Source: Fibrobacteria bacterium (GTDB lineage: Bacteria > Fibrobacterota > Fibrobacteria > UBA11236). Taken from it: a DNA stretch of 64,000 nt. Numbering within the stretch: the first letter of the stretch is position 1; every line of letters begins with the position of its first letter. The notes beneath the pieces are model-generated. The model worked only from the letters and a program-made list of their open reading frames with translations, was not told the DNA's origin and made no database searches. Location: positions 1 through 64,000 of the forward strand of contig JANYDA010000050.1 in NCBI GenBank assembly GCA_025360005.1. Reading direction: 5' to 3'. The translations under genes and the position numbers were made by a program. Below, piece by piece: positions 1 to 64,000 of this stretch.

Positions 1-47
1 CAGAAGCCGCTTATAGTGTTCCAGTACAACGGTGTCGGTCTGTTTCA

Positions 48-1511
48 TTGAAGGAAAAAGGTAGCCCATTTTCCCCGAGGAAATCAAGCCTCTTCCACAC
101 ACTTAGCGGTAGAGTCATTTTTTCTTGGTCCTCCGGAGGTAAAGGAGGGGATGGTTTGTTCAGGTTTAAGTTGGATGATTCTATTTTGACGAGTGGAGCT
201 CATTCCGGACGGGAAACTCTATTTAAACCGGATGCTCCTGGCCTCGCGGAAGGCAAACACACGTTATATGTCCAGGAGCGGGATTCGGCTGGGAACTGGT
301 CCGAGACTGCATCGAAAGCAATACTGATTGATTTGACGCCGCCATTGCCCCCAAAAATTTCCTCAGCTTCTTTTAATACCACGAGTCCCCGGCCAACGTG
401 GCTTTGGACAACGGGTGGTAACGGCGGGAATGGAATTTACAGATATGGGGTAGATGACTCGGCTATTCAGGCGACCGCTATCCTTACATCAGAAAAAAGC
501 TTTACTCCTACTACGGAATTGAGTATTGCGAATCATCATATCCTGTATGTTCAAGAACGGGATTCAGCGGGGAATTGGTCTGCGTTGAGCGGGTTCAGGA
601 TTCATATTCATGGTCAAACCGGATTTGCCGCCGGAACAGGTGGAATCATGTTTAGAACCATAAATGGTGGTGTTGATTGGGATACGGTTTTTGTTGGAAC
701 AACAAAAGATATCCACACTATTTTTTTTATAAGCAGTAAGGTTGGATTTGCTGCCGGTGATAGTGGAGTCATTGTTAAAACGGTTGATGGGGGGAGTACA
801 TGGGCTGCTATTTCGCTTGGTATATCAGCAAATTTGAATGCCGTTTTCTTTCCCAATAACGTTATAGGATATGCTGTAGGCCAGAATGGCATAATCCGAA
901 AAACAATTGACGCCGGAGTCACTTGGACGGCTCTAAATAGCGGCACAAAGATATCCCTTATGTCTATTTTCTTCACAAGCCCTCAAGAGGGTTATGCGGC
1001 TGGGGATAATGGCCTAATTATTAAAACTGTTGACGAGGGAATGACCTGGATTCCTCTTTCCAGCGGTTTAAATCAACCTTTGCAATCCGTCTATTTTACA
1101 GACGATATAACTGGATATGCAGTTGGTGGAAGCGGCACCATACTCAAAACCATTAATGGTGGAAATACTTGGAAATCGCTTAATAGCAATGCTGTTCAAT
1201 CTCTTCAGTCAATCTATTTCACCGGCGTAAATACCGGATATGCTGTAGGCTTGAATGGACACGTTATGCTCAAAAGTTTAAATGGGGGAGATTCTTGGAA
1301 TGAGATACAAGTTGAGAATACAGTTGGATCTCGCATAACTTCGTTATTGTGTACCTTTTTTGTCGATCCTCAGATTGGGTATGCCGTAGGAAAAGCCGGG
1401 CCTATTTTCAGAACAGAAAATGGTGGCGAAACTTGGAAGGCGAGTGGCGGATACTTTTTCGTTGGGCCAAACATTATCCAACCCGATTTATTCTCCGTCT
1501 TTTTCCCATAG
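48..1511 (+). CDS. Secreted Ycf48/BNR-like repeat protein, probably 5' incomplete
   Basis: The product has two parts. Residues about 8-185 hold two copies of an Ig-like module, each ending in the motif ERDSAGNWS. Residues about 190-487 hold six to seven Ycf48/BNR-type beta-propeller blades, each with a GYAVG/GFAAG turn and an Asp-box-like GGxTW. Such propellers usually bind partners or polysaccharide at the cell surface; no catalytic residues are visible. The TTG at 48 is the first in-frame start, but the frame is open back to base 3 and no signal peptide follows the TTG, so the true start probably lies outside the window. The C-terminus stops inside the first strand of another blade (ending SVFFP). 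Base composition is clearly AT-richer than the neighbours, which may reflect transfer. Confidence 0.7.
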   Translation: MKEKGSPFSPRKSSLFHTLSGRVIFSWSSGGKGGDGLFRFKLDDSILTSGAHSGRETLFKPDAPGLAEGKHTLYVQERDSAGNWSETASKAILIDLTPPLPPKISSASFNTTSPRPTWLWTTGGNGGNGIYRYGVDDSAIQATAILTSEKSFTPTTELSIANHHILYVQERDSAGNWSALSGFRIHIHGQTGFAAGTGGIMFRTINGGVDWDTVFVGTTKDIHTIFFISSKVGFAAGDSGVIVKTVDGGSTWAAISLGISANLNAVFFPNNVIGYAVGQNGIIRKTIDAGVTWTALNSGTKISLMSIFFTSPQEGYAAGDNGLIIKTVDEGMTWIPLSSGLNQPLQSVYFTDDITGYAVGGSGTILKTINGGNTWKSLNSNAVQSLQSIYFTGVNTGYAVGLNGHVMLKSLNGGDSWNEIQVENTVGSRITSLLCTFFVDPQIGYAVGKAGPIFRTENGGETWKASGGYFFVGPNIIQPDLFSVFFP

Positions 1512-1684
1512 GTTTCTAAACACCTTTCAATTGCCTATTGGGCCCCTACTTTAAGCAGAACGGCTTCAACCTAATCATTTTTTTTCAACCCCAAATAAAC
1601 CCCGCTAAAGCGCAGGATGAAATGAAAAAATAGGCCCCGCGCCCCTTTTCGTTTATCTTAGGGTTTTCCCAACCCAGGACGGCC

Positions 1685-2911
1685 ATGCCGGAAACCCTAT
1701 CCCAAGCCCTCATCAGCGACTTCCGCATCCTCCGCCCCCGCCACGCGGCCAACCATGCGGAATCGGTTAGCTGGCTGTCTTCCGCGCATGCCAAGGCGGA
1801 AGCGGTGGCGCAGGGCGAAGGGTTCGACGGTGAAGCCTTCCGGCGCAGCATGGAACGCTATGTCACCCGCTTCGGCTGCAGCGCGGAGAGCCTGGCCTTT
1901 CGCGGCCATGATCTGGAGGATTTCCTCCACCAGGATTGGGAACGCATGCGCCTCTTCAACCTGGACCGGAACCCGCGCGGGGCGGGCATGAGCGCGCGCA
2001 TGGAAGTGTTCTCGGAAATCGCCGACGCCAAGCTGGAGGCGTTTTATCCGGCTCCGGTTGCTTCCGGTGGTGCCGAGGCGGATGGCGGAGTCGCGGCCGG
2101 AAAAGGCGCGGAATCCGCCGGCGCTGCGCCGGATGAACTCATCCACGTGACCTGCACCGGCTATGTGGCTCCCAGCGCGGCCCAGAAACTGGTGGCCCGG
2201 CGCGGCTGGCGTTCCCGCACGGGAGTGATGCACGCCTACCATATGGGCTGCTACGCTTCCATGCCTGCCTTGCGCATGGCGTCGGCGTTCCTGGCTTCAC
2301 CGCGCGCCGCCGCGACCCCCGGCCGGCGCGTGGACATCGTGCATACGGAAACCTGCACGTTACATCTGGATCCCAGCCGCCACGCCCCCGAGCAGTTGGT
2401 GGTGCAAAGCCTTTTTTCGGACGGCCATATCCGCTATAGCTTGCGGCGCGATGAGGGCGGCAGCGGCCTGCGCTTCCTGGGCGTGCACGAAGAGATAATA
2501 CCTGGATCCTTGGGCGCGATGGGCTGGATCCTGGGCGATACCGGTATGGAAATGACGCTGGCGCGCGACGTGCCCGATCTCATCGCCGGGGCCTTGCTGG
2601 ATTTCCTGCGCCGGCTTTTCCTGCGCACGGGAACCGATCCTGCGGAGGCTTTTTCCAAAGGCGTCTTCGCCGTACATCCCGGCGGCCCGCGCATCATCGA
2701 CAAGGTGGCGGATCTGCTGGAGCTGCGGCCCGCGCAAGTGGCCGCCAGCCGCGCGGTCCTGAAAGCTTTCGGCAACATGTCTTCGGCCACCTTGCCGCAT
2801 GTCTGGTCCGCCCTGCTTGCCGATGCGGCCGTGCCTGCCGGCACCTTGATCACCAGCCTGGCCTTTGGGCCCGGCCTCACCGTCTACGGGGCCATGCTCC
2901 GTAAAGCGTGA
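1685..2911 (+). CDS. Type III polyketide synthase (chalcone/alkylresorcinol synthase family)
   Basis: This 408-residue protein has the thiolase-fold type III PKS signature. The nucleophile is Cys189 in HMGCYASMPALR, with His331 in AVHPGGPRIID and Asn364 in FGNMSS completing the Cys-His-Asn triad, all in family order. The family makes alkylresorcinols, alkylpyrones or related phenolic lipids by iterative condensation of malonyl-CoA on an acyl starter. A low-complexity Ala/Gly insert at about 125-150 precedes the core. The length is usual for bacterial members. It is followed on the same strand by a small membrane protein and a UbiG-like methyltransferase, as in other phenolic-lipid operons. 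The product cannot be read from the sequence. Confidence 0.9.
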   Translation: MPETLSQALISDFRILRPRHAANHAESVSWLSSAHAKAEAVAQGEGFDGEAFRRSMERYVTRFGCSAESLAFRGHDLEDFLHQDWERMRLFNLDRNPRGAGMSARMEVFSEIADAKLEAFYPAPVASGGAEADGGVAAGKGAESAGAAPDELIHVTCTGYVAPSAAQKLVARRGWRSRTGVMHAYHMGCYASMPALRMASAFLASPRAAATPGRRVDIVHTETCTLHLDPSRHAPEQLVVQSLFSDGHIRYSLRRDEGGSGLRFLGVHEEIIPGSLGAMGWILGDTGMEMTLARDVPDLIAGALLDFLRRLFLRTGTDPAEAFSKGVFAVHPGGPRIIDKVADLLELRPAQVAASRAVLKAFGNMSSATLPHVWSALLADAAVPAGTLITSLAFGPGLTVYGAMLRKA

Positions 2912-2946
2912 GAGCACGGGATCCTAAACGCATGAAAGCCTGAAGC

Positions 2947-3429
2947 ATGTGGCGCCTGGCCCCTCTCCCCTTCCTCATCCACGCCCTCGGTATGCTCATC
3001 GATGAAGCCTGGTTCCACCGCCGCCGCGGCCTTCCGGCCTGGGAACGATGGGGCCATCCGTTGGACACGCTCACCGTGCTGGCCTGTTATGCGCTGGCGC
3101 TCTCGCTCCCGGGCACCCGTGCCGGCCTATTGATCTATCTGGGCGCCGCCGCCTTCTCCTGCCTTTTCATCATCAAGGACGAATGGATCCACGTGCACCG
3201 TTGCACGGGCGGGGAAATGGGTTTGCACGCCTTCCTGTTCATGCTGCATCCCATCCTGCTCGGCATCGCGGGAGCCTGGCGCTTCGCGCCTCACGGCCCT
3301 GCCCTCGAAATCGACCGCGGCTACTTCCATCTATTCCTGGCGGCCCAGACCGCGCTCACCGCGGCCTTCCTGGCGTATCAACTTCTCTATTGGAACGGAC
3401 CATGGAAGCCCACCGCCCCGTCGCCTTGA
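2947..3429 (+). CDS. Small integral membrane protein in the type III PKS operon
   Basis: A 160-residue hydrophobic protein with about four predicted membrane segments (roughly 37-55, 58-76, 93-115 and 126-148) and a short conserved-looking KDEWIHVHRC stretch between the second and third. I do not recognise a named family. It starts 35 bases after the polyketide synthase stop and its 3' end overlaps the next gene, so it is almost certainly co-transcribed. Its position suggests a role in membrane handling or modification of the lipid product, but that is inference from context only. Confidence 0.7.
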   Translation: MWRLAPLPFLIHALGMLIDEAWFHRRRGLPAWERWGHPLDTLTVLACYALALSLPGTRAGLLIYLGAAAFSCLFIIKDEWIHVHRCTGGEMGLHAFLFMLHPILLGIAGAWRFAPHGPALEIDRGYFHLFLAAQTALTAAFLAYQLLYWNGPWKPTAPSP

Positions 3430-4268
3430 TAGCGGAACCTCCCGCACCGCGCGCCCTCACCGTACCTACGGGCGCGGCCGGCGGCGGCGCCCCTGCGCCT
3501 ACTGCCAAATCCGACCTGACGGCCATCAACAATTCCTTCTATGACGGCCTGGGCGATCGCTGGTACCAGGCACACGATGATCCCGTCGCCCTTTTGCGCG
3601 CGGAAGGCGCGCTCAAGCATCCCTGGGTCTCGCAGCGCATCCGTTCGGATTTGGCCGGCAGGCCCGGCCGCCTCCTGGATATCGGTTGCGGCCCGGGTTT
3701 CCTTCCCAACCTGCTCGCCGCCCAAGGCCACCGCGCCATCGGCGTGGACATGTCGCGCGGCAGTCTCAAAGTAGCCCTTTCCCAATCCCGTAACACAGAT
3801 GTTACTGGACGCGCCGACTACCAGGCCGCCGATGCCTACCGCCTCCCTTTCCGCGATGCCGCATTCGACGCCGTGACCGCCCTCGATTTCCTGGAACACG
3901 TAACCGCGCCGGAACGGGTGATCGCTGAAGCTGCCCGCGTCCTGCGCCCCGGCGGACTCTTCTTCTTCCACACCTTCAACCGCAACGCCCTGGCCTGGCT
4001 CATCGTCATCAAAGGCCTGGAATGGTTCGTGAAAAACACGCCCGAACGCATGCACGTACTCCCGCTCTTCATCAAGCCACATGAACTGGACGCCTACTGC
4101 CGTAGCAGCGGCATGCAAACCCTGGAAACCATCGGCATCCGCCCGGAAATCGGCCGCGCCGCCTTCTGGAAAATGCTCGCCACCCGCCGCGTCCCCACCG
4201 ATTTCAAATTCCGGTTCATGCCCTCTTTGGCCATATCCTATCTAGGCTACGCGCGAAAATCCGGCTGA
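3402..4268 (+). CDS. UbiG-like SAM-dependent O-methyltransferase
   Basis: A class I methyltransferase of about 288 residues. Motif I is LLDIGCGPGFLP, motif II-like acidic residue GVDMS, and motif IV-like ALDFLEHV; the fold and FHTFNRNA stretch resemble UbiG/Coq3 3-demethylubiquinol O-methyltransferases. I chose the ATG at 3402, which overlaps the upstream membrane protein gene by 28 bases; the reading frame extends further upstream but without homology. The first 35 residues are Ala/Pro-rich and poorly conserved. With the preceding type III PKS it probably methylates a phenolic lipid or quinone product. A role in respiratory quinone synthesis is the alternative. Confidence 0.85.
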   Translation: MEAHRPVALIAEPPAPRALTVPTGAAGGGAPAPTAKSDLTAINNSFYDGLGDRWYQAHDDPVALLRAEGALKHPWVSQRIRSDLAGRPGRLLDIGCGPGFLPNLLAAQGHRAIGVDMSRGSLKVALSQSRNTDVTGRADYQAADAYRLPFRDAAFDAVTALDFLEHVTAPERVIAEAARVLRPGGLFFFHTFNRNALAWLIVIKGLEWFVKNTPERMHVLPLFIKPHELDAYCRSSGMQTLETIGIRPEIGRAAFWKMLATRRVPTDFKFRFMPSLAISYLGYARKSG

Positions 4269-4310
4269 CCGAGCCCGCCGCTCCCACCTCATATCACTTC
4301 CCTCTCTTCT

Positions 4311-4583
4311 CCCGGCCCATCCCCGGGGGCCGCATCGACCTCATCGTCATCGCTCAACTCTCACGTTGCACTCTCTCCCATTCGCTCCCCTGCGTTGCTC
4401 AGCACTCCGCTCCAGTCAGCTCCACTCTGCTCTGAGCTGCCCGGCACTCCCCTCCCCTCCGCTTGCTCCGCTCCACTCTCCTCAACTCTGCGCCCCTCTC
4501 CCCCCTCCCCTCTTCCCGAAGGTCCGCAGTCAAAGTCCCAACTCCATTCTTTCCCCGGCCCTTCCCAGGGGGCCGCATCGACC
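4311..4583. repeat. Direct repeat pair, 30 bp, spaced 243 bp
   Basis: Copies at 4311-4340 and 4554-4583 match at 28 of 30 positions, sharing CCCGGCCC at the left and GGGGGCCGCATCGACC at the right. The shared core is itself GC-rich and partly palindromic. Function unknown; it may record a local duplication. Confidence 0.6.
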
Positions 4584-4602
4584 CCGCAGTCATAGTCCCA
4601 AC
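4524..4602. repeat. Direct repeat pair, 19 bp, spaced 60 bp
   Basis: Copies at 4524-4542 and 4584-4602 read CCGCAGTCA(A/T)AGTCCCAAC, with one mismatch. The second copy abuts the right end of the 30-bp repeat, so the whole tract appears built by local duplication. Confidence 0.6.
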
Positions 4603-4901
4603 CCCGCGGCCCATCGCGAGCGAAACCCACATCCCACCCCTATCGGCCCCCGGTAACCCCGAACCCCAGACCCACGCATTCCCACGCAACAGACCCCCGT
4701 CTAACCCACGCAAGGACTCCATCCTTGGGTGTTGCGCGGTTTTGTGGAGGGCGCGCGCGGGCGCGGGGTTTGGGCGTATCAGACTGGCGGGATGGAAATT
4801 GGAAGGGCGGTTGAATCCAGGTATGGCAAGTCGCGATCTTCGGAAGCCCGGGAGGGTCGACGCCCGCACGCGCCCGCCGGAGCATCGAACAAAACCCAAC
4901 G

Positions 4902-6152
4902 CTAGAAGCTCATACGCCAGAGAAGATCGATATCCTGCGTCAATTTCTTCTTGCCCACTTCCTTGGTGATGGGCTGCAGAACTCCGTAGTCGGCCATGAC
5001 GCTGACCTTGGGGGTGAAGAAATAATTCGCGCCCAGCGTGTAGCGGGCCTTGCCGTCGTTGGGGGTGCCTTCGCCTTTGCCGGCTTTGAAATCCGGATCC
5101 AGCGCTTCCAGCTTCATCACCAGTTCGCTGGCGCGGCCGCGGGTATAGTCCTCATGCCAGATGCCCATGACATAGAAAGCGAAGAACAGCGTGCTCCCAT
5201 CCAGGATTTTCGCGTCCTGCTTATCCTGGTTGTCGCCCCAGGACGCTTCTCCCAACAGGCGCAGGTGGTTATAGCTGAAATCGGCGCCTACCTCGTAGCC
5301 GGTGTTGACGCCCAATTTGTATTCATTCGGATCCGACTTGTTCTCAGCGGCCTTGGTGGATAAGGCGGCCTCCAGCTTCAGCGGTTTCACGGGCGTGAAC
5401 GTGAGGCGCATGACCACGTCCTTGGCCTTGAAACCCTTGTCCAGGTTCTCGTTCTGCTGACCGTCATATCCTGTGGAGTCGCTTTGCTTGCCGTTGAACA
5501 CGCCCAGTTCATAGGTCAGCGATCGGCCGTCTTCTACGAAGCCCCCATAAGCGATCAGGCCCACGTCGAAAGATGCGTAGCCGGTGGTGTTGGTGAGAAA
5601 GGCCTGGTAGAGTTCGCCGCGCTCGACGGTGTACAGGGATTTGGAGGATTGCAACGCTTCCTGGGAGAAGGGCCGCTTCAACTTGCCGCCTTTGAATCCC
5701 ACCAGATCGCCGATGACATAGTAGAGATAGGCGTTGTCCACGCCAAAATTGCGGCCGTTGCCGTCCACCAGCAACTCCCCGCGAAAGCCGAAGTTCGCGT
5801 CGAATCCGCCGTCCAGTTCCAGCTTGAAGCGGCGCAGTTGCAGGCTGAGCTTCTTATCCGCATCGCGTTCCGCGGTCATGTTATGGTACAGGGCTTTCAA
5901 CTGGATGGTGCCGGAAAGATCCAGGCGCGACAGGAAATTATTGTGCAAGGCGAAGGCGTCCAGTTGCGAGCGCGGCGCAGGGGAGGAATCGGGAACGGCG
6001 GAATCCTCTTTGGCCGCAACGGCGGGCGCGTTGGCTTCGCCCGCGGTATCCAGGGTTTCCGCTTGCGGCGCGGCGGCGGCCGGGGCGGCGTTTTGCGCGA
6101 AGGCCGGTAGCAAGGCGCACAGAAGGGAAACGGTGGCCAGGGCAATCCGCAT
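4902..6152 (-). CDS. Phosphate-selective porin O/P-family outer membrane protein
   Basis: A 416-residue outer membrane beta-barrel. The start at 6152 gives a signal peptide (MRIALATVSLLCALLPAFAQ) and is preceded by a GAGGAG ribosome site; an upstream in-frame extension lacks both. An Ala/Pro-rich stretch follows to about residue 60, then alternating amphipathic strands with the OprP/OprO-like stretch KLKRPFSQEALQSS around residue 160. The protein ends in an aromatic residue (WRMSF), as barrel substrates of the BAM machinery do. The family forms anion or phosphate channels, but substrate specificity cannot be inferred here. Its start is 19 bases after the RluE-like gene stop. Confidence 0.85.
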   Translation of the reverse strand: MRIALATVSLLCALLPAFAQNAAPAAAAPQAETLDTAGEANAPAVAAKEDSAVPDSSPAPRSQLDAFALHNNFLSRLDLSGTIQLKALYHNMTAERDADKKLSLQLRRFKLELDGGFDANFGFRGELLVDGNGRNFGVDNAYLYYVIGDLVGFKGGKLKRPFSQEALQSSKSLYTVERGELYQAFLTNTTGYASFDVGLIAYGGFVEDGRSLTYELGVFNGKQSDSTGYDGQQNENLDKGFKAKDVVMRLTFTPVKPLKLEAALSTKAAENKSDPNEYKLGVNTGYEVGADFSYNHLRLLGEASWGDNQDKQDAKILDGSTLFFAFYVMGIWHEDYTRGRASELVMKLEALDPDFKAGKGEGTPNDGKARYTLGANYFFTPKVSVMADYGVLQPITKEVGKKKLTQDIDLLWRMSF

Positions 6153-6171
6153 GGGAATCTCCTCGGAAGAG

Positions 6172-6882
6172 TTAGGGACGGGGAGAAAAGGTAGACAATT
6201 TGCGTTGGATTTCGTCGCGATCCAATTCGCGCCAACGACCGGGTTCCAGGCCATCCAGCGTCAGCGGCCCAATGGCGTGGCGGATCAAACGCAAGGTAGG
6301 ATGGCCCACAGCGGCCGTCATTTTCCGCACCTGCCGGTTGCGCCCTTCCACCAAAGTCAGGCGCAGCCAGGACACCGGCATGTTCTTGCGGAAGCGGATG
6401 GGCACGCTGCGCGCGGGCAAGACGTTGCCTTGGGGAAAACGGGTCGCGCCCGCGGGCAGGGTCTTCTTCCCTTCGATCAGCACTCCCTGGCGCAGCGCTT
6501 CCAGCGCTTTGTCGTCCGGGCTCCCTTCCACCTGCGCCCAATAGGTTTTCGCCAGCTTGGACCGCGGCGCCAGGAAACTTTCGATGAGCGGACCATCGTT
6601 GGTGAGCAGCACCAGGCCCTCGCTGTCCCAATCCAACCGGCCGCAGGGATAGACGCCTGGCACGTTGACGAAATCCTTGAGGCAAGCTTTGCCGCCCTCC
6701 GGGGTGAACTGGCAGAGCACACCGTACGGCTTATGCAAAAGCAGGTAACGCAGGCGCGGCGGCGCAATGGGGAAATCCGGCGGGCGCTTGGGCCGCGGTT
6801 TGGCGAAGGGCGGTTTTGCCGGACCGCGTTGCGGTCCATGGCCGCCATGTTTGCCTTTGCGCGTTCCGGGCCGCTTGCTCAT
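6172..6882 (-). CDS. rluE: 23S rRNA pseudouridine synthase, RluE-like
   Basis: A 236-residue RsuA/RluB-family pseudouridine synthase without an S4 domain. The catalytic Asp is in GRLDWDSEGLVLLTNDG. The stretch CQFTPEGGKACLKDFVNVPG matches the arrangement in RluE, which modifies U2457 of 23S rRNA. The first 45 residues are Arg/Lys/Gly/Pro-rich and probably contact RNA. The ATG at 6882 overlaps the stop of the upstream dehydrogenase gene by four bases (ATGA), indicating translational coupling. Another RsuA-family specificity cannot be excluded. Confidence 0.88.
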   Translation of the reverse strand: MSKRPGTRKGKHGGHGPQRGPAKPPFAKPRPKRPPDFPIAPPRLRYLLLHKPYGVLCQFTPEGGKACLKDFVNVPGVYPCGRLDWDSEGLVLLTNDGPLIESFLAPRSKLAKTYWAQVEGSPDDKALEALRQGVLIEGKKTLPAGATRFPQGNVLPARSVPIRFRKNMPVSWLRLTLVEGRNRQVRKMTAAVGHPTLRLIRHAIGPLTLDGLEPGRWRELDRDEIQRKLSTFSPRP

Positions 6883-8102
6883 AGGCGCCTGGAAATGAGT
6901 TCGGCCATTTCATCTCGATCCAGCTTGACGGGATTATGCCGATTGCTGGTCTTGTCCAGAATGCGATCCATGTCGGACGCGGAGATGCCGTAAACGCCCA
7001 GACGCGGGAGCTGCAAAAGGGCCGTCCATTCACGCAAACGGGCCGCCAGGAAATCGCAATTCCAGGCTTCGGTTTTTCCCGCTTCGCCTCCAAAGAGCAG
7101 GCCCACCCTGGCAAGCTTGGCGAGAGCGGCCGGATTGCTTCCGCGTTTACGCAAGGCCGCGATGTTGCTTTCCGTGGCCGAAGCCACCAAGGTACCGCAC
7201 ACCACGCCGTGCGGGATGTCGAAGAAGCCGCCGATGGGAGAGGCCATGCCATGCACGATGCCCAGCCCGGCATTGGCCAGCGCCACACCGGAAAGCAGGG
7301 AGGCGTAGGCCATGCCCGCGCGCACGGAAACGTCCCCGCCCTTATCGGTGCAGGCGGGGATGAGGTGATCGCGGATGCGCTCCAACCCGCTGAAGGCCAA
7401 GGCGTCCGTGAGCGGCGAGGCGATGGGGGAAAGGTACGGCTCCAACAATTGGGTGAAAGCGTCCATGCCGCAGGCCGCCGTGATATGCGGAGGGCAGGTG
7501 ACCATGAGCTCCGGATCCACGATCACGGCATCCGGAATGAGGTTGTCATGGCGCAGGGATTTCTTGTAGCCGTACCGGCCTACCATGCTGAGCACGGCGT
7601 TCTTGGTCATCTCACCGCCGGTACCGGAGGTGGTGGGCACGGCCACGTACGGGATCTTGATACCGCTATGCGGTACATTGCGTCCCACGTCTTCCAGATG
7701 ATCCAATACCGTGTTGGCGTGCGGGAGCATGGCGGAGATGGCTTTGGCCCCATCGATGACGCTACCGCCGCCGATGCCGATCACCACTTGGAAGCCTGCG
7801 ATGCCTGTCGCAGCATCGGGTTCCCTGGACCTTTCGGTTTCCAAACCCCGCAAGCGGGCGCAGGTGGCGTCGATGAATTCCGTGGAGGGTTCCGCATCGA
7901 TGATCAGGGATTCCCAATGGATGCCCGCCTGGCCCAAACCCCGATGCACGCTTTCCAAACGGCCCGCAGCCTGCAAGGAGCGGGCTCCCGTGATCAACAA
8001 TGCCCGGGTTCCGAAGGCGGACGCGATCTTGGGAAGTTCCGACAGCTTGCCGGCGCCGAAATGGACGACGGGTAAGCGGGCGAAGGTGAAATCGTTTACC
8101 AT
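6879..8102 (-). CDS. Iron-containing (group III) alcohol dehydrogenase
   Basis: A 407-residue NAD(P)-dependent dehydrogenase of the iron-ADH superfamily. The nucleotide-binding GGGSVID is at 111-117 and VPTTSGTGGE at 155-164. Expected metal ligands are Asp214, His284 (GIVHGMA) and His298 (IPHGV). The position normally filled by the second ligand (DALTH in classic members) is Gln218 in DAFTQLLE. The substrate is unknown. The 3' end overlaps rluE by four bases and the 5' end overlaps the ABM-domain gene by seven, so these form an operon. Confidence 0.88.
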   Translation of the reverse strand: MVNDFTFARLPVVHFGAGKLSELPKIASAFGTRALLITGARSLQAAGRLESVHRGLGQAGIHWESLIIDAEPSTEFIDATCARLRGLETERSREPDAATGIAGFQVVIGIGGGSVIDGAKAISAMLPHANTVLDHLEDVGRNVPHSGIKIPYVAVPTTSGTGGEMTKNAVLSMVGRYGYKKSLRHDNLIPDAVIVDPELMVTCPPHITAACGMDAFTQLLEPYLSPIASPLTDALAFSGLERIRDHLIPACTDKGGDVSVRAGMAYASLLSGVALANAGLGIVHGMASPIGGFFDIPHGVVCGTLVASATESNIAALRKRGSNPAALAKLARVGLLFGGEAGKTEAWNCDFLAARLREWTALLQLPRLGVYGISASDMDRILDKTSNRHNPVKLDRDEMAELISRRL

Positions 8103-8404
8103 GCGGAAGGATTTTCCGGCGCGATGATGCGATGGGAGGCGAGTTCGCGTGGCTTGGCCATCCAGCTTTCCACCTGGGCGCGCCAGGCGAGGTAATGCGG
8201 GGTTTTCCGATGGGCTTCCACGGCTTCCGCCGAGGCGAAGACCTCATAGAGCATGATGCGGCAAGGATCGTCGGCCGACTGCAGCACATCGAAACGATGG
8301 TTGCCGGGCTCCGTCCGCGTGCCCTTATGGTTGTCCACGGTAGCGGCCAGGAAAGCGGCAAGGTGTTCGGGTTTCACATGGACGGTCACGACGTTCACGA
8401 TCAC
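8096..8404 (-). CDS. Antibiotic biosynthesis monooxygenase (ABM) domain protein
   Basis: A small ferredoxin-like-fold protein of about 102 residues with the family start VNVVTVHVKPEHLAAFL, central DVLQSADDPCRIMLYEVF and AHRKTPHYLAW. Members are cofactor-free quinol monooxygenases or LsrG-type isomerases. I chose the GTG at 8404 because GAGGA lies nine bases upstream and homologues begin here; in-frame TTG (8461) and ATG (8455) starts would add 17-19 residues with weak ribosome sites. It heads the operon with the iron alcohol dehydrogenase, suggesting aldehyde or quinone metabolism. Confidence 0.8.
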   Translation of the reverse strand: MIVNVVTVHVKPEHLAAFLAATVDNHKGTRTEPGNHRFDVLQSADDPCRIMLYEVFASAEAVEAHRKTPHYLAWRAQVESWMAKPRELASHRIIAPENPSAW

Positions 8405-8738
8405 GGGGATATCCTCGGTGGGGTTGAAGTTGAAAATCCCAGGGTTCCGGGCCATTACCAAGCAGGCCGCGGCTGACCAAAAAGTTAATTCCTAATTGAA
8501 TTTAGCGTAATATTCGGATTCCGGGCGGCCGCGCCGGGGGGGGGCGGGGCCATGCCTATAGCGGACAGCTATCCCCGTAAAAGCATAGCCCAAGCGGAAC
8601 GCGGCCAAAAAGCACCATTAGGAGTGGTGTTTCCATGGGGTCAAAGGCGCGTTAAGTTTTTCTGCAGGAGAGGGAAAAGCGAAGCATTTCCCCTTGGGCC
8701 CCGATAGGACGGCCAAAGTATTTCCTCACAGGGGCCAA
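8405..8738. other. Intergenic region upstream of the ABM operon
   Basis: About 330 bases between two minus-strand genes. The stretch near 8480-8520 is AT-rich and could hold the promoter of the ABM-dehydrogenase operon, but no clear -35/-10 pair stands out. A G-run lies near 8535-8545. A weak terminator-like hairpin for the response regulator gene is annotated separately. No gene seen. Confidence 0.5.
8607..8629 (-). terminator. Possible weak intrinsic terminator of the NarL-type regulator
   Basis: On the minus strand a 5-bp stem (CACCA/TGGTG) with a 7-base loop is followed by C and five T. It lies about 110 bases after the response regulator stop. The stem is short, so termination efficiency is doubtful. 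Confidence 0.3.
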
Positions 8739-9407
8739 TTACCCGCGAAGGGGAAATGAGGCGCCCAGTACCTCTCCGAATCTTTCCAGGATGGCCTTAA
8801 CGGATGGCTCTCCGGTTTTTTCGAGCATGTTCTGGATATGCCGTCTCACCGTAAAAAAAGAGATGCCCAGGCGATTTCCGATGTCTTCGCGCTTCAATCC
8901 GGCTTTCAAATGCCTCAGGATTTCTTTTTCCCGGTCGGAAAACCGGTCCAGGTCCATGGTTTTTTTCCAGCGCGTTTGGGCGGCGGTCACTTGGCTTAAG
9001 AAAAGCTCCCCAACCTTGGGAGGAATGATGAGATTTCCCTCGCTGACCTCCAACAGGGTGGACGCCAGAATTTCCAGGTTGGATTTGAGAACATAACCGC
9101 GCGCGCCTAGATTATAAGCCTCTAGCACGTCCCCCTGGTTCACGGTCATGATAATCGGTTTGACCACGGGAAATTCCTGCCGGAGCCAAGTGATAAGGTC
9201 CAGGCCCGAGCGGGGCGTGTCTAAGCCGATATCGATCAAGGCCAGATCCGGCAAGTGCCGTTCGATAAGGCTTTGAAAACCTTTCACCTCGTGCGCTGTG
9301 CCCCTCACCTCCAAGCTGGGCTCGCTTGAGAGGAAGTCCGAAATTGTTTGGGCCATGTCGAGGTTGTCTTCGACTATGACCACGGATACTTTCCGCTTTG
9401 CACTCAT
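8739..9407 (-). CDS. NarL/FixJ-type response regulator
   Basis: A 222-residue two-component regulator. The receiver domain (about 7-125) has acidic residues at VEDN, phospho-acceptor Asp59 in LALIDIG, Thr88 and Lys108. A LuxR-type helix-turn-helix follows at about 150-205 (FSDREKEILRHLKAG, then TVRRHIQNML). It should bind DNA as a dimer upon phosphorylation. No kinase is adjacent; the nearest is the histidine kinase starting at 11,240 on the other strand, so pairing is uncertain. Confidence 0.9.
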   Translation of the reverse strand: MSAKRKVSVVIVEDNLDMAQTISDFLSSEPSLEVRGTAHEVKGFQSLIERHLPDLALIDIGLDTPRSGLDLITWLRQEFPVVKPIIMTVNQGDVLEAYNLGARGYVLKSNLEILASTLLEVSEGNLIIPPKVGELFLSQVTAAQTRWKKTMDLDRFSDREKEILRHLKAGLKREDIGNRLGISFFTVRRHIQNMLEKTGEPSVKAILERFGEVLGASFPLRG

Positions 9408-9656
9408 GTTGGTACCGCAGACGTTTCCATTGATACCCCGAATCCCGATCCAAGACCTCTAAGAACTTGAAGCATCCTCAGTAAACACAAGGTAAAAAAT
9501 TCCGGAAAGATATTCCGGAAACCCATCACCGCGAAGATCATCGCAATCGAAATGCGGTTCTGAAAATTCTTAGGCAAACTTCGGAGGGGGATAGCCACTT
9601 ATTTACGTCGCTCGTTCGCCAAAATGAAAGTCGAACGCAGGTTAATTAACCTAAAA

Positions 9657-10388
9657 TCATGGTGGTGGTCGAAATGCATCCCGCGCAGAGGCTGGTTTCT
9701 CGCGATGACGCCGCTGCAGCAGATAGGAGCCGTATATCCCTCCCAATATGGTCTTCTTATCAAGCACGATCCATTCCCGCCCTTCCCATACTTTTTCCAG
9801 ATCCCCGAGGGCATTCGGCCTATTGCGGGCCAGGGCCCAGAACAGAACCACGGCGATCCACCAATTCAATTGGCTTATGAGGCAGGGCCAAAAGTACTTT
9901 GGTCGCAAAAAATCGGAAACCCATAAGGTTCCGTCCTCGCTAAGGAAACCGGCGCATCTTTCGAGGAACTCTTTGCGATCGCCGACCGGAAACATATTCA
10001 GCACAAAGTGTAGGATCACCACGTCGAACTTTTGGTCAGTCTCCATACGGGTGATGTCTCCCGGCAGCAAATAGCAACGGCCCTTCCAGCCGGAGGCGGC
10101 CAGCTTCAGTTGCGCACGCTCCAGCATCTCCCCGGAAAGATCGTTTAGCGTCAACTCTCCAGGATTGTCCTTGGCCGCGAACAGGGCCGCAAATCGTCCG
10201 GTTCCCGAACCGACCTCCAGGGCGTTTCGGCACTGCGTAAACCTTCCGAGGAAAAGATTTCTCGTCTTTTCGCAGGCGTCTCCGGAAATGCGGTCCAGAA
10301 AGTCGTATAGAAAGGCGACTTTTCCGTAAGCGGTGGAACTGAACTTCCCGTGGTCCAGAACCCCCCGGGTCCGAATGATCGGGCTCAT
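9657..10388 (-). CDS. Class I SAM-dependent methyltransferase
   Basis: About 243 residues with motif I ALEVGSGTGRFAALFA, LNDLSGEMLERA and the post-motif VVILHFVLNMFP. Two hydrophobic segments near CLISQLNWWIAVVLFWALA suggest membrane association, unusual for a small-molecule methyltransferase. I chose the ATG at 10388, which has GGAGGGG just upstream and overlaps the stop of the preceding pseudogene fragment in ATGA; a longer in-frame form exists but adds non-conserved sequence. The substrate is unknown. Confidence 0.8.
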   Translation of the reverse strand: MSPIIRTRGVLDHGKFSSTAYGKVAFLYDFLDRISGDACEKTRNLFLGRFTQCRNALEVGSGTGRFAALFAAKDNPGELTLNDLSGEMLERAQLKLAASGWKGRCYLLPGDITRMETDQKFDVVILHFVLNMFPVGDRKEFLERCAGFLSEDGTLWVSDFLRPKYFWPCLISQLNWWIAVVLFWALARNRPNALGDLEKVWEGREWIVLDKKTILGGIYGSYLLQRRHREKPASARDAFRPPP

Positions 10389-11039
10389 CTCCCCTCCCGG
10401 GAAAGGGGCAGGGTTGTGCAACGGAAGGATCCCAATCCCTCGATCTCCAGAAACTCGACCTGGATACCTTTCTGCGCGCACAGAGAGGCCAGCCTTTCGC
10501 TTCCAGCCTGCATGAGAATCCGGCCGGGTCCCAGGGCCAAGCAGTTCAAGTCCAGGCGTAACGTCTCGTCCAAGTTGGCCTCGATCAAATCAAAATGCGC
10601 GCGCAGCCATGCGAGGGCCTAAGGTGGGAAAGCGGAAGGAAAGATCAAAGCGGTGCCTTCGGATACAATGTTGAATTTGTATCCAGATGAATGACCACCG
10701 TCCTGGCGAATTCCTTCTGCGGTCCGGTCTCTTTGGACGCGCGACGAAGAAACAATGGCTGATGACGGAACCGATATCGCGGACATAGCATTGGTCCCAA
10801 CAATCCCCGACCGGCTGCGCCATGACGATTTCGACGCCGGACTTTTCCAGATACTCGATGATTGTCGCCTGCTGCGCCCGGGCTTTTACGGAATCGAATT
10901 TGAAAAGGGAAAAGACAGGGATGGGGAGGGGCCATCGCATCGTAACGCGCCGCGACACCCCGGTTTCGGAATCCACGCACAGAGAGCGTGTTCCATCGTG
11001 TTCGCGCGAGTTCATGGAGCAATAAAGAAAGTGTTCCAC
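10385..11039 (-). pseudogene. Decayed amidinotransferase / arginine deiminase-superfamily gene
   Basis: Pieces of one gene lie in different frames. The 5' part (about 10780-11039) has VDSETGVSRRV and DQCYVRDIGSVI, typical of the guanidino-modifying fold. The next stretch continues in another frame (KEFARTVVIHLDTNS). A third frame gives NIVSEGTALIFPSAF and a stop. The 3' part (10385-10588) restores the end of the family: NLDETLRLDLNCLALGPGR and the catalytic-Cys motif RCTTLPL. Several indels and probably a deletion of the GGD segment are needed, so this is a pseudogene. Relatives include DDAH, arginine deiminase and glycine amidinotransferase. Confidence 0.7.
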
Positions 11040-11160
11040 TTGCGTTGCAATTTATTGTCTGGTTTTGTCGATTGAACGGAGATACTAGCGCTATTTGATA
11101 CGACTTCGGATTTATTAATATCTACCCCCACTCTATTCAGCTCTATAAACAGCGTGTTCC

Positions 11161-11190
11161 TTGACGTATCAACATTCTGAATTGTACTAT
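11161..11190 (+). promoter_or_regulatory. Possible sigma-70 promoter of the histidine kinase gene
   Basis: TTGACG at 11161-11166 and TACTAT at 11185-11190, separated by 18 bases, in an AT-rich stretch 50-80 bases upstream of the kinase start. The -35 box matches consensus at five of six positions, the -10 box at four of six. Confidence 0.4.
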
Positions 11191-11239
11191 TCCCCAAGCT
11201 GTCAACAGGCTGTGGGTTTGTTTCTCACTCAAAGGGCTT

Positions 11240-13024
11240 ATGGCAAACTTCTTTCTCCAACTTCTCTGTTCCTTTCTCTTCGCCACGGGATTCCTATTCA
11301 TTTTTTTGGAGCTTCGCACCCGTTTCGATAGAAGTTTTCTCTTTTTCGGAGTCTCGCTCATCCTCCTGTGCACGATGACTTCCATGGATCTTTGGTTCAT
11401 TCCCCATGCGCCGAATATAGAGGCGAACCTATTCTGGCAACGCGCCTATCACTCCGTGGCCTGTATCTTCATACCCTTTTCACTCTGGTATCTCTGCATC
11501 TTGACGGGGTCGCCCTTCCTCAAAATAATTCCGATCCTTATTCTGGTCAGCTTCATCTTAGCTACGTCCGTGATGACGCCCTTCATGATTGTGCCTCTGG
11601 GCAACAAAATCCATCTCACGCTAGGATATTATCTCACCTTCCTCCCTTATGCGATCTTCTACATTTATACCGCCCACCATGTGGTCCTGAAAAGGATTAA
11701 CAAATGCGCCGCGCCGGAAAAGCGCATCCTCCGTTTCCACTTGGCGGGATTCGCCGTTCTGATCATGGCCGGCTTGGTCGACCTTGTGACTTTGATGGGA
11801 TTTATCCAGCCCATAATCACCAGCTTCACCATCCTGGGCGTGCTGGCCTTCGGGATCATGGCCTCGCTTATCTTCGGCGAGCGGTTCCTGATCATTATCC
11901 GCGAGAGGCAGACTACCTTTGAAAAGCTAGAGAGCGCTTACCGCGATCTGGAACAGGTGAACGCCCTCAAGCAATTGGGCGAGTCCACCGCTATCATCAA
12001 CCATGAGATCAAGAATTACATGTTCATGATCTCCGGCAACGCGCAGCTCCTGGAGCAGGTGGAACACCTTTCCAAGAAAGGCCATGAAATCGTTCATAAT
12101 ATCGTATCCTCGGTGGAGCGGCTCACCGGCTTCAGCGACGATATCCTCAAGCTCTCGCGCACGCAAATCCTGAAGGAGATGCATCCGGTCAATATCACCG
12201 ATCTGGTGAGCGGCATCATCGAAAAGCATTTCGGCAACCGCAAATCCAGTTTCATCCTGACCGGCCTGGACAAGGATCATTTCCTGTATGGGGATTGGGG
12301 TAAGCTGGAGCAGGTGTTCGTAAACATCTTCAACAACAGCCTGGAAGCGGGCGGAGAGGATCGCCTCGCCATCCGCGTGAAGATGGCCACGGAGCGCGGC
12401 TTCCTGCTGGTGAGCGTGGAAGACAACGGCGTAGGCTGCGACGCGGAGCAATTGGAAGGGCTGTTCAAGGCCTTCTATACCACCAAGAAGGCTAGCGGCG
12501 GCACGGGCTTGGGCATGTCCATCTCGCGCACCATAGTGGAGGCGCACGGCGGCCGCATCAGCGCTTACTCTAAGAATATGGCCCGCAAGGGCGATCACGG
12601 TTTGAAGCTCATCATGACCTTCCCCCTTTACGCGCAGAACATGATGGAAGAGGAGCTGCGCAAGCATCCCATCGTGCTCATCAAGGAGGGCATGGACAAC
12701 CTGCCGGATCTGATCCGCGTATTCCAGAACGTGAAGGTGAATCCGTACATCATCCAAAGCATCCAGGAGCTGAAGGAAACGGAATTCCCGCCGGACAGCA
12801 TGACCGTGCTGGTTTCCGCCAAGGCCATGGCGGGCGGATTCAAGAAATTGTCGGCCTATCCGTGGCTTTGCATGGTTTCCCATCATGAGCGGAACCTCTA
12901 CATCCTCGATCACGGCCGGGGTAACCGCCCCGATGTGTTTTCCGAGGAATACGTCATCGCCCGCCTGTTGCGCAAGGGCAATCAGCGCACCCGTTTGCGT
13001 GAACGTCAGCATCACCTGGTTTAG
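11240..13024 (+). CDS. Membrane histidine kinase with 7TM-type sensor and extra C-terminal domain
   Basis: A 594-residue sensor kinase. Residues 1-220 contain about seven hydrophobic segments, resembling the 7TMR or HisKA-associated N-terminal sensor region. A short coiled coil (about 221-245) leads to the dimerisation helix with phospho-acceptor His255 in INHEIKNYM. The ATPase domain has the N box FVNIFNNSLEA (about 360-370), G1 EDNGVG (394-399) and G2 GGTGLGM (420-426). Residues about 460-594 form an extra domain of unknown fold that may be a degenerate receiver, since no clear phospho-acceptor is visible. It has its own upstream region and no adjacent regulator. Confidence 0.9.
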   Translation: MANFFLQLLCSFLFATGFLFIFLELRTRFDRSFLFFGVSLILLCTMTSMDLWFIPHAPNIEANLFWQRAYHSVACIFIPFSLWYLCILTGSPFLKIIPILILVSFILATSVMTPFMIVPLGNKIHLTLGYYLTFLPYAIFYIYTAHHVVLKRINKCAAPEKRILRFHLAGFAVLIMAGLVDLVTLMGFIQPIITSFTILGVLAFGIMASLIFGERFLIIIRERQTTFEKLESAYRDLEQVNALKQLGESTAIINHEIKNYMFMISGNAQLLEQVEHLSKKGHEIVHNIVSSVERLTGFSDDILKLSRTQILKEMHPVNITDLVSGIIEKHFGNRKSSFILTGLDKDHFLYGDWGKLEQVFVNIFNNSLEAGGEDRLAIRVKMATERGFLLVSVEDNGVGCDAEQLEGLFKAFYTTKKASGGTGLGMSISRTIVEAHGGRISAYSKNMARKGDHGLKLIMTFPLYAQNMMEEELRKHPIVLIKEGMDNLPDLIRVFQNVKVNPYIIQSIQELKETEFPPDSMTVLVSAKAMAGGFKKLSAYPWLCMVSHHERNLYILDHGRGNRPDVFSEEYVIARLLRKGNQRTRLRERQHHLV

Positions 13025-13057
13025 GCCGGATTCCGGAAGTTCCCGCGGTGGAAAACC

Positions 13058-13942
13058 TCAGCGCAGACTGAGGATCAGCAATCCCAGCGAAAAGTACAGC
13101 AGGTCCGATTCCATCAGGAAGTCGATCCACGCCTTGGGCGTCCGCCCCAATCGGCTCAGGCCCATGTAGGCCAGCGGATACAATCCCAGGAATCCCAGGA
13201 AAAGCGTGTGGGGAAGATCGATTTTCCCGAGGGCGCAACACGCGCCTACCCAGGCCAGCCAGGCCGCGTCCAGCGTCCACAAAAGCCGCAGGGAATTCCG
13301 GGAACCCCAGGTGGTAGGCAAGGTCTTGATCCCGGCCACCCTATCGCCGTCCTCGTCCAGGATATCGTCGAAGAGGGTATTGTTCAAAGTGGATAGGAAG
13401 AGGCCGACCCCTAATTGGATCAAGGTGAAGGGGGCCGAAACCCGGGCGGCGGAGTAGAGGATGGGGACCATGAAAACCGATCCTCCCCACAGGAAGGAAA
13501 CCGCCAGGTTTTTGATGAATGTCATCTCCTTGATGCGCACCAGGTGGAAGCCGCGGGCAGGCGCGTACCACGGCACCAGGCGGTAGGAATAGCAAAACCC
13601 CATTCCGATGAGGAGGAAATGCAGCCAATTGAGCTTGCCCTGGAAAAGCAGTATGCCCAGGCTCATGCCCAAGGCGGCGATAGCCAGGGCGTAGTAGATC
13701 CGCTTATGCTGGAAAAAGAGGGCCTTCTGGATATCGTTGGTGAAATCCTCTTCCGTGTCCGTGAAACGGTTGGAAGTATAGATGCCGAAGATGATTCCCA
13801 TCGAGCATAGGCAGATGAGCGGTTGAAAGCGGAGTCCCAGGTACATTTGCACCGCGAAGACGGAGAGACAGCCCATGAAGGACAGATAAAAAAGGATGAG
13901 AACCGGTTTAAGTTCACCGATACGTAACTTCAACGTTTCCAT
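13058..13942 (-). CDS. UbiA-family prenyltransferase-like membrane protein
   Basis: A 294-residue protein with about eight or nine membrane helices. The first Asp-rich region is SNRFTDTEED (57-66) in place of NDxxDxxxD, and the second is DDILDEDGD near residue 200, both typical of UbiA aromatic prenyltransferases that bind Mg-diphosphate. The family attaches isoprenoid chains to aromatic acceptors for quinones, hemes or chlorophylls. The acceptor here is unknown; the changed first Asn/Asp pair is worth noting. It is followed on the plus strand by the convergent histidine kinase. Confidence 0.8.
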   Translation of the reverse strand: METLKLRIGELKPVLILFYLSFMGCLSVFAVQMYLGLRFQPLICLCSMGIIFGIYTSNRFTDTEEDFTNDIQKALFFQHKRIYYALAIAALGMSLGILLFQGKLNWLHFLLIGMGFCYSYRLVPWYAPARGFHLVRIKEMTFIKNLAVSFLWGGSVFMVPILYSAARVSAPFTLIQLGVGLFLSTLNNTLFDDILDEDGDRVAGIKTLPTTWGSRNSLRLLWTLDAAWLAWVGACCALGKIDLPHTLFLGFLGLYPLAYMGLSRLGRTPKAWIDFLMESDLLYFSLGLLILSLR

Positions 13943-14182
13943 GAAAATCCCCTTTGCGCGTTTTCAACGGACGCGGTTTCGGGGCCTGCCAGATGACCCC
14001 GCGCGCTTTGGGGCAATATAAGTAAACGATATTGTCGGCCGCCCCGATTATCCTTCGGCCATGGAAGCGCGGTCACGGCGGCAGCCGCATCGTTGCCGAC
14101 AGAGATGGGGCAAACAAAAGTAAAGGCCAGAAGCCGCGGGCCTTGGCCTGCCCGGCTCCGGGAAACCTGCGGATGCCGGTGA

Positions 14183-14200
14183 CCTGGGTGTTAACCCAGG
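14183..14200. repeat. Inverted repeat downstream of the HTH gene
   Basis: A perfect 7-bp stem CCTGGGT/ACCCAGG with loop GTTA, nine bases beyond the stop of the minus-strand HTH gene. There is no T-run, so it is not a classic intrinsic terminator; it could stabilise the mRNA 3' end. Confidence 0.4.
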
Positions 14201-14208
14201 GATTGGTT

Positions 14209-14727
14209 CTAGGCGGGGATGCCCGGGTTCGCGGGCGCTTGCAACGGAGCGATTTCCTCTTCGCCCTCCGGCTTGCGCGTGGTTTTTGCGACGGAAGGGG
14301 TGCGGCGGCGCTCATGCCTTTGCATCAGCCGGTATACGTACGCCACGGACACATTCTGCCCGACCGCTTGCAGGACCTCCGGTAGAAGTTCCTTGGCCTT
14401 GCGGCCTTGGCCCTTTGCCACTTGCGACTGCAAGCGTTCCACCAAGGCGCGCTCTTGATCCAATGAAAGGTAGGCGCGCCGCCGGCCGCCGCGGCCTTTG
14501 CGGTCGAGGCTGTCCGGGCCGCCTTGATTATACTGTTTGATCCAAAGCCACACCGCTTGTTTGGAAACTTGCAACAGATCCGAAACCTTATGGGCATGGA
14601 AAGGTCCGCGCCGGGTCAGCCAGATGGCCAACCTTTTCTTGTAAGCGTCCAGGGTAGGGGCCTCGCGTACCCAAATCGCGAGTTCTTCATCGTTCAACCA
14701 AGGGGATATATGAGCTGGCATCTTCAT
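14209..14727 (-). CDS. Stand-alone IS630-type helix-turn-helix protein
   Basis: A 172-residue protein whose first about 145 residues match the N-terminal DNA-binding part of IS630-family transposases: a helix-turn-helix (VSDLLQVSKQAVWLWIKQY, about 48-66), the basic linker SLDRKGRGGRRRAYLS, then a second winged-helix-like segment ending YVYRLMQRHERRR. The DDE catalytic domain is absent; instead there is a short acidic/proline tail. It has a strong ribosome site (GGAGGAG, eight bases upstream). No terminal inverted repeats are obvious. It is either a decayed transposase or a DNA-binding protein recruited from one. Confidence 0.65.
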   Translation of the reverse strand: MKMPAHISPWLNDEELAIWVREAPTLDAYKKRLAIWLTRRGPFHAHKVSDLLQVSKQAVWLWIKQYNQGGPDSLDRKGRGGRRRAYLSLDQERALVERLQSQVAKGQGRKAKELLPEVLQAVGQNVSVAYVYRLMQRHERRRTPSVAKTTRKPEGEEEIAPLQAPANPGIPA

Positions 14728-14876
14728 GGAGAGTTCTCCTCCGCCACCATTGTACCATTACTCCATTTTTGCGAGGCAAGCAGATTTCACTTTTTTTTTC
14801 GCCGGGAAATTCCTTGCCCGTGGGGCGACAGGGAGGTTGCTTTCCCTATGGCGGAGGCTTAAAATCAAAGTTACCC

Positions 14877-15593
14877 ATGGAAAGGATGGCTTTTTTGAAT
14901 CCTGTCGCGGCTTTGGACCTTAAAGAAGTATTGATGCGGGTTGGGTTTGCCATGGCGGCGGGCCTTATCCTGGGGCTGGAACGGGAAAGCCACGGCCGCG
15001 CTGCCGGACTTAAGACCACCATCCTGGCCTGCGTGGCCTCTTGCCTGGCCATGATCCTGTCCGAAGATTTCTATCGCGAGAGCCTGAACCAGGTGGGGAC
15101 GGCAATGCGTCCGGACCGCGCCCGCCTGGCGGCCGGCATCCTTACGGGCATAGGCTTCCTGGGGGCGGGGGCCATCATCCGCCAAGGCACCTTGGTGCGC
15201 GGAGTGACCACGGCGGCGGTGCTCTGGTTCATCACCATCCTGGGGCTCGCCTTCGGCAGCGGGCATATCCTCATCGGCGTGATCGGAACCTTGATCGCCA
15301 TCTTCGCGTTGTTCGCGCTCCCGCATATGGAGCAGCATGTCAAGAAGGATTATTACGCCACGGTCACGGTGGTGCTGGGCTTGAACGGGATCAGCGACGA
15401 CGAAATCCGCGGCCGCCTGGAAGGCGTGGGCGTGCGCGTGCAGCGCGTCTGCTTCGACTATGATCTGGCGGCGTCGAGCCGCACCTTGAATTGGGACGTG
15501 AAGATGCGCCGCAACGAGGTCTTCACCCTTACGCGCCAGGTGGCCGAAAACCTGATTGCCTGCCCGGGCGTGATCCGCGTGAAATGGGGCTGA
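14877..15593 (+). CDS. MgtC/SapB-family membrane protein
   Basis: About 238 residues. The family signature is clear: GLILGLERESHGRAAGLKT, then ILTGIGFLGAGAIIR and GVTTAAVLWF, with four or five membrane helices, followed by a soluble C-terminal ACT-like domain (from about 155). MgtC proteins affect magnesium homeostasis and ATP synthase activity; several paralogues have unclear roles. I chose the ATG at 14877 because it begins just before the conserved region; the reading frame extends upstream to 14769 and the ribosome site is weak for both, so the start is uncertain. Confidence 0.85.
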   Translation: MERMAFLNPVAALDLKEVLMRVGFAMAAGLILGLERESHGRAAGLKTTILACVASCLAMILSEDFYRESLNQVGTAMRPDRARLAAGILTGIGFLGAGAIIRQGTLVRGVTTAAVLWFITILGLAFGSGHILIGVIGTLIAIFALFALPHMEQHVKKDYYATVTVVLGLNGISDDEIRGRLEGVGVRVQRVCFDYDLAASSRTLNWDVKMRRNEVFTLTRQVAENLIACPGVIRVKWG

Positions 15594-15651
15594 AAGCCGC
15601 GCCCGCGCATCTCCGCTTTCCCCGCCTAGCCTAAATCGATCCCGACGAATT

Positions 15652-16398
15652 ATGTTTGCAGGAGCCCATGGAAGTGCGGCTGCGGAGGCAAGCGTGGATC
15701 GGAAGCAATTCAAGTATTACGACCTGGTGATGGCGGCCTTCGTGACCGTATTGTTGTGCTCCAACTTCATCGGCGCGGCCAAGCAGGCCACCTTGACCCT
15801 TCCCATCCTGGGCAAGGTCACCTTTGGCGCGGGGGTGCTGTTCTTCCCCATCTCCTACATCTTCGGGGATATCCTCACGGAGGTGTACGGCTACGCGCGC
15901 GATCGCCGCGTGGTCTGGGCCGGCTTCGGCGCGCTCGCTTTCGCATCCTTCATGGCTTGGGTGGTGGTGAACCTGCCGGCGGCGGATAGCGAATGGATGA
16001 AGTCTTATCAGGGCCATCTGGAAGGCGTGTTCGGCAATGCCTGGCGCATCGCGGCGGGATCCATGATCGCCTTCTGGGCAGGCAGCTTCGCCAACAGCTA
16101 TTCGCTGGCCAAGATCAAGATCCGCACGGGGGGACGGTTCCTGTGGGTGCGCACCATCGGATCGACCTTGCTGGGCGAGGCGGTGGATTCATCCCTTTTC
16201 TACTTCATCGCCTTCGGCGGCATCTGGGCTCCCGGGGACGTGCTCAAGGTGGCGTTCGCGCAATACCTGCTCAAGACCGGCTGGGAAGTGGTGATGACTC
16301 CGGTGACCTATCGCGTGGTGGGCTTCCTGAAAAAAGCGGAGCATGAGGATTACTACGATCGGAACACCAACTTCACGCCTTTCTCGCTGGACACCTGA
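15652..16398 (+). CDS. Queuosine precursor transporter (YhhQ/VUT family)
   Basis: A 248-residue membrane protein of the VUT (vitamin uptake transporter) family. It has six or so helices with conserved FPISYIFGDILTEVYGYARDR (about 60-80), FWAGSFANSYSLAKIKI and GEAVDSSLFYFIAF. YhhQ imports preQ0/preQ1 for queuosine tRNA modification. The rlmN-like gene starts one base after this stop, linking two RNA-modification functions in one transcript. No queuosine biosynthesis gene is visible nearby. Confidence 0.85.
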   Translation: MFAGAHGSAAAEASVDRKQFKYYDLVMAAFVTVLLCSNFIGAAKQATLTLPILGKVTFGAGVLFFPISYIFGDILTEVYGYARDRRVVWAGFGALAFASFMAWVVVNLPAADSEWMKSYQGHLEGVFGNAWRIAAGSMIAFWAGSFANSYSLAKIKIRTGGRFLWVRTIGSTLLGEAVDSSLFYFIAFGGIWAPGDVLKVAFAQYLLKTGWEVVMTPVTYRVVGFLKKAEHEDYYDRNTNFTPFSLDT

Positions 16399-16399
16399 G

Positions 16400-17563
16400 A
16401 TGAGATCCCCGGATCCCGTCGACGCAAGCGCCCCTTCCATCGGCCCCGGCGTGCCTTCCGGTCTGATCGGCCCGGACGATATCCTCCGTTACGACTATGA
16501 CGGGCTGACGGCGGAATTCGATCGCCGCTTCGGCAAAGGCGAATATCATGCGGGCGCGTTGTTCCGATCGCTTTACCGCCGCGGCGCGTCCGATCCCGGC
16601 GCCTTGCCGGAGTTCTCCGCCAATCCTTCCCTGGCGCAGTCGGTGCGCGGCGCGTTCCGGTACAGCCTGCCGGAAATCGCCGGGCGCGTGGGGGATGAGA
16701 CCGCCTACAAGTTCCTGCTCAGGTTAAGGGACGGCTACGAAAGCGAATCCGTGGTCATCCCCATGCGGCAGTACAAGTCTTTGTGCATCTCGTCCCAAGT
16801 CGGTTGCAAAATGGGATGCACCTTCTGCGAGACCGCCCAGATGGGCTATCTGCGGAGTCTGGACGCGGGCGAAATAGTGGCCCAGGTGATGGTGGCGCGC
16901 CATGTGCTCAAGGAGCCCATCCAAAACGTGGTCTTTATGGGCATGGGCGAGCCGATGGACAATCTCGACAACGTGCTGCAAGCCATCCGCATCCTTTCCG
17001 ATCAGCGCGGCCTTAACATCGCCCAATCCGCCATCACCTTATCCACGGTGGGGCATGTGGACGGCATCAATAAACTGGCCGCCTTGGCCAAGAATCCGCC
17101 GCCGCATGGTTTCTCGCGCCTGCGCCTGGCCGTCAGCCTCAACGCGCCCAACGACGAAATCCGTTCGCGCATAATGCCGGTCAACCGCCAATGGAAGCTG
17201 GCCGATCTGAAGGAAGCGCTGCGGGGCTATCCCCTGGCGCATAAGGACGATTTCCTCTTCATGGAATACGTGCTGCTTGCCGGCGTGAACGACTCCCGGG
17301 AACATGCGATCGAAGTGGCGGAATATCTGCGCGACCTGCGCGCCTGCGTGAACCTGATTCCGTACAACCCGCGCCTGGAATCCCCCTTCGGCCGGCCGGA
17401 CAAGGAAGGCGTAGCCCATTTCTACCGCTGGCTCATGGAAGCCGGCCAGTATTGCCGCATCCGCGGCACCAAGGGGAAGGATGCGATGGCCGCATGCGGC
17501 CAATTGGGCAATCGCGCTTTGAAGCGGACGGCAAGGCCCGCCGCGATGGCCCCGGCGAGCTAA
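16400..17563 (+). CDS. rlmN: RlmN-family radical SAM 23S rRNA methyltransferase
   Basis: About 387 residues. The radical SAM cluster motif is Cys136-x3-Cys140-x2-Cys143 in VGCKMGCTFC. Other RlmN features are FMGMGEPMDN, LSTVGHVDGINKL, SLNAPNDEIRSRIMPVN, and the C-terminal catalytic Cys366 in AACGQL. RlmN adds a methyl to C2 of A2503 of 23S rRNA and of A37 in some tRNAs. The variant ETAQMGYLRSL instead of the usual STGxxGFxRNL suggests a divergent subgroup. I chose the ATG at 16400, which follows the transporter stop directly; it lacks a strong ribosome site, consistent with coupling. Confidence 0.87.
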   Translation: MRSPDPVDASAPSIGPGVPSGLIGPDDILRYDYDGLTAEFDRRFGKGEYHAGALFRSLYRRGASDPGALPEFSANPSLAQSVRGAFRYSLPEIAGRVGDETAYKFLLRLRDGYESESVVIPMRQYKSLCISSQVGCKMGCTFCETAQMGYLRSLDAGEIVAQVMVARHVLKEPIQNVVFMGMGEPMDNLDNVLQAIRILSDQRGLNIAQSAITLSTVGHVDGINKLAALAKNPPPHGFSRLRLAVSLNAPNDEIRSRIMPVNRQWKLADLKEALRGYPLAHKDDFLFMEYVLLAGVNDSREHAIEVAEYLRDLRACVNLIPYNPRLESPFGRPDKEGVAHFYRWLMEAGQYCRIRGTKGKDAMAACGQLGNRALKRTARPAAMAPAS

Positions 17564-17639
17564 AGGATCCGTTAAGCCAAATGCGATCGGTCTACGGGTA
17601 GCGCAGGGATAGGGCAGGAGACAGGGGAAGGAATAGAGG

Positions 17640-18539
17640 CTAGAAGCGGAACTCCAAGGCCGCGGAAGGCAGGTATGTCCACCCCTCCAGCTTGGCCGTC
17701 TTGCCGCCGAAGAGGGCGAACTCGCCGTAATCCTGCCAGTAGGCCGACATCGATCCCACCAGGTAGACCCAGCGGTAGCCCGCGCGGATATTGGCGAAGG
17801 CGCCGTAGGAGGAAATGGTCTTGTCGCCATGCAAGGGAGCGAAGGCGGCCGTGGTTCCGTCCGATTTGCGTTCCACCAGCTTGAGGACGTCCGATCCGTA
17901 TTGGATGAAACTGAGATCGTAGGCGGCGCCCAGCCCGAAGCTACCGTAACGCCCGTGTTTCCCAAGGGGTTTCCCGAATATCAACGGCACCAGCACGTCC
18001 TTGCGCTTGAATTCGAACTTCAGGATTTCCTGCAGCTTGTCCAATCCCGCCACGGAAGGAAGGTCGAAACTCTGCCAGCTGTATTGCGCGCCCACGCTGC
18101 CCTGCCAGCGGGAGCCGCCCGGCGCCAGCGAGTCCGCGGCTTTGGCGCCCAGGAATTGCCAGCGCAGATCGAACGCATGGGCGCCGCCGATATAGTGGTA
18201 GCCCCCGTCCAGGCGCGGGAGGATGCCGTAGCGTACGAACAGTCCCGTTTGCGCGCCCAAAGGATCCACCGAGTAGGCCACCAAGGCCTTGGCGAATCCG
18301 TTCAGGCTGTCCGCCGTGATGGGCGTGACGCTGTCTCTGGAGACGCGTTGGTAGAGCGCGTCCACGCCTTGCTCCAGGCTCCCGTACAAGGCTTCGCTGG
18401 TCTGCGTGGGGATGTTGAAATCCATATCGGCTCCTACCTGCCAGCGCCCTTTGGGCAAGGCTTCCGGCGAGGTCAATACCGAACGCGGGGCCGCGCAGGC
18501 GGCCAGGAAGAGCGGGAGACAGGCGAGTATTCTTTTCAT
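17640..18539 (-). CDS. Exported lipoprotein, probable outer membrane beta-barrel-like protein
   Basis: A 299-residue protein starting with a lipoprotein signal (LPLFLAACAAP; lipobox Cys about residue 15). The mature part is rich in alternating hydrophobic/polar strands with aromatic turns (GYHYIGGAHAFDLRWQFLG, VGAQYSWQSF, FANIRAGYRWVYLVGS) and ends in EFRF, all suggestive of a beta-barrel. No family is recognised. The start at 18539 is chosen for the signal peptide, with GAGGAG about 13 bases upstream; the frame extends to 18662 without similarity. Confidence 0.7.
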   Translation of the reverse strand: MKRILACLPLFLAACAAPRSVLTSPEALPKGRWQVGADMDFNIPTQTSEALYGSLEQGVDALYQRVSRDSVTPITADSLNGFAKALVAYSVDPLGAQTGLFVRYGILPRLDGGYHYIGGAHAFDLRWQFLGAKAADSLAPGGSRWQGSVGAQYSWQSFDLPSVAGLDKLQEILKFEFKRKDVLVPLIFGKPLGKHGRYGSFGLGAAYDLSFIQYGSDVLKLVERKSDGTTAAFAPLHGDKTISSYGAFANIRAGYRWVYLVGSMSAYWQDYGEFALFGGKTAKLEGWTYLPSAALEFRF

Positions 18540-18706
18540 AATGCTTGGGACGCTCCTCGGCGCAGGAAGGTGAATCGGAATTGAATTATGGGAATAGGCA
18601 AGAATAGGAAAAAGGGTGTTTCCGACGGGATGGAAGGCAGGCAAATGATCCCTTTGTCCCAAGTATTGGTTAGTTTAACGGGAACATCGATTTAAAGGAG
18701 TTACCC

Positions 18707-18949
18707 ATGCAACTGGATCATCACGATCTGCACGCCGATTTCCCCCAGTTATCCGATCGCATCCATCAGCTTAAAACCGAGGATGCCCATTTCGCCAAGC
18801 TTTTCGGGGAATATGACGCGCTCGATCACGAGATCCGCCGTATTGAGGAGTCCGGTTCGGCGATTGGGGATGCGGAACTGGAGACGTTGAAATACAAACG
18901 CATCCACTTGAAGGATGCCTTGTATGCCATGCTCACTAAAACAGTCTGA
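18707..18949 (+). CDS. YdcH-family (DUF465) small protein
   Basis: An 80-residue helical protein with the DUF465 pattern: FPQLSDRIHQLKTEDAHFAKL, then EYDALDHEIRRIEE and LKYKRIHLKDALYAML. It should form a helical hairpin or coiled coil. Function is unknown in the family. It has a strong ribosome site (AAAGGAG, six bases upstream) and stands alone. Confidence 0.88.
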   Translation: MQLDHHDLHADFPQLSDRIHQLKTEDAHFAKLFGEYDALDHEIRRIEESGSAIGDAELETLKYKRIHLKDALYAMLTKTV

Positions 18950-19076
18950 TTAGGATCTCCTCCGCTCGGAGGGCGTAAATACCTTCCGGCCGGTTCTCCC
19001 ATCCCCATTTCGATATTTTTCAATCCCCATACACCGATTGCGGATGAGTTTTGAAAAGGAGGGAAATGGAACGCAG

Positions 19077-19460
19077 TTAGGAGACGCCAGCCGCCAGGAA
19101 CAGCAGCAAGAGCGCCTTCCCCAGCGTCTGCGGGGAGAAGGGCTTGGCCAGGAAATGGGTTCCGGGAGCATCGATCAATTCCCGGGGCGCTTCCATTTCC
19201 TCGAAATAGCCGCTGATGAAAAGAACGGGCAGATCGGGCCGCTTGGCACGCAGGCTATGGGCCAGTTGGAAGCCGTTCACGCCGGGCATGTTCACGTCCG
19301 TGATCAAAGCGTTTATCGAGTCGCCGTCCCCGAAAGAAAGCAGGGCCTCCACGCCGTCGCTGGAAGTCAGGACCTGGTATTGCAAGCTTTGGGCGACCGT
19401 GCTGACAAAGCCCAACACCGCGGGATCGTCATCCACGATCAGAAGTCTTTTCGCGCTCAT
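19077..19460 (-). CDS. Single-domain response regulator (CheY-like receiver)
   Basis: A 127-residue receiver domain with no output domain. The acidic pocket is VDDDP (9-13), the phospho-acceptor is Asp55 (ITDVNMPG), with Ser83 (FISGY) and Lys106 (AKPFSP). The last residues (LLLLFLAAGVS) are unusually hydrophobic. It may act in a phosphorelay or by protein binding. It lies 15 bases downstream of lgt on the same strand, but no kinase is adjacent. Confidence 0.9.
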   Translation of the reverse strand: MSAKRLLIVDDDPAVLGFVSTVAQSLQYQVLTSSDGVEALLSFGDGDSINALITDVNMPGVNGFQLAHSLRAKRPDLPVLFISGYFEEMEAPRELIDAPGTHFLAKPFSPQTLGKALLLLFLAAGVS

Positions 19461-19475
19461 GTTTCCATTCCGCCG

Positions 19476-20360
19476 TCAACCGGCTTGCGCGGGCATTTGG
19501 GTGGACGGCGGTTGCCGCATTTTCAGGTAGGCGAAAAGCGCCAAGGCAGCCAGCATCATCAGGGCGCATAGCTCCTGCCCCCGCGAGAAGCGGTTGAGGA
19601 ATACGAATCCGAGCTGCCGGTCCGGTTCGCGGAAGAACTCGATGAAGAAGCGCACGAATCCGTAGCCGAACAGGTAGACCGCCGACATGGCGCCTTTAGG
19701 CCACTTCAACCGGCGCAGGAACAACATGACCAGGAACAGGAAAATGCCTTCGAAGAAGGCTTCGTAGAGCTGCGATGGATGGCGCAGCGCGGCCGTGTTG
19801 GGAGCCAGCGGGAAGTACATGCCGATGGGCGAGGTGGTGATGCGGCCCCAGAGCTCGCCGTTGATGAAATTGCCCATGCGGCCGCAGGTGTACCCCAGCG
19901 GGGCGATGGGGAAGAAGAGATCGCAAAGGTTCCGGAAATCCGCCCGGTAGCGCTTGCAGAAAACGTAGCTGCCCACGATGGCGCCGGTCATGCCGCCATG
20001 GTAGGACATGCCGGAGATGCCGGTGAAATGGAAGCCTCCGCTGAAGCTGAAAGGCAGGATGATTTCCAGGGGATGGCTAAGGTAATACGGCAGGTTGTAG
20101 AACAGCACATACCCGATGCGCCCGCCCGCCAACACGCCGATAAAGCCGTAGGTCAGGATGTTCTTGAGGTATTCGTCATCGTAACCCTTGAAGCGGTCTT
20201 CCAGGCGGCAGCGGCGGCGCGCCAGCATATAGGTGATGGCGAAGGCGACGATGTACATCAGGCCGTACCATTGCACGCGCAAGGGGCCCAGGTTCAGCAG
20301 GATCGGATTCATCCCCTCCGGCAGATGCTGCCACCAATAGAGAAATCCGCCCATGCCCAT
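19476..20360 (-). CDS. lgt: Prolipoprotein diacylglyceryl transferase
   Basis: A 294-residue inner membrane enzyme with about seven helices. The Lgt signature CGRMGNFINGELWGR (about 153-167) includes the essential Arg and Asn residues, and HPSQLYEAFFEG is the second conserved block. It transfers diacylglycerol from phosphatidylglycerol to the lipobox cysteine of prelipoproteins, consistent with several lipoproteins in this window. A start at residue 3 is equally possible. It is divergent from hemF. Confidence 0.96.
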   Translation of the reverse strand: MGMGGFLYWWQHLPEGMNPILLNLGPLRVQWYGLMYIVAFAITYMLARRRCRLEDRFKGYDDEYLKNILTYGFIGVLAGGRIGYVLFYNLPYYLSHPLEIILPFSFSGGFHFTGISGMSYHGGMTGAIVGSYVFCKRYRADFRNLCDLFFPIAPLGYTCGRMGNFINGELWGRITTSPIGMYFPLAPNTAALRHPSQLYEAFFEGIFLFLVMLFLRRLKWPKGAMSAVYLFGYGFVRFFIEFFREPDRQLGFVFLNRFSRGQELCALMMLAALALFAYLKMRQPPSTQMPAQAG

Positions 20361-20419
20361 CCGCCTTCCTTTGGGGAACAGGGGCTGAAAATAGAAAAAT
20401 TCCTACCTTGGGTTCCCGT

Positions 20420-21307
20420 ATGCAGGATGACAAGGACCTTGTCGGCGCGGCGTTCCGGAGCGTGCAGGACGCCATTTGCGATTTCCTGGTGGGCGAGGAT
20501 CAAGCCTACCGCGAAGACGCCTGGAGCTATTCCGGCGGGGCCGGAGGCGGCATCACGCGCGTTTGGGAAGCCGGGCCGTTGTTGGAAAAAGGGGGGGTGG
20601 GTTATTCCGCCATCGCCGGGAAATCCCTGCCGCCTTCCGCGGCCACGCAATTCCGCATTCCGCCGGGCACGCCTTTCCACGCCACCGGGGTGAGCCTGGT
20701 GATGCACCCACGTAACCCGCATGTTCCCACTATCCACATGAACATCCGCCATTTCCAGGCCGGGGACGTTTCCTGGTTCGGCGGCGGCGTGGACTTGACC
20801 CCGTATTATCCGGAGGAATCCCGGGTGATCGGTTTCCACCGCGCGTTGCGGGATCTGTGCCGGGCCCATGGGCGCGACTATGCGGCCTACAAGACCGCTT
20901 GCGACGAATACTTCGTCCTGAAGCATCGGAACGAACCGCGCGGGATCGGCGGGCTCTTTTTCGATCACCTCCAGAACGGCCACGCGCAGGATCTCGCCTT
21001 TACGGAAGCCCTGGGCCGGGCCTTCCCGGATCTGTACCGCCCTTTCCTGGCGGCGCGCGATCGGCCGGTAACGGAGAAGGAACGGGAGTTCCATCTCTAT
21101 CGCCGTTCCCGATACGTGGAATTCAACCTGTTATGGGATCGCGGCACCTTGTTCGGCCTGCAATCCGGCGGGCGCACGGAATCCATCCTCATGTCCATGC
21201 CTCCTTTGGCCAAATGGGTATACGGCTACCAAGCCGAACCCGGCAGCCCGGAAGCGCGACTAACCGAATACTTCCTGAAGCCTCGCGATTGGGCCGGGCC
21301 CTCCTGA
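20420..21307 (+). CDS. hemF: Oxygen-dependent coproporphyrinogen III oxidase
   Basis: A 295-residue enzyme converting coproporphyrinogen III to protoporphyrinogen IX with O2. Typical blocks are GGITRVWEAGPLLEKGGV, HMNIRHF, WFGGGVDLTPYY, GIGGLFFDHL, and the C-terminal RYVEFNLLWDRGTLFGLQSGGRTESILMS. The length is normal for HemF. Its presence implies aerobic or microaerobic heme synthesis, unlike strictly anaerobic rumen Fibrobacter. I chose the ATG at 20420; a TTG at 20408 is in frame. The ribosome site is weak. Confidence 0.96.
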   Translation: MQDDKDLVGAAFRSVQDAICDFLVGEDQAYREDAWSYSGGAGGGITRVWEAGPLLEKGGVGYSAIAGKSLPPSAATQFRIPPGTPFHATGVSLVMHPRNPHVPTIHMNIRHFQAGDVSWFGGGVDLTPYYPEESRVIGFHRALRDLCRAHGRDYAAYKTACDEYFVLKHRNEPRGIGGLFFDHLQNGHAQDLAFTEALGRAFPDLYRPFLAARDRPVTEKEREFHLYRRSRYVEFNLLWDRGTLFGLQSGGRTESILMSMPPLAKWVYGYQAEPGSPEARLTEYFLKPRDWAGPS

Positions 21308-21437
21308 AAGGGAAATGACCGGCGTGATCCATCGATCGGGAGGGTGAGTCGCGGAATCCCGGTGCGGGTCTTATTGCCGGCCCGGGCATCGGCTGTATAT
21401 TTGGGACCTCGTATCCTGGTCCTTTAAAGGAGAATCC

Positions 21438-21944
21438 ATGAAAAACGCCCCTTACCTGGCGGCCCTGCTGCCTTTCTTGTGTTTTGCCGCGGCCGGCTCC
21501 CCGGCGATGGCCCACTCCATGACTTTGGACGCCGGGCTGCGCGCCTCCATCTACGATGACAATTACAATCTGGGAACGGGCGGGGAGTTGGGCCTCCTGG
21601 TTCCCGCTTCGCCGGCCTGGGATTTCGGCCTGCACCTTAACGCCTCCCACTACGCCAGCAAGTTGCCGGAAACCATCGGCAGCACCAACGAATACGGCGG
21701 CTACGTAACGGCCTACTACAAGCCCTCCATCGATCAATTCTTCAGCATGCGCATGGGCCCCCATCTGGGTTATGCGAAAATCGAAAACGACTTCATCGAC
21801 GTGGGCGGGGACATCATGGCCGTTCTGAAAACCACGGAAGCACTGGACATCTACGTCGCGTTCATCCCTTCCTTCATGATCGGCAAGGCCGGCCAGACCC
21901 TGGTGCGCATAGGCATAGGCCTGGAATACAATTTGGGCAAGTAA
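21438..21944 (+). CDS. Exported small beta-barrel protein
   Basis: A 168-residue protein with a signal peptide (about 1-26, ending PAMA). The mature part has repeated amphipathic strands and aromatic residues, resembling 8-stranded outer membrane barrels, though the C-terminal residue is Lys, not aromatic. Ribosome site AAAGGAG lies six bases upstream. Its TAA overlaps the ATG of the NUDIX gene (TAATG), so the two are coupled. The family is not recognised. Confidence 0.7.
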   Translation: MKNAPYLAALLPFLCFAAAGSPAMAHSMTLDAGLRASIYDDNYNLGTGGELGLLVPASPAWDFGLHLNASHYASKLPETIGSTNEYGGYVTAYYKPSIDQFFSMRMGPHLGYAKIENDFIDVGGDIMAVLKTTEALDIYVAFIPSFMIGKAGQTLVRIGIGLEYNLGK

Positions 21945-22627
21945 TGGCCGAGGAGCCCATCGCCGGTGAGACGGAGCGGCTGCGGCTGGCGCCCAAATAC
22001 CGGGTCTGGAAAAAGATCCTCCGCGACCACGGTTGCGTTCTGCGCGGGGTGGAACCGCTCTGCGAATTGCATAAGCCGGACGGCTCCTTGTTGTTCGCCA
22101 TGTTGCGTACGCGCGCGGAGGATCCGGGCGGCCGGGCATTGCCCTCCTACGCCTTGATCCGCGGGCATGCCGTCCTCATCGTCACTTTAGTCGTCAATCG
22201 GGAGAGCGGCGAACGCAAGTTCCTGATGTTGCGGCAAAGGCGCATCGGGCACGGCGGAGAGGCTCTGGAATTCCCGGCCGGCATGCTGGATGAGGACGTG
22301 GACGATCCCCAGGGCGTGGCCATCAGGGAGATGAAGGAGGAAACCGGCCTGGACGTAACGCGCGGGCAGGTATTCGCCTTGTGCGAGCGGCCGCTGTATA
22401 CTTCGCCGGGATTGGACGACGAGGCCATCTACTTTTTCGGCTGCGTGTTGGAATTGCCCGCCGAGCGCTACCTGGCTTTGCAAGGCGGGGAGACGGGCAA
22501 GGCGGATGAAGGCGAGTATATCCGCATGGAATTGTTGGATTACCGGGAGGCATTGCCGCAAGTGGACTCCGTGCAGGTGCGGCTGGGGTTCAGCCTGTTC
22601 CTGGACCAGCAGGCGCGCAGGCCTTAA
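21944..22627 (+). CDS. NUDIX hydrolase (ADP-ribose pyrophosphatase-like)
   Basis: A 227-residue protein with a NUDIX box at about 107-129: GMLDEDVDDPQGVAIREMKEETGLD, containing the REMKEETG catalytic core. Upstream EALEFPAG is typical of ADP-ribose or nucleotide-sugar pyrophosphatases. The N-terminal 50 residues resemble the usual small beta domain. The substrate cannot be fixed. It is translationally coupled to the exported barrel gene. Confidence 0.87.
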   Translation: MAEEPIAGETERLRLAPKYRVWKKILRDHGCVLRGVEPLCELHKPDGSLLFAMLRTRAEDPGGRALPSYALIRGHAVLIVTLVVNRESGERKFLMLRQRRIGHGGEALEFPAGMLDEDVDDPQGVAIREMKEETGLDVTRGQVFALCERPLYTSPGLDDEAIYFFGCVLELPAERYLALQGGETGKADEGEYIRMELLDYREALPQVDSVQVRLGFSLFLDQQARRP

Positions 22628-22725
22628 CGGGATGTTGAAAAATAACCGGGGCCCGTGCGTCTCTGCGGCGGCGCATGCGGGCAAGCGCCATAGCCCGCCG
22701 GGGGCTTCCTAATTAGATTTCGATC

Positions 22726-23970
22726 ATGCCCGCCGCCAGGAAGTCCGCGCCCAAAAAAACCTTCGCATCCCTCCCGGCTAAACGCCTCAGGGATTTCACC
22801 GAGTCCGTAATACGGGAGCAGACGCGCCTGGCGCACGTGCATGGCGCGGTAAACCTGGCCCAGGGTTTCCCGGACTTCCCTTGCGAACCCGCGCTCAAGG
22901 ATTTGGCGCGCGCGGCCATCGACGCGGATTTCAACCAGTACTCGGTGACATGGGGCATGCCCGGCCTGCGCCAGGCCATTGCCGGGAAAATGGGCCGGTA
23001 CAACGGCATCCGCGCGGACGCCGATCGTAACGTCACGGTTACCTGCGGGGCCACGGAGGCGATGATCTGCGCGTTCCTGTCCAACCTCGATCCGGGCAAG
23101 GAAGTCATCCTCTTCCAGCCCTTCTACGAGAATTACCATCCGGACGCCTACCTGAGCGGGGCCAAGCCCGTATACGTGACCCTGCGGGAACCGGACTGGT
23201 CCATCGATGAAAAGGAATTGCGCCGCGCCTTCACCGGGAAGACCGCCGCCATCGTCATCAATACGCCGCAAAATCCCACCGGCAAGGTTTTCACCCGCGC
23301 GGAATTGGAGTTGATCGCCCGCCTGTGCCAGCAGTGGAACGTGAAGGTCTTCTCGGACGAGATCTATGAGCATATCCTCTACGACGGCGCCGCGCACGTA
23401 AGCCCCGGTTCGCTGCCGGGCCTGGAGGACAGGACCGTGACCATCGGAAGCGCGTCCAAGACATACGGCATTACGGGATGGCGCGTGGGTTGGGCCGTGG
23501 CGCATGAGAAAATCACCGACGGCTTGCGCAAGGTGCATGACTTTATGACCGTTTGCGCGGCCACGCCTTTGCAGGAGGCCGTGCGCGGGGCGCTGGGGTT
23601 GGGACCGGAATTCTACCGGGACGTTTCGGCCCATTACCTGCGGCGCCGGGATTTCCTGGTGCAGGGCCTGGAGGCCGCGGGCTTCCGCTGCCACGTGCCG
23701 CGCGGGGCCTATTATGTCATGGCGGACGTGGCCGATTTCATCCGGGAACCGGGAAGCAAGGGACGGGGCCGTTTCCGCGACGATGCGGAACTGGCGCGTT
23801 ACCTGGTCTCGGAGGTCAAAGTGGCCACGGTCCCGGGAAGCTCCTTCTATAAAATCAAGGGCAAGGCCGCCACGGCGCATAAACTGCGATTCTGCTTCTG
23901 CAAAAAAGAAGCGACCTTGGCGCAGGCCATCGAACGGCTGGACGCGTTCCGAAGTTCGGGATCACGTTAA
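22726..23970 (+). CDS. Class I PLP aminotransferase (KAT/YbdL-like)
   Basis: A 414-residue fold-type I aminotransferase. The PLP lysine is Lys245 in GSASKTYGITGWRVGW; other conserved points are NLAQGFPDFP (43-52), NQYSVTWGMPGLRQAI and NTPQNPTG (179-186). The pattern is that of kynurenine/methionine-oxo-acid (glutamine transaminase K) enzymes. A Lys/Ala-rich N-terminus precedes the core. An omega-amidase homologue is 1.5 kb away, which supports a glutamine-transaminase and omega-amidase (methionine salvage) role. Confidence 0.87.
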   Translation: MPAARKSAPKKTFASLPAKRLRDFTESVIREQTRLAHVHGAVNLAQGFPDFPCEPALKDLARAAIDADFNQYSVTWGMPGLRQAIAGKMGRYNGIRADADRNVTVTCGATEAMICAFLSNLDPGKEVILFQPFYENYHPDAYLSGAKPVYVTLREPDWSIDEKELRRAFTGKTAAIVINTPQNPTGKVFTRAELELIARLCQQWNVKVFSDEIYEHILYDGAAHVSPGSLPGLEDRTVTIGSASKTYGITGWRVGWAVAHEKITDGLRKVHDFMTVCAATPLQEAVRGALGLGPEFYRDVSAHYLRRRDFLVQGLEAAGFRCHVPRGAYYVMADVADFIREPGSKGRGRFRDDAELARYLVSEVKVATVPGSSFYKIKGKAATAHKLRFCFCKKEATLAQAIERLDAFRSSGSR

Positions 23971-24086
23971 GCCATAAATCCATATTCCGGTACGGCGCCA
24001 TCGGGAAGATCGGGTCCCGGCAGGATTTGATCGTCCGCATCCTCGCATATCGATCTATCTTGCATGCATCATCGCAAAGGAAATCC

Positions 24087-24815
24087 ATGGCCATTCATAT
24101 TACCCGCGTGTATACGCGCGGCGGCGACGGCGGAAAAACCTCCCTGGTGGGCGGGGCGCGGGTGGACAAGGACTGCCGGAAACTGGAAAGTTACGGTACC
24201 GTAGACGAGTTGATCTGCCTGGTGGGAACGGCCCGCACCGTCATCGCGGCCAAGGGCTCCGGCTTCGCGTCCGCCGTCCGGTCCGAGCTGGAAGCGGGCT
24301 TGCGGCGGGTCCAGAATAAGCTGTTCGACGTGGGCAGCATCCTGGCCACGCCGGCGGGGGAAACCTACCCGGGCATGCCGGAGATCCTCGCGGCGGATTC
24401 CCAGGGTTTGGAACGGGAAATGGACGCCATGCAGCAATCGCTGGAGCCGCTGCGATCCTTCGTGTTGCCGGGGGGCTCATTGCCCAATGCCTTCCTGCAC
24501 CAATGCCGGGCGGTGTGCCGCCGCGCCGAGCGGGAAGTGCTGCGCCTATCGCGGGAAGAGACCGTGGATACCGAGCTCGGCAAATACCTCAACCGCCTGA
24601 GCGATTATTTCTTCGTGATGTCCCGTTACGCCTCCCGCAAAGCCGGTTGCGCGGAATACCTGTGGGAATACGGGCTCAAGTCCGCGCCCGCTAACGAGGC
24701 CCGCAAAGCCGCCGTTTCCGGTAAGGCCGGCGTTACCCGGCGGACCGCGGTTGCCGCCAAGCCATCCGCCCGGTCCCCGCGGACGGCAAGAAAGATCAGC
24801 GGAAAGCCGCGTTAG
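24087..24815 (+). CDS. PduO-type cob(I)alamin adenosyltransferase
   Basis: About 242 residues. Family blocks are YTRGGDGGKTSL (ATP-binding, 8-19), ESYGTVDELICLVG, LRSFVLPGGSLPNAFLHQCRAVCRRAEREV and LNRLSDYFFVMSR. It converts cob(I)alamin to adenosylcobalamin, implying B12-dependent enzymes. A basic Ala/Lys/Arg-rich tail of about 45 residues follows the catalytic core and is unusual. The ATG at 24087 has AAAGGAAA upstream. Its 3' end overlaps a small antiparallel ORF. Confidence 0.92.
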   Translation: MAIHITRVYTRGGDGGKTSLVGGARVDKDCRKLESYGTVDELICLVGTARTVIAAKGSGFASAVRSELEAGLRRVQNKLFDVGSILATPAGETYPGMPEILAADSQGLEREMDAMQQSLEPLRSFVLPGGSLPNAFLHQCRAVCRRAEREVLRLSREETVDTELGKYLNRLSDYFFVMSRYASRKAGCAEYLWEYGLKSAPANEARKAAVSGKAGVTRRTAVAAKPSARSPRTARKISGKPR

Positions 24816-24912
24816 CGGCCGGAACCATGATGAGGTTGCGGACCCCGTCGTCGTCTTCCACCACCAGCACCGTGCGTATGGTATCTTGCCTGTTACCCCC
24901 GGAACCGTCCAT
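24796..24912 (-). pseudogene. Fragment of a response regulator receiver domain (38 codons)
   Basis: The minus strand from an ATG at 24912 to a TGA at 24796 reads a peptide containing TIRTVLVVEDDDGVRNLI, which is the first strand, acidic pocket and first helix of a CheY-type receiver. It then ends after MVPAANAAF, before the phospho-acceptor. It begins 19 bases after the SRPBCC gene stop and overlaps the 3' end of the adenosyltransferase gene. It is best read as a truncated remnant; whether it is translated is unknown. Confidence 0.45.
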
Positions 24913-24930
24913 ACCCGCCCTTCCTTCCGT

Positions 24931-25377
24931 TCATGCCGGGGCCTGGGCTTCCACCCGGTGCTTCAGGTCGTCGTTCAGCTTGTCCAGGGAAAGCTTCACC
25001 ATGTGCTCCACGTCCCGGCGGCGGAATTTCAGGCCCAGGCCGGTGTAGTACATTTCCTGGAAGAAGATGACCTTGCCGTTCTCCCTTTGTTGCACGCGGA
25101 ACACATGCTCGAAGGAAAGGAACCAGGCGCCGAACCTGTGGCTCCAAACCCAGCTCAGATATTTGGGCGGAATGAAACCGGTCAGGGTGCAGTTTTTCTT
25201 CTCGGCCGAGGATTTGCCGTAGAATTGGAGATCGATCTCGATGCTGGAATCCGGGACGGGCAGGCCCCGCACCGATTTGAGGAAGCGGTTCCATTCGGGA
25301 TAAGCCGCAAAGTCGATGAGGGTGGCCCAGATCTTATCGGGGGAGGCCTGGACGGCGACTTCCGTGGCGATCTTCAT
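24931..25377 (-). CDS. SRPBCC (START-like) domain protein
   Basis: A 148-residue protein of the polyketide cyclase/START superfamily: VAVQASPDKIWATLIDFAAYPEWNRFL at the N-terminus, and a C-terminal helix VEHMVKLSLDKLNDDLKHRVE. The fold makes a hydrophobic pocket for small ligands. No catalytic residues can be assigned. It stands between the adenosyltransferase and omega-amidase genes and is followed on the same strand by a receiver-like fragment. Confidence 0.82.
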   Translation of the reverse strand: MKIATEVAVQASPDKIWATLIDFAAYPEWNRFLKSVRGLPVPDSSIEIDLQFYGKSSAEKKNCTLTGFIPPKYLSWVWSHRFGAWFLSFEHVFRVQQRENGKVIFFQEMYYTGLGLKFRRRDVEHMVKLSLDKLNDDLKHRVEAQAPA

Positions 25378-25467
25378 GCTTTCGGAAATCTACACAATTC
25401 CCCGCGGGCTTGCATCGTTTGTTCGCTTGGCGAAAGCGGTCTTTGCCTTAGGCGCGATCGGCCGCGC

Positions 25468-26295
25468 TCAGGATCCGGGCTCGTAGAAATCCCAGGGCAT
25501 GCGATCACGCAAGGCCGGGAACTGCTTCCGCCATTGCGTGCAATCATCCACGTCCACCTTGGCGCGCACCACGCCTTCCGCCTGTTCGCCCAGCGCCAAA
25601 GGTTCGCCCGTGGGGGAAAGGATGGCCGATCCGCCCGCGAAGATCAAGGAGTCCTGGGCGCCGGTGCAATTGACGCCGGCCACGAAAGCCTGGTTCTCGA
25701 TGGCGCGCGCGCGCAGCAGGGTATCCCAATGGTATTGCCGCGCCTTGGGCCAATTGGCCTGGACCAGGATCAGATGCACGCCGCGCAGGGAACCCGACCG
25801 GTACAGCTCGGGAAAGCGCAGATCGTAGCAGATGGTGGGCTGCACCACGAACCCTTCCATGTCCACGGTAACGACTTCGTTACCCTTGGCGAAGAGGCGA
25901 TCCTCCCCGCCGTAACTGAACGGATGCAGTTTGCGGTACAGGTTGCGTTCCGATCCGTCCGGCGCGAAGATGAGGCTGAGATTGCGGAAGCCGCCGTTTC
26001 CGTCCGGGCCCGCGGGACCGGCTTCCACGGTGGCGCCGGCCACCCAGCAACCCAGTTTCGCCGCCAGGGAAGCCAGGAACGCGCGATCCTCGCCGGCCAC
26101 GCCTGCCATGGCTTTGGCACCCGCCGGCCGCAAGGCGGAGTCGTCCAGGAAGCCCGTGCTGAACAATTCGGGAAGCACCAGCAGGGATGGGGCGGTAAGC
26201 TTGAGGTTGGCGGTCAGGGATTGCACCTTGGCGCGGTTGAGACCGGGCTTGCCGCGTTCGATGGCCATTTGCACCAGCAGGATTTCCATTCCCAT
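25468..26295 (-). CDS. Carbon-nitrogen hydrolase (omega-amidase/Nit2-like)
   Basis: A 275-residue nitrilase-superfamily enzyme. The Glu-Lys-Cys triad is Glu43 (LPELFSTGF), Lys122 (YRKLHPFS) and Cys156 (PTICYDLRFPELYR). The arrangement and length are those of YafV/Nit2 omega-amidases, which hydrolyse alpha-ketoglutaramate or ketosuccinamate. A KAT/YbdL-like aminotransferase is close by, matching the known functional pair. Other amide substrates are possible. Confidence 0.87.
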   Translation of the reverse strand: MGMEILLVQMAIERGKPGLNRAKVQSLTANLKLTAPSLLVLPELFSTGFLDDSALRPAGAKAMAGVAGEDRAFLASLAAKLGCWVAGATVEAGPAGPDGNGGFRNLSLIFAPDGSERNLYRKLHPFSYGGEDRLFAKGNEVVTVDMEGFVVQPTICYDLRFPELYRSGSLRGVHLILVQANWPKARQYHWDTLLRARAIENQAFVAGVNCTGAQDSLIFAGGSAILSPTGEPLALGEQAEGVVRAKVDVDDCTQWRKQFPALRDRMPWDFYEPGS

Positions 26296-26424
26296 AGTGT
26301 AGCAAAGTGGGGCCTGGCCGATCCGCGCGTACCGGCCTCCAGCTAGGGCGGGAAGGGCCGGAAACGTTTTCCCCGCCCGCGCGACTCATCCCCCGAATAA
26401 ACTATTTTCCCACCCGAGGTTTGC

Positions 26425-28920
26425 GTGCGAATTCCCCTGGTCGGTCCTTACCTGCGCTGGCTCCAAAAAGGCAACCCCGTGGGGACGGTGGAGCGCTATC
26501 CGGAAATCGACGCCCAGTTCCAGTCCTCGCTCAAGGGCGTCTACATCGTGGGCGATTTGACCGGCATCCCGCTCCTGAAAATGGCTTCCGAAAGCGGCGC
26601 CAAAGTGGTGCGGCATCTCCTCGCCGATGCGGATTTCACGGCCCGCAAGCGCGGGGCCGCCGCTCTCGCTTCAACTGCGCCGGCGGCCCCGAACGCCATG
26701 GGTGGCGATAAAGGCGAGGAGGTCCGCGACGTGGTCATCATCGGCGGAGGCCCGGCCGGCATCGCTTGCGCGCTGGAATGCCAAAAGCAGGGACTGGATT
26801 ACCAGGTGCTGGAATCCTCCGGCCTGTTCAGCACTATCGAGAATTTTCCCAAGGGGAAACCCATCCTGGCCAAGCCGGACGGCTACCGGGAAGAGTCCGC
26901 GCTTTCCATCCGCGACGGTTATAAGGAAACCCTGCTGGAGGATTTGCGCGGCCAGATCGCAGGCAAGGAACTGCGGATCCGCACGGGCGTGCGCGTGGAA
27001 GCCATCCGCCGCGGACAGGGATCCGGATCGGGAGGCAAAAGCGGCGACGGCACCCTGACATTGGAAACCAACCAGGGACCGCTGCAGGCCTTGCGCGTGG
27101 TGGTCGCCATCGGCAAGACTGGGGATGCCCGCAAGCTGGGAGTGCCGGGCGAAGGCCGGGCCAACGTGTTCAACCGCCTTTTCGATCCCGGGGAATATCG
27201 CGACCGCGATATCCTGGTGGTAGGCGGCGGTGATTCGGCGGTGGAAGCCGCGGCCGCCTTGGCGGAAGCCGGCAACCGGGTCAAGCTCTCCTATCGCAAA
27301 GAGTCGCTGGACCGGCCCAAGCCGGAGAACCTGGAGCGCTTCGAGTTCCTGCGCCAGGCCGGGCTCATCGAAGCCCTGTTCCAATCCCAGCCCAAGGCCA
27401 TCGGCGCAGGCGAAACCGTTCTCAAGACCCCGGCCGGCGAAAAGACCCTGAAGACGGACGAGGTGTTCGTGCTCATCGGCAGGGAATTGCCGACGGCCTT
27501 CTTCAAGCGATCGGGCCTGCGCCTGGCGGGCCAGAAGGATCGTTCCTGGTACGTATTCCTGGTCGCCATGCTCAGCTTCTTCTCCATGCTCTATTTCGGC
27601 AAAGCGGGCGCGGCGCGGGATCTGTTCCAGGGAGCGCATTCCCTGCCCGGCTTCCTCACGGCTTACCTCACCGGCCCCTTCAAGGCCGCCGTCACCGGGA
27701 GCCTGGCTTGGTCATTACACCATTATTCCTGGTACTCATCGCTCAACTTCTACCTGGGCTGGGCCGGCTCGCTGGTTTTCCTGGCTGCCGGCGCGGCCGC
27801 CCTGGCCTTGATGATCCGCCGGCGCGACAAATATTTCGGGACCGCCTGGAACCGCCTCAAGTACGGCTACTTCATCGGAACGGCCCTGTTCTTCACCTGG
27901 ATGTATTTCCATTTCCTCTTGGGCCGCAACGCCGGCTGGGTGGAAGAGCCCACCTATTATTACAGCCTCTTCTACAGCCTCACAGTCATCCTTTTCGGCG
28001 CGCGTCGCATGCTCGTCAAAAAAAGCCGCTATATCCGCTACCAGGTCCTCTCGCTGATTATCGTGCAGGTCTTCTTCCTTTTCCTGCTGCCCTTCCACCT
28101 TTTCGAGCCGCTCATCAAAGCGCATTTTTCCGCCGGCGGCTACGTGATGCGGGAGATCTTCCCATCGGGCAAATGGTCCTGCTTCGGTCTGGTCCTCTTC
28201 TGGCCCTTGGACATGAACGATTTCGGAACCAGCGCCTTCTGGACCTGGTTCCCCTTCGTGCAAACCTTCGGCATCCTGGCCCTCATCGTATGGCAATGGG
28301 GCAAGGGCGCCTATTGCGGCTGGATCTGCAGTTGCGGCGGGATGGCGGAAACCCTGGGCGACGAATACCGCACCGGCGCACCGCACGGCAAGACGCCCAA
28401 GCAGCTCGACAGCATCGGCCAGTTCGTGTTGGCCTGGGCCGTGGTCGTCACCGCCTTCGGCTATTTCACCAATCGCATGGGCGCGCATCCGGCTTGGGTC
28501 GATACCTTGCACGGCCTCTATAAATTATCCATCGATGCGTTCTTCGCGGGCGTGCTTGGGCTGGGCGTCTATTTCTTCCTGTCGGGTCGCATCTGGTGCC
28601 GGTACGGCTGCCCATTGGCGGCCATCATGCATATTTACAGCCGCTTCTCCAGGTTCCGCATCTTCGCGGAGAAGAAGAAATGCATCTCGTGCAACATCTG
28701 CACCAAGGTATGCCATATGGGCATCGATGTCATGAACTTCGCCAACAAGGGCGTGCCCATGAACGATGTGGAATGCGTGCGCTGCTCCGCTTGCGTGCAA
28801 AGCTGCCCCACGGAAACGCTCTCCTTCGGGAAGATAAGGGCCGCTTCCGATCCGGAGAATCGCACGCGCCAGGAAGTCCCGGCGTTTTCCAAAGAGGATT
28901 GGAAGGCCGGCATCCGCTAG
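26425..28920 (+). CDS. Fused thioredoxin-reductase-like flavoprotein and NapH-like Fe-S membrane protein
   Basis: An 831-residue electron-transfer protein. Residues about 1-65 resemble the C-terminal piece of a flavoprotein (GVYIVGDLTG), placed in front of the main domain. The FAD/NAD domain spans about 100-365 with VVIIGGGPAGIACALE and ILVVGGGDSAVEAA. About eight membrane helices follow (370-700). The end carries two CxxCxxCxxxC clusters (CISCNICTKVC and CVRCSACVQSC) plus CGWICSCGG and CRYGC, as in NapH/CcoG/NosR-type quinol or ferredoxin oxidoreductases. It likely passes electrons from NAD(P)H to a membrane partner. GTG start with GAGG upstream; no related genes adjacent. Confidence 0.8.
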   Translation: MRIPLVGPYLRWLQKGNPVGTVERYPEIDAQFQSSLKGVYIVGDLTGIPLLKMASESGAKVVRHLLADADFTARKRGAAALASTAPAAPNAMGGDKGEEVRDVVIIGGGPAGIACALECQKQGLDYQVLESSGLFSTIENFPKGKPILAKPDGYREESALSIRDGYKETLLEDLRGQIAGKELRIRTGVRVEAIRRGQGSGSGGKSGDGTLTLETNQGPLQALRVVVAIGKTGDARKLGVPGEGRANVFNRLFDPGEYRDRDILVVGGGDSAVEAAAALAEAGNRVKLSYRKESLDRPKPENLERFEFLRQAGLIEALFQSQPKAIGAGETVLKTPAGEKTLKTDEVFVLIGRELPTAFFKRSGLRLAGQKDRSWYVFLVAMLSFFSMLYFGKAGAARDLFQGAHSLPGFLTAYLTGPFKAAVTGSLAWSLHHYSWYSSLNFYLGWAGSLVFLAAGAAALALMIRRRDKYFGTAWNRLKYGYFIGTALFFTWMYFHFLLGRNAGWVEEPTYYYSLFYSLTVILFGARRMLVKKSRYIRYQVLSLIIVQVFFLFLLPFHLFEPLIKAHFSAGGYVMREIFPSGKWSCFGLVLFWPLDMNDFGTSAFWTWFPFVQTFGILALIVWQWGKGAYCGWICSCGGMAETLGDEYRTGAPHGKTPKQLDSIGQFVLAWAVVVTAFGYFTNRMGAHPAWVDTLHGLYKLSIDAFFAGVLGLGVYFFLSGRIWCRYGCPLAAIMHIYSRFSRFRIFAEKKKCISCNICTKVCHMGIDVMNFANKGVPMNDVECVRCSACVQSCPTETLSFGKIRAASDPENRTRQEVPAFSKEDWKAGIR

Positions 28921-29272
28921 CGCGAATGCCCGGGATCCCGAGGCTAAGGGGCCGCGGGCGGCTTGGCCAAGGCGGGCGGGATGGCGACGACGCCGATGTT
29001 CTTTTGCCGATGCGATCGAGTTCGGGTTTCCGCACGGGCGCATCCCGATCGGTGCGCCCAGCACCCATCCTGCCTATATCGATGGCGCTGAGGCCCGGTT
29101 TACGCCCGCTTTCATGCATCCGGCCGCGTCCATGCGCCCGGGTTTACGCCGGAACCTCCCTCGGTGACCCAGCGGAAACCATTGGCATTGGGAAGGATTT
29201 TCTACCTTGGTTCCTCTCCCGGAACGGACCTAGCGTTTATCCGTCAGGGGACGGATCGGAATCCAAATCGCG
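28921..29272. other. Intergenic region, no gene seen
   Basis: About 350 bases between the flavin/Fe-S fusion and the VTT-domain gene. Frames here lack recognisable protein signal. No T-tailed hairpin or clear promoter stands out; the segment 29160-29272 probably carries the promoter of the next gene. Confidence 0.5.
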
Positions 29273-29995
29273 ATGAAATCGAAAATCCTGATCATCAGCC
29301 TGATTGTCATCGCCGTGATCGCGGTCAACGCTTTCTTCCCGTTCAAGGACCACCTTGAGGATGCCATCGATTGGTTCCGCGATTTGGGGCCCTTGGCCGT
29401 CATTCCCTACATGGTTCTGTTCATCACCGCCTCCGTCTTCTTCATTCCCGTTTCCGGTTTGATCCTGGTGGCGGGCACCTTATACGGTTTCTGGATGGGC
29501 TATTTGCTGGTGGCGGCTTCCGGACTCGCCTCCATCGCCGTGACGTACGGCGTGGGAAAGCGGCTCTGGCGCACGCGCGTAGAGGCCCTGCGCCGCGATC
29601 ATCCCCGTTTCGAATCCATCTATGAAGCCATTTCCAAGCAGGGCCCCATGCTGGTCTTCCTCATCCGGCTCAATCCGCTGCTGCCTTTCTCCGTGCTCAA
29701 TTATCTCTTCACCATCCCCAAGCTCGATTTCCGGAAATATCTGGTCAGCTCTTTCCTGGGCCTGACTCCGGATATTTTCTTCTATCTCTACGTGGGGCAC
29801 GTGGGCCAAGGTCTGCTGGAGGATCCGTCCGGGCTGACCGTTTGGAACTGGCTCATCCTGGGGTGCGCTTTAGGGACCACGCTGATCGCCGCGTTCATCA
29901 TCAACCGCATCATCCACAAGGCGGCGCCTCACAGCCCGGGCGGCAAAGAGCCGGGCGGCCAAGAGAAGCCGTTGGTTTCGGCTACCGGTCCCTGA
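29273..29995 (+). CDS. TVP38/TMEM64 (VTT/DedA-like) membrane protein
   Basis: A 240-residue integral membrane protein of the VTT superfamily: a first helix at 5-22, FIPVSGLILVAGTLYGFWMGYLLV (about 57-80), FLIRLNPLLPFSVLNYLF with the family's Arg/Pro re-entrant motif (about 137-154), and GLTPDIFFYLYVGHVG. DedA-like proteins move lipids or maintain membrane potential. It ends 18 bases before the convergent DUF1501 gene. Substrate unknown. Confidence 0.85.
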   Translation: MKSKILIISLIVIAVIAVNAFFPFKDHLEDAIDWFRDLGPLAVIPYMVLFITASVFFIPVSGLILVAGTLYGFWMGYLLVAASGLASIAVTYGVGKRLWRTRVEALRRDHPRFESIYEAISKQGPMLVFLIRLNPLLPFSVLNYLFTIPKLDFRKYLVSSFLGLTPDIFFYLYVGHVGQGLLEDPSGLTVWNWLILGCALGTTLIAAFIINRIIHKAAPHSPGGKEPGGQEKPLVSATGP

Positions 29996-30013
29996 ACGGT
30001 TCCACGGCAAGGT

Positions 30014-31582
30014 TCAGCGCATCACCTCCATAGGCCTTTGCAAAGTGCGGCCACCCATTTCCAACTGATAGAAATAGGTTCCCGGGCTCAAGGTCCCGGC
30101 TTCCAGCGTGCGCGCATAGGTTCCCGGCGCATGGAACCCGTCCACCACCACGCGCACCATGTTTCCGCGCATGTCGAACAGGCGCAAGCGCACGCGATCC
30201 ATCCCGGTTGATACACGGTAACGGACCGTGGTAGCGCCGCGGAAAGGATTGGGAAAGTTCTGCTCCAATTCGGCGCCCATGGTTGCGGAGACCCGCGGCA
30301 AAACCGGCGAGCCCACGATGGGCAACGCGGGGAAATCCTTCAGCAACACCGTTTGCAAATCCGCCGCGGAGACGCCCAGCCAATCCTTGAGGATGCTGGC
30401 GTAGACGGAGCGGTAATCGTATTGCATGGGGATGTTGTCCTTGACCGTCACCGTATCCGGAATGGCGGGATTGTTCCCCAGCAGGCCGCCGGAAACGCCC
30501 GCCCCCCAAACCAAGAGGGGCGCGGAGGTGCCGTGATCGGTGCCCAGCGATGCGTTCGACAGGATGCGTCGCCCGAACTCGGACATGGTCATGCCCATGA
30601 CGCGGTTATCCAGTCCCAGCAGGCGCAGATCGTCCTGGAAAGCCACGATGGCGTCGTTCAGTTTGGTCAGCAGGGCCGCATGGGAACCCGTGGTCACGTC
30701 CGCGGCCAACACCTGGTTGGCGTGCGTGTCGAAGCCGTGCAGGGAAACCACGTAGACCTTGGTTTGCAAGCCTCCGGCGATAAGGCGGGCTACCCCCTTG
30801 AGCTGATCGGCAAGCGTATTGCCGGTGGCGGGATACAAGCCGGACTTGTTGGCGGCCGCGCCGATGGCCTTCTTGATCGACTCCCCGTACTTCTGAGTTT
30901 CCGTGAACATCTGCCGGATGAAGGTGAGCTCATGGCCGGCGGGCGTGGCGGGCGCGGTATCGTAGCCGGAAGGCACCAGGGAATAGATGGATGTGGCGTT
31001 GGCCACCGCCATGCCCATGGGCACGGACGATCCCTGTAACAAGGTGAACAGCGAGGATCCGATCTGGACGGCGGGCGGATCGGGGAAGTCCTTGCTGGGA
31101 TATCCGTCCGGGTAGTTGGGGTAGATGGTTTCCAGGTAACGTCCAAGCCACCCCGTGGTCAATACCTGGTTGTAGTCGGAGGCCGAGAACCAGATATCCG
31201 TGGATCGGAAATGGCTCTGGTTGTGGTTGGGATAGCCCACGGACTGGATGATGCGCAGGTTGCCGTCCGCGTACAGCTTGGCCAGGCCGGATAGGGCCGG
31301 ATGCAGGCCAGTGGCGGCGGTGAGCTTCACGGCCTTGTTTTCCGGGATCATGATGTTGGCGCGCGCCTTGGCCAGGTTGGCGTATTGATCCAACGGGAGC
31401 ACCATGTTGAGGCCGTCGTTGCCGCCGTCCAGGCGGATGACCACCAGGACGCGATCGTTCCCGGCCAAGGCCGCCAGGTTGGCGAGCGGATCCATGCCGT
31501 ACGCCTTGGCGCTGAGTTTGCCGGAGGCGAACGGGATGGCGCAAGCCGAAGCGCCGAGCTTCAAGAATCTTCTTCTGTCCAT
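30014..31582 (-). CDS. DUF1501 exported protein with sorting-tail-like C-terminus
   Basis: About 522 residues. The N-terminus MDRRRFLKLGASACAIPFAS is a Tat-like signal. The DUF1501 (sulfatase-like fold) core includes LVVIRLDGGNDGLNMVLPL, GMTMSEFGRRI and LGTDHGTSAPLLVWG. The last about 85 residues form a T9SS/FlgD-like sorting domain: QNFPNPFRGATTVRYRV, RLRLFDMRG, LSPGTYFYQLEM. This predicts export through the type IX system to the surface. Start 31582 is chosen for the signal; the frame extends to 31978. It follows the DUF1800 gene by 14 bases, forming a conserved pair whose function is unknown. Confidence 0.87.
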   Translation of the reverse strand: MDRRRFLKLGASACAIPFASGKLSAKAYGMDPLANLAALAGNDRVLVVIRLDGGNDGLNMVLPLDQYANLAKARANIMIPENKAVKLTAATGLHPALSGLAKLYADGNLRIIQSVGYPNHNQSHFRSTDIWFSASDYNQVLTTGWLGRYLETIYPNYPDGYPSKDFPDPPAVQIGSSLFTLLQGSSVPMGMAVANATSIYSLVPSGYDTAPATPAGHELTFIRQMFTETQKYGESIKKAIGAAANKSGLYPATGNTLADQLKGVARLIAGGLQTKVYVVSLHGFDTHANQVLAADVTTGSHAALLTKLNDAIVAFQDDLRLLGLDNRVMGMTMSEFGRRILSNASLGTDHGTSAPLLVWGAGVSGGLLGNNPAIPDTVTVKDNIPMQYDYRSVYASILKDWLGVSAADLQTVLLKDFPALPIVGSPVLPRVSATMGAELEQNFPNPFRGATTVRYRVSTGMDRVRLRLFDMRGNMVRVVVDGFHAPGTYARTLEAGTLSPGTYFYQLEMGGRTLQRPMEVMR

Positions 31583-31596
31583 GCCGGTATCCCCCG

Positions 31597-33291
31597 TTAG
31601 CATAATTGGAACTCCGCCATCTGCATCATGGCCCCGAACAAGGCGCGCAAGCGCGTCTCCACGGGCTTGATCTTGAGCGGGTCGGTAGGCGCGGCCGCGT
31701 AATCGTCCCATTCCACGCCCCACTCGTACTCGGGCACGCCCGCCAGCATCACGTCCTTCAGGTACTTGATCTGCACGTCGGTAAGCGTGATGGGGTAGAG
31801 AATGGCGGCCAAGTCGGAAACCAGCGCATCCACCGTGCCCGGTTTGGAAGTGGCGTTCGCCAGCGCCAGTACGTCGGCGGAAAGGAAGGATTTGTCCGTG
31901 TAATATCCGTAACCCTTTGCCGAAGCCAGCTTGTCCGTGAACTGCACGCGGCGCGGCAAGGTATCCGAGTTGATCCACACTTCGTAAAAGACCGGGTTTT
32001 GGTAATAAGCGGACCAGCCAGCCACATTGGGGGGATTGCCAATCTCCTGCTGCATGCGCGCGGCCTCGCCCACCATCAAGGCCATCAGGGCGTATTGTTT
32101 CACCGGGTCCGAACCGTCCGGCAAAGGGATGGCCAATTGCCGGAGCGTACCGGCCACCACGTCCACGGGAGTCTTGATCTGGCAGCCCATATTGGCCGCA
32201 TCGTGGAAATGCGCGCTCTTGAACAGGGTGGCCAATACAGGTTTCACCTCGAACCCGGCTTTTACCAGTTGATCCGCCAGCGGTGCGATCACATTCGCTT
32301 CCACGGTGGCGTCGATGGCGTAATAGACGAAGTACCGGTACAGTTTCCGGCAGAAGTATCTGGCCGTTTCCGCCTGTGCGAAGATCATCGCGATGAGATC
32401 GTCCAACTCCGCCGCGCCCGCGTCCGGCCCCGTGCGCCCGGCGATGACCGTGTTTCCGTAGGCGGCCGAGAAGGCCTTGTCCTTGGCGTCATGCTTCTTC
32501 TCCTGGAATTCCGCCGTAGGCGTATCGCGCACGTCCCGCCACCCCGTAAGCACGCGCGCCGCCGCCTTCACGTCCTCTTCCGTGTAGTTGGTGTAGTTGC
32601 CGGCCGCGATTTCCGGGCCCTTGCCCACGGTGAACAGTTCCTGGAGCTCGCGTCCGTAATTCTCGTTGGGATTGGCGTTGGTGTTGCTGTCCCCGTTCAG
32701 ATATTGCAGCATGGCCGGGTCAACGGTGATCTGCCGGACCAGGTCCTTGAAATTGCCCATCACGTTCTTGCGCAACAGGAGTTGGTGCAGGTATGCGTAA
32801 CGGGGATCACCCACCACATCCAGTTCCGTGGCCAGATGGTTGTGCCAGAACAGGATCATCTTTTCCCGGAGGGAGAACTTCTGCCCCAGGATCAGCGCCA
32901 TCCACCAATTCTGGAGCGAGCGTTGCCGGGTACCGTTGAAGTTACCATCGTAGGCGGCCGTGGTCCAGGTCTGGCCTACGGCCACGCCCGTATCGTTCGC
33001 GTCGGTGGAGATGGGCGGCGGCAAGCTCTCGGCGGGCGCATCCAACAACGCGTCCACGCAGGCGCCGGGGGAAAGCGTGAGGGCCAAGTCCAGGTCGGCT
33101 TTGGAATAGCCGAACAGGACCCGCCTCAACACATGCGAGGCGTGGCGTTTGTCCCAGGCGCCCGCATAGGGCTCCAGCCCCGCGGCCACGGCAGCGCGCT
33201 TGGGCAAGGCGGCGTTGGCGTATTTGGCGAACGCGGAGTCCGCCGCGGCGGCTGAACCCGATGCCTTGGCCAACATGGTTCGTCTGTCCAT
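31597..33291 (-). CDS. DUF1800 family protein
   Basis: About 564 residues. DUF1800 features are HVLRRVLFGYSKADLDLAL, LREKMILFWHNHLATE, NENYGRELQELFTVG and EDVKAAARVLTGW, followed by the QIKTPVDVVAGTLRQL block. The N-terminus (MDRRTMLAKASGSAAAA) is short and could be a weak export signal. The ATG at 33291 has AGGAGG seven bases upstream; the longer frame to 33399 is not supported. DUF1800 and DUF1501 genes are widely found as a pair, probably acting together on or outside the membrane. Confidence 0.87.
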   Translation of the reverse strand: MDRRTMLAKASGSAAAADSAFAKYANAALPKRAAVAAGLEPYAGAWDKRHASHVLRRVLFGYSKADLDLALTLSPGACVDALLDAPAESLPPPISTDANDTGVAVGQTWTTAAYDGNFNGTRQRSLQNWWMALILGQKFSLREKMILFWHNHLATELDVVGDPRYAYLHQLLLRKNVMGNFKDLVRQITVDPAMLQYLNGDSNTNANPNENYGRELQELFTVGKGPEIAAGNYTNYTEEDVKAAARVLTGWRDVRDTPTAEFQEKKHDAKDKAFSAAYGNTVIAGRTGPDAGAAELDDLIAMIFAQAETARYFCRKLYRYFVYYAIDATVEANVIAPLADQLVKAGFEVKPVLATLFKSAHFHDAANMGCQIKTPVDVVAGTLRQLAIPLPDGSDPVKQYALMALMVGEAARMQQEIGNPPNVAGWSAYYQNPVFYEVWINSDTLPRRVQFTDKLASAKGYGYYTDKSFLSADVLALANATSKPGTVDALVSDLAAILYPITLTDVQIKYLKDVMLAGVPEYEWGVEWDDYAAAPTDPLKIKPVETRLRALFGAMMQMAEFQLC

Positions 33292-33723
33292 CCTTGTCCT
33301 CCTGTTTATTTCCGCCGCGGCGACCGCGGGGGGGCCCTGTGCGCGCCAATTCCCGCATCCTGACGGCTTCCACCATTGTACCCGCGCAGAAGTCTGCACG
33401 CTATCGAATTTATGTCCGCGATAACGGGAGGGTCAGGGCTTTTTCCATCCGCCCAAAGCGGCTGCCGGGATTTCCATCGGGAGTATCGCGGCTCAACCCC
33501 CAAAAATCCGTCTCAAGATTCGCATTTCCGATAACGGAAAATGAGCGGTACCGGGGAGGGAATAATTCGGGAACCCGCATCCGGGGTGGCGGGTCTAAAT
33601 TTGCATATACGGCCGAAGCGGAAAAGCGCGAGAGGTTCTCCGGCTCCCTTCGGGCCGGACGGGAGTGTAGATTATCCTGGTACCCGTTTTTCAGACCCTG
33701 GAATCGATCGAACCGATGCGCGT

Positions 33724-34281
33724 ATGGTGAACTGGTTCGGTCCGGAAAAGCAAAGCATCGAGCAACTGCGCGAAGGCCGGTTGGAGGGATTACAGTGGAT
33801 TTACCGGACATACTCCCAACGCGTCCTGAACCAATGCTTCCGGATCCTGCTTTCCCGGGAACAGGCCGAGGACGTGCTGCAGGATCTTTTCGTAAAGCTC
33901 CCCTCCATCATCTCCGAGTTCCGGGGCGAAAGCGCTTTGGGAACCTGGCTGTACCGGGTGGCGCACAATATGTGCCTCAATCGTTTGCAGCAGTCGAGAA
34001 ATCGGAACAAACTGGAATGGGAAAACATCGAAATCCTATCCCCGCGCGGTATGGGCACCTCGGTGGAGCTTTCGGACCTTTTGGCCAAAGCCCTCGCGGT
34101 CCTGGACCCGGAAACGCGATCGTTGCTCTGGCTCAAAGAAGGCGAGGGCGTGCCCCTCAAGGAGCTGATGGACATTTTCGGATTGCCGGAAGGTACCCTC
34201 AAGTCCAAGTTGTCGCGGGCGCGGGACCGGGTCAAAGCGTACCTGGAAAAAGAGGCCAACTATGAAAAAGCAAAAGCCTGA
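33724..34281 (+). CDS. ECF-type RNA polymerase sigma factor
   Basis: A 185-residue sigma-70 family protein with region 2 (YSQRVLNQCFRILLSREQAEDVLQDLFVKL and WLYRVAHNMCLNRL) and region 4 (LAKALAVLDPETRSLLWLKEGEGVPLKELMDIFGLPEGTLKSKLSRARDRVK). The length and lack of region 3 place it in the ECF group. The ATG at 33724 begins just before region 2; the frame extends to 33541 without similarity. Its 3' end overlaps the next gene, a one-TM anti-sigma-like protein, suggesting a sigma/anti-sigma pair. Confidence 0.9.
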   Translation: MVNWFGPEKQSIEQLREGRLEGLQWIYRTYSQRVLNQCFRILLSREQAEDVLQDLFVKLPSIISEFRGESALGTWLYRVAHNMCLNRLQQSRNRNKLEWENIEILSPRGMGTSVELSDLLAKALAVLDPETRSLLWLKEGEGVPLKELMDIFGLPEGTLKSKLSRARDRVKAYLEKEANYEKAKA

Positions 34282-34645
34282 ACGAGCGCCCGGGTACGGG
34301 CGGCTTTTCCAGGAGGCGGAACGCCTGGAGCCTACCCCGCAACTTTGGGAGCGGATAGCGGAGCGGTTGGAATTACGCCCCGGACGCGCGGCCGCGGGAA
34401 TGGTTTCATGGCCTAGCCCTTTCCTGCGGTTGGCGGCTTCGGTGGTTTTGGCAGTCGGTTTGCTGGGGTTGGGGATTTTCCTTAAAGCCAAACCCAAGCA
34501 GGTAGCGGCGTCTCCGGCGGCAAGCGCGAGCGCGATGGCCGAGAGCGCGGAACAATTGGACCTGGTCGATCCGGACTTGCTGGGATGGCATGCGGATCTT
34601 GGTGAAGTGGATATGGAGGCCGAAGAGGCCGAGGAGGTTTTATGA
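34262..34645 (+). CDS. Small single-TM protein, candidate anti-sigma factor
   Basis: A 127-residue protein. Residues 1-45 are charged and helical (possible cytoplasmic sigma-binding region), a membrane segment is at about 55-74 (LRLAASVVLAVGLLGLGIFL), and the C-terminal part is acidic. It has no ZAS zinc motif. It overlaps the sigma factor gene by 20 bases and the next gene by four (ATGA). The position argues for an anti-sigma role, but no family is recognised. Confidence 0.55.
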   Translation: MKKQKPERAPGYGRLFQEAERLEPTPQLWERIAERLELRPGRAAAGMVSWPSPFLRLAASVVLAVGLLGLGIFLKAKPKQVAASPAASASAMAESAEQLDLVDPDLLGWHADLGEVDMEAEEAEEVL

Positions 34646-35259
34646 AACGCAACAATCCGAGCAATGCTTCCGGGTGTCCCCGGAGCGTTCAGGTCCGCGC
34701 CCGGCGAGGATGGCGGGCCTTGGGAATGGGCGCCGCGCTGGCCCTGTCCCTGGGCATGTCCGTGCAAGCGCAGCCTGGGGATTTCCATGACGGTCCGGGC
34801 GGGCCTGGCGGGCCGGGGGGCCCCGGTGGCCCGGGCGGACCCGGCGGCATGGGTATGGAATTCAATCCCCACATGCTCCGCGAACTGCACCTTGCCCCCG
34901 ATCAGGAACGGAAACTGAAGGAAGACCGGCTGGCTTCCCAGAAAAAGAAGATCCAGCTCTTCAGCGAGAAAGCCATGCTGGAACTGGATCTGAAGAATCT
35001 CCTCAGCACCTACCCGGTCAAGAAAGCGGATGCGATCAAGCTGGCCGAAAAGATCGCGGACGTGGATAAGCGGATGACGCTCCAGAAGGTGGAAAACATA
35101 ACCCAATTACTGAGCAGCCTCACGTCGGAACAGCATGCCAAGCTTATGGAACTCCAGGACGAATGGATGGAGAAACACAAGGCCTGGCGGGAAGAGATGG
35201 AGAAGGACCGCAAGCAATTCAGGGACCGCCACGAGGACGGTAAGGGCGAGGACAATTAG
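34642..35259 (+). CDS. CpxP/Spy-like periplasmic protein with Gly-Gly-Pro repeats
   Basis: A 205-residue exported protein: a basic N-terminus, a hydrophobic signal (about 24-42, ending SVQA), then about six GGP repeats (about 50-70), then a long helical region (LAPDQERKLKEDRLASQKKK, DVDKRMTLQKVENITQLLSSLTSEQHAKLMEL) with the LTxxQ-like pattern of Spy/CpxP/ZraP stress proteins. It is translationally coupled to the anti-sigma-like gene and probably reports envelope or metal stress to the sigma factor. The collagen-like repeat is unusual for the family. Confidence 0.7.
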   Translation: MKRNNPSNASGCPRSVQVRARRGWRALGMGAALALSLGMSVQAQPGDFHDGPGGPGGPGGPGGPGGPGGMGMEFNPHMLRELHLAPDQERKLKEDRLASQKKKIQLFSEKAMLELDLKNLLSTYPVKKADAIKLAEKIADVDKRMTLQKVENITQLLSSLTSEQHAKLMELQDEWMEKHKAWREEMEKDRKQFRDRHEDGKGEDN

Positions 35260-35316
35260 ACCAGGTTCAACTTGCCCGGACCGCACCGCCGGCGCGGATA
35301 TGGCTATCTTAAGGCC

Positions 35317-36186
35317 ATGCCGCGTCGGTTTTTTTTTAATACGCTGACGGGGCTATCCCTCCTTTCCGGAAACATCGCCGCCCACGGCGGCATCCACGCC
35401 TCTGGTAACATGCCCGTTACCCAAGCGCGGCCCGCCGCCGACACGGCGTCCGGCCCGGCCCCCGCCGCCTTGCACATCTATCTGGGCCCGGACAGCAATG
35501 CCTGCGGCATCACCTTGCCTTACTCCGCGCCAAACCGGAAGCGGCTCCGCAAACCGGGCCTTATCATTTGGCTGCATGGCGGCATGCGCAGCCAGAACCG
35601 GGAGAAAGGCCTGGAGGCGCATCGCGCTCTCATCCCGTTCGTTGCGGAAGACGGATATATCCTGGCCAGCCCCTCCGCCTTCGGCGGGCAGGAATGGCCC
35701 ACGCCCCAAGGCATCGCCCACATCGACGCACTCATCGAATATATCGCGTCCCATTACGCATTCGACGGCAAGGATATCAACCTGGTAGGCGTATCCGACG
35801 GCAACCTGGGTGTCATCGCTTACAGTCTCCAGGGGAAGCGGGAGCTGCACCGCCGGATCCTCATCTCCAGCGCGCCGCAACTGGTGCTTCCCCTGGAAGC
35901 GCTTGCCAGTCAGGCGCGGTTCGGCCGGGGCAGTTGGGATTTCCTGCAAGGCGGGCGGGACCGTCTTTTCCCCCCGGACCAGGTGATCCCGTATCTGAAG
36001 CGGTGGGAAACCCTCTATCCCAATTCCCATCTCCATTACTTTCCGGAAGGCGAGCACGACTTTTCCTTTTATTCCGAAAACGCATCCGACTTGTTGAAAA
36101 GCTTGTTTTCCGAAGGAAAGAAGCGTCCGGAAACCGGCAGTTCCAAGCGCGGGGAGACCGGCAAGAACGGTCCCGCCAGGCCTTAA
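35317..36186 (+). CDS. Exported alpha/beta hydrolase (esterase-like)
   Basis: About 289 residues with a signal-like N-terminus (MPRRFFFNTLTGLSLLSGNIAAHG). The hydrolase core has KPGLIIWLHGGMRSQ (oxyanion strand), nucleophile elbow GVSDGN (Ser in VGVSDG), a likely acid residue in GRDRLFPPDQ, and catalytic His in GEHDFSF. It resembles PHB-depolymerase/feruloyl-esterase-type secreted hydrolases. It lies 57 bases after the CpxP-like gene on the same strand. Substrate unknown. Confidence 0.78.
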   Translation: MPRRFFFNTLTGLSLLSGNIAAHGGIHASGNMPVTQARPAADTASGPAPAALHIYLGPDSNACGITLPYSAPNRKRLRKPGLIIWLHGGMRSQNREKGLEAHRALIPFVAEDGYILASPSAFGGQEWPTPQGIAHIDALIEYIASHYAFDGKDINLVGVSDGNLGVIAYSLQGKRELHRRILISSAPQLVLPLEALASQARFGRGSWDFLQGGRDRLFPPDQVIPYLKRWETLYPNSHLHYFPEGEHDFSFYSENASDLLKSLFSEGKKRPETGSSKRGETGKNGPARP

Positions 36187-36212
36187 AAACTCCGGCCATA
36201 CAAAAAACTTCG

Positions 36213-36233
36213 TCGGGAAACTAGTATTCCCGA
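36213..36233. repeat. Small inverted repeat
   Basis: Stem TCGGGAA/TTCCCGA (7 bp, perfect) with a 7-base loop, 26 bases after the hydrolase stop and 23 bases before the next start. No T-run follows. It could be a 3'-end hairpin or an operator. Confidence 0.35.
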
Positions 36234-36255
36234 TCAGTTAAAGGCATAATGGAGC

Positions 36256-36726
36256 ATGGTGAAGAGGATCACTGCATGGACGTTGGGGGGGCTCTCCTTG
36301 TGGGCCGCATCCGTGGCATGGGCCGGTTCCAATCCAACCGTTACGTATCCCGCCAAAGCGATTTCCGTTTTTCCGGCCAAAGCAGGCAAGGCCAAGGCGA
36401 TTCCGCTTATCCAGGCTTCCGCCCCCAAAGGCGCCCCCGCCCAAGGTAACCCGGAAGGTACGTCGGCTCCGCAAACGCAAGCCGCTCCCGCCCCCAAGCC
36501 CATCCTGGCGGACGCGTTCATCGCCCAGACCATTTTACGCGTCTACCTCAACCGCCCCGCCGCCATTTTCGTCTACAACTCGCGGGGGCAGCAGGTTTAT
36601 CACCTGGATTCGAATGGCCCCATGGAAGCGGTGCCCCTCTTGGGCATGAACACGGGCTTCATCTACCTCACGGTCCGCACCGCCCAAGGCGAAATGACCA
36701 AGAAGCTGGTCTTTACGGGGAAGTAA
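36256..36726 (+). CDS. Small exported protein with sorting-tail-like C-terminus
   Basis: A 156-residue protein: signal peptide (about 1-23, ending AWA), an Ala/Pro/Lys-rich linker to about residue 85, and a C-terminal domain (ILRVYLNRPAAIFVYNSRGQQVYHL to KKLVFTGK) with the strand pattern of T9SS or FlgD-like sorting tails. There is no passenger domain between signal and tail. The gene may encode a small surface anchor or be a minimal cargo. No specific family is recognised. Confidence 0.65.
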   Translation: MVKRITAWTLGGLSLWAASVAWAGSNPTVTYPAKAISVFPAKAGKAKAIPLIQASAPKGAPAQGNPEGTSAPQTQAAPAPKPILADAFIAQTILRVYLNRPAAIFVYNSRGQQVYHLDSNGPMEAVPLLGMNTGFIYLTVRTAQGEMTKKLVFTGK

Positions 36727-36853
36727 GGCCGCAAGGCCGAAAAGCCGCAGTCGCGATTCGCACCGGTCGCCGCGGCTCGGCTTTGCCGGGCAGGCAGGCC
36801 TGAGGAAACCCCAATGTGGGCGCTTTGTAAAGGGCTCGGTTGCGATTGCCCCT

Positions 36854-37084
36854 TCACTTCTTCTTGAACAAGTCCGACAGCGCTCCCAAGTCCCCGTCCC
36901 CGCCTCCGGCGGCCTTCTGGTTCTCTTCCTTGATGCGTTTGAACACTTCTTCGCGATGGATGGAAATTTCCTTGGGAGCATCGATGCCGATTTTGATGTT
37001 CTTCCCGTCCACGTCCATGATGGTAATGCAGATATTGTCGTTGATGCGGATGGATTCGCCCACCTTGCGGGTAAGGATCAGCAT
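36854..37084 (-). CDS. csrA: Carbon storage regulator CsrA
   Basis: A 76-residue RNA-binding protein. [18 protein letters not shown] at the start and [10 protein letters not shown] near the end include the conserved Arg residues that contact GGA motifs. The C-terminal 20 residues (Gly/Lys-rich) extend slightly beyond the usual length. Its ATG overlaps the fliW stop by one base (TGATG), so the two are co-translated. CsrA represses flagellin translation in Bacillus, and the leader upstream of the flagellin gene carries matching sites. Confidence 0.95.
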
Positions 37085-37542
37085 CAGGGGATGATCCGTT
37101 CCCGCAACGAATAAGCGTCGTTCTCGATGATGATTTGCTTGCCCACCTTTTCCCGAATGTTGATGAACAGGGGCCCCATCAGGTTGGCGGTGGATTCCAT
37201 CAGCGGGGTCCGCAGGGTGACGATGACGTAGAGCAGCAGCTCCTTGGGATCCTTGATCTCCAGGGAGGCCAACTCCTCTTTCTTGATTTTAGGCTGGTAG
37301 TCGGGACGGAAGGAAAGCGGGTTGATGATGGCGAAACGGATGGCGTTGCCATCGTCCACGCATTCCATCCAATGGAAAGGCTGGTGCTCCGGCACGGACA
37401 TGATGATGAACTTGCGGGCGTTCTCGAATCCCGGCAACCCCACGGGAAAGTGGATGACTTGATCCTCGGTCCAGGGCAGTCCGCTGGAGGTGATGTGTTG
37501 GGTAGCTTTCATTCCGAAACGGTTTCCTTCCGAGTCATCCAT
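37084..37542 (-). CDS. fliW: Flagellar assembly factor FliW
   Basis: A 152-residue FliW protein: [14 protein letters not shown], a strand-rich middle ([14 protein letters not shown]), and [27 protein letters not shown]. FliW binds CsrA and flagellin, relieving repression when flagellin is low. It has a ribosome site (AAGGGA) and starts 18 bases after the flagellin stop. Gene order flagellin-fliW-csrA matches the regulatory circuit. Confidence 0.95.
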
Positions 37543-37560
37543 TATCCCTTACCGTCCGGA

Positions 37561-38430
37561 TCATTTCAAGAGTTCCAGCACCCGCCCTGGGGCCTGGTTG
37601 GCTTGCGCTAGCATGGATGTGGCGCTTTGGGTGAGGATCTGGTTGCGCGTGAATTCGGTCATTTCCAGGCCAAAGTCGACGTCACGGATGGAGGATTCGG
37701 CCGAGGTGAGGTTGGTGTCCTGGACTTCCAGGTTTTGCGCGGCTTGATCCAGCCGATTGATGACTGCGCCCAGGTCCGAACGGACCGTGCTGACGGTGCG
37801 GATGGCCGAGTCCACGGCGCTGATGGCGGCAAAGGCCCCTTCGCGGCTGGTGATGGACATAAGGCCGGGTGGCAAGCCCAGCGCTCCCAAGGTTAAGGGC
37901 AGGATATTCACCTGCAAGGTGTCGTTGGTACCATGCGTGTTACCCCAGTTGATGCCCGCGCCGATGTGCAGGATGCAGCTGTTTCCGCCCATCGTCCCGA
38001 AAGAGCCGGAAGCGCCATCCAGCAGGGTCATGCCGTTGTATTTGGTGCTCAGGGAAATACGTTGGATTTCCGACATCAGGGATTGGAATTCGTTATTGGT
38101 GAAGGAGCGCTCGGTGGTGCCCATGCTGTCCGTATCGGATTGGATGGCCAGCTCGCGCATGCGCTGCAAGATGTCGGAAACCTGGCCGCAGGCCCCTTCC
38201 GCTATGTTCAGCAAGGCGGAGCCTTCGTTGGTATTGCGCAGGGCCGCGGCCGTGCCGCGCACCTGGAGGCGGATCTTCTCGGACAGGGTAAGGCCGGTCA
38301 CGTCGTCCGAAGACCGGTTGATGCGCATGCCCGTGGACAAACGCTCCAGGGATTTCGCCAGGTTGCCGTTGCTTTCGCTTAGCGAACCGTTAGTGATCAT
38401 AGCCGTGATATTGTGGTTGATTCTGGACAT
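37561..38430 (-). CDS. Flagellin
   Basis: A 289-residue flagellin. The N-terminal D0/D1 region (MSRINHNITAM, LAKSLERLSTGMRINRSSDD) and C-terminal D0/D1 (SSIRDVDFGLEMTEFTRNQILTQSATSMLAQANQ) are clear, with a short variable middle. It forms the filament or is a minor filament protein. The ATG at 38430 has GGAGGG five bases upstream. The leader carries two CsrA-type GGA sites and a sigma-54-type promoter. No other flagellar gene is in the window. Confidence 0.95.
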   Translation of the reverse strand: MSRINHNITAMITNGSLSESNGNLAKSLERLSTGMRINRSSDDVTGLTLSEKIRLQVRGTAAALRNTNEGSALLNIAEGACGQVSDILQRMRELAIQSDTDSMGTTERSFTNNEFQSLMSEIQRISLSTKYNGMTLLDGASGSFGTMGGNSCILHIGAGINWGNTHGTNDTLQVNILPLTLGALGLPPGLMSITSREGAFAAISAVDSAIRTVSTVRSDLGAVINRLDQAAQNLEVQDTNLTSAESSIRDVDFGLEMTEFTRNQILTQSATSMLAQANQAPGRVLELLK

Positions 38431-38432
38431 GC

Positions 38433-38445
38433 GACCCTCCCTGGG
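38433..38445 (-). promoter_or_regulatory. Candidate CsrA site over the flagellin Shine-Dalgarno
   Basis: The minus strand reads CCCAGGGAGGGTC just ahead of the flagellin ATG, overlaying an AGGGA core on the ribosome site. CsrA sites in this position block ribosome binding. Confidence 0.55.
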
Positions 38446-38457
38446 CGGAAACCGGAT

Positions 38458-38470
38458 GCCAATCCCTGGC
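38458..38470 (-). promoter_or_regulatory. Candidate CsrA-binding hairpin in the flagellin leader
   Basis: The minus strand reads GCCAGGGATTGGC: a 4-bp stem (GCCA/TGGC) with GGA in the loop, the classic CsrA target shape. It lies 28-40 bases upstream of the ATG, as the upper site does in the Bacillus hag leader. Confidence 0.6.
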
Positions 38471-38496
38471 GTCCGACCTGAAAAGACCGCAAAAAA

Positions 38497-38511
38497 GCAA
38501 ATGAAGTGCCA
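38497..38511 (-). promoter_or_regulatory. Sigma-54-type -24/-12 promoter of the flagellin operon
   Basis: The minus strand has TGGCAC (38506-38511), five bases, then TTGC (38497-38500), the exact sigma-54 spacing. The implied transcription start is near 38,486, giving a leader of about 55 bases that includes both CsrA-type sites. Confidence 0.7.
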
Positions 38512-38623
38512 GAAACTCCAATGGCTTAATTTGGACCATAGCGGTAGAGCCGGCGTGCGGGGAAAGACATTGGGAGGCACAATATTCCCACCCGGGCGGG
38601 ATTTGCCTGGCGGCCGGGAACGA

Positions 38624-40327
<1,704 letters not shown>

Positions 40328-40346
40328 GGGCCTGATCAAGATACCC

Positions 40347-40937
40347 TCAGGAGTTCCCGCGCGCCACTCCGCCGGACACGATGAATGCCAAAAGCTTGGC
40401 GCTTTCCGCCGAGGCCAGCGGCGTGATGCGCTCTTTGGGGACCAGCATCATGTAGCCGCCCATGTTGTAGGACTGGGGCATGTAGACGGCCACGCGATCG
40501 CCGGCTTCCGGCAGGAATTCCAGGGTATCCGAGGTGATGAAGCCGAGCAGTTTGATATCCTTGCCGGCCGGGGCGGGGGGATTCTCCAGAGCCAAGGGCA
40601 GATGCGCCAGTTCCACCATCACCGGCCGGTTGAACATCTTCTTTTCGCCCACGAACGCGCCGATCAGATCCTTGATGGAAAAGTAAAGCAGCTTGACCAC
40701 CGGCAACCGCGTCAAAACCTTTTCGAAATAATCGAAGATGCGGGTGAAGAATATGTTGGAAGCCAGCGCGCCCACCATGATGATGAATACGATGGTGACG
40801 ATGAACCCGATTCCGGGAATGGGGATGCCCAGCAAGCCGTCGATCTTGTGGAACACGGTGAAGATCACCCAGCCGGTCACCATCATGGGGGCCAGGATCA
40901 GGATGCCTTTGAGGAAATTCGTGAACAGTTTTTGCAT
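40347..40937 (-). CDS. DUF502 membrane protein
   Basis: A 196-residue protein with two N-terminal membrane segments (about 5-30 and 42-65) and a soluble C-terminal domain; the blocks PGIGFIVTIVFI, RLPVVKLLYFSIKDLI and GFITSDTL match DUF502. Plants and bacteria have such proteins of unknown function. The ATG at 40937 has GAAGG upstream. It starts 14 bases after the rpiA stop, an operon with rpiA and possibly htrA. Confidence 0.85.
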   Translation of the reverse strand: MQKLFTNFLKGILILAPMMVTGWVIFTVFHKIDGLLGIPIPGIGFIVTIVFIIMVGALASNIFFTRIFDYFEKVLTRLPVVKLLYFSIKDLIGAFVGEKKMFNRPVMVELAHLPLALENPPAPAGKDIKLLGFITSDTLEFLPEAGDRVAVYMPQSYNMGGYMMLVPKERITPLASAESAKLLAFIVSGGVARGNS

Positions 40938-40951
40938 GTTACCTTCGGGCC

Positions 40952-41635
40952 TCAGGCGAGGACGCGCACGCCTCCGGGATGGCCGACCAGCACGGTGGAT
41001 TTTTTGGCATAACGCAGGAACAGGCCGTGCCCCACAACGCCGGGCAGGGCATTGAGTCCCGCATCCAGCGCGTGCCAATCGGGATCGGCCGGAAACGTGA
41101 CGTCCAGGATGAGGTTGCCGTTGTCGGTGACCACGGGACCATCCTTTCCCCCGGGGGCCAGGCGCAGGGCCGGCTTGCCCCCTAAGGCTTCGATGCCGGG
41201 TCGCACCAGGCTGACTGCGGCCGGCATGATTTCCACCGGGACGGGGAATTTCCGCCCCAGCTTTTCCACCAACTTGCCCTGGTCCACGATGACGATGAAT
41301 TTGCCGCAGGCTTCCGCGAGCAGTTTTTCGCCCACCATGGCGGCGCCGCGGCCTTTGATCAGGCCTTTTTCCGGCGAGACCTCATCGGCGCCGTCGACAT
41401 AGAGATCGATGCGGTCCGTTTGATCCGCGGAAAGCAAGGACACGCCTTCCGCCTTGGCGAGCAAGGAACAAGCGAAAGAGCTCGCTACGCATTGCACGGA
41501 AAGGTTCTCTTCCTTGATGCGGCGGGCCAATTCCCGGAGGAAAAAGGTGGCGGTGGATCCGGTGCCCAAGCCCACCACCATACCTTCCTTGACTGCTTTC
41601 GCCGCTTCCAGGCCTACGCGTTGTTTGTCGTCCAC
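40952..41635 (-). CDS. rpiA: Ribose-5-phosphate isomerase A
   Basis: A 227-residue enzyme interconverting ribose-5-phosphate and ribulose-5-phosphate in the pentose phosphate pathway. Family motifs GLGTGSTATFFLREL (22-36), DGADEVSPEKGLIKGRGAAM (about 78-97) with catalytic Asp/Glu, and LAEACGKFIVIVD are intact. Length is normal. It heads the rpiA-DUF502 operon. Confidence 0.96.
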   Translation of the reverse strand: MDDKQRVGLEAAKAVKEGMVVGLGTGSTATFFLRELARRIKEENLSVQCVASSFACSLLAKAEGVSLLSADQTDRIDLYVDGADEVSPEKGLIKGRGAAMVGEKLLAEACGKFIVIVDQGKLVEKLGRKFPVPVEIMPAAVSLVRPGIEALGGKPALRLAPGGKDGPVVTDNGNLILDVTFPADPDWHALDAGLNALPGVVGHGLFLRYAKKSTVLVGHPGGVRVLA

Positions 41636-42028
41636 GGTGTCTTTCCGGAAAGGGATCTGGTTAACGATTCCTAAATTTAGACTCTTTTCGCGGAACGGTT
41701 TCCTTCCGGTGCCATCGCCGCTCCAAGTGAACTGAAATTAGGTCAAATCCGGGATAAATAAAAACCCGCTCCCGCGAACCCGCTTGCAATCGTTGCCCAA
41801 AATCTTATCTTAGTGGTCCCTCGAGTGGTGTCCGTTGCGCGGGTAATAACGGCCCATTCAACTCAGCCTGGGAGGTGGATTGTGATCCACCTCCCAGGCT
41901 CCTCGTAATTCCGGCAGTACCTTGAAAGAGACCCTCAGGGGCATTTCTTCCCCAGGCCCCGGACGAGGAGTAGAGGTATCTTAGCCGTTACCCCAGAGCC
42001 TTTCCGGCGCAACATCTCGGAAACCACC
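41636..42028. other. Divergent intergenic region with a large hairpin
   Basis: About 390 bases between rpiA (minus) and the nuclease gene (plus). It holds an AT-richer stretch (41740-41765) that may contain the rpiA promoter and a perfect 16-bp inverted repeat (separate entry). No protein is evident. Confidence 0.5.
41865..41900. repeat. Perfect 16-bp inverted repeat with 4-base loop
   Basis: Arms AGCCTGGGAGGTGGAT (41865-41880) and ATCCACCTCCCAGGCT (41885-41900) flank TGTG. There is no T-run on either side, so it is not a classic intrinsic terminator. It lies 128 bases upstream of the nuclease gene. It could be an RNA leader hairpin or a mobile repeat unit. Confidence 0.7.
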
Positions 42029-43171
42029 ATGGCATCGCACCGCAATCCGTTCCATTTCCTTTCGGCTTGGGCCCCCATCCTGGCCTGGCTTTTCTGGGCG
42101 CCCCCGCCCGCTTGCGCCTGGGGAGCGCAGGGGCACCAGGTGATAGCCGCGATAGCGGAAGACATGCTCACGCCCGGAGCCAAGGCCGCCGTGAAGAAAA
42201 TCCTGGGGCCCGGCGGCGGTGCGGTTTCCCTGGCTTCCGTTTCCACCTGGGCCGACGACATCCGCATGCTACGTCCGGAAACGCGGCCGTGGCATTACGC
42301 GACCATCCAGATCGCGGAGACGCGCTATGATCCCGCCCATGCGGATTCCGTCGACGTGGTTAAGGCTCTCACCCGCGAGCTCGCCATCCTCGGGGATCCC
42401 GCTTCGGAAAGGTACGCGCGTGAGGAGGCCCTGAAATGGGTGGTGCATCTGGTGGGCGATCTGCACCAGCCCCTGCACGTAGGCGAAGATCACGACAAAG
42501 GCGGCAACCTCGACCAGGTCAAAGTGAACCGGCGCAGCTACAACCTGCATGCGGTTTGGGATTTCGTCCTGTTGGAGCGGTTGCATCTTTCCACGGACAG
42601 TTTGCGCGGGATGCTGGAAAGGGAGATCGCCGCCGATCCCGGTTTCATCGAACGCAACGCCTCCGGTACCGTTGCGCAATGGACCGACGGGACCCATGCC
42701 AAGTCGGCCGCATGCTACCTGCTGCGCGGCCGGCCCATCCCCAAGGGGATCAAGGTGCAACTGGACAAGGACTACGTGAATGCGGCCACCGCCGCCATCT
42801 TCGGTCAGATTAAGCTGGCGGGCGTGCGCCTGGCGTTCTCCCTCAATCGGGCGCTCGATCCGGACGCGAAGATCAGGGCCGTGCCTCCCGCCAGGCCGCC
42901 GCAGGGTTGGCATGAGGACAGGGACGATTTCTTCCGCCAGGCGGATTCGATAAGAGACGGCGCGGAAGGCCCTGGCGGAAAGGTTTCCGAGCCACGGCAT
43001 TCCCGCGCGAGCCGGCCTCCCGAAGGCCGATACGCCTGGAGCGCGAATTCCCAGGTGTACCATCTGTCCGGATGCGCCGACGTGGGGCGCATCAAGAAGA
43101 AAAACCTGCGCAGCGGAGACCATCCTCCTCCGGGGCTGCGCTTGCACGCCGGTTGTCCCATCGCCCGCTGA
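42029..43171 (+). CDS. Secreted S1/P1-type nuclease with C-terminal Cys-containing domain
   Basis: A 380-residue enzyme. Signal cleavage after ACA leaves Trp31 as the N-terminal zinc ligand, as in P1 nuclease. Other ligands are His36 (WGAQGHQ), Asp76/77 (WADDI), His89 (WHY), and HLVGDLHQPLH (140-150) with DHDKGGN. After about residue 290 there is a linker, then a domain resembling the Ada-type zinc domain (VYHLSGC, then HAGC). The enzyme should cleave single-stranded nucleic acid outside the cell. The added C-terminal domain is unusual for this family. Confidence 0.85.
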   Translation: MASHRNPFHFLSAWAPILAWLFWAPPPACAWGAQGHQVIAAIAEDMLTPGAKAAVKKILGPGGGAVSLASVSTWADDIRMLRPETRPWHYATIQIAETRYDPAHADSVDVVKALTRELAILGDPASERYAREEALKWVVHLVGDLHQPLHVGEDHDKGGNLDQVKVNRRSYNLHAVWDFVLLERLHLSTDSLRGMLEREIAADPGFIERNASGTVAQWTDGTHAKSAACYLLRGRPIPKGIKVQLDKDYVNAATAAIFGQIKLAGVRLAFSLNRALDPDAKIRAVPPARPPQGWHEDRDDFFRQADSIRDGAEGPGGKVSEPRHSRASRPPEGRYAWSANSQVYHLSGCADVGRIKKKNLRSGDHPPPGLRLHAGCPIAR

Positions 43172-43392
43172 CGCGGCTGCGGTCAAGGCTCGGTCAAAAC
43201 TTCTTCTAGTTCCGCTCTGCCATGCGGATTTCTTTCCGGGGTTGGTAATTTAACTTCGTTCCCATCGGGCCTTGTCCGGGCCCGGCCGCGTTATCCGTCC
43301 CGAATCGCCCCTCTCCCTCCGCATCCGCGGGGATACGGGTAACCCGGCGCCGCCTTGGGCTTTTTGGGCCATTTGAAAACTGGAAAACCCGT

Positions 43393-44472
43393 ATGCCCCG
43401 CTCTATAATAAAATCAATGCGCCCGTCATCCTTCGCAATCCCTTTCACGCTTCTGCCCCTGCTCACCGGCTGCCTCGATCGCGCGCCCGCGGAGAAAGCC
43501 GCCGCCACCGCCTCCGCGGATCAGGCCATGGTGGACGACGCCAAGGCCTTCGGCATCTACCAGTGGAACAAGGACTCCACCTACCAAGCGGGATTGGAAA
43601 GCGAAATCAACGCCTTGGGGACCAGCCCCACCTACGCCATGTATTTCGTGGATAAGGACATGGGCTTTCCCAAGGACATCATCCATTACAACGCCGAGCG
43701 CAATATCAAGACCGTGCTCAGCCAGGAGCTGGAAAGCTATTCCCATCGTGATGATTTTCACGTTTTGGACTCCATCCTGGCGGGGCGCTGGGACGGGTAT
43801 TTCCGCCGCTTCGCCAAAGAAGCCCGCGCTTCCCATCAGACCATCTATTACCGTTTCGGGTACGAGATGAACGGGGATTGGATGGCATGGGGCGAACAGC
43901 CGGATAAGTTCACCAAGGCCTGGAAGCGGGCCTGGAGGATTTTCCACGAAGAAAAGGCCGGCAACGTGAAATGGGTTTTCAGCGCCAACGTGATTTGGGA
44001 CGATCGCACCGTGAAGGCGGACATCGTGCCCTATTATCCCGGCGACAAATACGTGGACGTGGTGGGACTGGACGGGTACAACTTCGGGGACACGCATTCG
44101 CGCAACCACAAGTGGAAGTCCTTCCGGGACGTGTTCCAGGCGTCCCTGGACGGCCTCAAGGAACATTTTCCCGGCAAGCCCCTTTGGATCACGGAAATCG
44201 GCTGCGCGGAAGGGCCCGGGAAGGCGCAATGGATCCAGGATTTCTTCAGCCATTTCAATGCGGACAAGGACGTGCGCGTATTCGTTTGGTTCAACGAGGA
44301 CAAGCAATACGCAGGCGAGCCCAATTGGCGCTTCGACAGCGACAAGGACTCCGCGGAGAAATTCCGGAGTTGGGCCATAGCGAATAATTCGATTACTTAT
44401 TTCTCGCTGCCGGCGAACGAAGAAGAGAGCCGGGGAAGCGGAATGGAATCCGGCGCCGCGGTGCGATTATAG
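43393..44472 (+). CDS. GH26-family beta-mannanase-like lipoprotein
   Basis: A 359-residue glycoside hydrolase. The lipobox is LPLLTGC (Cys27). The TIM-barrel has acid/base Glu158 in RFGYEMNGDW and nucleophile Glu268 in WITEIGC, the GH26 pair. The mature start GIYQWNKD, WVFSANV and VGLDGYNFG fit the family. It probably cuts mannan or related beta-1,4/1,3 hemicellulose at the cell surface. An ATG at 43417 is an alternative start, keeping the lipoprotein signal. Confidence 0.87.
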   Translation: MPRSIIKSMRPSSFAIPFTLLPLLTGCLDRAPAEKAAATASADQAMVDDAKAFGIYQWNKDSTYQAGLESEINALGTSPTYAMYFVDKDMGFPKDIIHYNAERNIKTVLSQELESYSHRDDFHVLDSILAGRWDGYFRRFAKEARASHQTIYYRFGYEMNGDWMAWGEQPDKFTKAWKRAWRIFHEEKAGNVKWVFSANVIWDDRTVKADIVPYYPGDKYVDVVGLDGYNFGDTHSRNHKWKSFRDVFQASLDGLKEHFPGKPLWITEIGCAEGPGKAQWIQDFFSHFNADKDVRVFVWFNEDKQYAGEPNWRFDSDKDSAEKFRSWAIANNSITYFSLPANEEESRGSGMESGAAVRL

Positions 44473-44528
44473 GCGCTTCGTCTGATATCCGATTGAATGC
44501 GCCTCTCTCTCTCGAATCCCCGCCCGGT

Positions 44529-46202
44529 CTACTCCCCGGCCACTCCCTGATGGCTTTCCCGCAAGAGATCGTTCACCGTCTTCACCGGGTTGAACGTGGC
44601 CACCGGTAATTCCACGAACACGGTGTTCCAGTAGGCCATCGAGCCGTTCCAAAGTCCCGGCAGTTCCAAAGCTTTCACCATCATGCCGTCCTTGGATTTG
44701 GAGGTAATGAAACAGGCTTCCTCATCTACGAAATCCCGCAGCGGGTAAGGGCGGCCTTGGGTATCGCGCAGCGCGCAGACCAGGTCCACGGGATTGAAAT
44801 GGGTAGCCGACGCGGCAATGGCGCGCTGCCGCGCGTCCGCCATGTCCACTTGGGCGGACTCGACGATTTGAGGGCGCATGGATCCGTCCTTGGCCCGCAC
44901 CCAGAACGGGCCCCCGCCCGGTTCGCCTTGGTTCCTGACCATGGCGCAGACGCGCAGGGGCCGGTCCAAGGTTCCGATCAGATAGTCCAGGAGCCGGACC
45001 AAGGCGCCCGGCTCGGTGGGAGCGGTTCGCATTGCCTCCGGGGCGAATACGCGCAGTTCCATTTCGGTGAAGCGAGCGATCTCTTCCGCCAGGCCGGCCA
45101 CGTTTGCGTCAAGACCACCCGGGTCCGGAAGGCCGTCGGCGGGTAGCAAAGCGCGCGCGGCGCGGAGACGATCCAGGTAAGCGCAAATCCTTTCCCGCAA
45201 CCGGACCAGGTGGCCTCCCATGGCCTGCCGCCAGGGCAGGACTTGGGCGCGCAGGCGTTGCGGCACCACATTGTCGATGTTCCTGATGAAGACGATGTCC
45301 CCGCCGGTGCCGGAAAGGTTTTCCAGCAAGGCCCCGTGCCCGCCCGGGCGGAAGCAAAGGGTATCATCCGCGTTACGCAAGGGATCGTTCCCGGGCGCCG
45401 CGGCCAGCGTATCGGTGGCGGGTTGCTGGCGGGATATGCCCGTCTCAAAACGGATTCCGGCGGCGGCATAGAGGCCACGCTGGCTTTCCAGGGCCGCCAG
45501 AATGTCCCGCTCATGATCGGGCGAGACGGTGAAGTGCAAACGGCAAATGCCTTCCCCGTCCCGGACCAGTTCCGCCGCCTCGGCCAGGTGCTCTTCCAGG
45601 GAAGTACGCGCGCCCCCCGCATAGGAGTGGAACGGGATCAGGGCCTTGGGCCTTTCGGAATAATTCAGGCCGCCCGGCGAGAGCAGACGCTCCAGGATGG
45701 GCCCGTAATCGCGCGCGGCGATGAGAGCCTCCAGGTCCTTTCCTGTTGCCGCCAGGGCTGCGGACAAAGCGGGGTAATACGGGAAGCGCCGAAGACCGTG
45801 GAACCAGGCGATGGTTTCCCGGGCTTCCCCGTCTTGCGCGGCGGATTTTTCCAGCTCGGAGAAAGAGGCTTGCGCGGGCCGGTGCATCACCGCGGTAAGG
45901 GATTTGAACATACGCGTGGCCGCGCCCGAAGCGGGAACGAATTGCAGCGCGCGCCCCTGCGCGGCGGCGGCGGCATGGGCCGCGATCAGAACCGGCAGAT
46001 CACCGCGATGCAAGGCTTCGATGCCGTCGCCCAATGTGCAAGCGCGCTCCAGGCGCGTATGCGTTTGCCCTTTCCGGAAAATCTCCAGTTGCGCCAGCGC
46101 GCGGGCTTCGCTGACACCGTGGGCGCGGAGTTGGGCGCGGTCCTTTTCAGTGAAGCCGGTAAACGGCGGAGAATGGGATGCTCCGGGATCCGTCCGGGTC
46201 AA
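44529..46202 (-). CDS. DUF4301 family protein
   Basis: A 557-residue protein. The conserved DUF4301 blocks are QFVPASGAATRMFKSL, NYSERPKALIPFHSY, DDTLCFRPGGHGALLENL, IRNIDNVVP and RVCAMVRNQGEPGGGPFWV. The fold is related to sugar nucleotidyltransferases, but no activity is established. I chose the TTG at 46202 because it overlaps the stop of the small membrane protein gene (TTGA) and leaves little extension; the frame is open much further upstream. Confidence 0.8.
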   Translation of the reverse strand: MTRTDPGASHSPPFTGFTEKDRAQLRAHGVSEARALAQLEIFRKGQTHTRLERACTLGDGIEALHRGDLPVLIAAHAAAAAQGRALQFVPASGAATRMFKSLTAVMHRPAQASFSELEKSAAQDGEARETIAWFHGLRRFPYYPALSAALAATGKDLEALIAARDYGPILERLLSPGGLNYSERPKALIPFHSYAGGARTSLEEHLAEAAELVRDGEGICRLHFTVSPDHERDILAALESQRGLYAAAGIRFETGISRQQPATDTLAAAPGNDPLRNADDTLCFRPGGHGALLENLSGTGGDIVFIRNIDNVVPQRLRAQVLPWRQAMGGHLVRLRERICAYLDRLRAARALLPADGLPDPGGLDANVAGLAEEIARFTEMELRVFAPEAMRTAPTEPGALVRLLDYLIGTLDRPLRVCAMVRNQGEPGGGPFWVRAKDGSMRPQIVESAQVDMADARQRAIAASATHFNPVDLVCALRDTQGRPYPLRDFVDEEACFITSKSKDGMMVKALELPGLWNGSMAYWNTVFVELPVATFNPVKTVNDLLRESHQGVAGE

Positions 46203-46402
46203 GCTTTCCGCCCGGCTTTGGTGAGCAAGGTCCCGACCAGCCGGGCCATGCGGGCTTCCCGCCATTCGAGCGCGCAAGCGGCGCCGATGCCGGTGAAGAT
46301 GCGGGCGGTTTTCCAGCGCCGCACAAGCGCGAACCCTACCCCCAAAGCCAGGGAAGCGACGGCGCCTCCGCGTATCCAAGCCATGCGCGCATTTTCGTCC
46401 AC
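46199..46402 (-). CDS. Small hydrophobic protein, possibly membrane
   Basis: A 67-residue protein with one moderate hydrophobic stretch (about 10-25, GGAVASLALGVGFALV) and a basic C-terminus. Its stop overlaps the proposed start of the DUF4301 gene by four bases, which supports reality. No family recognised. Confidence 0.5.
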   Translation of the reverse strand: MDENARMAWIRGGAVASLALGVGFALVRRWKTARIFTGIGAACALEWREARMARLVGTLLTKAGRKA

Positions 46403-46494
46403 GGGATCGCACCCTCCTCCGGAATATCATCCGGTAGCAGGAAAATAGCATTATGTCCGGAGAGCGGTCCACGGCCTCCGCTAAGGCCGAAGGT

Positions 46495-48492
46495 CTATCC
46501 CCATCCCCGGTAAAGCATACGGGGCCGGGACTGGCGGGTGGGCTTGACGGACGCATCTTCCTGCCCCGGGCAGCGGGTTTCCTTGAGGAAGATCATGCGA
46601 TCATGGTTGCGGAAACGTTGGTTATAGGCGTACAGCCGGCGTTCCACGAATTTCCGGCGCAGGCTTTTGCCGCCGAACCAGCGTTGCAGGAAGAGGACTT
46701 CGCTATTGGTGCGGAACAGGCTATCCAGGCTGGAGATGGTGTAATCCTGGGATGGCGGAAGGGGGTATTCGCTTTCCAGGGACAACGAAGCCGCGCGCAG
46801 CGAGTCGACCAGCAAGCAAAGGCCTTGGCGGGAATAGGCTTCCATCAGGATCTCCATGGCCGGGAGATGGTTGGGATACCATTGCAGCAAGGAGGAGGCG
46901 TACTTGGCGCTCGAATCGTACCTGTCCAACGTGGCGTATACGCGCGCCAGGGTTTCTTCGCGCCGTTTTGCGTCCGGCGCCAGCGTCTGCACGTAGTTGA
47001 TGAGCTTGATGGCGTCCCCTTCCCGGCGGAAGTCCGCCAGCACGTTGATGTACCCGTAGTTGGCGTCCTCATTGCCGGGGTTCAGCCGCAGCGCTTCCAC
47101 CAGGTGTTCGGTCCAGAGCTTGGGATTGCCTTCGGCAGCTTCCACCGCTTTCACGTACTCGCGTTCGGACAGGATCTCGGGCGCGCGCAGGCACAGGTGC
47201 AGGCAGACGAGCGAAGCCAGCGCGCCGCCAGCCAGGGCCTTGGCGGTGAAGCTGAAAGGCTGCGCGGGGAGCCCCGCGACCAGGAAGGACCAACCGTAGC
47301 CGATAAGCGCCCAATAGGCGATGCGCGCGGGCGCCATTTCCAGGATGGGGCAGAACATTCCCAGCATGGACAAAGCCGCCAGCGAGAAGAACGCGTACTT
47401 GGCTTCCAAGCGCCACTCGCGGTAGTAGATGCGGGCGAAACCCCACCCGGCTCCCGATAGCAAAAGCACTTCCAGGCCAAGGTACGCGGCGCCGCCTTCG
47501 GCCAGGGTTTCCAGGTAATGATTCTGGGCATGGAAAAGCACAGGCAGGCCCGCATCGCTCGCGCTCGCCATCCACACGCCTTGGTGCTCCACCACCGCAA
47601 AGCGGAATCCTCCTATCCCGCAACCCAACAGGGGCGCGGAAAGCCAAGTGCGCCAAGCGGAAGCCCAGGCCCAGGGAAGGAACCCGGGCGAAGACGGTGA
47701 GAGGGCCGCCGCCATCTTATGCAGTTGCATTTCCGGCAGGTTGATCCAAGCCACGCCTAAGCTCAAGGTGATGCCCGTGATCCAAGCCAGGCGCTCCAGG
47801 CGCGGCTCGCGGCCGTCCAACTTTACGGATAGGAAAAGCAAGGGAAGGAAGCAGACGAAGAAGACGCCCATTACCAGGCGCGAATCCACCACCAGGATGG
47901 ACAGGAGCACCATCAGGCTGGAGGTATAGAGGAGCACCTGCACGGGCTTGTGCGGATCCCCTTTTTCCATCAGGTAGAAGTGCAGGAAAGCGCCCAGGAT
48001 AAGCACCGCGCCGAACAAATGCTTGTCGGCGAAAAAGGAGGTGACGGTATAGGCGGTGGCGGCGTCGAAACCGATCGGGTCGGATTGCAACGGGCCCACG
48101 CCCAGATGCGCCAAGGTCACCAGATCGATGAGCCCGCGCGCCACGCAAAGCAGCAGCAGGGGCGGCAGCAGCCATTTATGCGCCAGCGGCGCGCGCACGA
48201 ACCCCAGCAGGAAAGCCAACAGCACGCCCACCTGCAGCACAGCGGCCTCCTGGAATACCGTTAGGCGCGTGAGGCGGAAATAAGCGAACATCCAGAAGAT
48301 CAGGAAGGGCACCAGCGCGCGCGAGAGCGCAAGGCGCGGCAGGTAAAGCAGCATCAGCCCGCCCATGCCGGCCACCATCAGGGGCGCTTTGAGATCGGCG
48401 GGATGCGACAAGCCCCCGGTAACGGCCAAGGCCCCTCCCCATACCAGGGCGAGGAGGCAGAGGATGAGGAAACGTCTGAGGTTGGTGGGCAT
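46495..48492 (-). CDS. O-antigen ligase/Wzy_C-like membrane protein with TPR-like tail
   Basis: A 665-residue protein. About twelve membrane helices fill residues 1-420; the Wzy_C-type loop is HAQNHYLETLAEGGAAYLGLEVLL, and LLGCGIGGFRF lies just before. The C-terminal part (about 440-620) is helical with TPR-like repeats (TEHLVEALRLNPGNEDANYGY, LARVYATLDRYDSSAKYASSLLQWYP). Such proteins join polysaccharides to lipid A or, in the PglL/TfpO group, to pilin. Two pilin genes lie directly upstream on the same strand, separated by a terminator, so a pilin-glycosylating role is plausible but unproven. Confidence 0.8.
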   Translation of the reverse strand: MPTNLRRFLILCLLALVWGGALAVTGGLSHPADLKAPLMVAGMGGLMLLYLPRLALSRALVPFLIFWMFAYFRLTRLTVFQEAAVLQVGVLLAFLLGFVRAPLAHKWLLPPLLLLCVARGLIDLVTLAHLGVGPLQSDPIGFDAATAYTVTSFFADKHLFGAVLILGAFLHFYLMEKGDPHKPVQVLLYTSSLMVLLSILVVDSRLVMGVFFVCFLPLLFLSVKLDGREPRLERLAWITGITLSLGVAWINLPEMQLHKMAAALSPSSPGFLPWAWASAWRTWLSAPLLGCGIGGFRFAVVEHQGVWMASASDAGLPVLFHAQNHYLETLAEGGAAYLGLEVLLLSGAGWGFARIYYREWRLEAKYAFFSLAALSMLGMFCPILEMAPARIAYWALIGYGWSFLVAGLPAQPFSFTAKALAGGALASLVCLHLCLRAPEILSEREYVKAVEAAEGNPKLWTEHLVEALRLNPGNEDANYGYINVLADFRREGDAIKLINYVQTLAPDAKRREETLARVYATLDRYDSSAKYASSLLQWYPNHLPAMEILMEAYSRQGLCLLVDSLRAASLSLESEYPLPPSQDYTISSLDSLFRTNSEVLFLQRWFGGKSLRRKFVERRLYAYNQRFRNHDRMIFLKETRCPGQEDASVKPTRQSRPRMLYRGWG

Positions 48493-48518
48493 GTTGTTCC
48501 GGACCTCGGTTCTCCGGC

Positions 48519-48548
48519 AAAAAAAAGGACCCGGCCTAGGCCGGGTCC
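48519..48548 (-). terminator. Intrinsic terminator of the pilin operon
   Basis: On the minus strand a perfect 10-bp GC-rich stem (GGACCCGGCC/GGCCGGGTCC) with a 2-base spacer precedes eight T. It lies 26 bases after the stop of the second pilin gene and 27 bases before the next start. Confidence 0.9.
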
Positions 48549-48574
48549 CAAGTGTTAAACCCTCTCAGGCCCGA

Positions 48575-49042
48575 TTAGAAGTTGGGGGCGTAAGAGGTTT
48601 TGCAGGTACCGGCGAAGGTATGCGCATCGGTATCCGTGTTGGGCGTATACGTGGTGATGAAGGTATTGCCCGTGACGCAGGAGCCGAATCCCGGGGCATT
48701 GACACCGGCCGTCAGAACGCCGGTTAAAGCGGCGATGGAAGCCGTGTAGGTAAACCACATGGTATTGCTGGAAACGCCCGCCACGATAACCGTTCCGGGC
48801 TGTTGCCAGCCGATATTGGTGGGCATGCCCGCCACGCCGGTTTCCTGGGCGTATGCGCTCTGCAAGGTTTCATAGTTCGCGATTACGCCGGGCGCTTCGG
48901 CCGCTTTGGCCTTGGCGCTCACGCCGAACATCTTGGGAATGGCCAAGGCCGACAAGATGCCGATGATTACGATAACGACCATCAATTCGATAAGTGTAAA
49001 TCCCTTTTGCATAATCCCCTTCTTCTGGTTCTGATTCTTCAT
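48575..49042 (-). CDS. Type IV pilin-like protein, second copy
   Basis: A pilin of 145-155 residues. The class III/type IV signal is KGFTLIELMVVIVIIGILSALAIP, with Glu5 of the mature protein; the rest resembles a major pilin with two Cys (SCVTGN and GTCKTSYAPNF) likely forming a disulfide loop. Both the ATG at 49042 and the ATG at 49012 have ribosome sites; the shorter gives a four-residue leader (MQKG) as in many pilins. It follows the first pilin by 50 bases and ends at a strong terminator. Confidence 0.9.
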   Translation of the reverse strand: MKNQNQKKGIMQKGFTLIELMVVIVIIGILSALAIPKMFGVSAKAKAAEAPGVIANYETLQSAYAQETGVAGMPTNIGWQQPGTVIVAGVSSNTMWFTYTASIAALTGVLTAGVNAPGFGSCVTGNTFITTYTPNTDTDAHTFAGTCKTSYAPNF

Positions 49043-49092
49043 TTTTCTTTCCTTTATATAGTAATGAGTGGCTGACTTAGTTTATCAAGCGA

Positions 49093-49509
49093 TTAGAAGT
49101 TGGCGGCGTAGGAGGGCGCGCAATTGCCCGCCGACATATGGGTGGCGGCGTCCGACACGGAATCGAAATCCGATTCAAAATTATCAGAGGTGGTGCAATT
49201 CCCGAAAGCGACGGTGGGGTTGGCAATGATGGAAGAGGTGACTCCGGCGCCGCCGTCCACGTAAGCGAACCACATCGACGTGCCGGTGGGATCCGTGAAG
49301 CCGATATTGGCGAAGGCGCCCGCCTGGCTGGACTCCTGCGCATAGGCGCTTTGCAAGGTTTCCCAGTGCGCGATGACTCCCGGCGCCTCGGCCGCCTTGG
49401 CCTTGGCGCTGGTACCGAACATCTTGGGTACGGCCAGAGCCGACAAGATGCCGATGATCACGATGACGACCATGAGCTCGATAAGAGTGAATCCTTTTTG
49501 CATCTTCAT
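49093..49509 (-). CDS. Type IV pilin-like protein, first copy
   Basis: A 138-residue pilin with leader MKMQKG and mature start FTLIELMVVIVIIGILSALAVP. The first 60 residues are nearly identical to the downstream pilin (SAKAKAAEAPGVIAxxETLQSAYAQE), but the C-terminal part differs and has its own Cys pair (NCTTS, NCAPSY). The ATG at 49509 is chosen because AAGGAGAAGGA lies just upstream. The leader contains an inverted repeat and a -24/-12-like promoter. Confidence 0.9.
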   Translation of the reverse strand: MKMQKGFTLIELMVVIVIIGILSALAVPKMFGTSAKAKAAEAPGVIAHWETLQSAYAQESSQAGAFANIGFTDPTGTSMWFAYVDGGAGVTSSIIANPTVAFGNCTTSDNFESDFDSVSDAATHMSAGNCAPSYAANF

Positions 49510-49524
49510 TTCCTTCTCCTTGTT

Positions 49525-49548
49525 CAAATTGTCGAAAAGCACAATTTG
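49525..49548 (-). promoter_or_regulatory. Inverted repeat in the pilin leader
   Basis: Perfect 8-bp arms CAAATTGT and ACAATTTG separated by eight bases, ending about four bases before the Shine-Dalgarno. It could form an RNA hairpin affecting translation or be a protein-binding operator. Confidence 0.5.
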
Positions 49549-49584
49549 CCTCTATCTTACGCTTTTCCCTGGGACCAAGCAAGC

Positions 49585-49599
49585 GCAAGAGGCGTACCA
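49585..49599 (-). promoter_or_regulatory. Sigma-54-like -24/-12 promoter of the pilins
   Basis: The minus strand has TGGTAC (49594-49599), five bases, then TTGC (49585-49588). One base departs from TGGCAC; the spacing is exact. The implied start near 49,573 gives a leader of about 65 bases containing the inverted repeat. Confidence 0.5.
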
Positions 49600-49739
49600 A
49601 TCCGCTGTCGCTGCAAGAGATGCGGAATTCCAGGTGAATGCGCCGGCCGGATGAGAGGAGGATAAAAACCTGAAGCGGATCCTTTTGCAATCTGCGAACA
49701 ACTTCGGGAATTTGCAAAACGAAGCTTGGGGAACCGCGG

Positions 49740-52700
49740 CTATTTGAAGCTGCGCCCGCCTTGTTCAAATACTTCGCGCAGGCGGAAGGCATACACCTCG
49801 TCGATGGGGAATATGGCTTGGGCTTTTTGGAGCAAGGCGGAGAATTCCTGCCGCTGTCCCGCGCCGCCATAGCTTTCCGCCAATCCCAGGTAGGCGTTGA
49901 AGAAGGCGGGATTGAGGGCCAGCGCTTGCGAGTAGCCGCGGACGGCTTCCGGATAATTCCGCTCCCCTTTATATAAGGACGCCTTGGCCATTACCCGGTC
50001 CATTTCCTGGTTGGCCTGGGTGGCCAAGGTCCCTTCGATGGCTTTGGCCTGTTCCGTCCGCCCGGTGGCCGCGCAATACCATTGCAGGGCGCGCAGGTAA
50101 TCGGTCCGGGAATTCCAATCGGTGAGGCAGCGCGCGTACAAGGCGCGGAACCCCGGTTGGCCCGGCGCCAGCAGGCGCGCGTCCTGGGCCGCAAATGCGC
50201 GCAGCAACCGGGAAGCGGAAAGCATGGCGGAGTCCACCGGATAGCGGGCGGCTATGGCCTCCGCCTGGGCGAAGCGGCCGGATTCCGCGTCCGCCAGCAT
50301 CCATTGGGAGCATAGATCCAACCGGAACCCCGCGGGCAGGGAATCCACGCCGGAGTCCGGCAGGGCCGGCCCCTGGAAGGCGGGCCACTTGCGCAGCCTT
50401 AGGTAACGCAGTTGATACCGTAACAGAGATGTACCGGAGCGGGCCGCCAATGCTTCCAGGCTATCCGGCCTGAGGGCGTTGGCGGCCATGGCCAGGTGGA
50501 TGCGGTAATAGTCCGAATAGGGCGGAGGAGCGTTGCGGGCGAACAGGGCCAGGCGCCCAAGGCGCACGGAATCCCCTTCCGCCTGCTTGTCCCCGGGGAG
50601 ATTCCCGGAGATGGCGTCGATGGCGCCGAACACGAAGAGGGATTCGCGCTGGCCCGCGTGGATAAAGCTCCCCGGCAGGAGACCGGTGAACAAGCTTCCC
50701 GGGAATTTGCTGAGCCGCACCATCCGATCCTTGGGCAGCAAAGGCATACGCGTTTCTATGAAGGCGTTGGCGTCCCGGTTGACGGGGCCCGGACCCTGCA
50801 ATTGCGCACCCGTTACCATCCCGGTGACCGCGTAACGGAGCACGTCCCGGGGATGGGCGTGTTTGTTCAGGTCCAGCAGTTGCCGCAGGCCGGGCTTCCG
50901 GAACAGGTTTTCCACCGCGGCCAGGTCCAAGCCGGCCGGGCCTTTGGAGCCGATGAAATAGAAGCCGGCCGCCTCTCCGATGGTGCGGTAGATGACGGCA
51001 TGCGCGAACACGCGGCCGAACGCGTTCTGGATGGAAGCGAAGGCCTCTTCGTCCAGGCCGCCGGGTATAAACCATTGGCAGAACACGCCGTTGCTGTCCA
51101 GGTTGCGGTAGACCAGGCGGAACATATCCTCGGTGAACAAATCGGCGGCGCCGCTGACCCATGGATGCGCGGGTTGCGAGGCGATGATATCCCAATGCAT
51201 CGGCCGCTTGCGATAGAGGTTGCGCACCAGGAAATTGCGGGCATCGTCCCGATAGAGGGTTACCCCGGAATCGTCCAGCGGGCTTTGGCCGGGAGGATAA
51301 AGGCCCATGCAGATGGCCGGCATGGCGGGTTCCAATTCCACCACCTCCACGCGGGGAACGGCCGCCTTGCGCAGGATGCCGGTGGTGATGCCCGCGCCCA
51401 AACCTATCACCAGCGCTTGCCGCGCGTCCGGGCGGTGGATGGCGGGCAGCAAGCCGACCAGGGAGCTTTCCATATTGTAAAAGGGAGGATCCAGGGTTTT
51501 GCCCGATTGCGTCAGTCCGTTGCTCTGGATGACGATGGTACGTCCATTCAAGGTTACCGTAACGGTGGAGCCCACCCCATCCTTGTAGACCCTGAGGCCT
51601 TCCGGTCCGGCGAAGTTGGCCGCCAGGTTGCGGAACAGGCCCGCCAGAGAAGGCCGCTTGCCGTCGTAGGAATTCACCAGCACGGTCTTGGCGTCGATCT
51701 CCGGCCACCATCGGGCGGTCAGGACCAGGGCGCATAATACCGCCGTGATCAGTCCCGCGCGCGCGCGCCGATTCGGCTCGGCCAGGAGCACGGTGACGGC
51801 CAGCGAGAGGATGAGAAGCAGCGCGTTGAGGAATACCAGGCCCTCGATGCCGAGCTTGTCCATGAGGTAGGAGGCGGACAGCAGCGATCCCAGGACCGAG
51901 CAGGCGGTATTCAATCCGTATGCGACCCCGGCCCCGCGCGATTTATCCACGAGCCCGTGGTTGTACATGGCCACGGCGGCCGGGAACAGGAATCCGAATC
52001 CGCCCGTGATGGGCAAGAGCGCCAGGATGGCGATGAGGAAGTTGAGATGCAACCCCAGGGTATTCCGCATGGTGAAGGTGACGGCGCGCAGGAGATAGCC
52101 TTCGATGGGAAGCGCCAGACGGGAAGCGGCCAAATAAGCCACGATGCAGAGGGCGATGACGACGTAGGCCCGGAACAGGCGCGCGGGGGTTCCCAGGCGC
52201 TTGGCGGCCCATGCGAAAGCGAGCCCGCCCAGGCCGATGCCGGCCAGGAAGGATCCCAAGGTGGCGCCGATGCCGTAGATTGAGCCTTCCATGGCGATGG
52301 TCAGTACGCGGCCCCATGCCACTTCGTAGCCGAGCGTGGTGAAGCCCGTGGTCCCCAGCAGGATCAATCCCACCAGGCGGAAGCGCGCGGCCTCATCCGC
52401 CCCCGAGGTATTCGCTGCCGCACCACCGGCCGTTGCCGCATTCTTTTCCGTAACGGCAAGGTTACCCCGGTGCGCCCTCGCCCCGTCTTCATCCGTGGCA
52501 TCCGCCGCCACGCCTTCGGCCGCCGGGCTTCCGCTCCCCAGCCAGGCGATGGCGAACACCGCTACATTGATGGCCACCGTCACGAAGTAGGCCTTTTCCA
52601 ATCCCATCCGCGGCAGAGTCCAATGCGTGGCCAGATAGACTCCGAAGAAAGCGCCCAGCGTGTTGGCGCCGTACAACCGCCCCATCCCCGCTTCAAAGCC

Positions 52701-53138
52701 CATTCCCCGCCGGCGCACGTGCTCCAAGAGGATAGGCATGGTGGCGCCCATGGCCAAGGTGGGAACCGCCAGCGCCGCGCCCGCCGCCAGGAAACGGAAG
52801 GCCATGCCGGCAGGTTCGCCTCCGCCCGCGTTCACCAGGGCGAAAAGGCGATGGACCTGGAACAGCAAGGGGAACAGGATGGCGGCGGAAAGCCCGGCCG
52901 CCAGTTCCAGGAGCCCGTACACGCGGAATGGATCTCGCAGCTTCCGCGCCCTGCGGCCGCCCCCAAGCGATCCGCCCGCCAACCCCAGGAAAAAGACCGC
53001 CAATACGGCCGCGAAGGCCATGGACGTGGAGCCCAGGGAAAAACTGAGGATGCGCGTCCACAGCAGCTCGTAGGCAAGGCTGGTGGAGCCGGACAGGAAT
53101 AGGCAACCGTATACCAGGTAACGTGCACGTGACGTCAT
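49740..53138 (-). CDS. Fused MFS/spermidine-synthase-like membrane protein with TPR tail
   Basis: A 1132-residue protein. Residues 1-485 carry two sets of membrane helices of the MFS-like kind (LAYELLWTRILSFSLG and GYEVAWGRVLTIA are typical of the fused family). Residues about 500-760 hold a spermidine-synthase-like Rossmann domain (ALVIGLGAGITTGIL, VEVVELEP, DDARNFL, SQPAHPWVSGAADLFT). A C-terminal soluble region follows, with at least one TPR (about 1050-1115). The aminopropyl-donor residues cannot be confirmed, so the reaction is unknown. Its stop side is free; its start overlaps the next upstream gene by four bases. Confidence 0.82.
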   Translation of the reverse strand: MTSRARYLVYGCLFLSGSTSLAYELLWTRILSFSLGSTSMAFAAVLAVFFLGLAGGSLGGGRRARKLRDPFRVYGLLELAAGLSAAILFPLLFQVHRLFALVNAGGGEPAGMAFRFLAAGAALAVPTLAMGATMPILLEHVRRRGMGFEAGMGRLYGANTLGAFFGVYLATHWTLPRMGLEKAYFVTVAINVAVFAIAWLGSGSPAAEGVAADATDEDGARAHRGNLAVTEKNAATAGGAAANTSGADEAARFRLVGLILLGTTGFTTLGYEVAWGRVLTIAMEGSIYGIGATLGSFLAGIGLGGLAFAWAAKRLGTPARLFRAYVVIALCIVAYLAASRLALPIEGYLLRAVTFTMRNTLGLHLNFLIAILALLPITGGFGFLFPAAVAMYNHGLVDKSRGAGVAYGLNTACSVLGSLLSASYLMDKLGIEGLVFLNALLLILSLAVTVLLAEPNRRARAGLITAVLCALVLTARWWPEIDAKTVLVNSYDGKRPSLAGLFRNLAANFAGPEGLRVYKDGVGSTVTVTLNGRTIVIQSNGLTQSGKTLDPPFYNMESSLVGLLPAIHRPDARQALVIGLGAGITTGILRKAAVPRVEVVELEPAMPAICMGLYPPGQSPLDDSGVTLYRDDARNFLVRNLYRKRPMHWDIIASQPAHPWVSGAADLFTEDMFRLVYRNLDSNGVFCQWFIPGGLDEEAFASIQNAFGRVFAHAVIYRTIGEAAGFYFIGSKGPAGLDLAAVENLFRKPGLRQLLDLNKHAHPRDVLRYAVTGMVTGAQLQGPGPVNRDANAFIETRMPLLPKDRMVRLSKFPGSLFTGLLPGSFIHAGQRESLFVFGAIDAISGNLPGDKQAEGDSVRLGRLALFARNAPPPYSDYYRIHLAMAANALRPDSLEALAARSGTSLLRYQLRYLRLRKWPAFQGPALPDSGVDSLPAGFRLDLCSQWMLADAESGRFAQAEAIAARYPVDSAMLSASRLLRAFAAQDARLLAPGQPGFRALYARCLTDWNSRTDYLRALQWYCAATGRTEQAKAIEGTLATQANQEMDRVMAKASLYKGERNYPEAVRGYSQALALNPAFFNAYLGLAESYGGAGQRQEFSALLQKAQAIFPIDEVYAFRLREVFEQGGRSFK

Positions 53139-54001
53139 CGGTACAACATGTCCAGCATGGCCTTGGATTGCGGAGTCATGTTGTCCGTCAGGTATTGATC
53201 GATGAGTCCCAGGGCCATTACCTCCACCATCGGCTCCAGGGTTATCTCCTTAAGGATGCGCGCCACCGCGTCCCGGCGCGCGGCCTCCTTTTCGGGGGGG
53301 CCGGGATAGAGCTTGAGGAGCTTATCGATGAAGATTTCGCGGTTGATGGAATTGTTGGAGCGGATCCACCGGTCGACCAGGAAAGCCAGGGCCACGTGCC
53401 GGCCCCCGCCCTTGTTGAGCAGGGAGGCGCACAGCGTGCGGATATGATCAGGGACATCCTTCTGCAGGGTGATGGGCTTAAGGTATTCGGCCGCCTTGGT
53501 GTAGTTGGAATCCAGCCCCAGCTGCGCCATGGCGGCATAGAGGCGAATCTTCCAGTCCAGCGGGAATTCCTGCACGCCGCGATCGAGGAGCTTAAGCGTG
53601 CCGGGGAGCTCGCCTTTGTTCTTGGTCAGCACCACCCCCGCGAATTCGTAAGTGGCGTACATGTGGGGATTGAGGGTGGACACCACTTCCATCATATGGC
53701 CCAACCATTTATAAGTGCGTCCGCCCAGGTAGGCGTCCGCGAAATACATCATGGCGTTGATCCAGATGAGATCGCCGGCGGCCTCATCCAGATCCATCAT
53801 CATGGGCTTGAGCATCTTGCCGGAGGGAAGGTAGGTGAGCTGGCTATCGCTCCAATCCCTGGGCTTGGTCTGATCCGCGCGCATCACCAGCCAAATGGAG
53901 GCGATGAAGATGAGGATCAGGAGGACCAAGCCCAGCCAGGTGCGATCGCGCCCCATAGGCGTAATGGACTTAGGCTGCGGGGACTGGGACATGCCATCCA
54001 T
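53135..54001 (-). CDS. Single-TM protein with TPR-like helices, partner of the fused MFS protein
   Basis: A 288-residue protein: membrane segment at about 21-40 (WLGLVLLILIFIASIWLVM), then a periplasmic helical region with TPR-like pairs (MYATYEFAGVVLTKNKGELPGTLKLLDRGVQEFP, LDWKIRLYAAMAQLG). No family is recognised. The stop overlaps the start of the fused MFS/spermidine-synthase-like gene (ATGA), so they are made together and probably act in one complex. Confidence 0.65.
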   Translation of the reverse strand: MDGMSQSPQPKSITPMGRDRTWLGLVLLILIFIASIWLVMRADQTKPRDWSDSQLTYLPSGKMLKPMMMDLDEAAGDLIWINAMMYFADAYLGGRTYKWLGHMMEVVSTLNPHMYATYEFAGVVLTKNKGELPGTLKLLDRGVQEFPLDWKIRLYAAMAQLGLDSNYTKAAEYLKPITLQKDVPDHIRTLCASLLNKGGGRHVALAFLVDRWIRSNNSINREIFIDKLLKLYPGPPEKEAARRDAVARILKEITLEPMVEVMALGLIDQYLTDNMTPQSKAMLDMLYR

Positions 54002-54116
54002 TCCAAGGCGCGGCGGTTTCTCACGGGCGGGTCCGGCCCGCGCAGGCGCGCTTTATCCAGCCCAGTATAATATAGCGGGACCCGCGCGCACAACCCCACC
54101 CTGGACCGTCAGCCTT

Positions 54117-55250
54117 TCAGGGGGAAGCGCCCGCGTCCTGGCAGCAACGGAAGCCCACGAAAGGATAGCGCACGGAGGGATAGAAGCTGTACTTGGCGTA
54201 ACTACAGGTAGCTTCGTTCCCGGCCGTCCAATTGCCGCCGGCCACCATGAAAAAATCCGCATCCGGCGCCGGCGTCGCCGTCCATTCCCACAGGTTACCG
54301 GTCATATCATAGAGACCGTAATAGGATCGGCAAACGGGGAATCGCCCGGAACGGGACGCAGCCGCTTCTTTGGCCGGGCAATGGTTTTCATTGTACCTGG
54401 CGCCGTAGGGATAGGTTTCCTTATCCGGCCCCTGGCATCCGCCGCGCCATTCCGCTTCCGTGCATAAGCGCTTGCCCACGGATTTGCAAGAATCCTCCGC
54501 TTCCTTTTGGCTCACGAAGGCGCGCGGGACGGCGCCCTCGCTATCCGGCCATTCGTATCGATCCATGCACACGGTTTTGCCGCCCGCGGCGAACGGCATG
54601 GCGTTCCCTTTGCATGCGCCGGGATTCCGTTCGACAACGTATTCCACGCGCACGGCAGGCGCCTGGCGGTTGAGGGAATCGATACCGGAGATCCACAAGG
54701 TGGCATTGCGCTTGAAGACCAGCGGGGTTTCATAGGATTTGAAATGCACGCTGTCCTCCAGCGAATAAAGCAGCAGGCAACCCTCGCGGCAATGCAAGCT
54801 CACGCGCACGGAATCGAAGTGGCGTCCGCCCCAGGGATCGGCCCAAAGATAAGGACCGGAATCGGCAGGGACCTGCACGCGCGGTGCGGCCAAAGTATCC
54901 TTGGGTTGGGGGGAAGCGATCGGCCGTGGTGAACGGATGGGCTTGGGCGCCGGCGCTTGCGGGACGGCCGGGGAATCCGGCGCTTCCAAGGAATCCGACT
55001 TCTTTGTGGGACCGCCCGCTTGCGGCTTGGGAGCGATGGACCCGGGGGGAAGCGGTTCCTGTTGGCATTGATGCAGGATGAGCCCGAGCAGCAAGGTAAG
55101 GCAAAAGACCAGATAAGGAAGCCATCGACGGCGCGTCTGCTTATCCCGGCCGGGTCCGGCGGCGCCTTTATCAGGATTAGCGGAAGCTTTGCGCGGCTCC
55201 CCGCCGCCTTCCTTTCCCCTATCCACCCGGCACTCTCCTTGTCCGGACAA
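54117..55250 (-). CDS. FGE/SUMF1-like membrane-anchored protein
   Basis: A 377-residue protein. A membrane segment at about 45-60 ([16 protein letters not shown]) precedes a Pro-rich linker, a chitobiase/Fn3-associated-like domain (about 140-210), and an FGE-sulfatase domain ([70 protein letters not shown]). The second active-site Cys arrangement of true formylglycine enzymes is not evident, so it may be a structural or carbohydrate-binding relative. It is divergent from the SEC-C gene. Confidence 0.78.
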
Positions 55251-55261
55251 GGTCCGGCGCG

Positions 55262-55774
55262 ATGGTTAAAATAGCAAAGCGAAAATTCTATTTTCCCGCC
55301 ATGTTCCTGGACCAAGCCGAAAGCCTCATCGCCGACTATGCCGGCTCGGAACACTTCCTGTTCCTGGACCCCAAAGCCAAGGAAAACGTCGAATCCGTTT
55401 TGACGGCTTTCTTCCGGAAAGCGGCCGAAAGCGGGCTTCCCGCCCTGGAATCCCTCAAGGCCAAGGACGTGGAAAGCGTACTCCTCAACGGAATGCCTTT
55501 TCTGGACTTGCCCGCGGACCTGAAACGAGTGGTTCCCGATCAATTGGAAGCCTTCTTCGCCTTCCTAAAGGATACGGGCCGATTTCCCCCCGCCGGCGCC
55601 TGGCGCATGTGCGTGGAAGCCAACCGCAAGCGCTATCTGGACAGTTTAAGATCGGACGGCACGGTCAAAGGCACCCCCTTTAAAAAGCAATACACGGACG
55701 TGGGCCGGAACGACCCTTGCCCCTGCGGCAGCGGCAAGAAGTTCAAGAAATGCTGCATGGAACTGATCCAATAA
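55262..55774 (+). CDS. SEC-C motif protein
   Basis: A 170-residue protein ending with the SEC-C zinc motif [18 protein letters not shown], shared with the SecA C-terminus. The N-terminal 145 residues are helical and unrecognised. SEC-C proteins may bind SecB or ribosomes. It starts 11 bases from the divergent FGE-like gene, so a short shared promoter region is likely. Confidence 0.85.
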
Positions 55775-55787
55775 TCAGGCCCGAACC

Positions 55788-55816
55788 TTGACATAATCGG
55801 AATCCTTTCCCATCTT
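55788..55816 (+). promoter_or_regulatory. Possible promoter of the tRNA-Leu gene
   Basis: A perfect -35 TTGACA (55788-55793), 17 bases, then a weak -10 CATCTT (55811-55816), 52 bases ahead of the tRNA. An inverted repeat (CGGAAAT/ATTTCCG, 55833-55852) lies in the leader and may be a processing hairpin. Confidence 0.4.
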
Positions 55817-55867
55817 TGATCCCCTGCCGGAACGGAAATTCTTGGATTTCCGCTCCGAATCGCTCGT

Positions 55868-55954
55868 GCCCGGGTGGTGGAATTGGCAGACACGCAAGAT
55901 TCAGGTTCTTGTGATCGCAAGGTCGTGGGAGTTCGACTCTCCCCTCGGGCACCA
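55868..55954 (+). tRNA. tRNA-Leu (anticodon CAG), CCA encoded
   Basis: An 87-base tRNA. The acceptor stem is GCCCGGG/CTCGGGC (one G-T pair); the anticodon stem is CAAGA/TCTTG with loop TTCAGGT giving anticodon CAG; a long class II variable arm follows (TGATCGCAAGGTCG); the T arm is GGGAG/CTCCC with TTCGACT. CCA is encoded. It reads the Leu codon CUG. Confidence 0.93.
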
Positions 55955-56614
55955 ATTTTCCCTCCCCCTCTCCGCTTGACCCCTTCATAAACTTCGGCTC
56001 ATAAGCCATTCAACGCGTCTTTCCCTCTATCCGGAGTGGACGCCTTCGAAAACGGCATTACCGGGCTTCCATCCTGCGACTTTCTCAGGTTCTTCAGCAC
56101 ATCGAAAAACGTCATGGGGATCTCCGATCCACGACTGAAGAGACCAAAGAACCGGTTATGAACGAAGGATGAATTTGGATCCGGATGCAGCGATCCCAGT
56201 GCGGGCTAATAACCAATTTTAATGGTGGATTAAGGATTTCCCTTCTGCAAGCGAGTGCGGCGGCTCCCGGCGGAGATGGGGAAGGATCCCGTTCCGGCTT
56301 CCAGGCGATTACCGTAAGTAACCGGAGAGCGTCATCTCATTTCGATTGTCTGGGTCGATGGCAGGACTGCGGCGGAAAGCGTAAAGAATCCCGACCCGCT
56401 GCTTTATCTCGGCCGGAATCACCATTCTTCCTGGTGAAAAAACGCAAATGCTTTCGTTTGCGCCGTCACGACTGGATTTTTTTCGGCCAATCAAGTTTTT
56501 GGGGCTTTTTCTTCCGATCTACGTGCCTTGACGGTCGATTCCCATCGACGTAGATTCCGGTTTCTCGCACTTATTCTTTTCAAACATTTGTCGGTCAGAG
56601 ATAGGAATACCGGT
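55955..56614. other. Intergenic region after tRNA-Leu with small fragments
   Basis: About 660 bases, AT-richer than the surroundings. It contains a possible 38-codon minus-strand ORF (separate entry) and a short AbrB-like stretch (minus strand, about 56387-56449, GRMVIPAEIKQRVGI) inside a frame that is otherwise unconvincing. No integrase, direct repeat of the tRNA end or phage gene is seen. The leader of the next gene probably begins near 56560. Confidence 0.5.
55999..56115 (-). CDS. Possible small ORF (38 codons)
   Basis: Minus strand from ATG at 56115 to TGA at 55999, with GGAG seven bases upstream. It encodes a short charged peptide beginning MTFFDVLKNLRKSQDG. No family recognised. It could be a gene remnant or a small peptide; coding status is uncertain. 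Confidence 0.3.
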   Translation of the reverse strand: MTFFDVLKNLRKSQDGSPVMPFSKASTPDRGKDALNGL

Positions 56615-58876
56615 ATGCATCGTATACATGGTCGTGTTTCCAAGGCTTGCGCGCATTTATCCTCCGGCTTGAAGTCTTCGCTGTTGATCCTGATGGCGAT
56701 AGCGGGGAGCGCGGTGCAATCGCATGCGGCGAACGTGCTGCTGTTGGTGGGCAATACCACCCTGGGCGCCGGCGACAAGGCGGTGCAGGATACCTTGAAG
56801 AACATGGGCCATACCGTGACGGTGAAGACCGGTTTGGCTTCCGTGGCGGCGGATACGGCGGGCAAGGCGCTCATCGTCATCACGTCCACCATAGTGCCAG
56901 CGGATGTCGGCACCAAGTTCCTGAGCGTCAAGACCCCCATCCTCGCCTGGGAAGGCGGCACGTTCTCCGCGCTCAAGATGACGGGAACGGTTTCCGGCAC
57001 CGATTTCGGGACCTTGCTGACCCAGACCACCATTAAGATTCTGCTTCCCGCCCATGCCATGGCGGCGGGCCAGACCGGTACGCCCACCGTACTGAACTCC
57101 GCCGACACGGTCACCTGGGGAAAGCCCGCCACCACGGCCTTCAAGGTGGCGCAGATCAATTCCGCCACCGTTACCGACAGCGTCAAGGCCACCATTTTCG
57201 GGTATGAAGAAGGCGCCGCGATGGTGGGCCAGAACGCTACCGGCCGCCGCGTGGGATTCTTCCTGGACGATGACGGTGCGGGGAAATGGAGCGCTAGCGG
57301 GAAAACCCTGTTCCGGGCCGCGGTGAATTGGGCCATCACGGGGTCGGCGCCTTACTTCATTACGCCGCCCGCGCCACAGACCGTGCTGGAAACGGCTACG
57401 GCTACCTTTACCGTAAGCGCACTGGGCAAGACCCCGGTTACCTACCAATGGCTGAAGAACAACGTGGCCATTTCCGGGGCCACGGGCGCATCGTATACCA
57501 CGCCCGCCACCGTCATGGGCGATAACGGTGCCAGCTTCACCGTGGCGGTTACCAACTCGGTGGGGACCACCACTTCGCCTGCCGCGATATTAACCGTCAC
57601 CGCGCGCCCCCCCGTGTTCACCACGCAACCGGCTTCCCAGACGGTGAACGAAAACCAGACTGCATCCTTTAGCGTGGCGGTTTCCGGCACTGCTCCCATC
57701 ACTTATGCCTGGAAAAAGGGTGGCGTCGCCATCACGGGAGCCACCTCGGCCGCCTATACCACGCCGGCCACCACCATGGCGGACAGCAATGCGCAGTTCA
57801 CCTGCACCGCCGCCAATGCGGGCGCCACCGTTACCAGCAATGTTGCGGTGCTCACGGTCAAGCCCCTGCCTCCCGTGCTGGCGCCCCTGGTTTCCAACAG
57901 CCCCGCCAACGACGGCGACTCGGCGAAATTCTCCGTGACCATCACCAGCGGCACCCCGCCCTTCACCTACCAATGGCAGCGCGCCACGGTGAATATCAGC
58001 GGCGCAACCGCTTCCAGCTACAAATTCTTCCCCGCCCGCTTAAGCGACAACAATGCCGCCATCCGTTGCATCGTCACCGGCCGCGGCGGTCCCGCCACTT
58101 CCAATACGGTCACCTTACAGGTGAATCCCTTGCCCGTAGCCATCATCAAGCAGCCTCAGGGCCGCACCGTATACGAAGGGCAGAAGGCCTCCTTCAGCGT
58201 TTCCGCCACCGGCAGCGCGCCGTTGAGCTTCCAATGGCAGCTCAATCAGGCGAACATCAACGGCGCCACCGACTCCCTGTACACCACGCCCACCTTGCTG
58301 GCCAGCGATTCCGGCGCATCCTACCGCTGCGTGGTCACCAATCCGGGCGGCAGCCTGGCTTCCTCCCCGGCCGTGCTCTCCGTGCGCGCCTACTCCAAGT
58401 TCCCGGTCAGCCAATGGATTGGGGTATCGGCGGAGTTACGGGACGATCTGGGCAACCCGGTGGGCAAAGGCGCCGCCGTGGAGAAGGATATGGTCGTTAA
58501 GCTCTTCACCAACCTCACGGGCGGCACGGCCGCCTACCAGGAGGATTTCACCGCCGCCGGCGGCCAGCCCATCAAAGTGCAGGACGGATTCTTCACCCTG
58601 TACCTGGGCAGCGGCGCGGGTAACGGCAACCTGAACCAGATCCTGACGGCCAACCCCAGCCTCTTCGCCGAAGTGGCGATTGGGCAAGGGGCTTCCCAGG
58701 AAATCCTATCCCCGCGCACGCCCATCACCTCGCCCGCTTATCAGGGCGCGCCGCAAATCCTGAAAGGGAGCGGCAATCCCAGCGCGACGGCCCCGGCTGG
58801 GAGCTATTACGAGGACACGGACAACGGCGCGGTATGGTTGCGCCTGCCCGTGCGTTGGACCCAGGTGTCGAACTGA
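56615..58876 (+). CDS. Large secreted protein with Ig-like repeats
   Basis: A 753-residue exported protein: signal peptide to about residue 38 (VQSHA), an N-terminal domain (about 40-245, ANVLLLVGNTTLGAGDKAVQ, resembling ThuA/GAT-like folds), four Ig-like domains of about 85 residues (from about 246, 330, 418 and 503, with the Trp of YQWLKNN, YAWKKGG, YQWQRAT and FQWQLNQ), and a C-terminal domain (about 590-753) ending with LSPRTPITSPAYQG and YYEDTDNG. The Ig array suggests a surface adhesin. The start at 56615 is chosen for its signal peptide; the frame extends to 56528. The stop is ten bases from the next gene. Confidence 0.82.
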   Translation: MHRIHGRVSKACAHLSSGLKSSLLILMAIAGSAVQSHAANVLLLVGNTTLGAGDKAVQDTLKNMGHTVTVKTGLASVAADTAGKALIVITSTIVPADVGTKFLSVKTPILAWEGGTFSALKMTGTVSGTDFGTLLTQTTIKILLPAHAMAAGQTGTPTVLNSADTVTWGKPATTAFKVAQINSATVTDSVKATIFGYEEGAAMVGQNATGRRVGFFLDDDGAGKWSASGKTLFRAAVNWAITGSAPYFITPPAPQTVLETATATFTVSALGKTPVTYQWLKNNVAISGATGASYTTPATVMGDNGASFTVAVTNSVGTTTSPAAILTVTARPPVFTTQPASQTVNENQTASFSVAVSGTAPITYAWKKGGVAITGATSAAYTTPATTMADSNAQFTCTAANAGATVTSNVAVLTVKPLPPVLAPLVSNSPANDGDSAKFSVTITSGTPPFTYQWQRATVNISGATASSYKFFPARLSDNNAAIRCIVTGRGGPATSNTVTLQVNPLPVAIIKQPQGRTVYEGQKASFSVSATGSAPLSFQWQLNQANINGATDSLYTTPTLLASDSGASYRCVVTNPGGSLASSPAVLSVRAYSKFPVSQWIGVSAELRDDLGNPVGKGAAVEKDMVVKLFTNLTGGTAAYQEDFTAAGGQPIKVQDGFFTLYLGSGAGNGNLNQILTANPSLFAEVAIGQGASQEILSPRTPITSPAYQGAPQILKGSGNPSATAPAGSYYEDTDNGAVWLRLPVRWTQVSN

Positions 58877-58886
58877 GCGCATCAGC

Positions 58887-61284
58887 ATGAAAAAACCGTT
58901 TCCGCTGTTGACCGCCTTATTGGCCCTGCTTCCGGCGCTGGCCGCGGCGGGGCCCACGCAATGGTCCAACCAGGAGGCGGCCCCGGCGCGCCAGGCGGCC
59001 GGGGCTTCCGCGCATTACTCCTTGCGCAGCCTCAAGGTGGGCGCGCCTTTGCATGGCCAAACCGCCAGCCGCAGCTATCGGCTGAAATGGTCCCCGGCGC
59101 GCCGGCCCATGGCCACGGATACGGCCAAGCCGGATTTCCGCATCCTCACGCCCGGCGCGGATACCACAGTCAAGGGCAATCCCATTCCCATGCTGGTGGA
59201 AATCGACGGCCAGGTGATAACGCATTACCAGAACCTGGCGGCGGGATGGAACACCGTCATCCTCCAGGCGGCGAACGAATCCGGCAATACCGCTCTGGAC
59301 ACGGTCCGCATCTTCCTCGACACCGTTACCCCGCCCCCCTGCCGCCCCGTCATCGCGGCCATCCCCGCCCGCATCGCCCAACTGGGGCAGCAATTCGCGG
59401 CCCTGGATCTCAGCGGTTACGTGTCACATTGCAGTTACCCAGTGGGCCAGCTGCAATTCCTGGTCTCCGGCGGGACCAAGGTGAGCGGCAGCGTTTCCGG
59501 AGCCAAGATCAATTTCACCCTGAACGACGCCGCTTGGTACGGGAACGATTCCCTGAAGCTGGTGGTCCAGGATCCGGACGGCCGGCGCGACTCGGCCCTG
59601 GTGCGTTTGCAACGGCGCAACACCCTCACCGTGAACGCCATCGTGCGGGACTTCAAAGAGAACAACACCACCGATCCCAGCAACAACCACCCGGATTTCC
59701 AGCCCTCCGCCAGCACTTGCAGCGGCATCGGGGATCTGGAGCCGCGCATCAAGGTGACAGGCGCCGATCCGGACGATCGGAATCCCGTGCAGTTGCCCGG
59801 CAATACCGATTGCTTCCGTACGCGGTTCCCGGAGTGGTACACCACCAGCCAGGACACCCTCATCAACCGGCCCTTCCAGGTCAACCTGACTTTCGTGGAC
59901 GGCGGCAACGGGACCATCAAGTACACCAATCCCAACTTCTTCCCCATCGACAAAGATTCCGTCTTCACGCCCATCGGCAAGGCCAGCAAGACCTTCGGGC
60001 ATCTGCAAGCGGCGTTCCCGCAGCATAATTTCGGCTTCACCATGGAGTTCCACGCCCAGTTCCAATACAAGCGCGGCAGCAACCAGGTGTTCAAGTTCAC
60101 CGGCGACGATGACGTATGGGTCTATATCCACGATTCGCTGGTCATCGATTTGGGGGGCATCCATGCCCCACTCACCGATTCCGTCAACCTGGACAACCTG
60201 CCGGCGGGATTCCTGGCGGACGGCCAGGTCTATCCGCTCGACTTCTTCTCCGCGGAACGCCACACCTCCGGCAGCAATATCCTGATCACCACCTCGCTCT
60301 CCCTGAGCAATGCCCAGAGCCAGATCTCGCTGGACAAGAAGAATTACCCCGCCGCCACCGCCAGCGGCATCGTGACCTTGGTGGATCAGAGCAACGGCCC
60401 GGAGATCGAAACCCGTACCGTGGAGATCACCAGTTCCAACGGGGATACCTTGCGCTCCACGACCACGGAATCCGCCACCTTCCCGGGCAAATTCACGCGC
60501 ACGTTCGCGATGGGTTCGGGCCCCGTCAATCCCAACGATACCACCCTGCAAATCACCGATCCGGGCACGCTGTCCGCCCGTTATATCGATCCGGATTTCG
60601 GCGACACCACCACCACCATCAGCACCTACGGTCCCCAGAACGTGGTGGCCATCACCGCTCCCCTGGAAAACCAATTGGTAAACCACAGCCCCATCGCGGT
60701 GGCCTGGAACGTAAACGGCCTGCCGCAAGCCACCCAGCTTACCGCGGCCCTGGCGCAAGGCGCCAACCGTATCATCCGTTCCTTTACGGACGCATCGGGT
60801 ACCAGCGCGGATACCGTCAACCTGGCGATGGATTCCATCCCCCCGCATATCACCGCATCCGGCAGCCCGGCGGACGGGAACCACGGATGGTACCGGAACG
60901 CGGCCACGGTGAGCTTTACCTGCTCGGACGAAACCCGGCTGGTCTCCTGCCAGGTCCCCTTCACGGTAACCGGCAATGGACGTAACATCCCGGTTTCCGG
61001 GCAGGCGCGGGACAGCGCGGGCAACACCGCCACCGCCACCTTAGGCATCTTCAAGGACGCCATCGCCCCTCTCCTCGCACTGGTGTCCGCCACCCAGGTA
61101 CCGCTTAAGGCCGGCGCCCGCGTGACCCTGGGCCTCACGGCCCTGGACTCCCTTTCCGGCCTGGAGACCCTTACTTGCGACGGCCATCCCGTGGCCGCGG
61201 GCGCCAATCCGCGCTCCTACCAGGAAGTGCTGCCCGCGGGCGCGCAATCCATCGCCTGCATGGCCATCGACAGCGCGGGGAAAT
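58887..61284 (+). CDS. Giant secreted fibro-slime adhesin, first part (frameshifted)
   Basis: Signal peptide (about 1-22), a first Ig-like module (DFRILTPGADT, about residue 87), then the fibro-slime/PA14-like domain (about 245-470; LTVNAIVRDFKENN, FKFTGDDDVWVYIHDSLVIDLGG near 406), then further Ig-like modules. The fibro-slime domain is characteristic of Fibrobacter surface proteins and is thought to bind carbohydrate. At about 61281 the sequence GGGGAAATACC breaks the frame: removing one base restores the expected DSAGNTLAKSF. Without correction the frame stops at 61940 after about 220 unrelated residues. Treat with the next entry as one gene. Confidence 0.82.
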
Positions 61285-64000
61285 ACCCTGGCCAAATCCT
61301 TCCCCATCACCGTTGTCGCCAACCATGCACCCGTGGCCAGGCCGGATGCCTATTCCGTCAACTCCAGCGGCAGCCTGAGCGTGCCGGCACGCGGCTTACT
61401 CGCCAACGACAGCGACTTCGAGGCGGATACGCTGAACGCCGTGCTGGCCCGTGCGCCCGCGCATGGGACCGCCGTCCTCAACGCCAACGGTTCCTTCATC
61501 TACGCGCCAACGCTCGGATTCGTAGGGCTCGATTCCATTTCCTACCAAGCGACGGACGGCAAGGACACTTCCGCAGCGGCCTGGGCAGTGGTCACAGTAT
61601 TGCATGTCCCCTTGACCCTGGTCATCACCTCGCCCGCGGACAATTTCCTCACGCGCCTGCCCACTATTTCCGTGCAATACACCGTGAACGGATCCGCGCG
61701 CAGCCGCACCTTCGCGCTGTCGGAAGGGCTCAACAAGCTGGTGGCGGACACATTGGACGATTTGGGCCACCTGGTGGCGGATACCGTGCCGGTCCGCAAG
61801 GACGGCATCGCGCCTGTCATCGCCTTCACGGTCCCGGCCAACGGGTCCTTCACCAACCAAAGCCCTGTCGCCGTGGCCTGGAAAGCGGACGGGGTAGCGC
61901 AGGCCACCGGGACCTCGCAAACCCTGACGGTAGGGCTTAATACCATCACCCGCTCTTTCACCGATTCCGCAGGCAATGTTGGCACGGGTAGCATACAGGT
62001 TACCTACGACGTCACGCCGCCCCTGGTGCATATCGTATCGCCGCTGAACGGCGCCGTGGCCAATGCGGCCGCCATCCCCGTGAGCTGGACCGTGGACGGC
62101 GTGGCGCAGACCACGGCCCTTACCGCCAACCTGATCCAGGGCAATAATCCCATCGTGCGCACCGCTAGCGATGCGGCCGGCAACGTGGGCAAGGACAGCG
62201 TCTCGGTATCCTACAGCGCCTGCTATACCGTGTCCGGCGATTCCGTGCACTTACGCGCGCCCGCCAACTTCCCCTGCATAGACATTCAGAACGGCGCCAG
62301 CCTCTATGCGCATCGCAAATTGACGGCGGGTACGGTAAGGGTGGAGGCCGGCGGCATCCTCTTCACGGACGATACCTTGCAAGCCGATACCGTAACGGTG
62401 GACTCCTTGGGCCTGATCTCGCATACGGAATTGGCGGCGGGCGAATGGGGCAAGCGCGTCCTGATCCAGGCGGCCAAGCTTCGTATCGCCGCGGGCGGCA
62501 AAATCGACGTGGACGGAAAAGGATTCCCCGGCGGCACGGGCCCCAATGGGGCCACCGCGACCGCGCAATTCACGGGCGGCAGCCACGGCGGCCGGGGCCA
62601 TACCACCTACGACACCTATCCCAGCCCGCCCACCTACGACGATTATCGTATGCCCATCCTGGCGGGCGAAGGCGGCGGTCCGGAAGGATTCCCGGCCGGC
62701 TATGTAGGCAGCGGCGGCGGCGTGATCCGCGTGCAGGCGCAAAACCTGATCCTGCAAGGAAGCATCACCGCCAACGGGCAAGGGATTTTCTACGGGGACG
62801 GGGCGGGAGGCAGCGTATGGCTGACCGCGGACCACTTCTCCGGTTCCGGCCGCATCGCCGCGGACGGCGGCGCGCTGTATTCCCAGGGCGGCGGGGGCCG
62901 GGTGGCCTTGTACGGCTGCGATCTCCCCCAGAACCTGCGCGACTCCATTTCCGTGACCGGCGAAGAGGCCGGCAGCATCTATAAGGCCTGTTTCGATAAT
63001 CCCCTGGTGCATATCACTTCGCCTTCGGACAGCGCCTACCTGTACGCCGATCACGTGAACGTGCACTGGGACGCCGATGGCAACGTTCAGACTACCGATA
63101 CGGTGGCGGCCTTGCATGATGGCTGGAATCCCATCATCCGCTGCTACACCAATGCCTACGCCCATTCCGGCTGCGATACCGCCAACGTCCGCGTGGATCT
63201 CACCCCGCCCGTGGTGAAAATCGTTTCCCCCGTGAACGGAAGCTACCTGCGCGGCTACCGGATCCCCGTTTTCTGGACGGTGGACGGTATGCCGCAAGGC
63301 GAGCAGATCACGGAGGACATCCCGGAAGGCCCTTACTCCATCATCCGTTCCTATACGGATGCCACCGGATCCACGGGGGCCGATACGGTGCGGGTCACCA
63401 TGGACAACACCAAACCCCTGATCGAACTGATCCAGCCGGCGCAGTCCGCCACCATCCTGGGAACCCAGTTCGATCTCCGTTGGAAGGTGGACGGCGTGGA
63501 ACAAGCGTCCATCCATCACGTGATGGATACCTCGCAAGCCAACCCTATCCTGCTGCGCGCCACCGACCTGGCCGGGAACAGCGATAGCCTGCTGACCGAA
63601 TACTATTCCGGGACCCTGGTCCCCAACCTGGTGGGCATGCGCCATGCCGCGGCCGAATCCCTGCTGGCCGTAAACCGATTGGCGGCCGATACGGTGTGGG
63701 AAAACAACAACGGCGTTCCCAGCGGCCAGGTATTCGCCCAGACGCCCGCGGCGGGATCCGCGCTGCGCTACCATTGGCCGGTGCATATCCGGATTTCCCG
63801 CGGCCTGGACGGGGTGGACCTGGTGCCGCTGGCCTTGGATGCCGGCGCCATGACCGTGGATCCCATTACGCTGGCTTCCGGGGGTACCGTACGCGTTACT
63901 GCCGGAAACCAGGGCCGCGCCCCCGTGAACGCCGCCTACGGGATAGTGGTCTTCGAGGATAAGGATCGCGATCACCGCTATACCCCCGGGGCCGATCTGC
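61285..64000 (+). CDS. Giant secreted fibro-slime adhesin, continuation past the frameshift (3' partial)
   Basis: The shifted frame stays open to the window end with no stop in about 900 codons. It holds a cadherin-like/Big_9 domain (NHAPVARPDAYSVNSSGSLS, LANDSDF, about 61315-61600), several Ig-like modules of about 65 residues (starting near 61619, 61822, 62016, 63007, 63214 and 63427; motif SPADNF or SPVNGSYL, then VDGVAQ and DAAGN), a Gly-rich beta-helix-like segment (62221-62990), a PASTA-like domain (VPNLVGMRHAAAESL, about 63625-63815) and the start of a CARDB-like domain. It has no own start, supporting one interrupted gene. Confidence 0.8.

Follow-up and report, generated by a model that had tools for sequence, protein, structure and literature searches.

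In the Hag-FliW-CsrA homeostasis loop of Bacillus subtilis, CsrA occludes the Shine-Dalgarno sequence in the flagellin leader (PMC6529632, PMC7652899). In Campylobacter jejuni, an RpoN-dependent flaB is found beside a FliA-dependent flaA, the leaders of both are bound by CsrA, and FliW acts as the antagonist (PMC4894983). In the 45-nt flaA leader, two stem-loops form with ANGGA in their loops and with compensatory changes, the second lying over the ribosome site (PMC4894983), and residues V51 and N55 of C. jejuni CsrA are needed for FliW binding (PMC7829508). A third known fliW-csrA system likewise has CsrA sites proposed near the flagellin Shine-Dalgarno sequence and places fliW-csrA in a flagellar cluster, although, unlike the locus described here, it has sigma70 and sigma28 promoters and no flagellin is named in its flagellar cluster. 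CsrA-FliW control thus has precedents, also in combination with sigma54; the first-pass annotation of this DNA had pointed to the different sigma factor, for which flaB is such a precedent. What is new is the phylum, the dedicated sigma54 flagellin beside fliW-csrA, and the phylum-wide occurrence of two-hairpin leaders under both promoter types. A literature search returned no paper mentioning both CsrA and FliW for Fibrobacterota.

The locus lies in a 64-kb stretch of DNA (the window) that forms part of a Fibrobacterota MAG (G000; 4.98 Mb, 65 contigs, 98% complete). Named relatives of its flagellin come from MAGs labelled Fibrobacteres or Fibrobacteria bacterium, which places it in this phylum. 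Pfam matches above cut-off identified flagellin, FliW and CsrA as consecutive genes in that order on the minus strand, as had been claimed. The 289-residue flagellin (37561..38430; PF00669 and PF00700) is a sigma54-type paralogue adjoining the fliW ORF (37084..37542; PF02623), and the stop codon of fliW overlaps the start codon of csrA (36854..37084; 76 aa; PF02599) in the sequence TGATG. The interval originally annotated, 37561-38511, thus contains only the leader and flagellin, with fliW and csrA extending down to 36854. This order, adjacent and on the same strand, is kept in nine Fibrobacterota genomes. A search of the window against Rfam gave no family above cut-off.

The proteins themselves are those expected of a CsrA-FliW system. 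Both csrA and fliW are single-copy genes, the csrA of this locus being the only one in its genome, and of 17 genomes the 12 with flagellin, and only these, contain them. Residues I51 and N55, which compare with the FliW-contacting V51 and N55 of C. jejuni CsrA, are invariant in 11 aligned CsrAs including the focal one, and a C-terminal extension is present in the Fibrobacterota CsrAs. These contact residues and this phyletic pattern, together with conserved hairpins showing compensatory changes, the -24/-12 box, rpoN and the leaders of bacilli (all described below), support the core of a CsrA-FliW loop, and we consider it highly likely from the sequence evidence that the genes of this locus form a CsrA-FliW checkpoint for flagellin homeostasis.

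Comparison with B. subtilis reveals the same three protein families, overlapping fliW and csrA reading frames and, in the bacilli scanned, flagellin leaders whose two GGA hairpins are spaced from the start codon much as they are here. Nevertheless, flagellin lies upstream of fliW here, whereas fliW-csrA is upstream of flagellin in the bacilli that we retrieved; the focal flagellin carries a sigma54 box, whereas B. subtilis hag is sigma-D dependent; and, unlike in B. subtilis, the Fibrobacterota genomes contain several flagellins, the others with sigma28-like promoters. The flaA/flaB pair of C. jejuni is the closer likeness, since it combines sigma54- and sigma28-type flagellins with a two-stem-loop leader. 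It differs in that flaB is a weak CsrA target (Kd >350 nM), whereas the sigma54 flagellin of Fibrobacterota lies next to fliW-csrA and bears the two hairpins in its own leader.

The predicted sigma54 promoter of the flagellin, TGGCACTTCATTTGC (TGGCAC-TTCAT-TTGC; 38497..38511, minus strand), is an exact match to the -24/-12 motif TGGCAC-N5-TTGC reported by the first-pass annotation and the sole exact match in the window, compared to 0.17 expected by shuffling. The pattern TGGCAY-N5-TTGC, with a variable N5, is found with no mismatch in eight of nine orthologous leaders and with one mismatch in the ninth, a comparison that covers three more distant genomes in addition to six leaders from the same genus. 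By the sigma54 rule (12 nt downstream of the -12 element), transcription would start at 38485..38486. Absence of an RpoN gene had been named as grounds for rejecting the proposal, but rpoN is present in the focal genome on a contig other than that of the window (G000:C11), as is fliA, also on another contig, and the genome encodes 17 strong sigma54-activator domains. Since rpoN was found in all 17 genomes checked, flagellated or not, its presence, though necessary, is uninformative. The candidate nevertheless has the GG of the -24 and the GC of the -12 element at the right spacing, is conserved, and lies in a genome with both rpoN and activators.

Further -24/-12 candidates in the focal genome precede a gene for a urea-ABC-transporter-like substrate-binding protein (L173, G000:C18:8415) and flgJ of a flgJ-flgN-flgK-flgL cluster (L176, G000:C14:220957). 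In addition, two flagellin genes of another genus that are not beside fliW (L013 and L024, in G045 and G057) also carry a -24/-12 box, exact in L024 (TGGCACGCTTCTTGC), indicating that sigma54 flagellins are not limited to the fliW-adjacent type.

Between this promoter and the flagellin start codon are two GGA hairpins on the minus strand. The upstream hairpin H1 (38453..38475), CGGA-c-GCCA-[GGGAT]-TGGC-a-TCCG, occupies the same position in orthologs; its 13-nt core, GCCA-GGGAT-TGGC (38470-38458, with the loop GGA at 38465-38463), is the 13-base hairpin noticed previously, here lengthened by CGGA/TCCG across a C.A mismatch. The AGGGA core over the ribosome site, also noticed previously, is present at 38442-38438 and is itself contained in the loop of a second hairpin, H2, GCCC-[AGGGA]-GGGT (38434..38446; loop GGA 38440-38438). 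Taken alone, the 13-nt hairpin is close to chance level: GGA-loop hairpins with at least 4 Watson-Crick pairs occur in 9-21% of control leaders, which were drawn from the window and the retrieved loci, and in about 25% of shuffles, and a -24/-12 box turns up in 15% of shuffled windows. Nevertheless, hairpin and box are both conserved at the same place across genera, which makes it very improbable that a GGA hairpin and a sequence resembling a -24/-12 box came to precede a flagellin gene by coincidence, and we rejected a chance hairpin on these grounds. It is this conservation, not the 13-nt hairpin alone, that makes the hairpin convincing.

Structure prediction, which had been suggested as a check of the leader, gave a mixed answer in that the two-hairpin state is a predicted fold but not the minimum. 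In the minimum-energy fold of the 55-nt focal leader, the 5' CUUUUC pairs with the Shine-Dalgarno sequence and the upstream GGA is buried (unpaired probability 0.20-0.34), and the two-hairpin state with both GGAs single-stranded, one of them over the Shine-Dalgarno sequence, lies 1.7 kcal/mol higher. This fold raises the alternative that the leader acts chiefly through sequestration of its own Shine-Dalgarno sequence (CUUUUC with GGGAGG), leaving CsrA a secondary role. We regard this as quite improbable, since none of the other eight leaders is predicted to fold in this way and, even in the focal leader, the small energy difference from the two-hairpin state is sensitive to the exact 5' end. 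Binding of CsrA could pay a cost of this size.

Comparison of orthologous leaders, the other check suggested, showed that the GGA hairpin is kept in relatives along with the -24/-12 box. A GGA-loop hairpin with a different stem is found at the same place in all five same-genus orthologs, giving six leaders with the focal one; examples of H1 include CGCCA-AGGAT-TGGCG, AGGGCT-GGGAT-GGCCCT and GGCCGGCC-TGGGAG-GGCCGGTC. Three of the six share a common shape, in which an apical stem with 3-4 pairs is separated by a 1x1 mismatch from a basal stem whose sequence differs (CGGA/UCCG in the focal H1). The second GGA, at the Shine-Dalgarno sequence, is present in all six and lies within a small hairpin in most of them, with H2 stems such as GCCC/GGGC in G002 and UCCC/GGGA in G001. 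The upstream element of G010 has only 3 bp (ACA-AGGA-TGT). MAFFT aligned the nine sigma54 leaders with the hairpins of the three distant genomes out of register, and no counts were taken from that alignment.

The two-hairpin layout is not confined to sigma54 leaders, as many sigma28-type flagellin genes of Fibrobacterota carry it as well. Their upstream hairpin (e.g., CCGCAAC-AAGGAA-GTTGCGG) usually ends 20-31 nt before the AUG and their ribosome-site hairpin has the form AAC-ANGGAG-GTT, although some sigma28-type leaders (L017, L018 and L026) lack the upstream hairpin. Both hairpins were found in 30 of 60 flagellin leaders but in only 6 of 363 controls (Fisher p ~2e-23, a value inflated because the leaders are related). 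GGA-loop hairpins with at least 5 Watson-Crick pairs were found in 32/59 flagellin leaders versus 10/103 controls and 8.0% of shuffles; when the loop was defined more strictly and the controls were extended, the counts became 30/60 versus 12/363. Among 11 aligned leaders, each of the five helix 1 pairs is changed on both sides, whereas helix 2 has no two-sided change; the covariation score for both helices together is 0.557, three times the shuffled mean of 0.176, and 94.3% of cells are paired compared to 14.8-51.1% when slid. As these 11 leaders were picked for bearing hairpins, it is the comparison with control leaders that provides an unbiased test.

A covariance model trained without the focal genome ranked flagellin leaders first in twelve whole genomes, and all 16 matches with E<0.01 lie just upstream of flagellin, several of them outside the training set. 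Weaker matches (E 0.05-1) within a gcvT-like gene (G000:C23) and before a tubulin/FtsZ-like gene (G045:C134) were treated as chance. The model, built from sigma28-type leaders, did not detect the focal sigma54 leader, and its matches in the window (E at least 0.17) were likewise treated as chance, indicating that sigma54 leaders form a separate sequence subtype. As a positive control, 24 flagellin leaders from bacilli, spirochaetes and other groups were put through the same scan, and 19 have an upstream hairpin of at least 4 Watson-Crick pairs; those of the bacilli have the same hairpin pair, and their CCACAAGGATGTGG-type sequences lie about 28 nt ahead of the AUG.

These data also bear on whether the hairpins might be general leader elements, serving mRNA stabilisation or ribosome-site presentation, with a loop GGA that reflects only the Shine-Dalgarno sequence and with no part for CsrA. 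The downstream GGA belongs to the Shine-Dalgarno sequence in any case, and controls quite often have a GGA of this type in a small stem (35/127 with at least 3 Watson-Crick pairs). However, the upstream hairpin retains a loop GGA that is distant from the ribosome site even though its stem varies, the loops resemble the CsrA consensus (AAGGAT, ACAAGGATGT), the covariance model is specific to flagellin leaders genome-wide, and CsrA and FliW co-occur with flagellin, all of which renders this explanation unlikely relative to recognition of the hairpins by CsrA.

Additional leader variants were observed in the course of these searches. Among the sigma28-type leaders, L028, L031 and L146 have two upstream GGA hairpins (CCGGG-AGGGAGT-CCCGG and AGCTGC-AAGGAC-GCAGCT) which, with the Shine-Dalgarno site, amount to three candidate CsrA sites. 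A second, diverged flagellin-like family in the focal genus (L156, L158, L159 and L162; ~38% identical, at least 282 aa, MRIEK start) has CCGTTC...GAACGG hairpins in the leaders of L156, L158 and L159, with GGA in the loop in two species and lost in the focal genome. The tandem sigma28-type flagellin genes of the focal genome (L018 at the end of G000:C40 and L028 at the start of G000:C46) lie at contig ends, so that the flagellin array is broken by assembly and the flagellin gene count of this genome is a lower bound.

The description of flagellin, fliW and csrA as an operon is accurate for their adjacency, strand and conserved order, but is complicated by the sequences between flagellin and fliW. 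A candidate sigma70 promoter, TTGAAA-N17-GATAAT (37541..37569, minus strand; 10/12 matches), overlaps the flagellin stop codon, and its TTGAAA also encodes Leu-Lys. A scan of the focal region alone found one such promoter where 1.0 was expected, which is chance level, so the case rests on conservation: TTGAAA-N17/18-[GC]ATAAT stands at the flagellin stop codon, its hexamers at matching positions, in five of the six genomes of this genus, and the sixth (G001) has a replacement, TTGCCT-N18-GATAAT, further on. Among the outgroups, TTGACA-N17-GATATT (G010) and TTGACA-N17-TATACT (JAAZBG) lie between flagellin and fliW, and a terminator-like hairpin with a T-run precedes fliW in G010, where it is followed by the promoter sequence, and in G055. 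If the candidate promoter is real, fliW starts at 37512 and not at 37542, making the ATG at 37512 the likelier start; in G005 the upstream fliW ATG is out of frame and MDTTQKITSS aligns with the M at 37512.

Transcription of all three genes as one tricistronic mRNA from the sigma54 promoter, whereby they would be made together and CsrA would repress its own operon, would accord with the flagellin-fliW gap of 18 nt in four of six same-genus genomes, with the overlap of fliW and csrA, and with the lack of any terminator-like site between flagellin and fliW on the minus strand in the focal region. The conserved or replaced promoter and the outgroup hairpins and promoters argue against it, as does the finding of fliW-csrA with no flagellin beside it in G012, G014, G045 and G057. 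Because of these intergenic sequences we downgraded the tricistronic arrangement to a possibility that we doubt. The sequences suggest instead that fliW-csrA probably has its own sigma70 promoter and is at least partly transcribed from there, with read-through from flagellin possible in the focal genus.

In the mechanism that we propose for the checkpoint, RpoN would transcribe the fliW-adjacent flagellin paralogue, as its box suggests, to give an mRNA whose ~55-nt leader holds two predicted CsrA sites, one in the upstream GGA-loop hairpin and one in the GGA hairpin that covers the ribosome site. A dimer of CsrA would bridge both hairpins and block translation, FliW would lift the block by binding CsrA, and cytoplasmic flagellin would titrate FliW. 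As the first-pass annotation had stated for the regulation, we infer CsrA binding, repression, FliW antagonism, titration and timing; its central proposal, a CsrA-FliW loop acting on a flagellin leader in another phylum, was supported by every computational test. Since many sigma28-type flagellin genes share the two-hairpin leader, one CsrA would govern both flagellin classes, sigma54 and sigma28. More speculatively, Fibrobacterota might keep an ancient, dedicated sigma54 flagellin beside fliW-csrA as an early "sensor" flagellin which, made with hook-stage genes, fills FliW and frees CsrA, thereby keeping sigma28 flagellin mRNAs silent until export starts. The candidate -24/-12 box before flgJ forms part of the background to this rather unlikely idea, as does the grouping of the fliW-adjacent flagellins in a tree, in which a single origin is not rejected (61/87 support, weak overall because two rows are long; seven of the nine group at 99/92).

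These results extend the CsrA-FliW flagellin checkpoint, at the strength given above, to Fibrobacterota, a little-studied phylum, and identify the two-hairpin leader as a mark by which flagellin mRNAs can be recognised in distant phyla. The phylum-wide natural leader variants, with sigma54 and sigma28 types in one genome, provide material on how CsrA reads hairpins and their spacing. Finally, the presence of CsrA only where flagellin is found, among the genomes checked, suggests that CsrA is mainly a flagellar regulator in these genomes.
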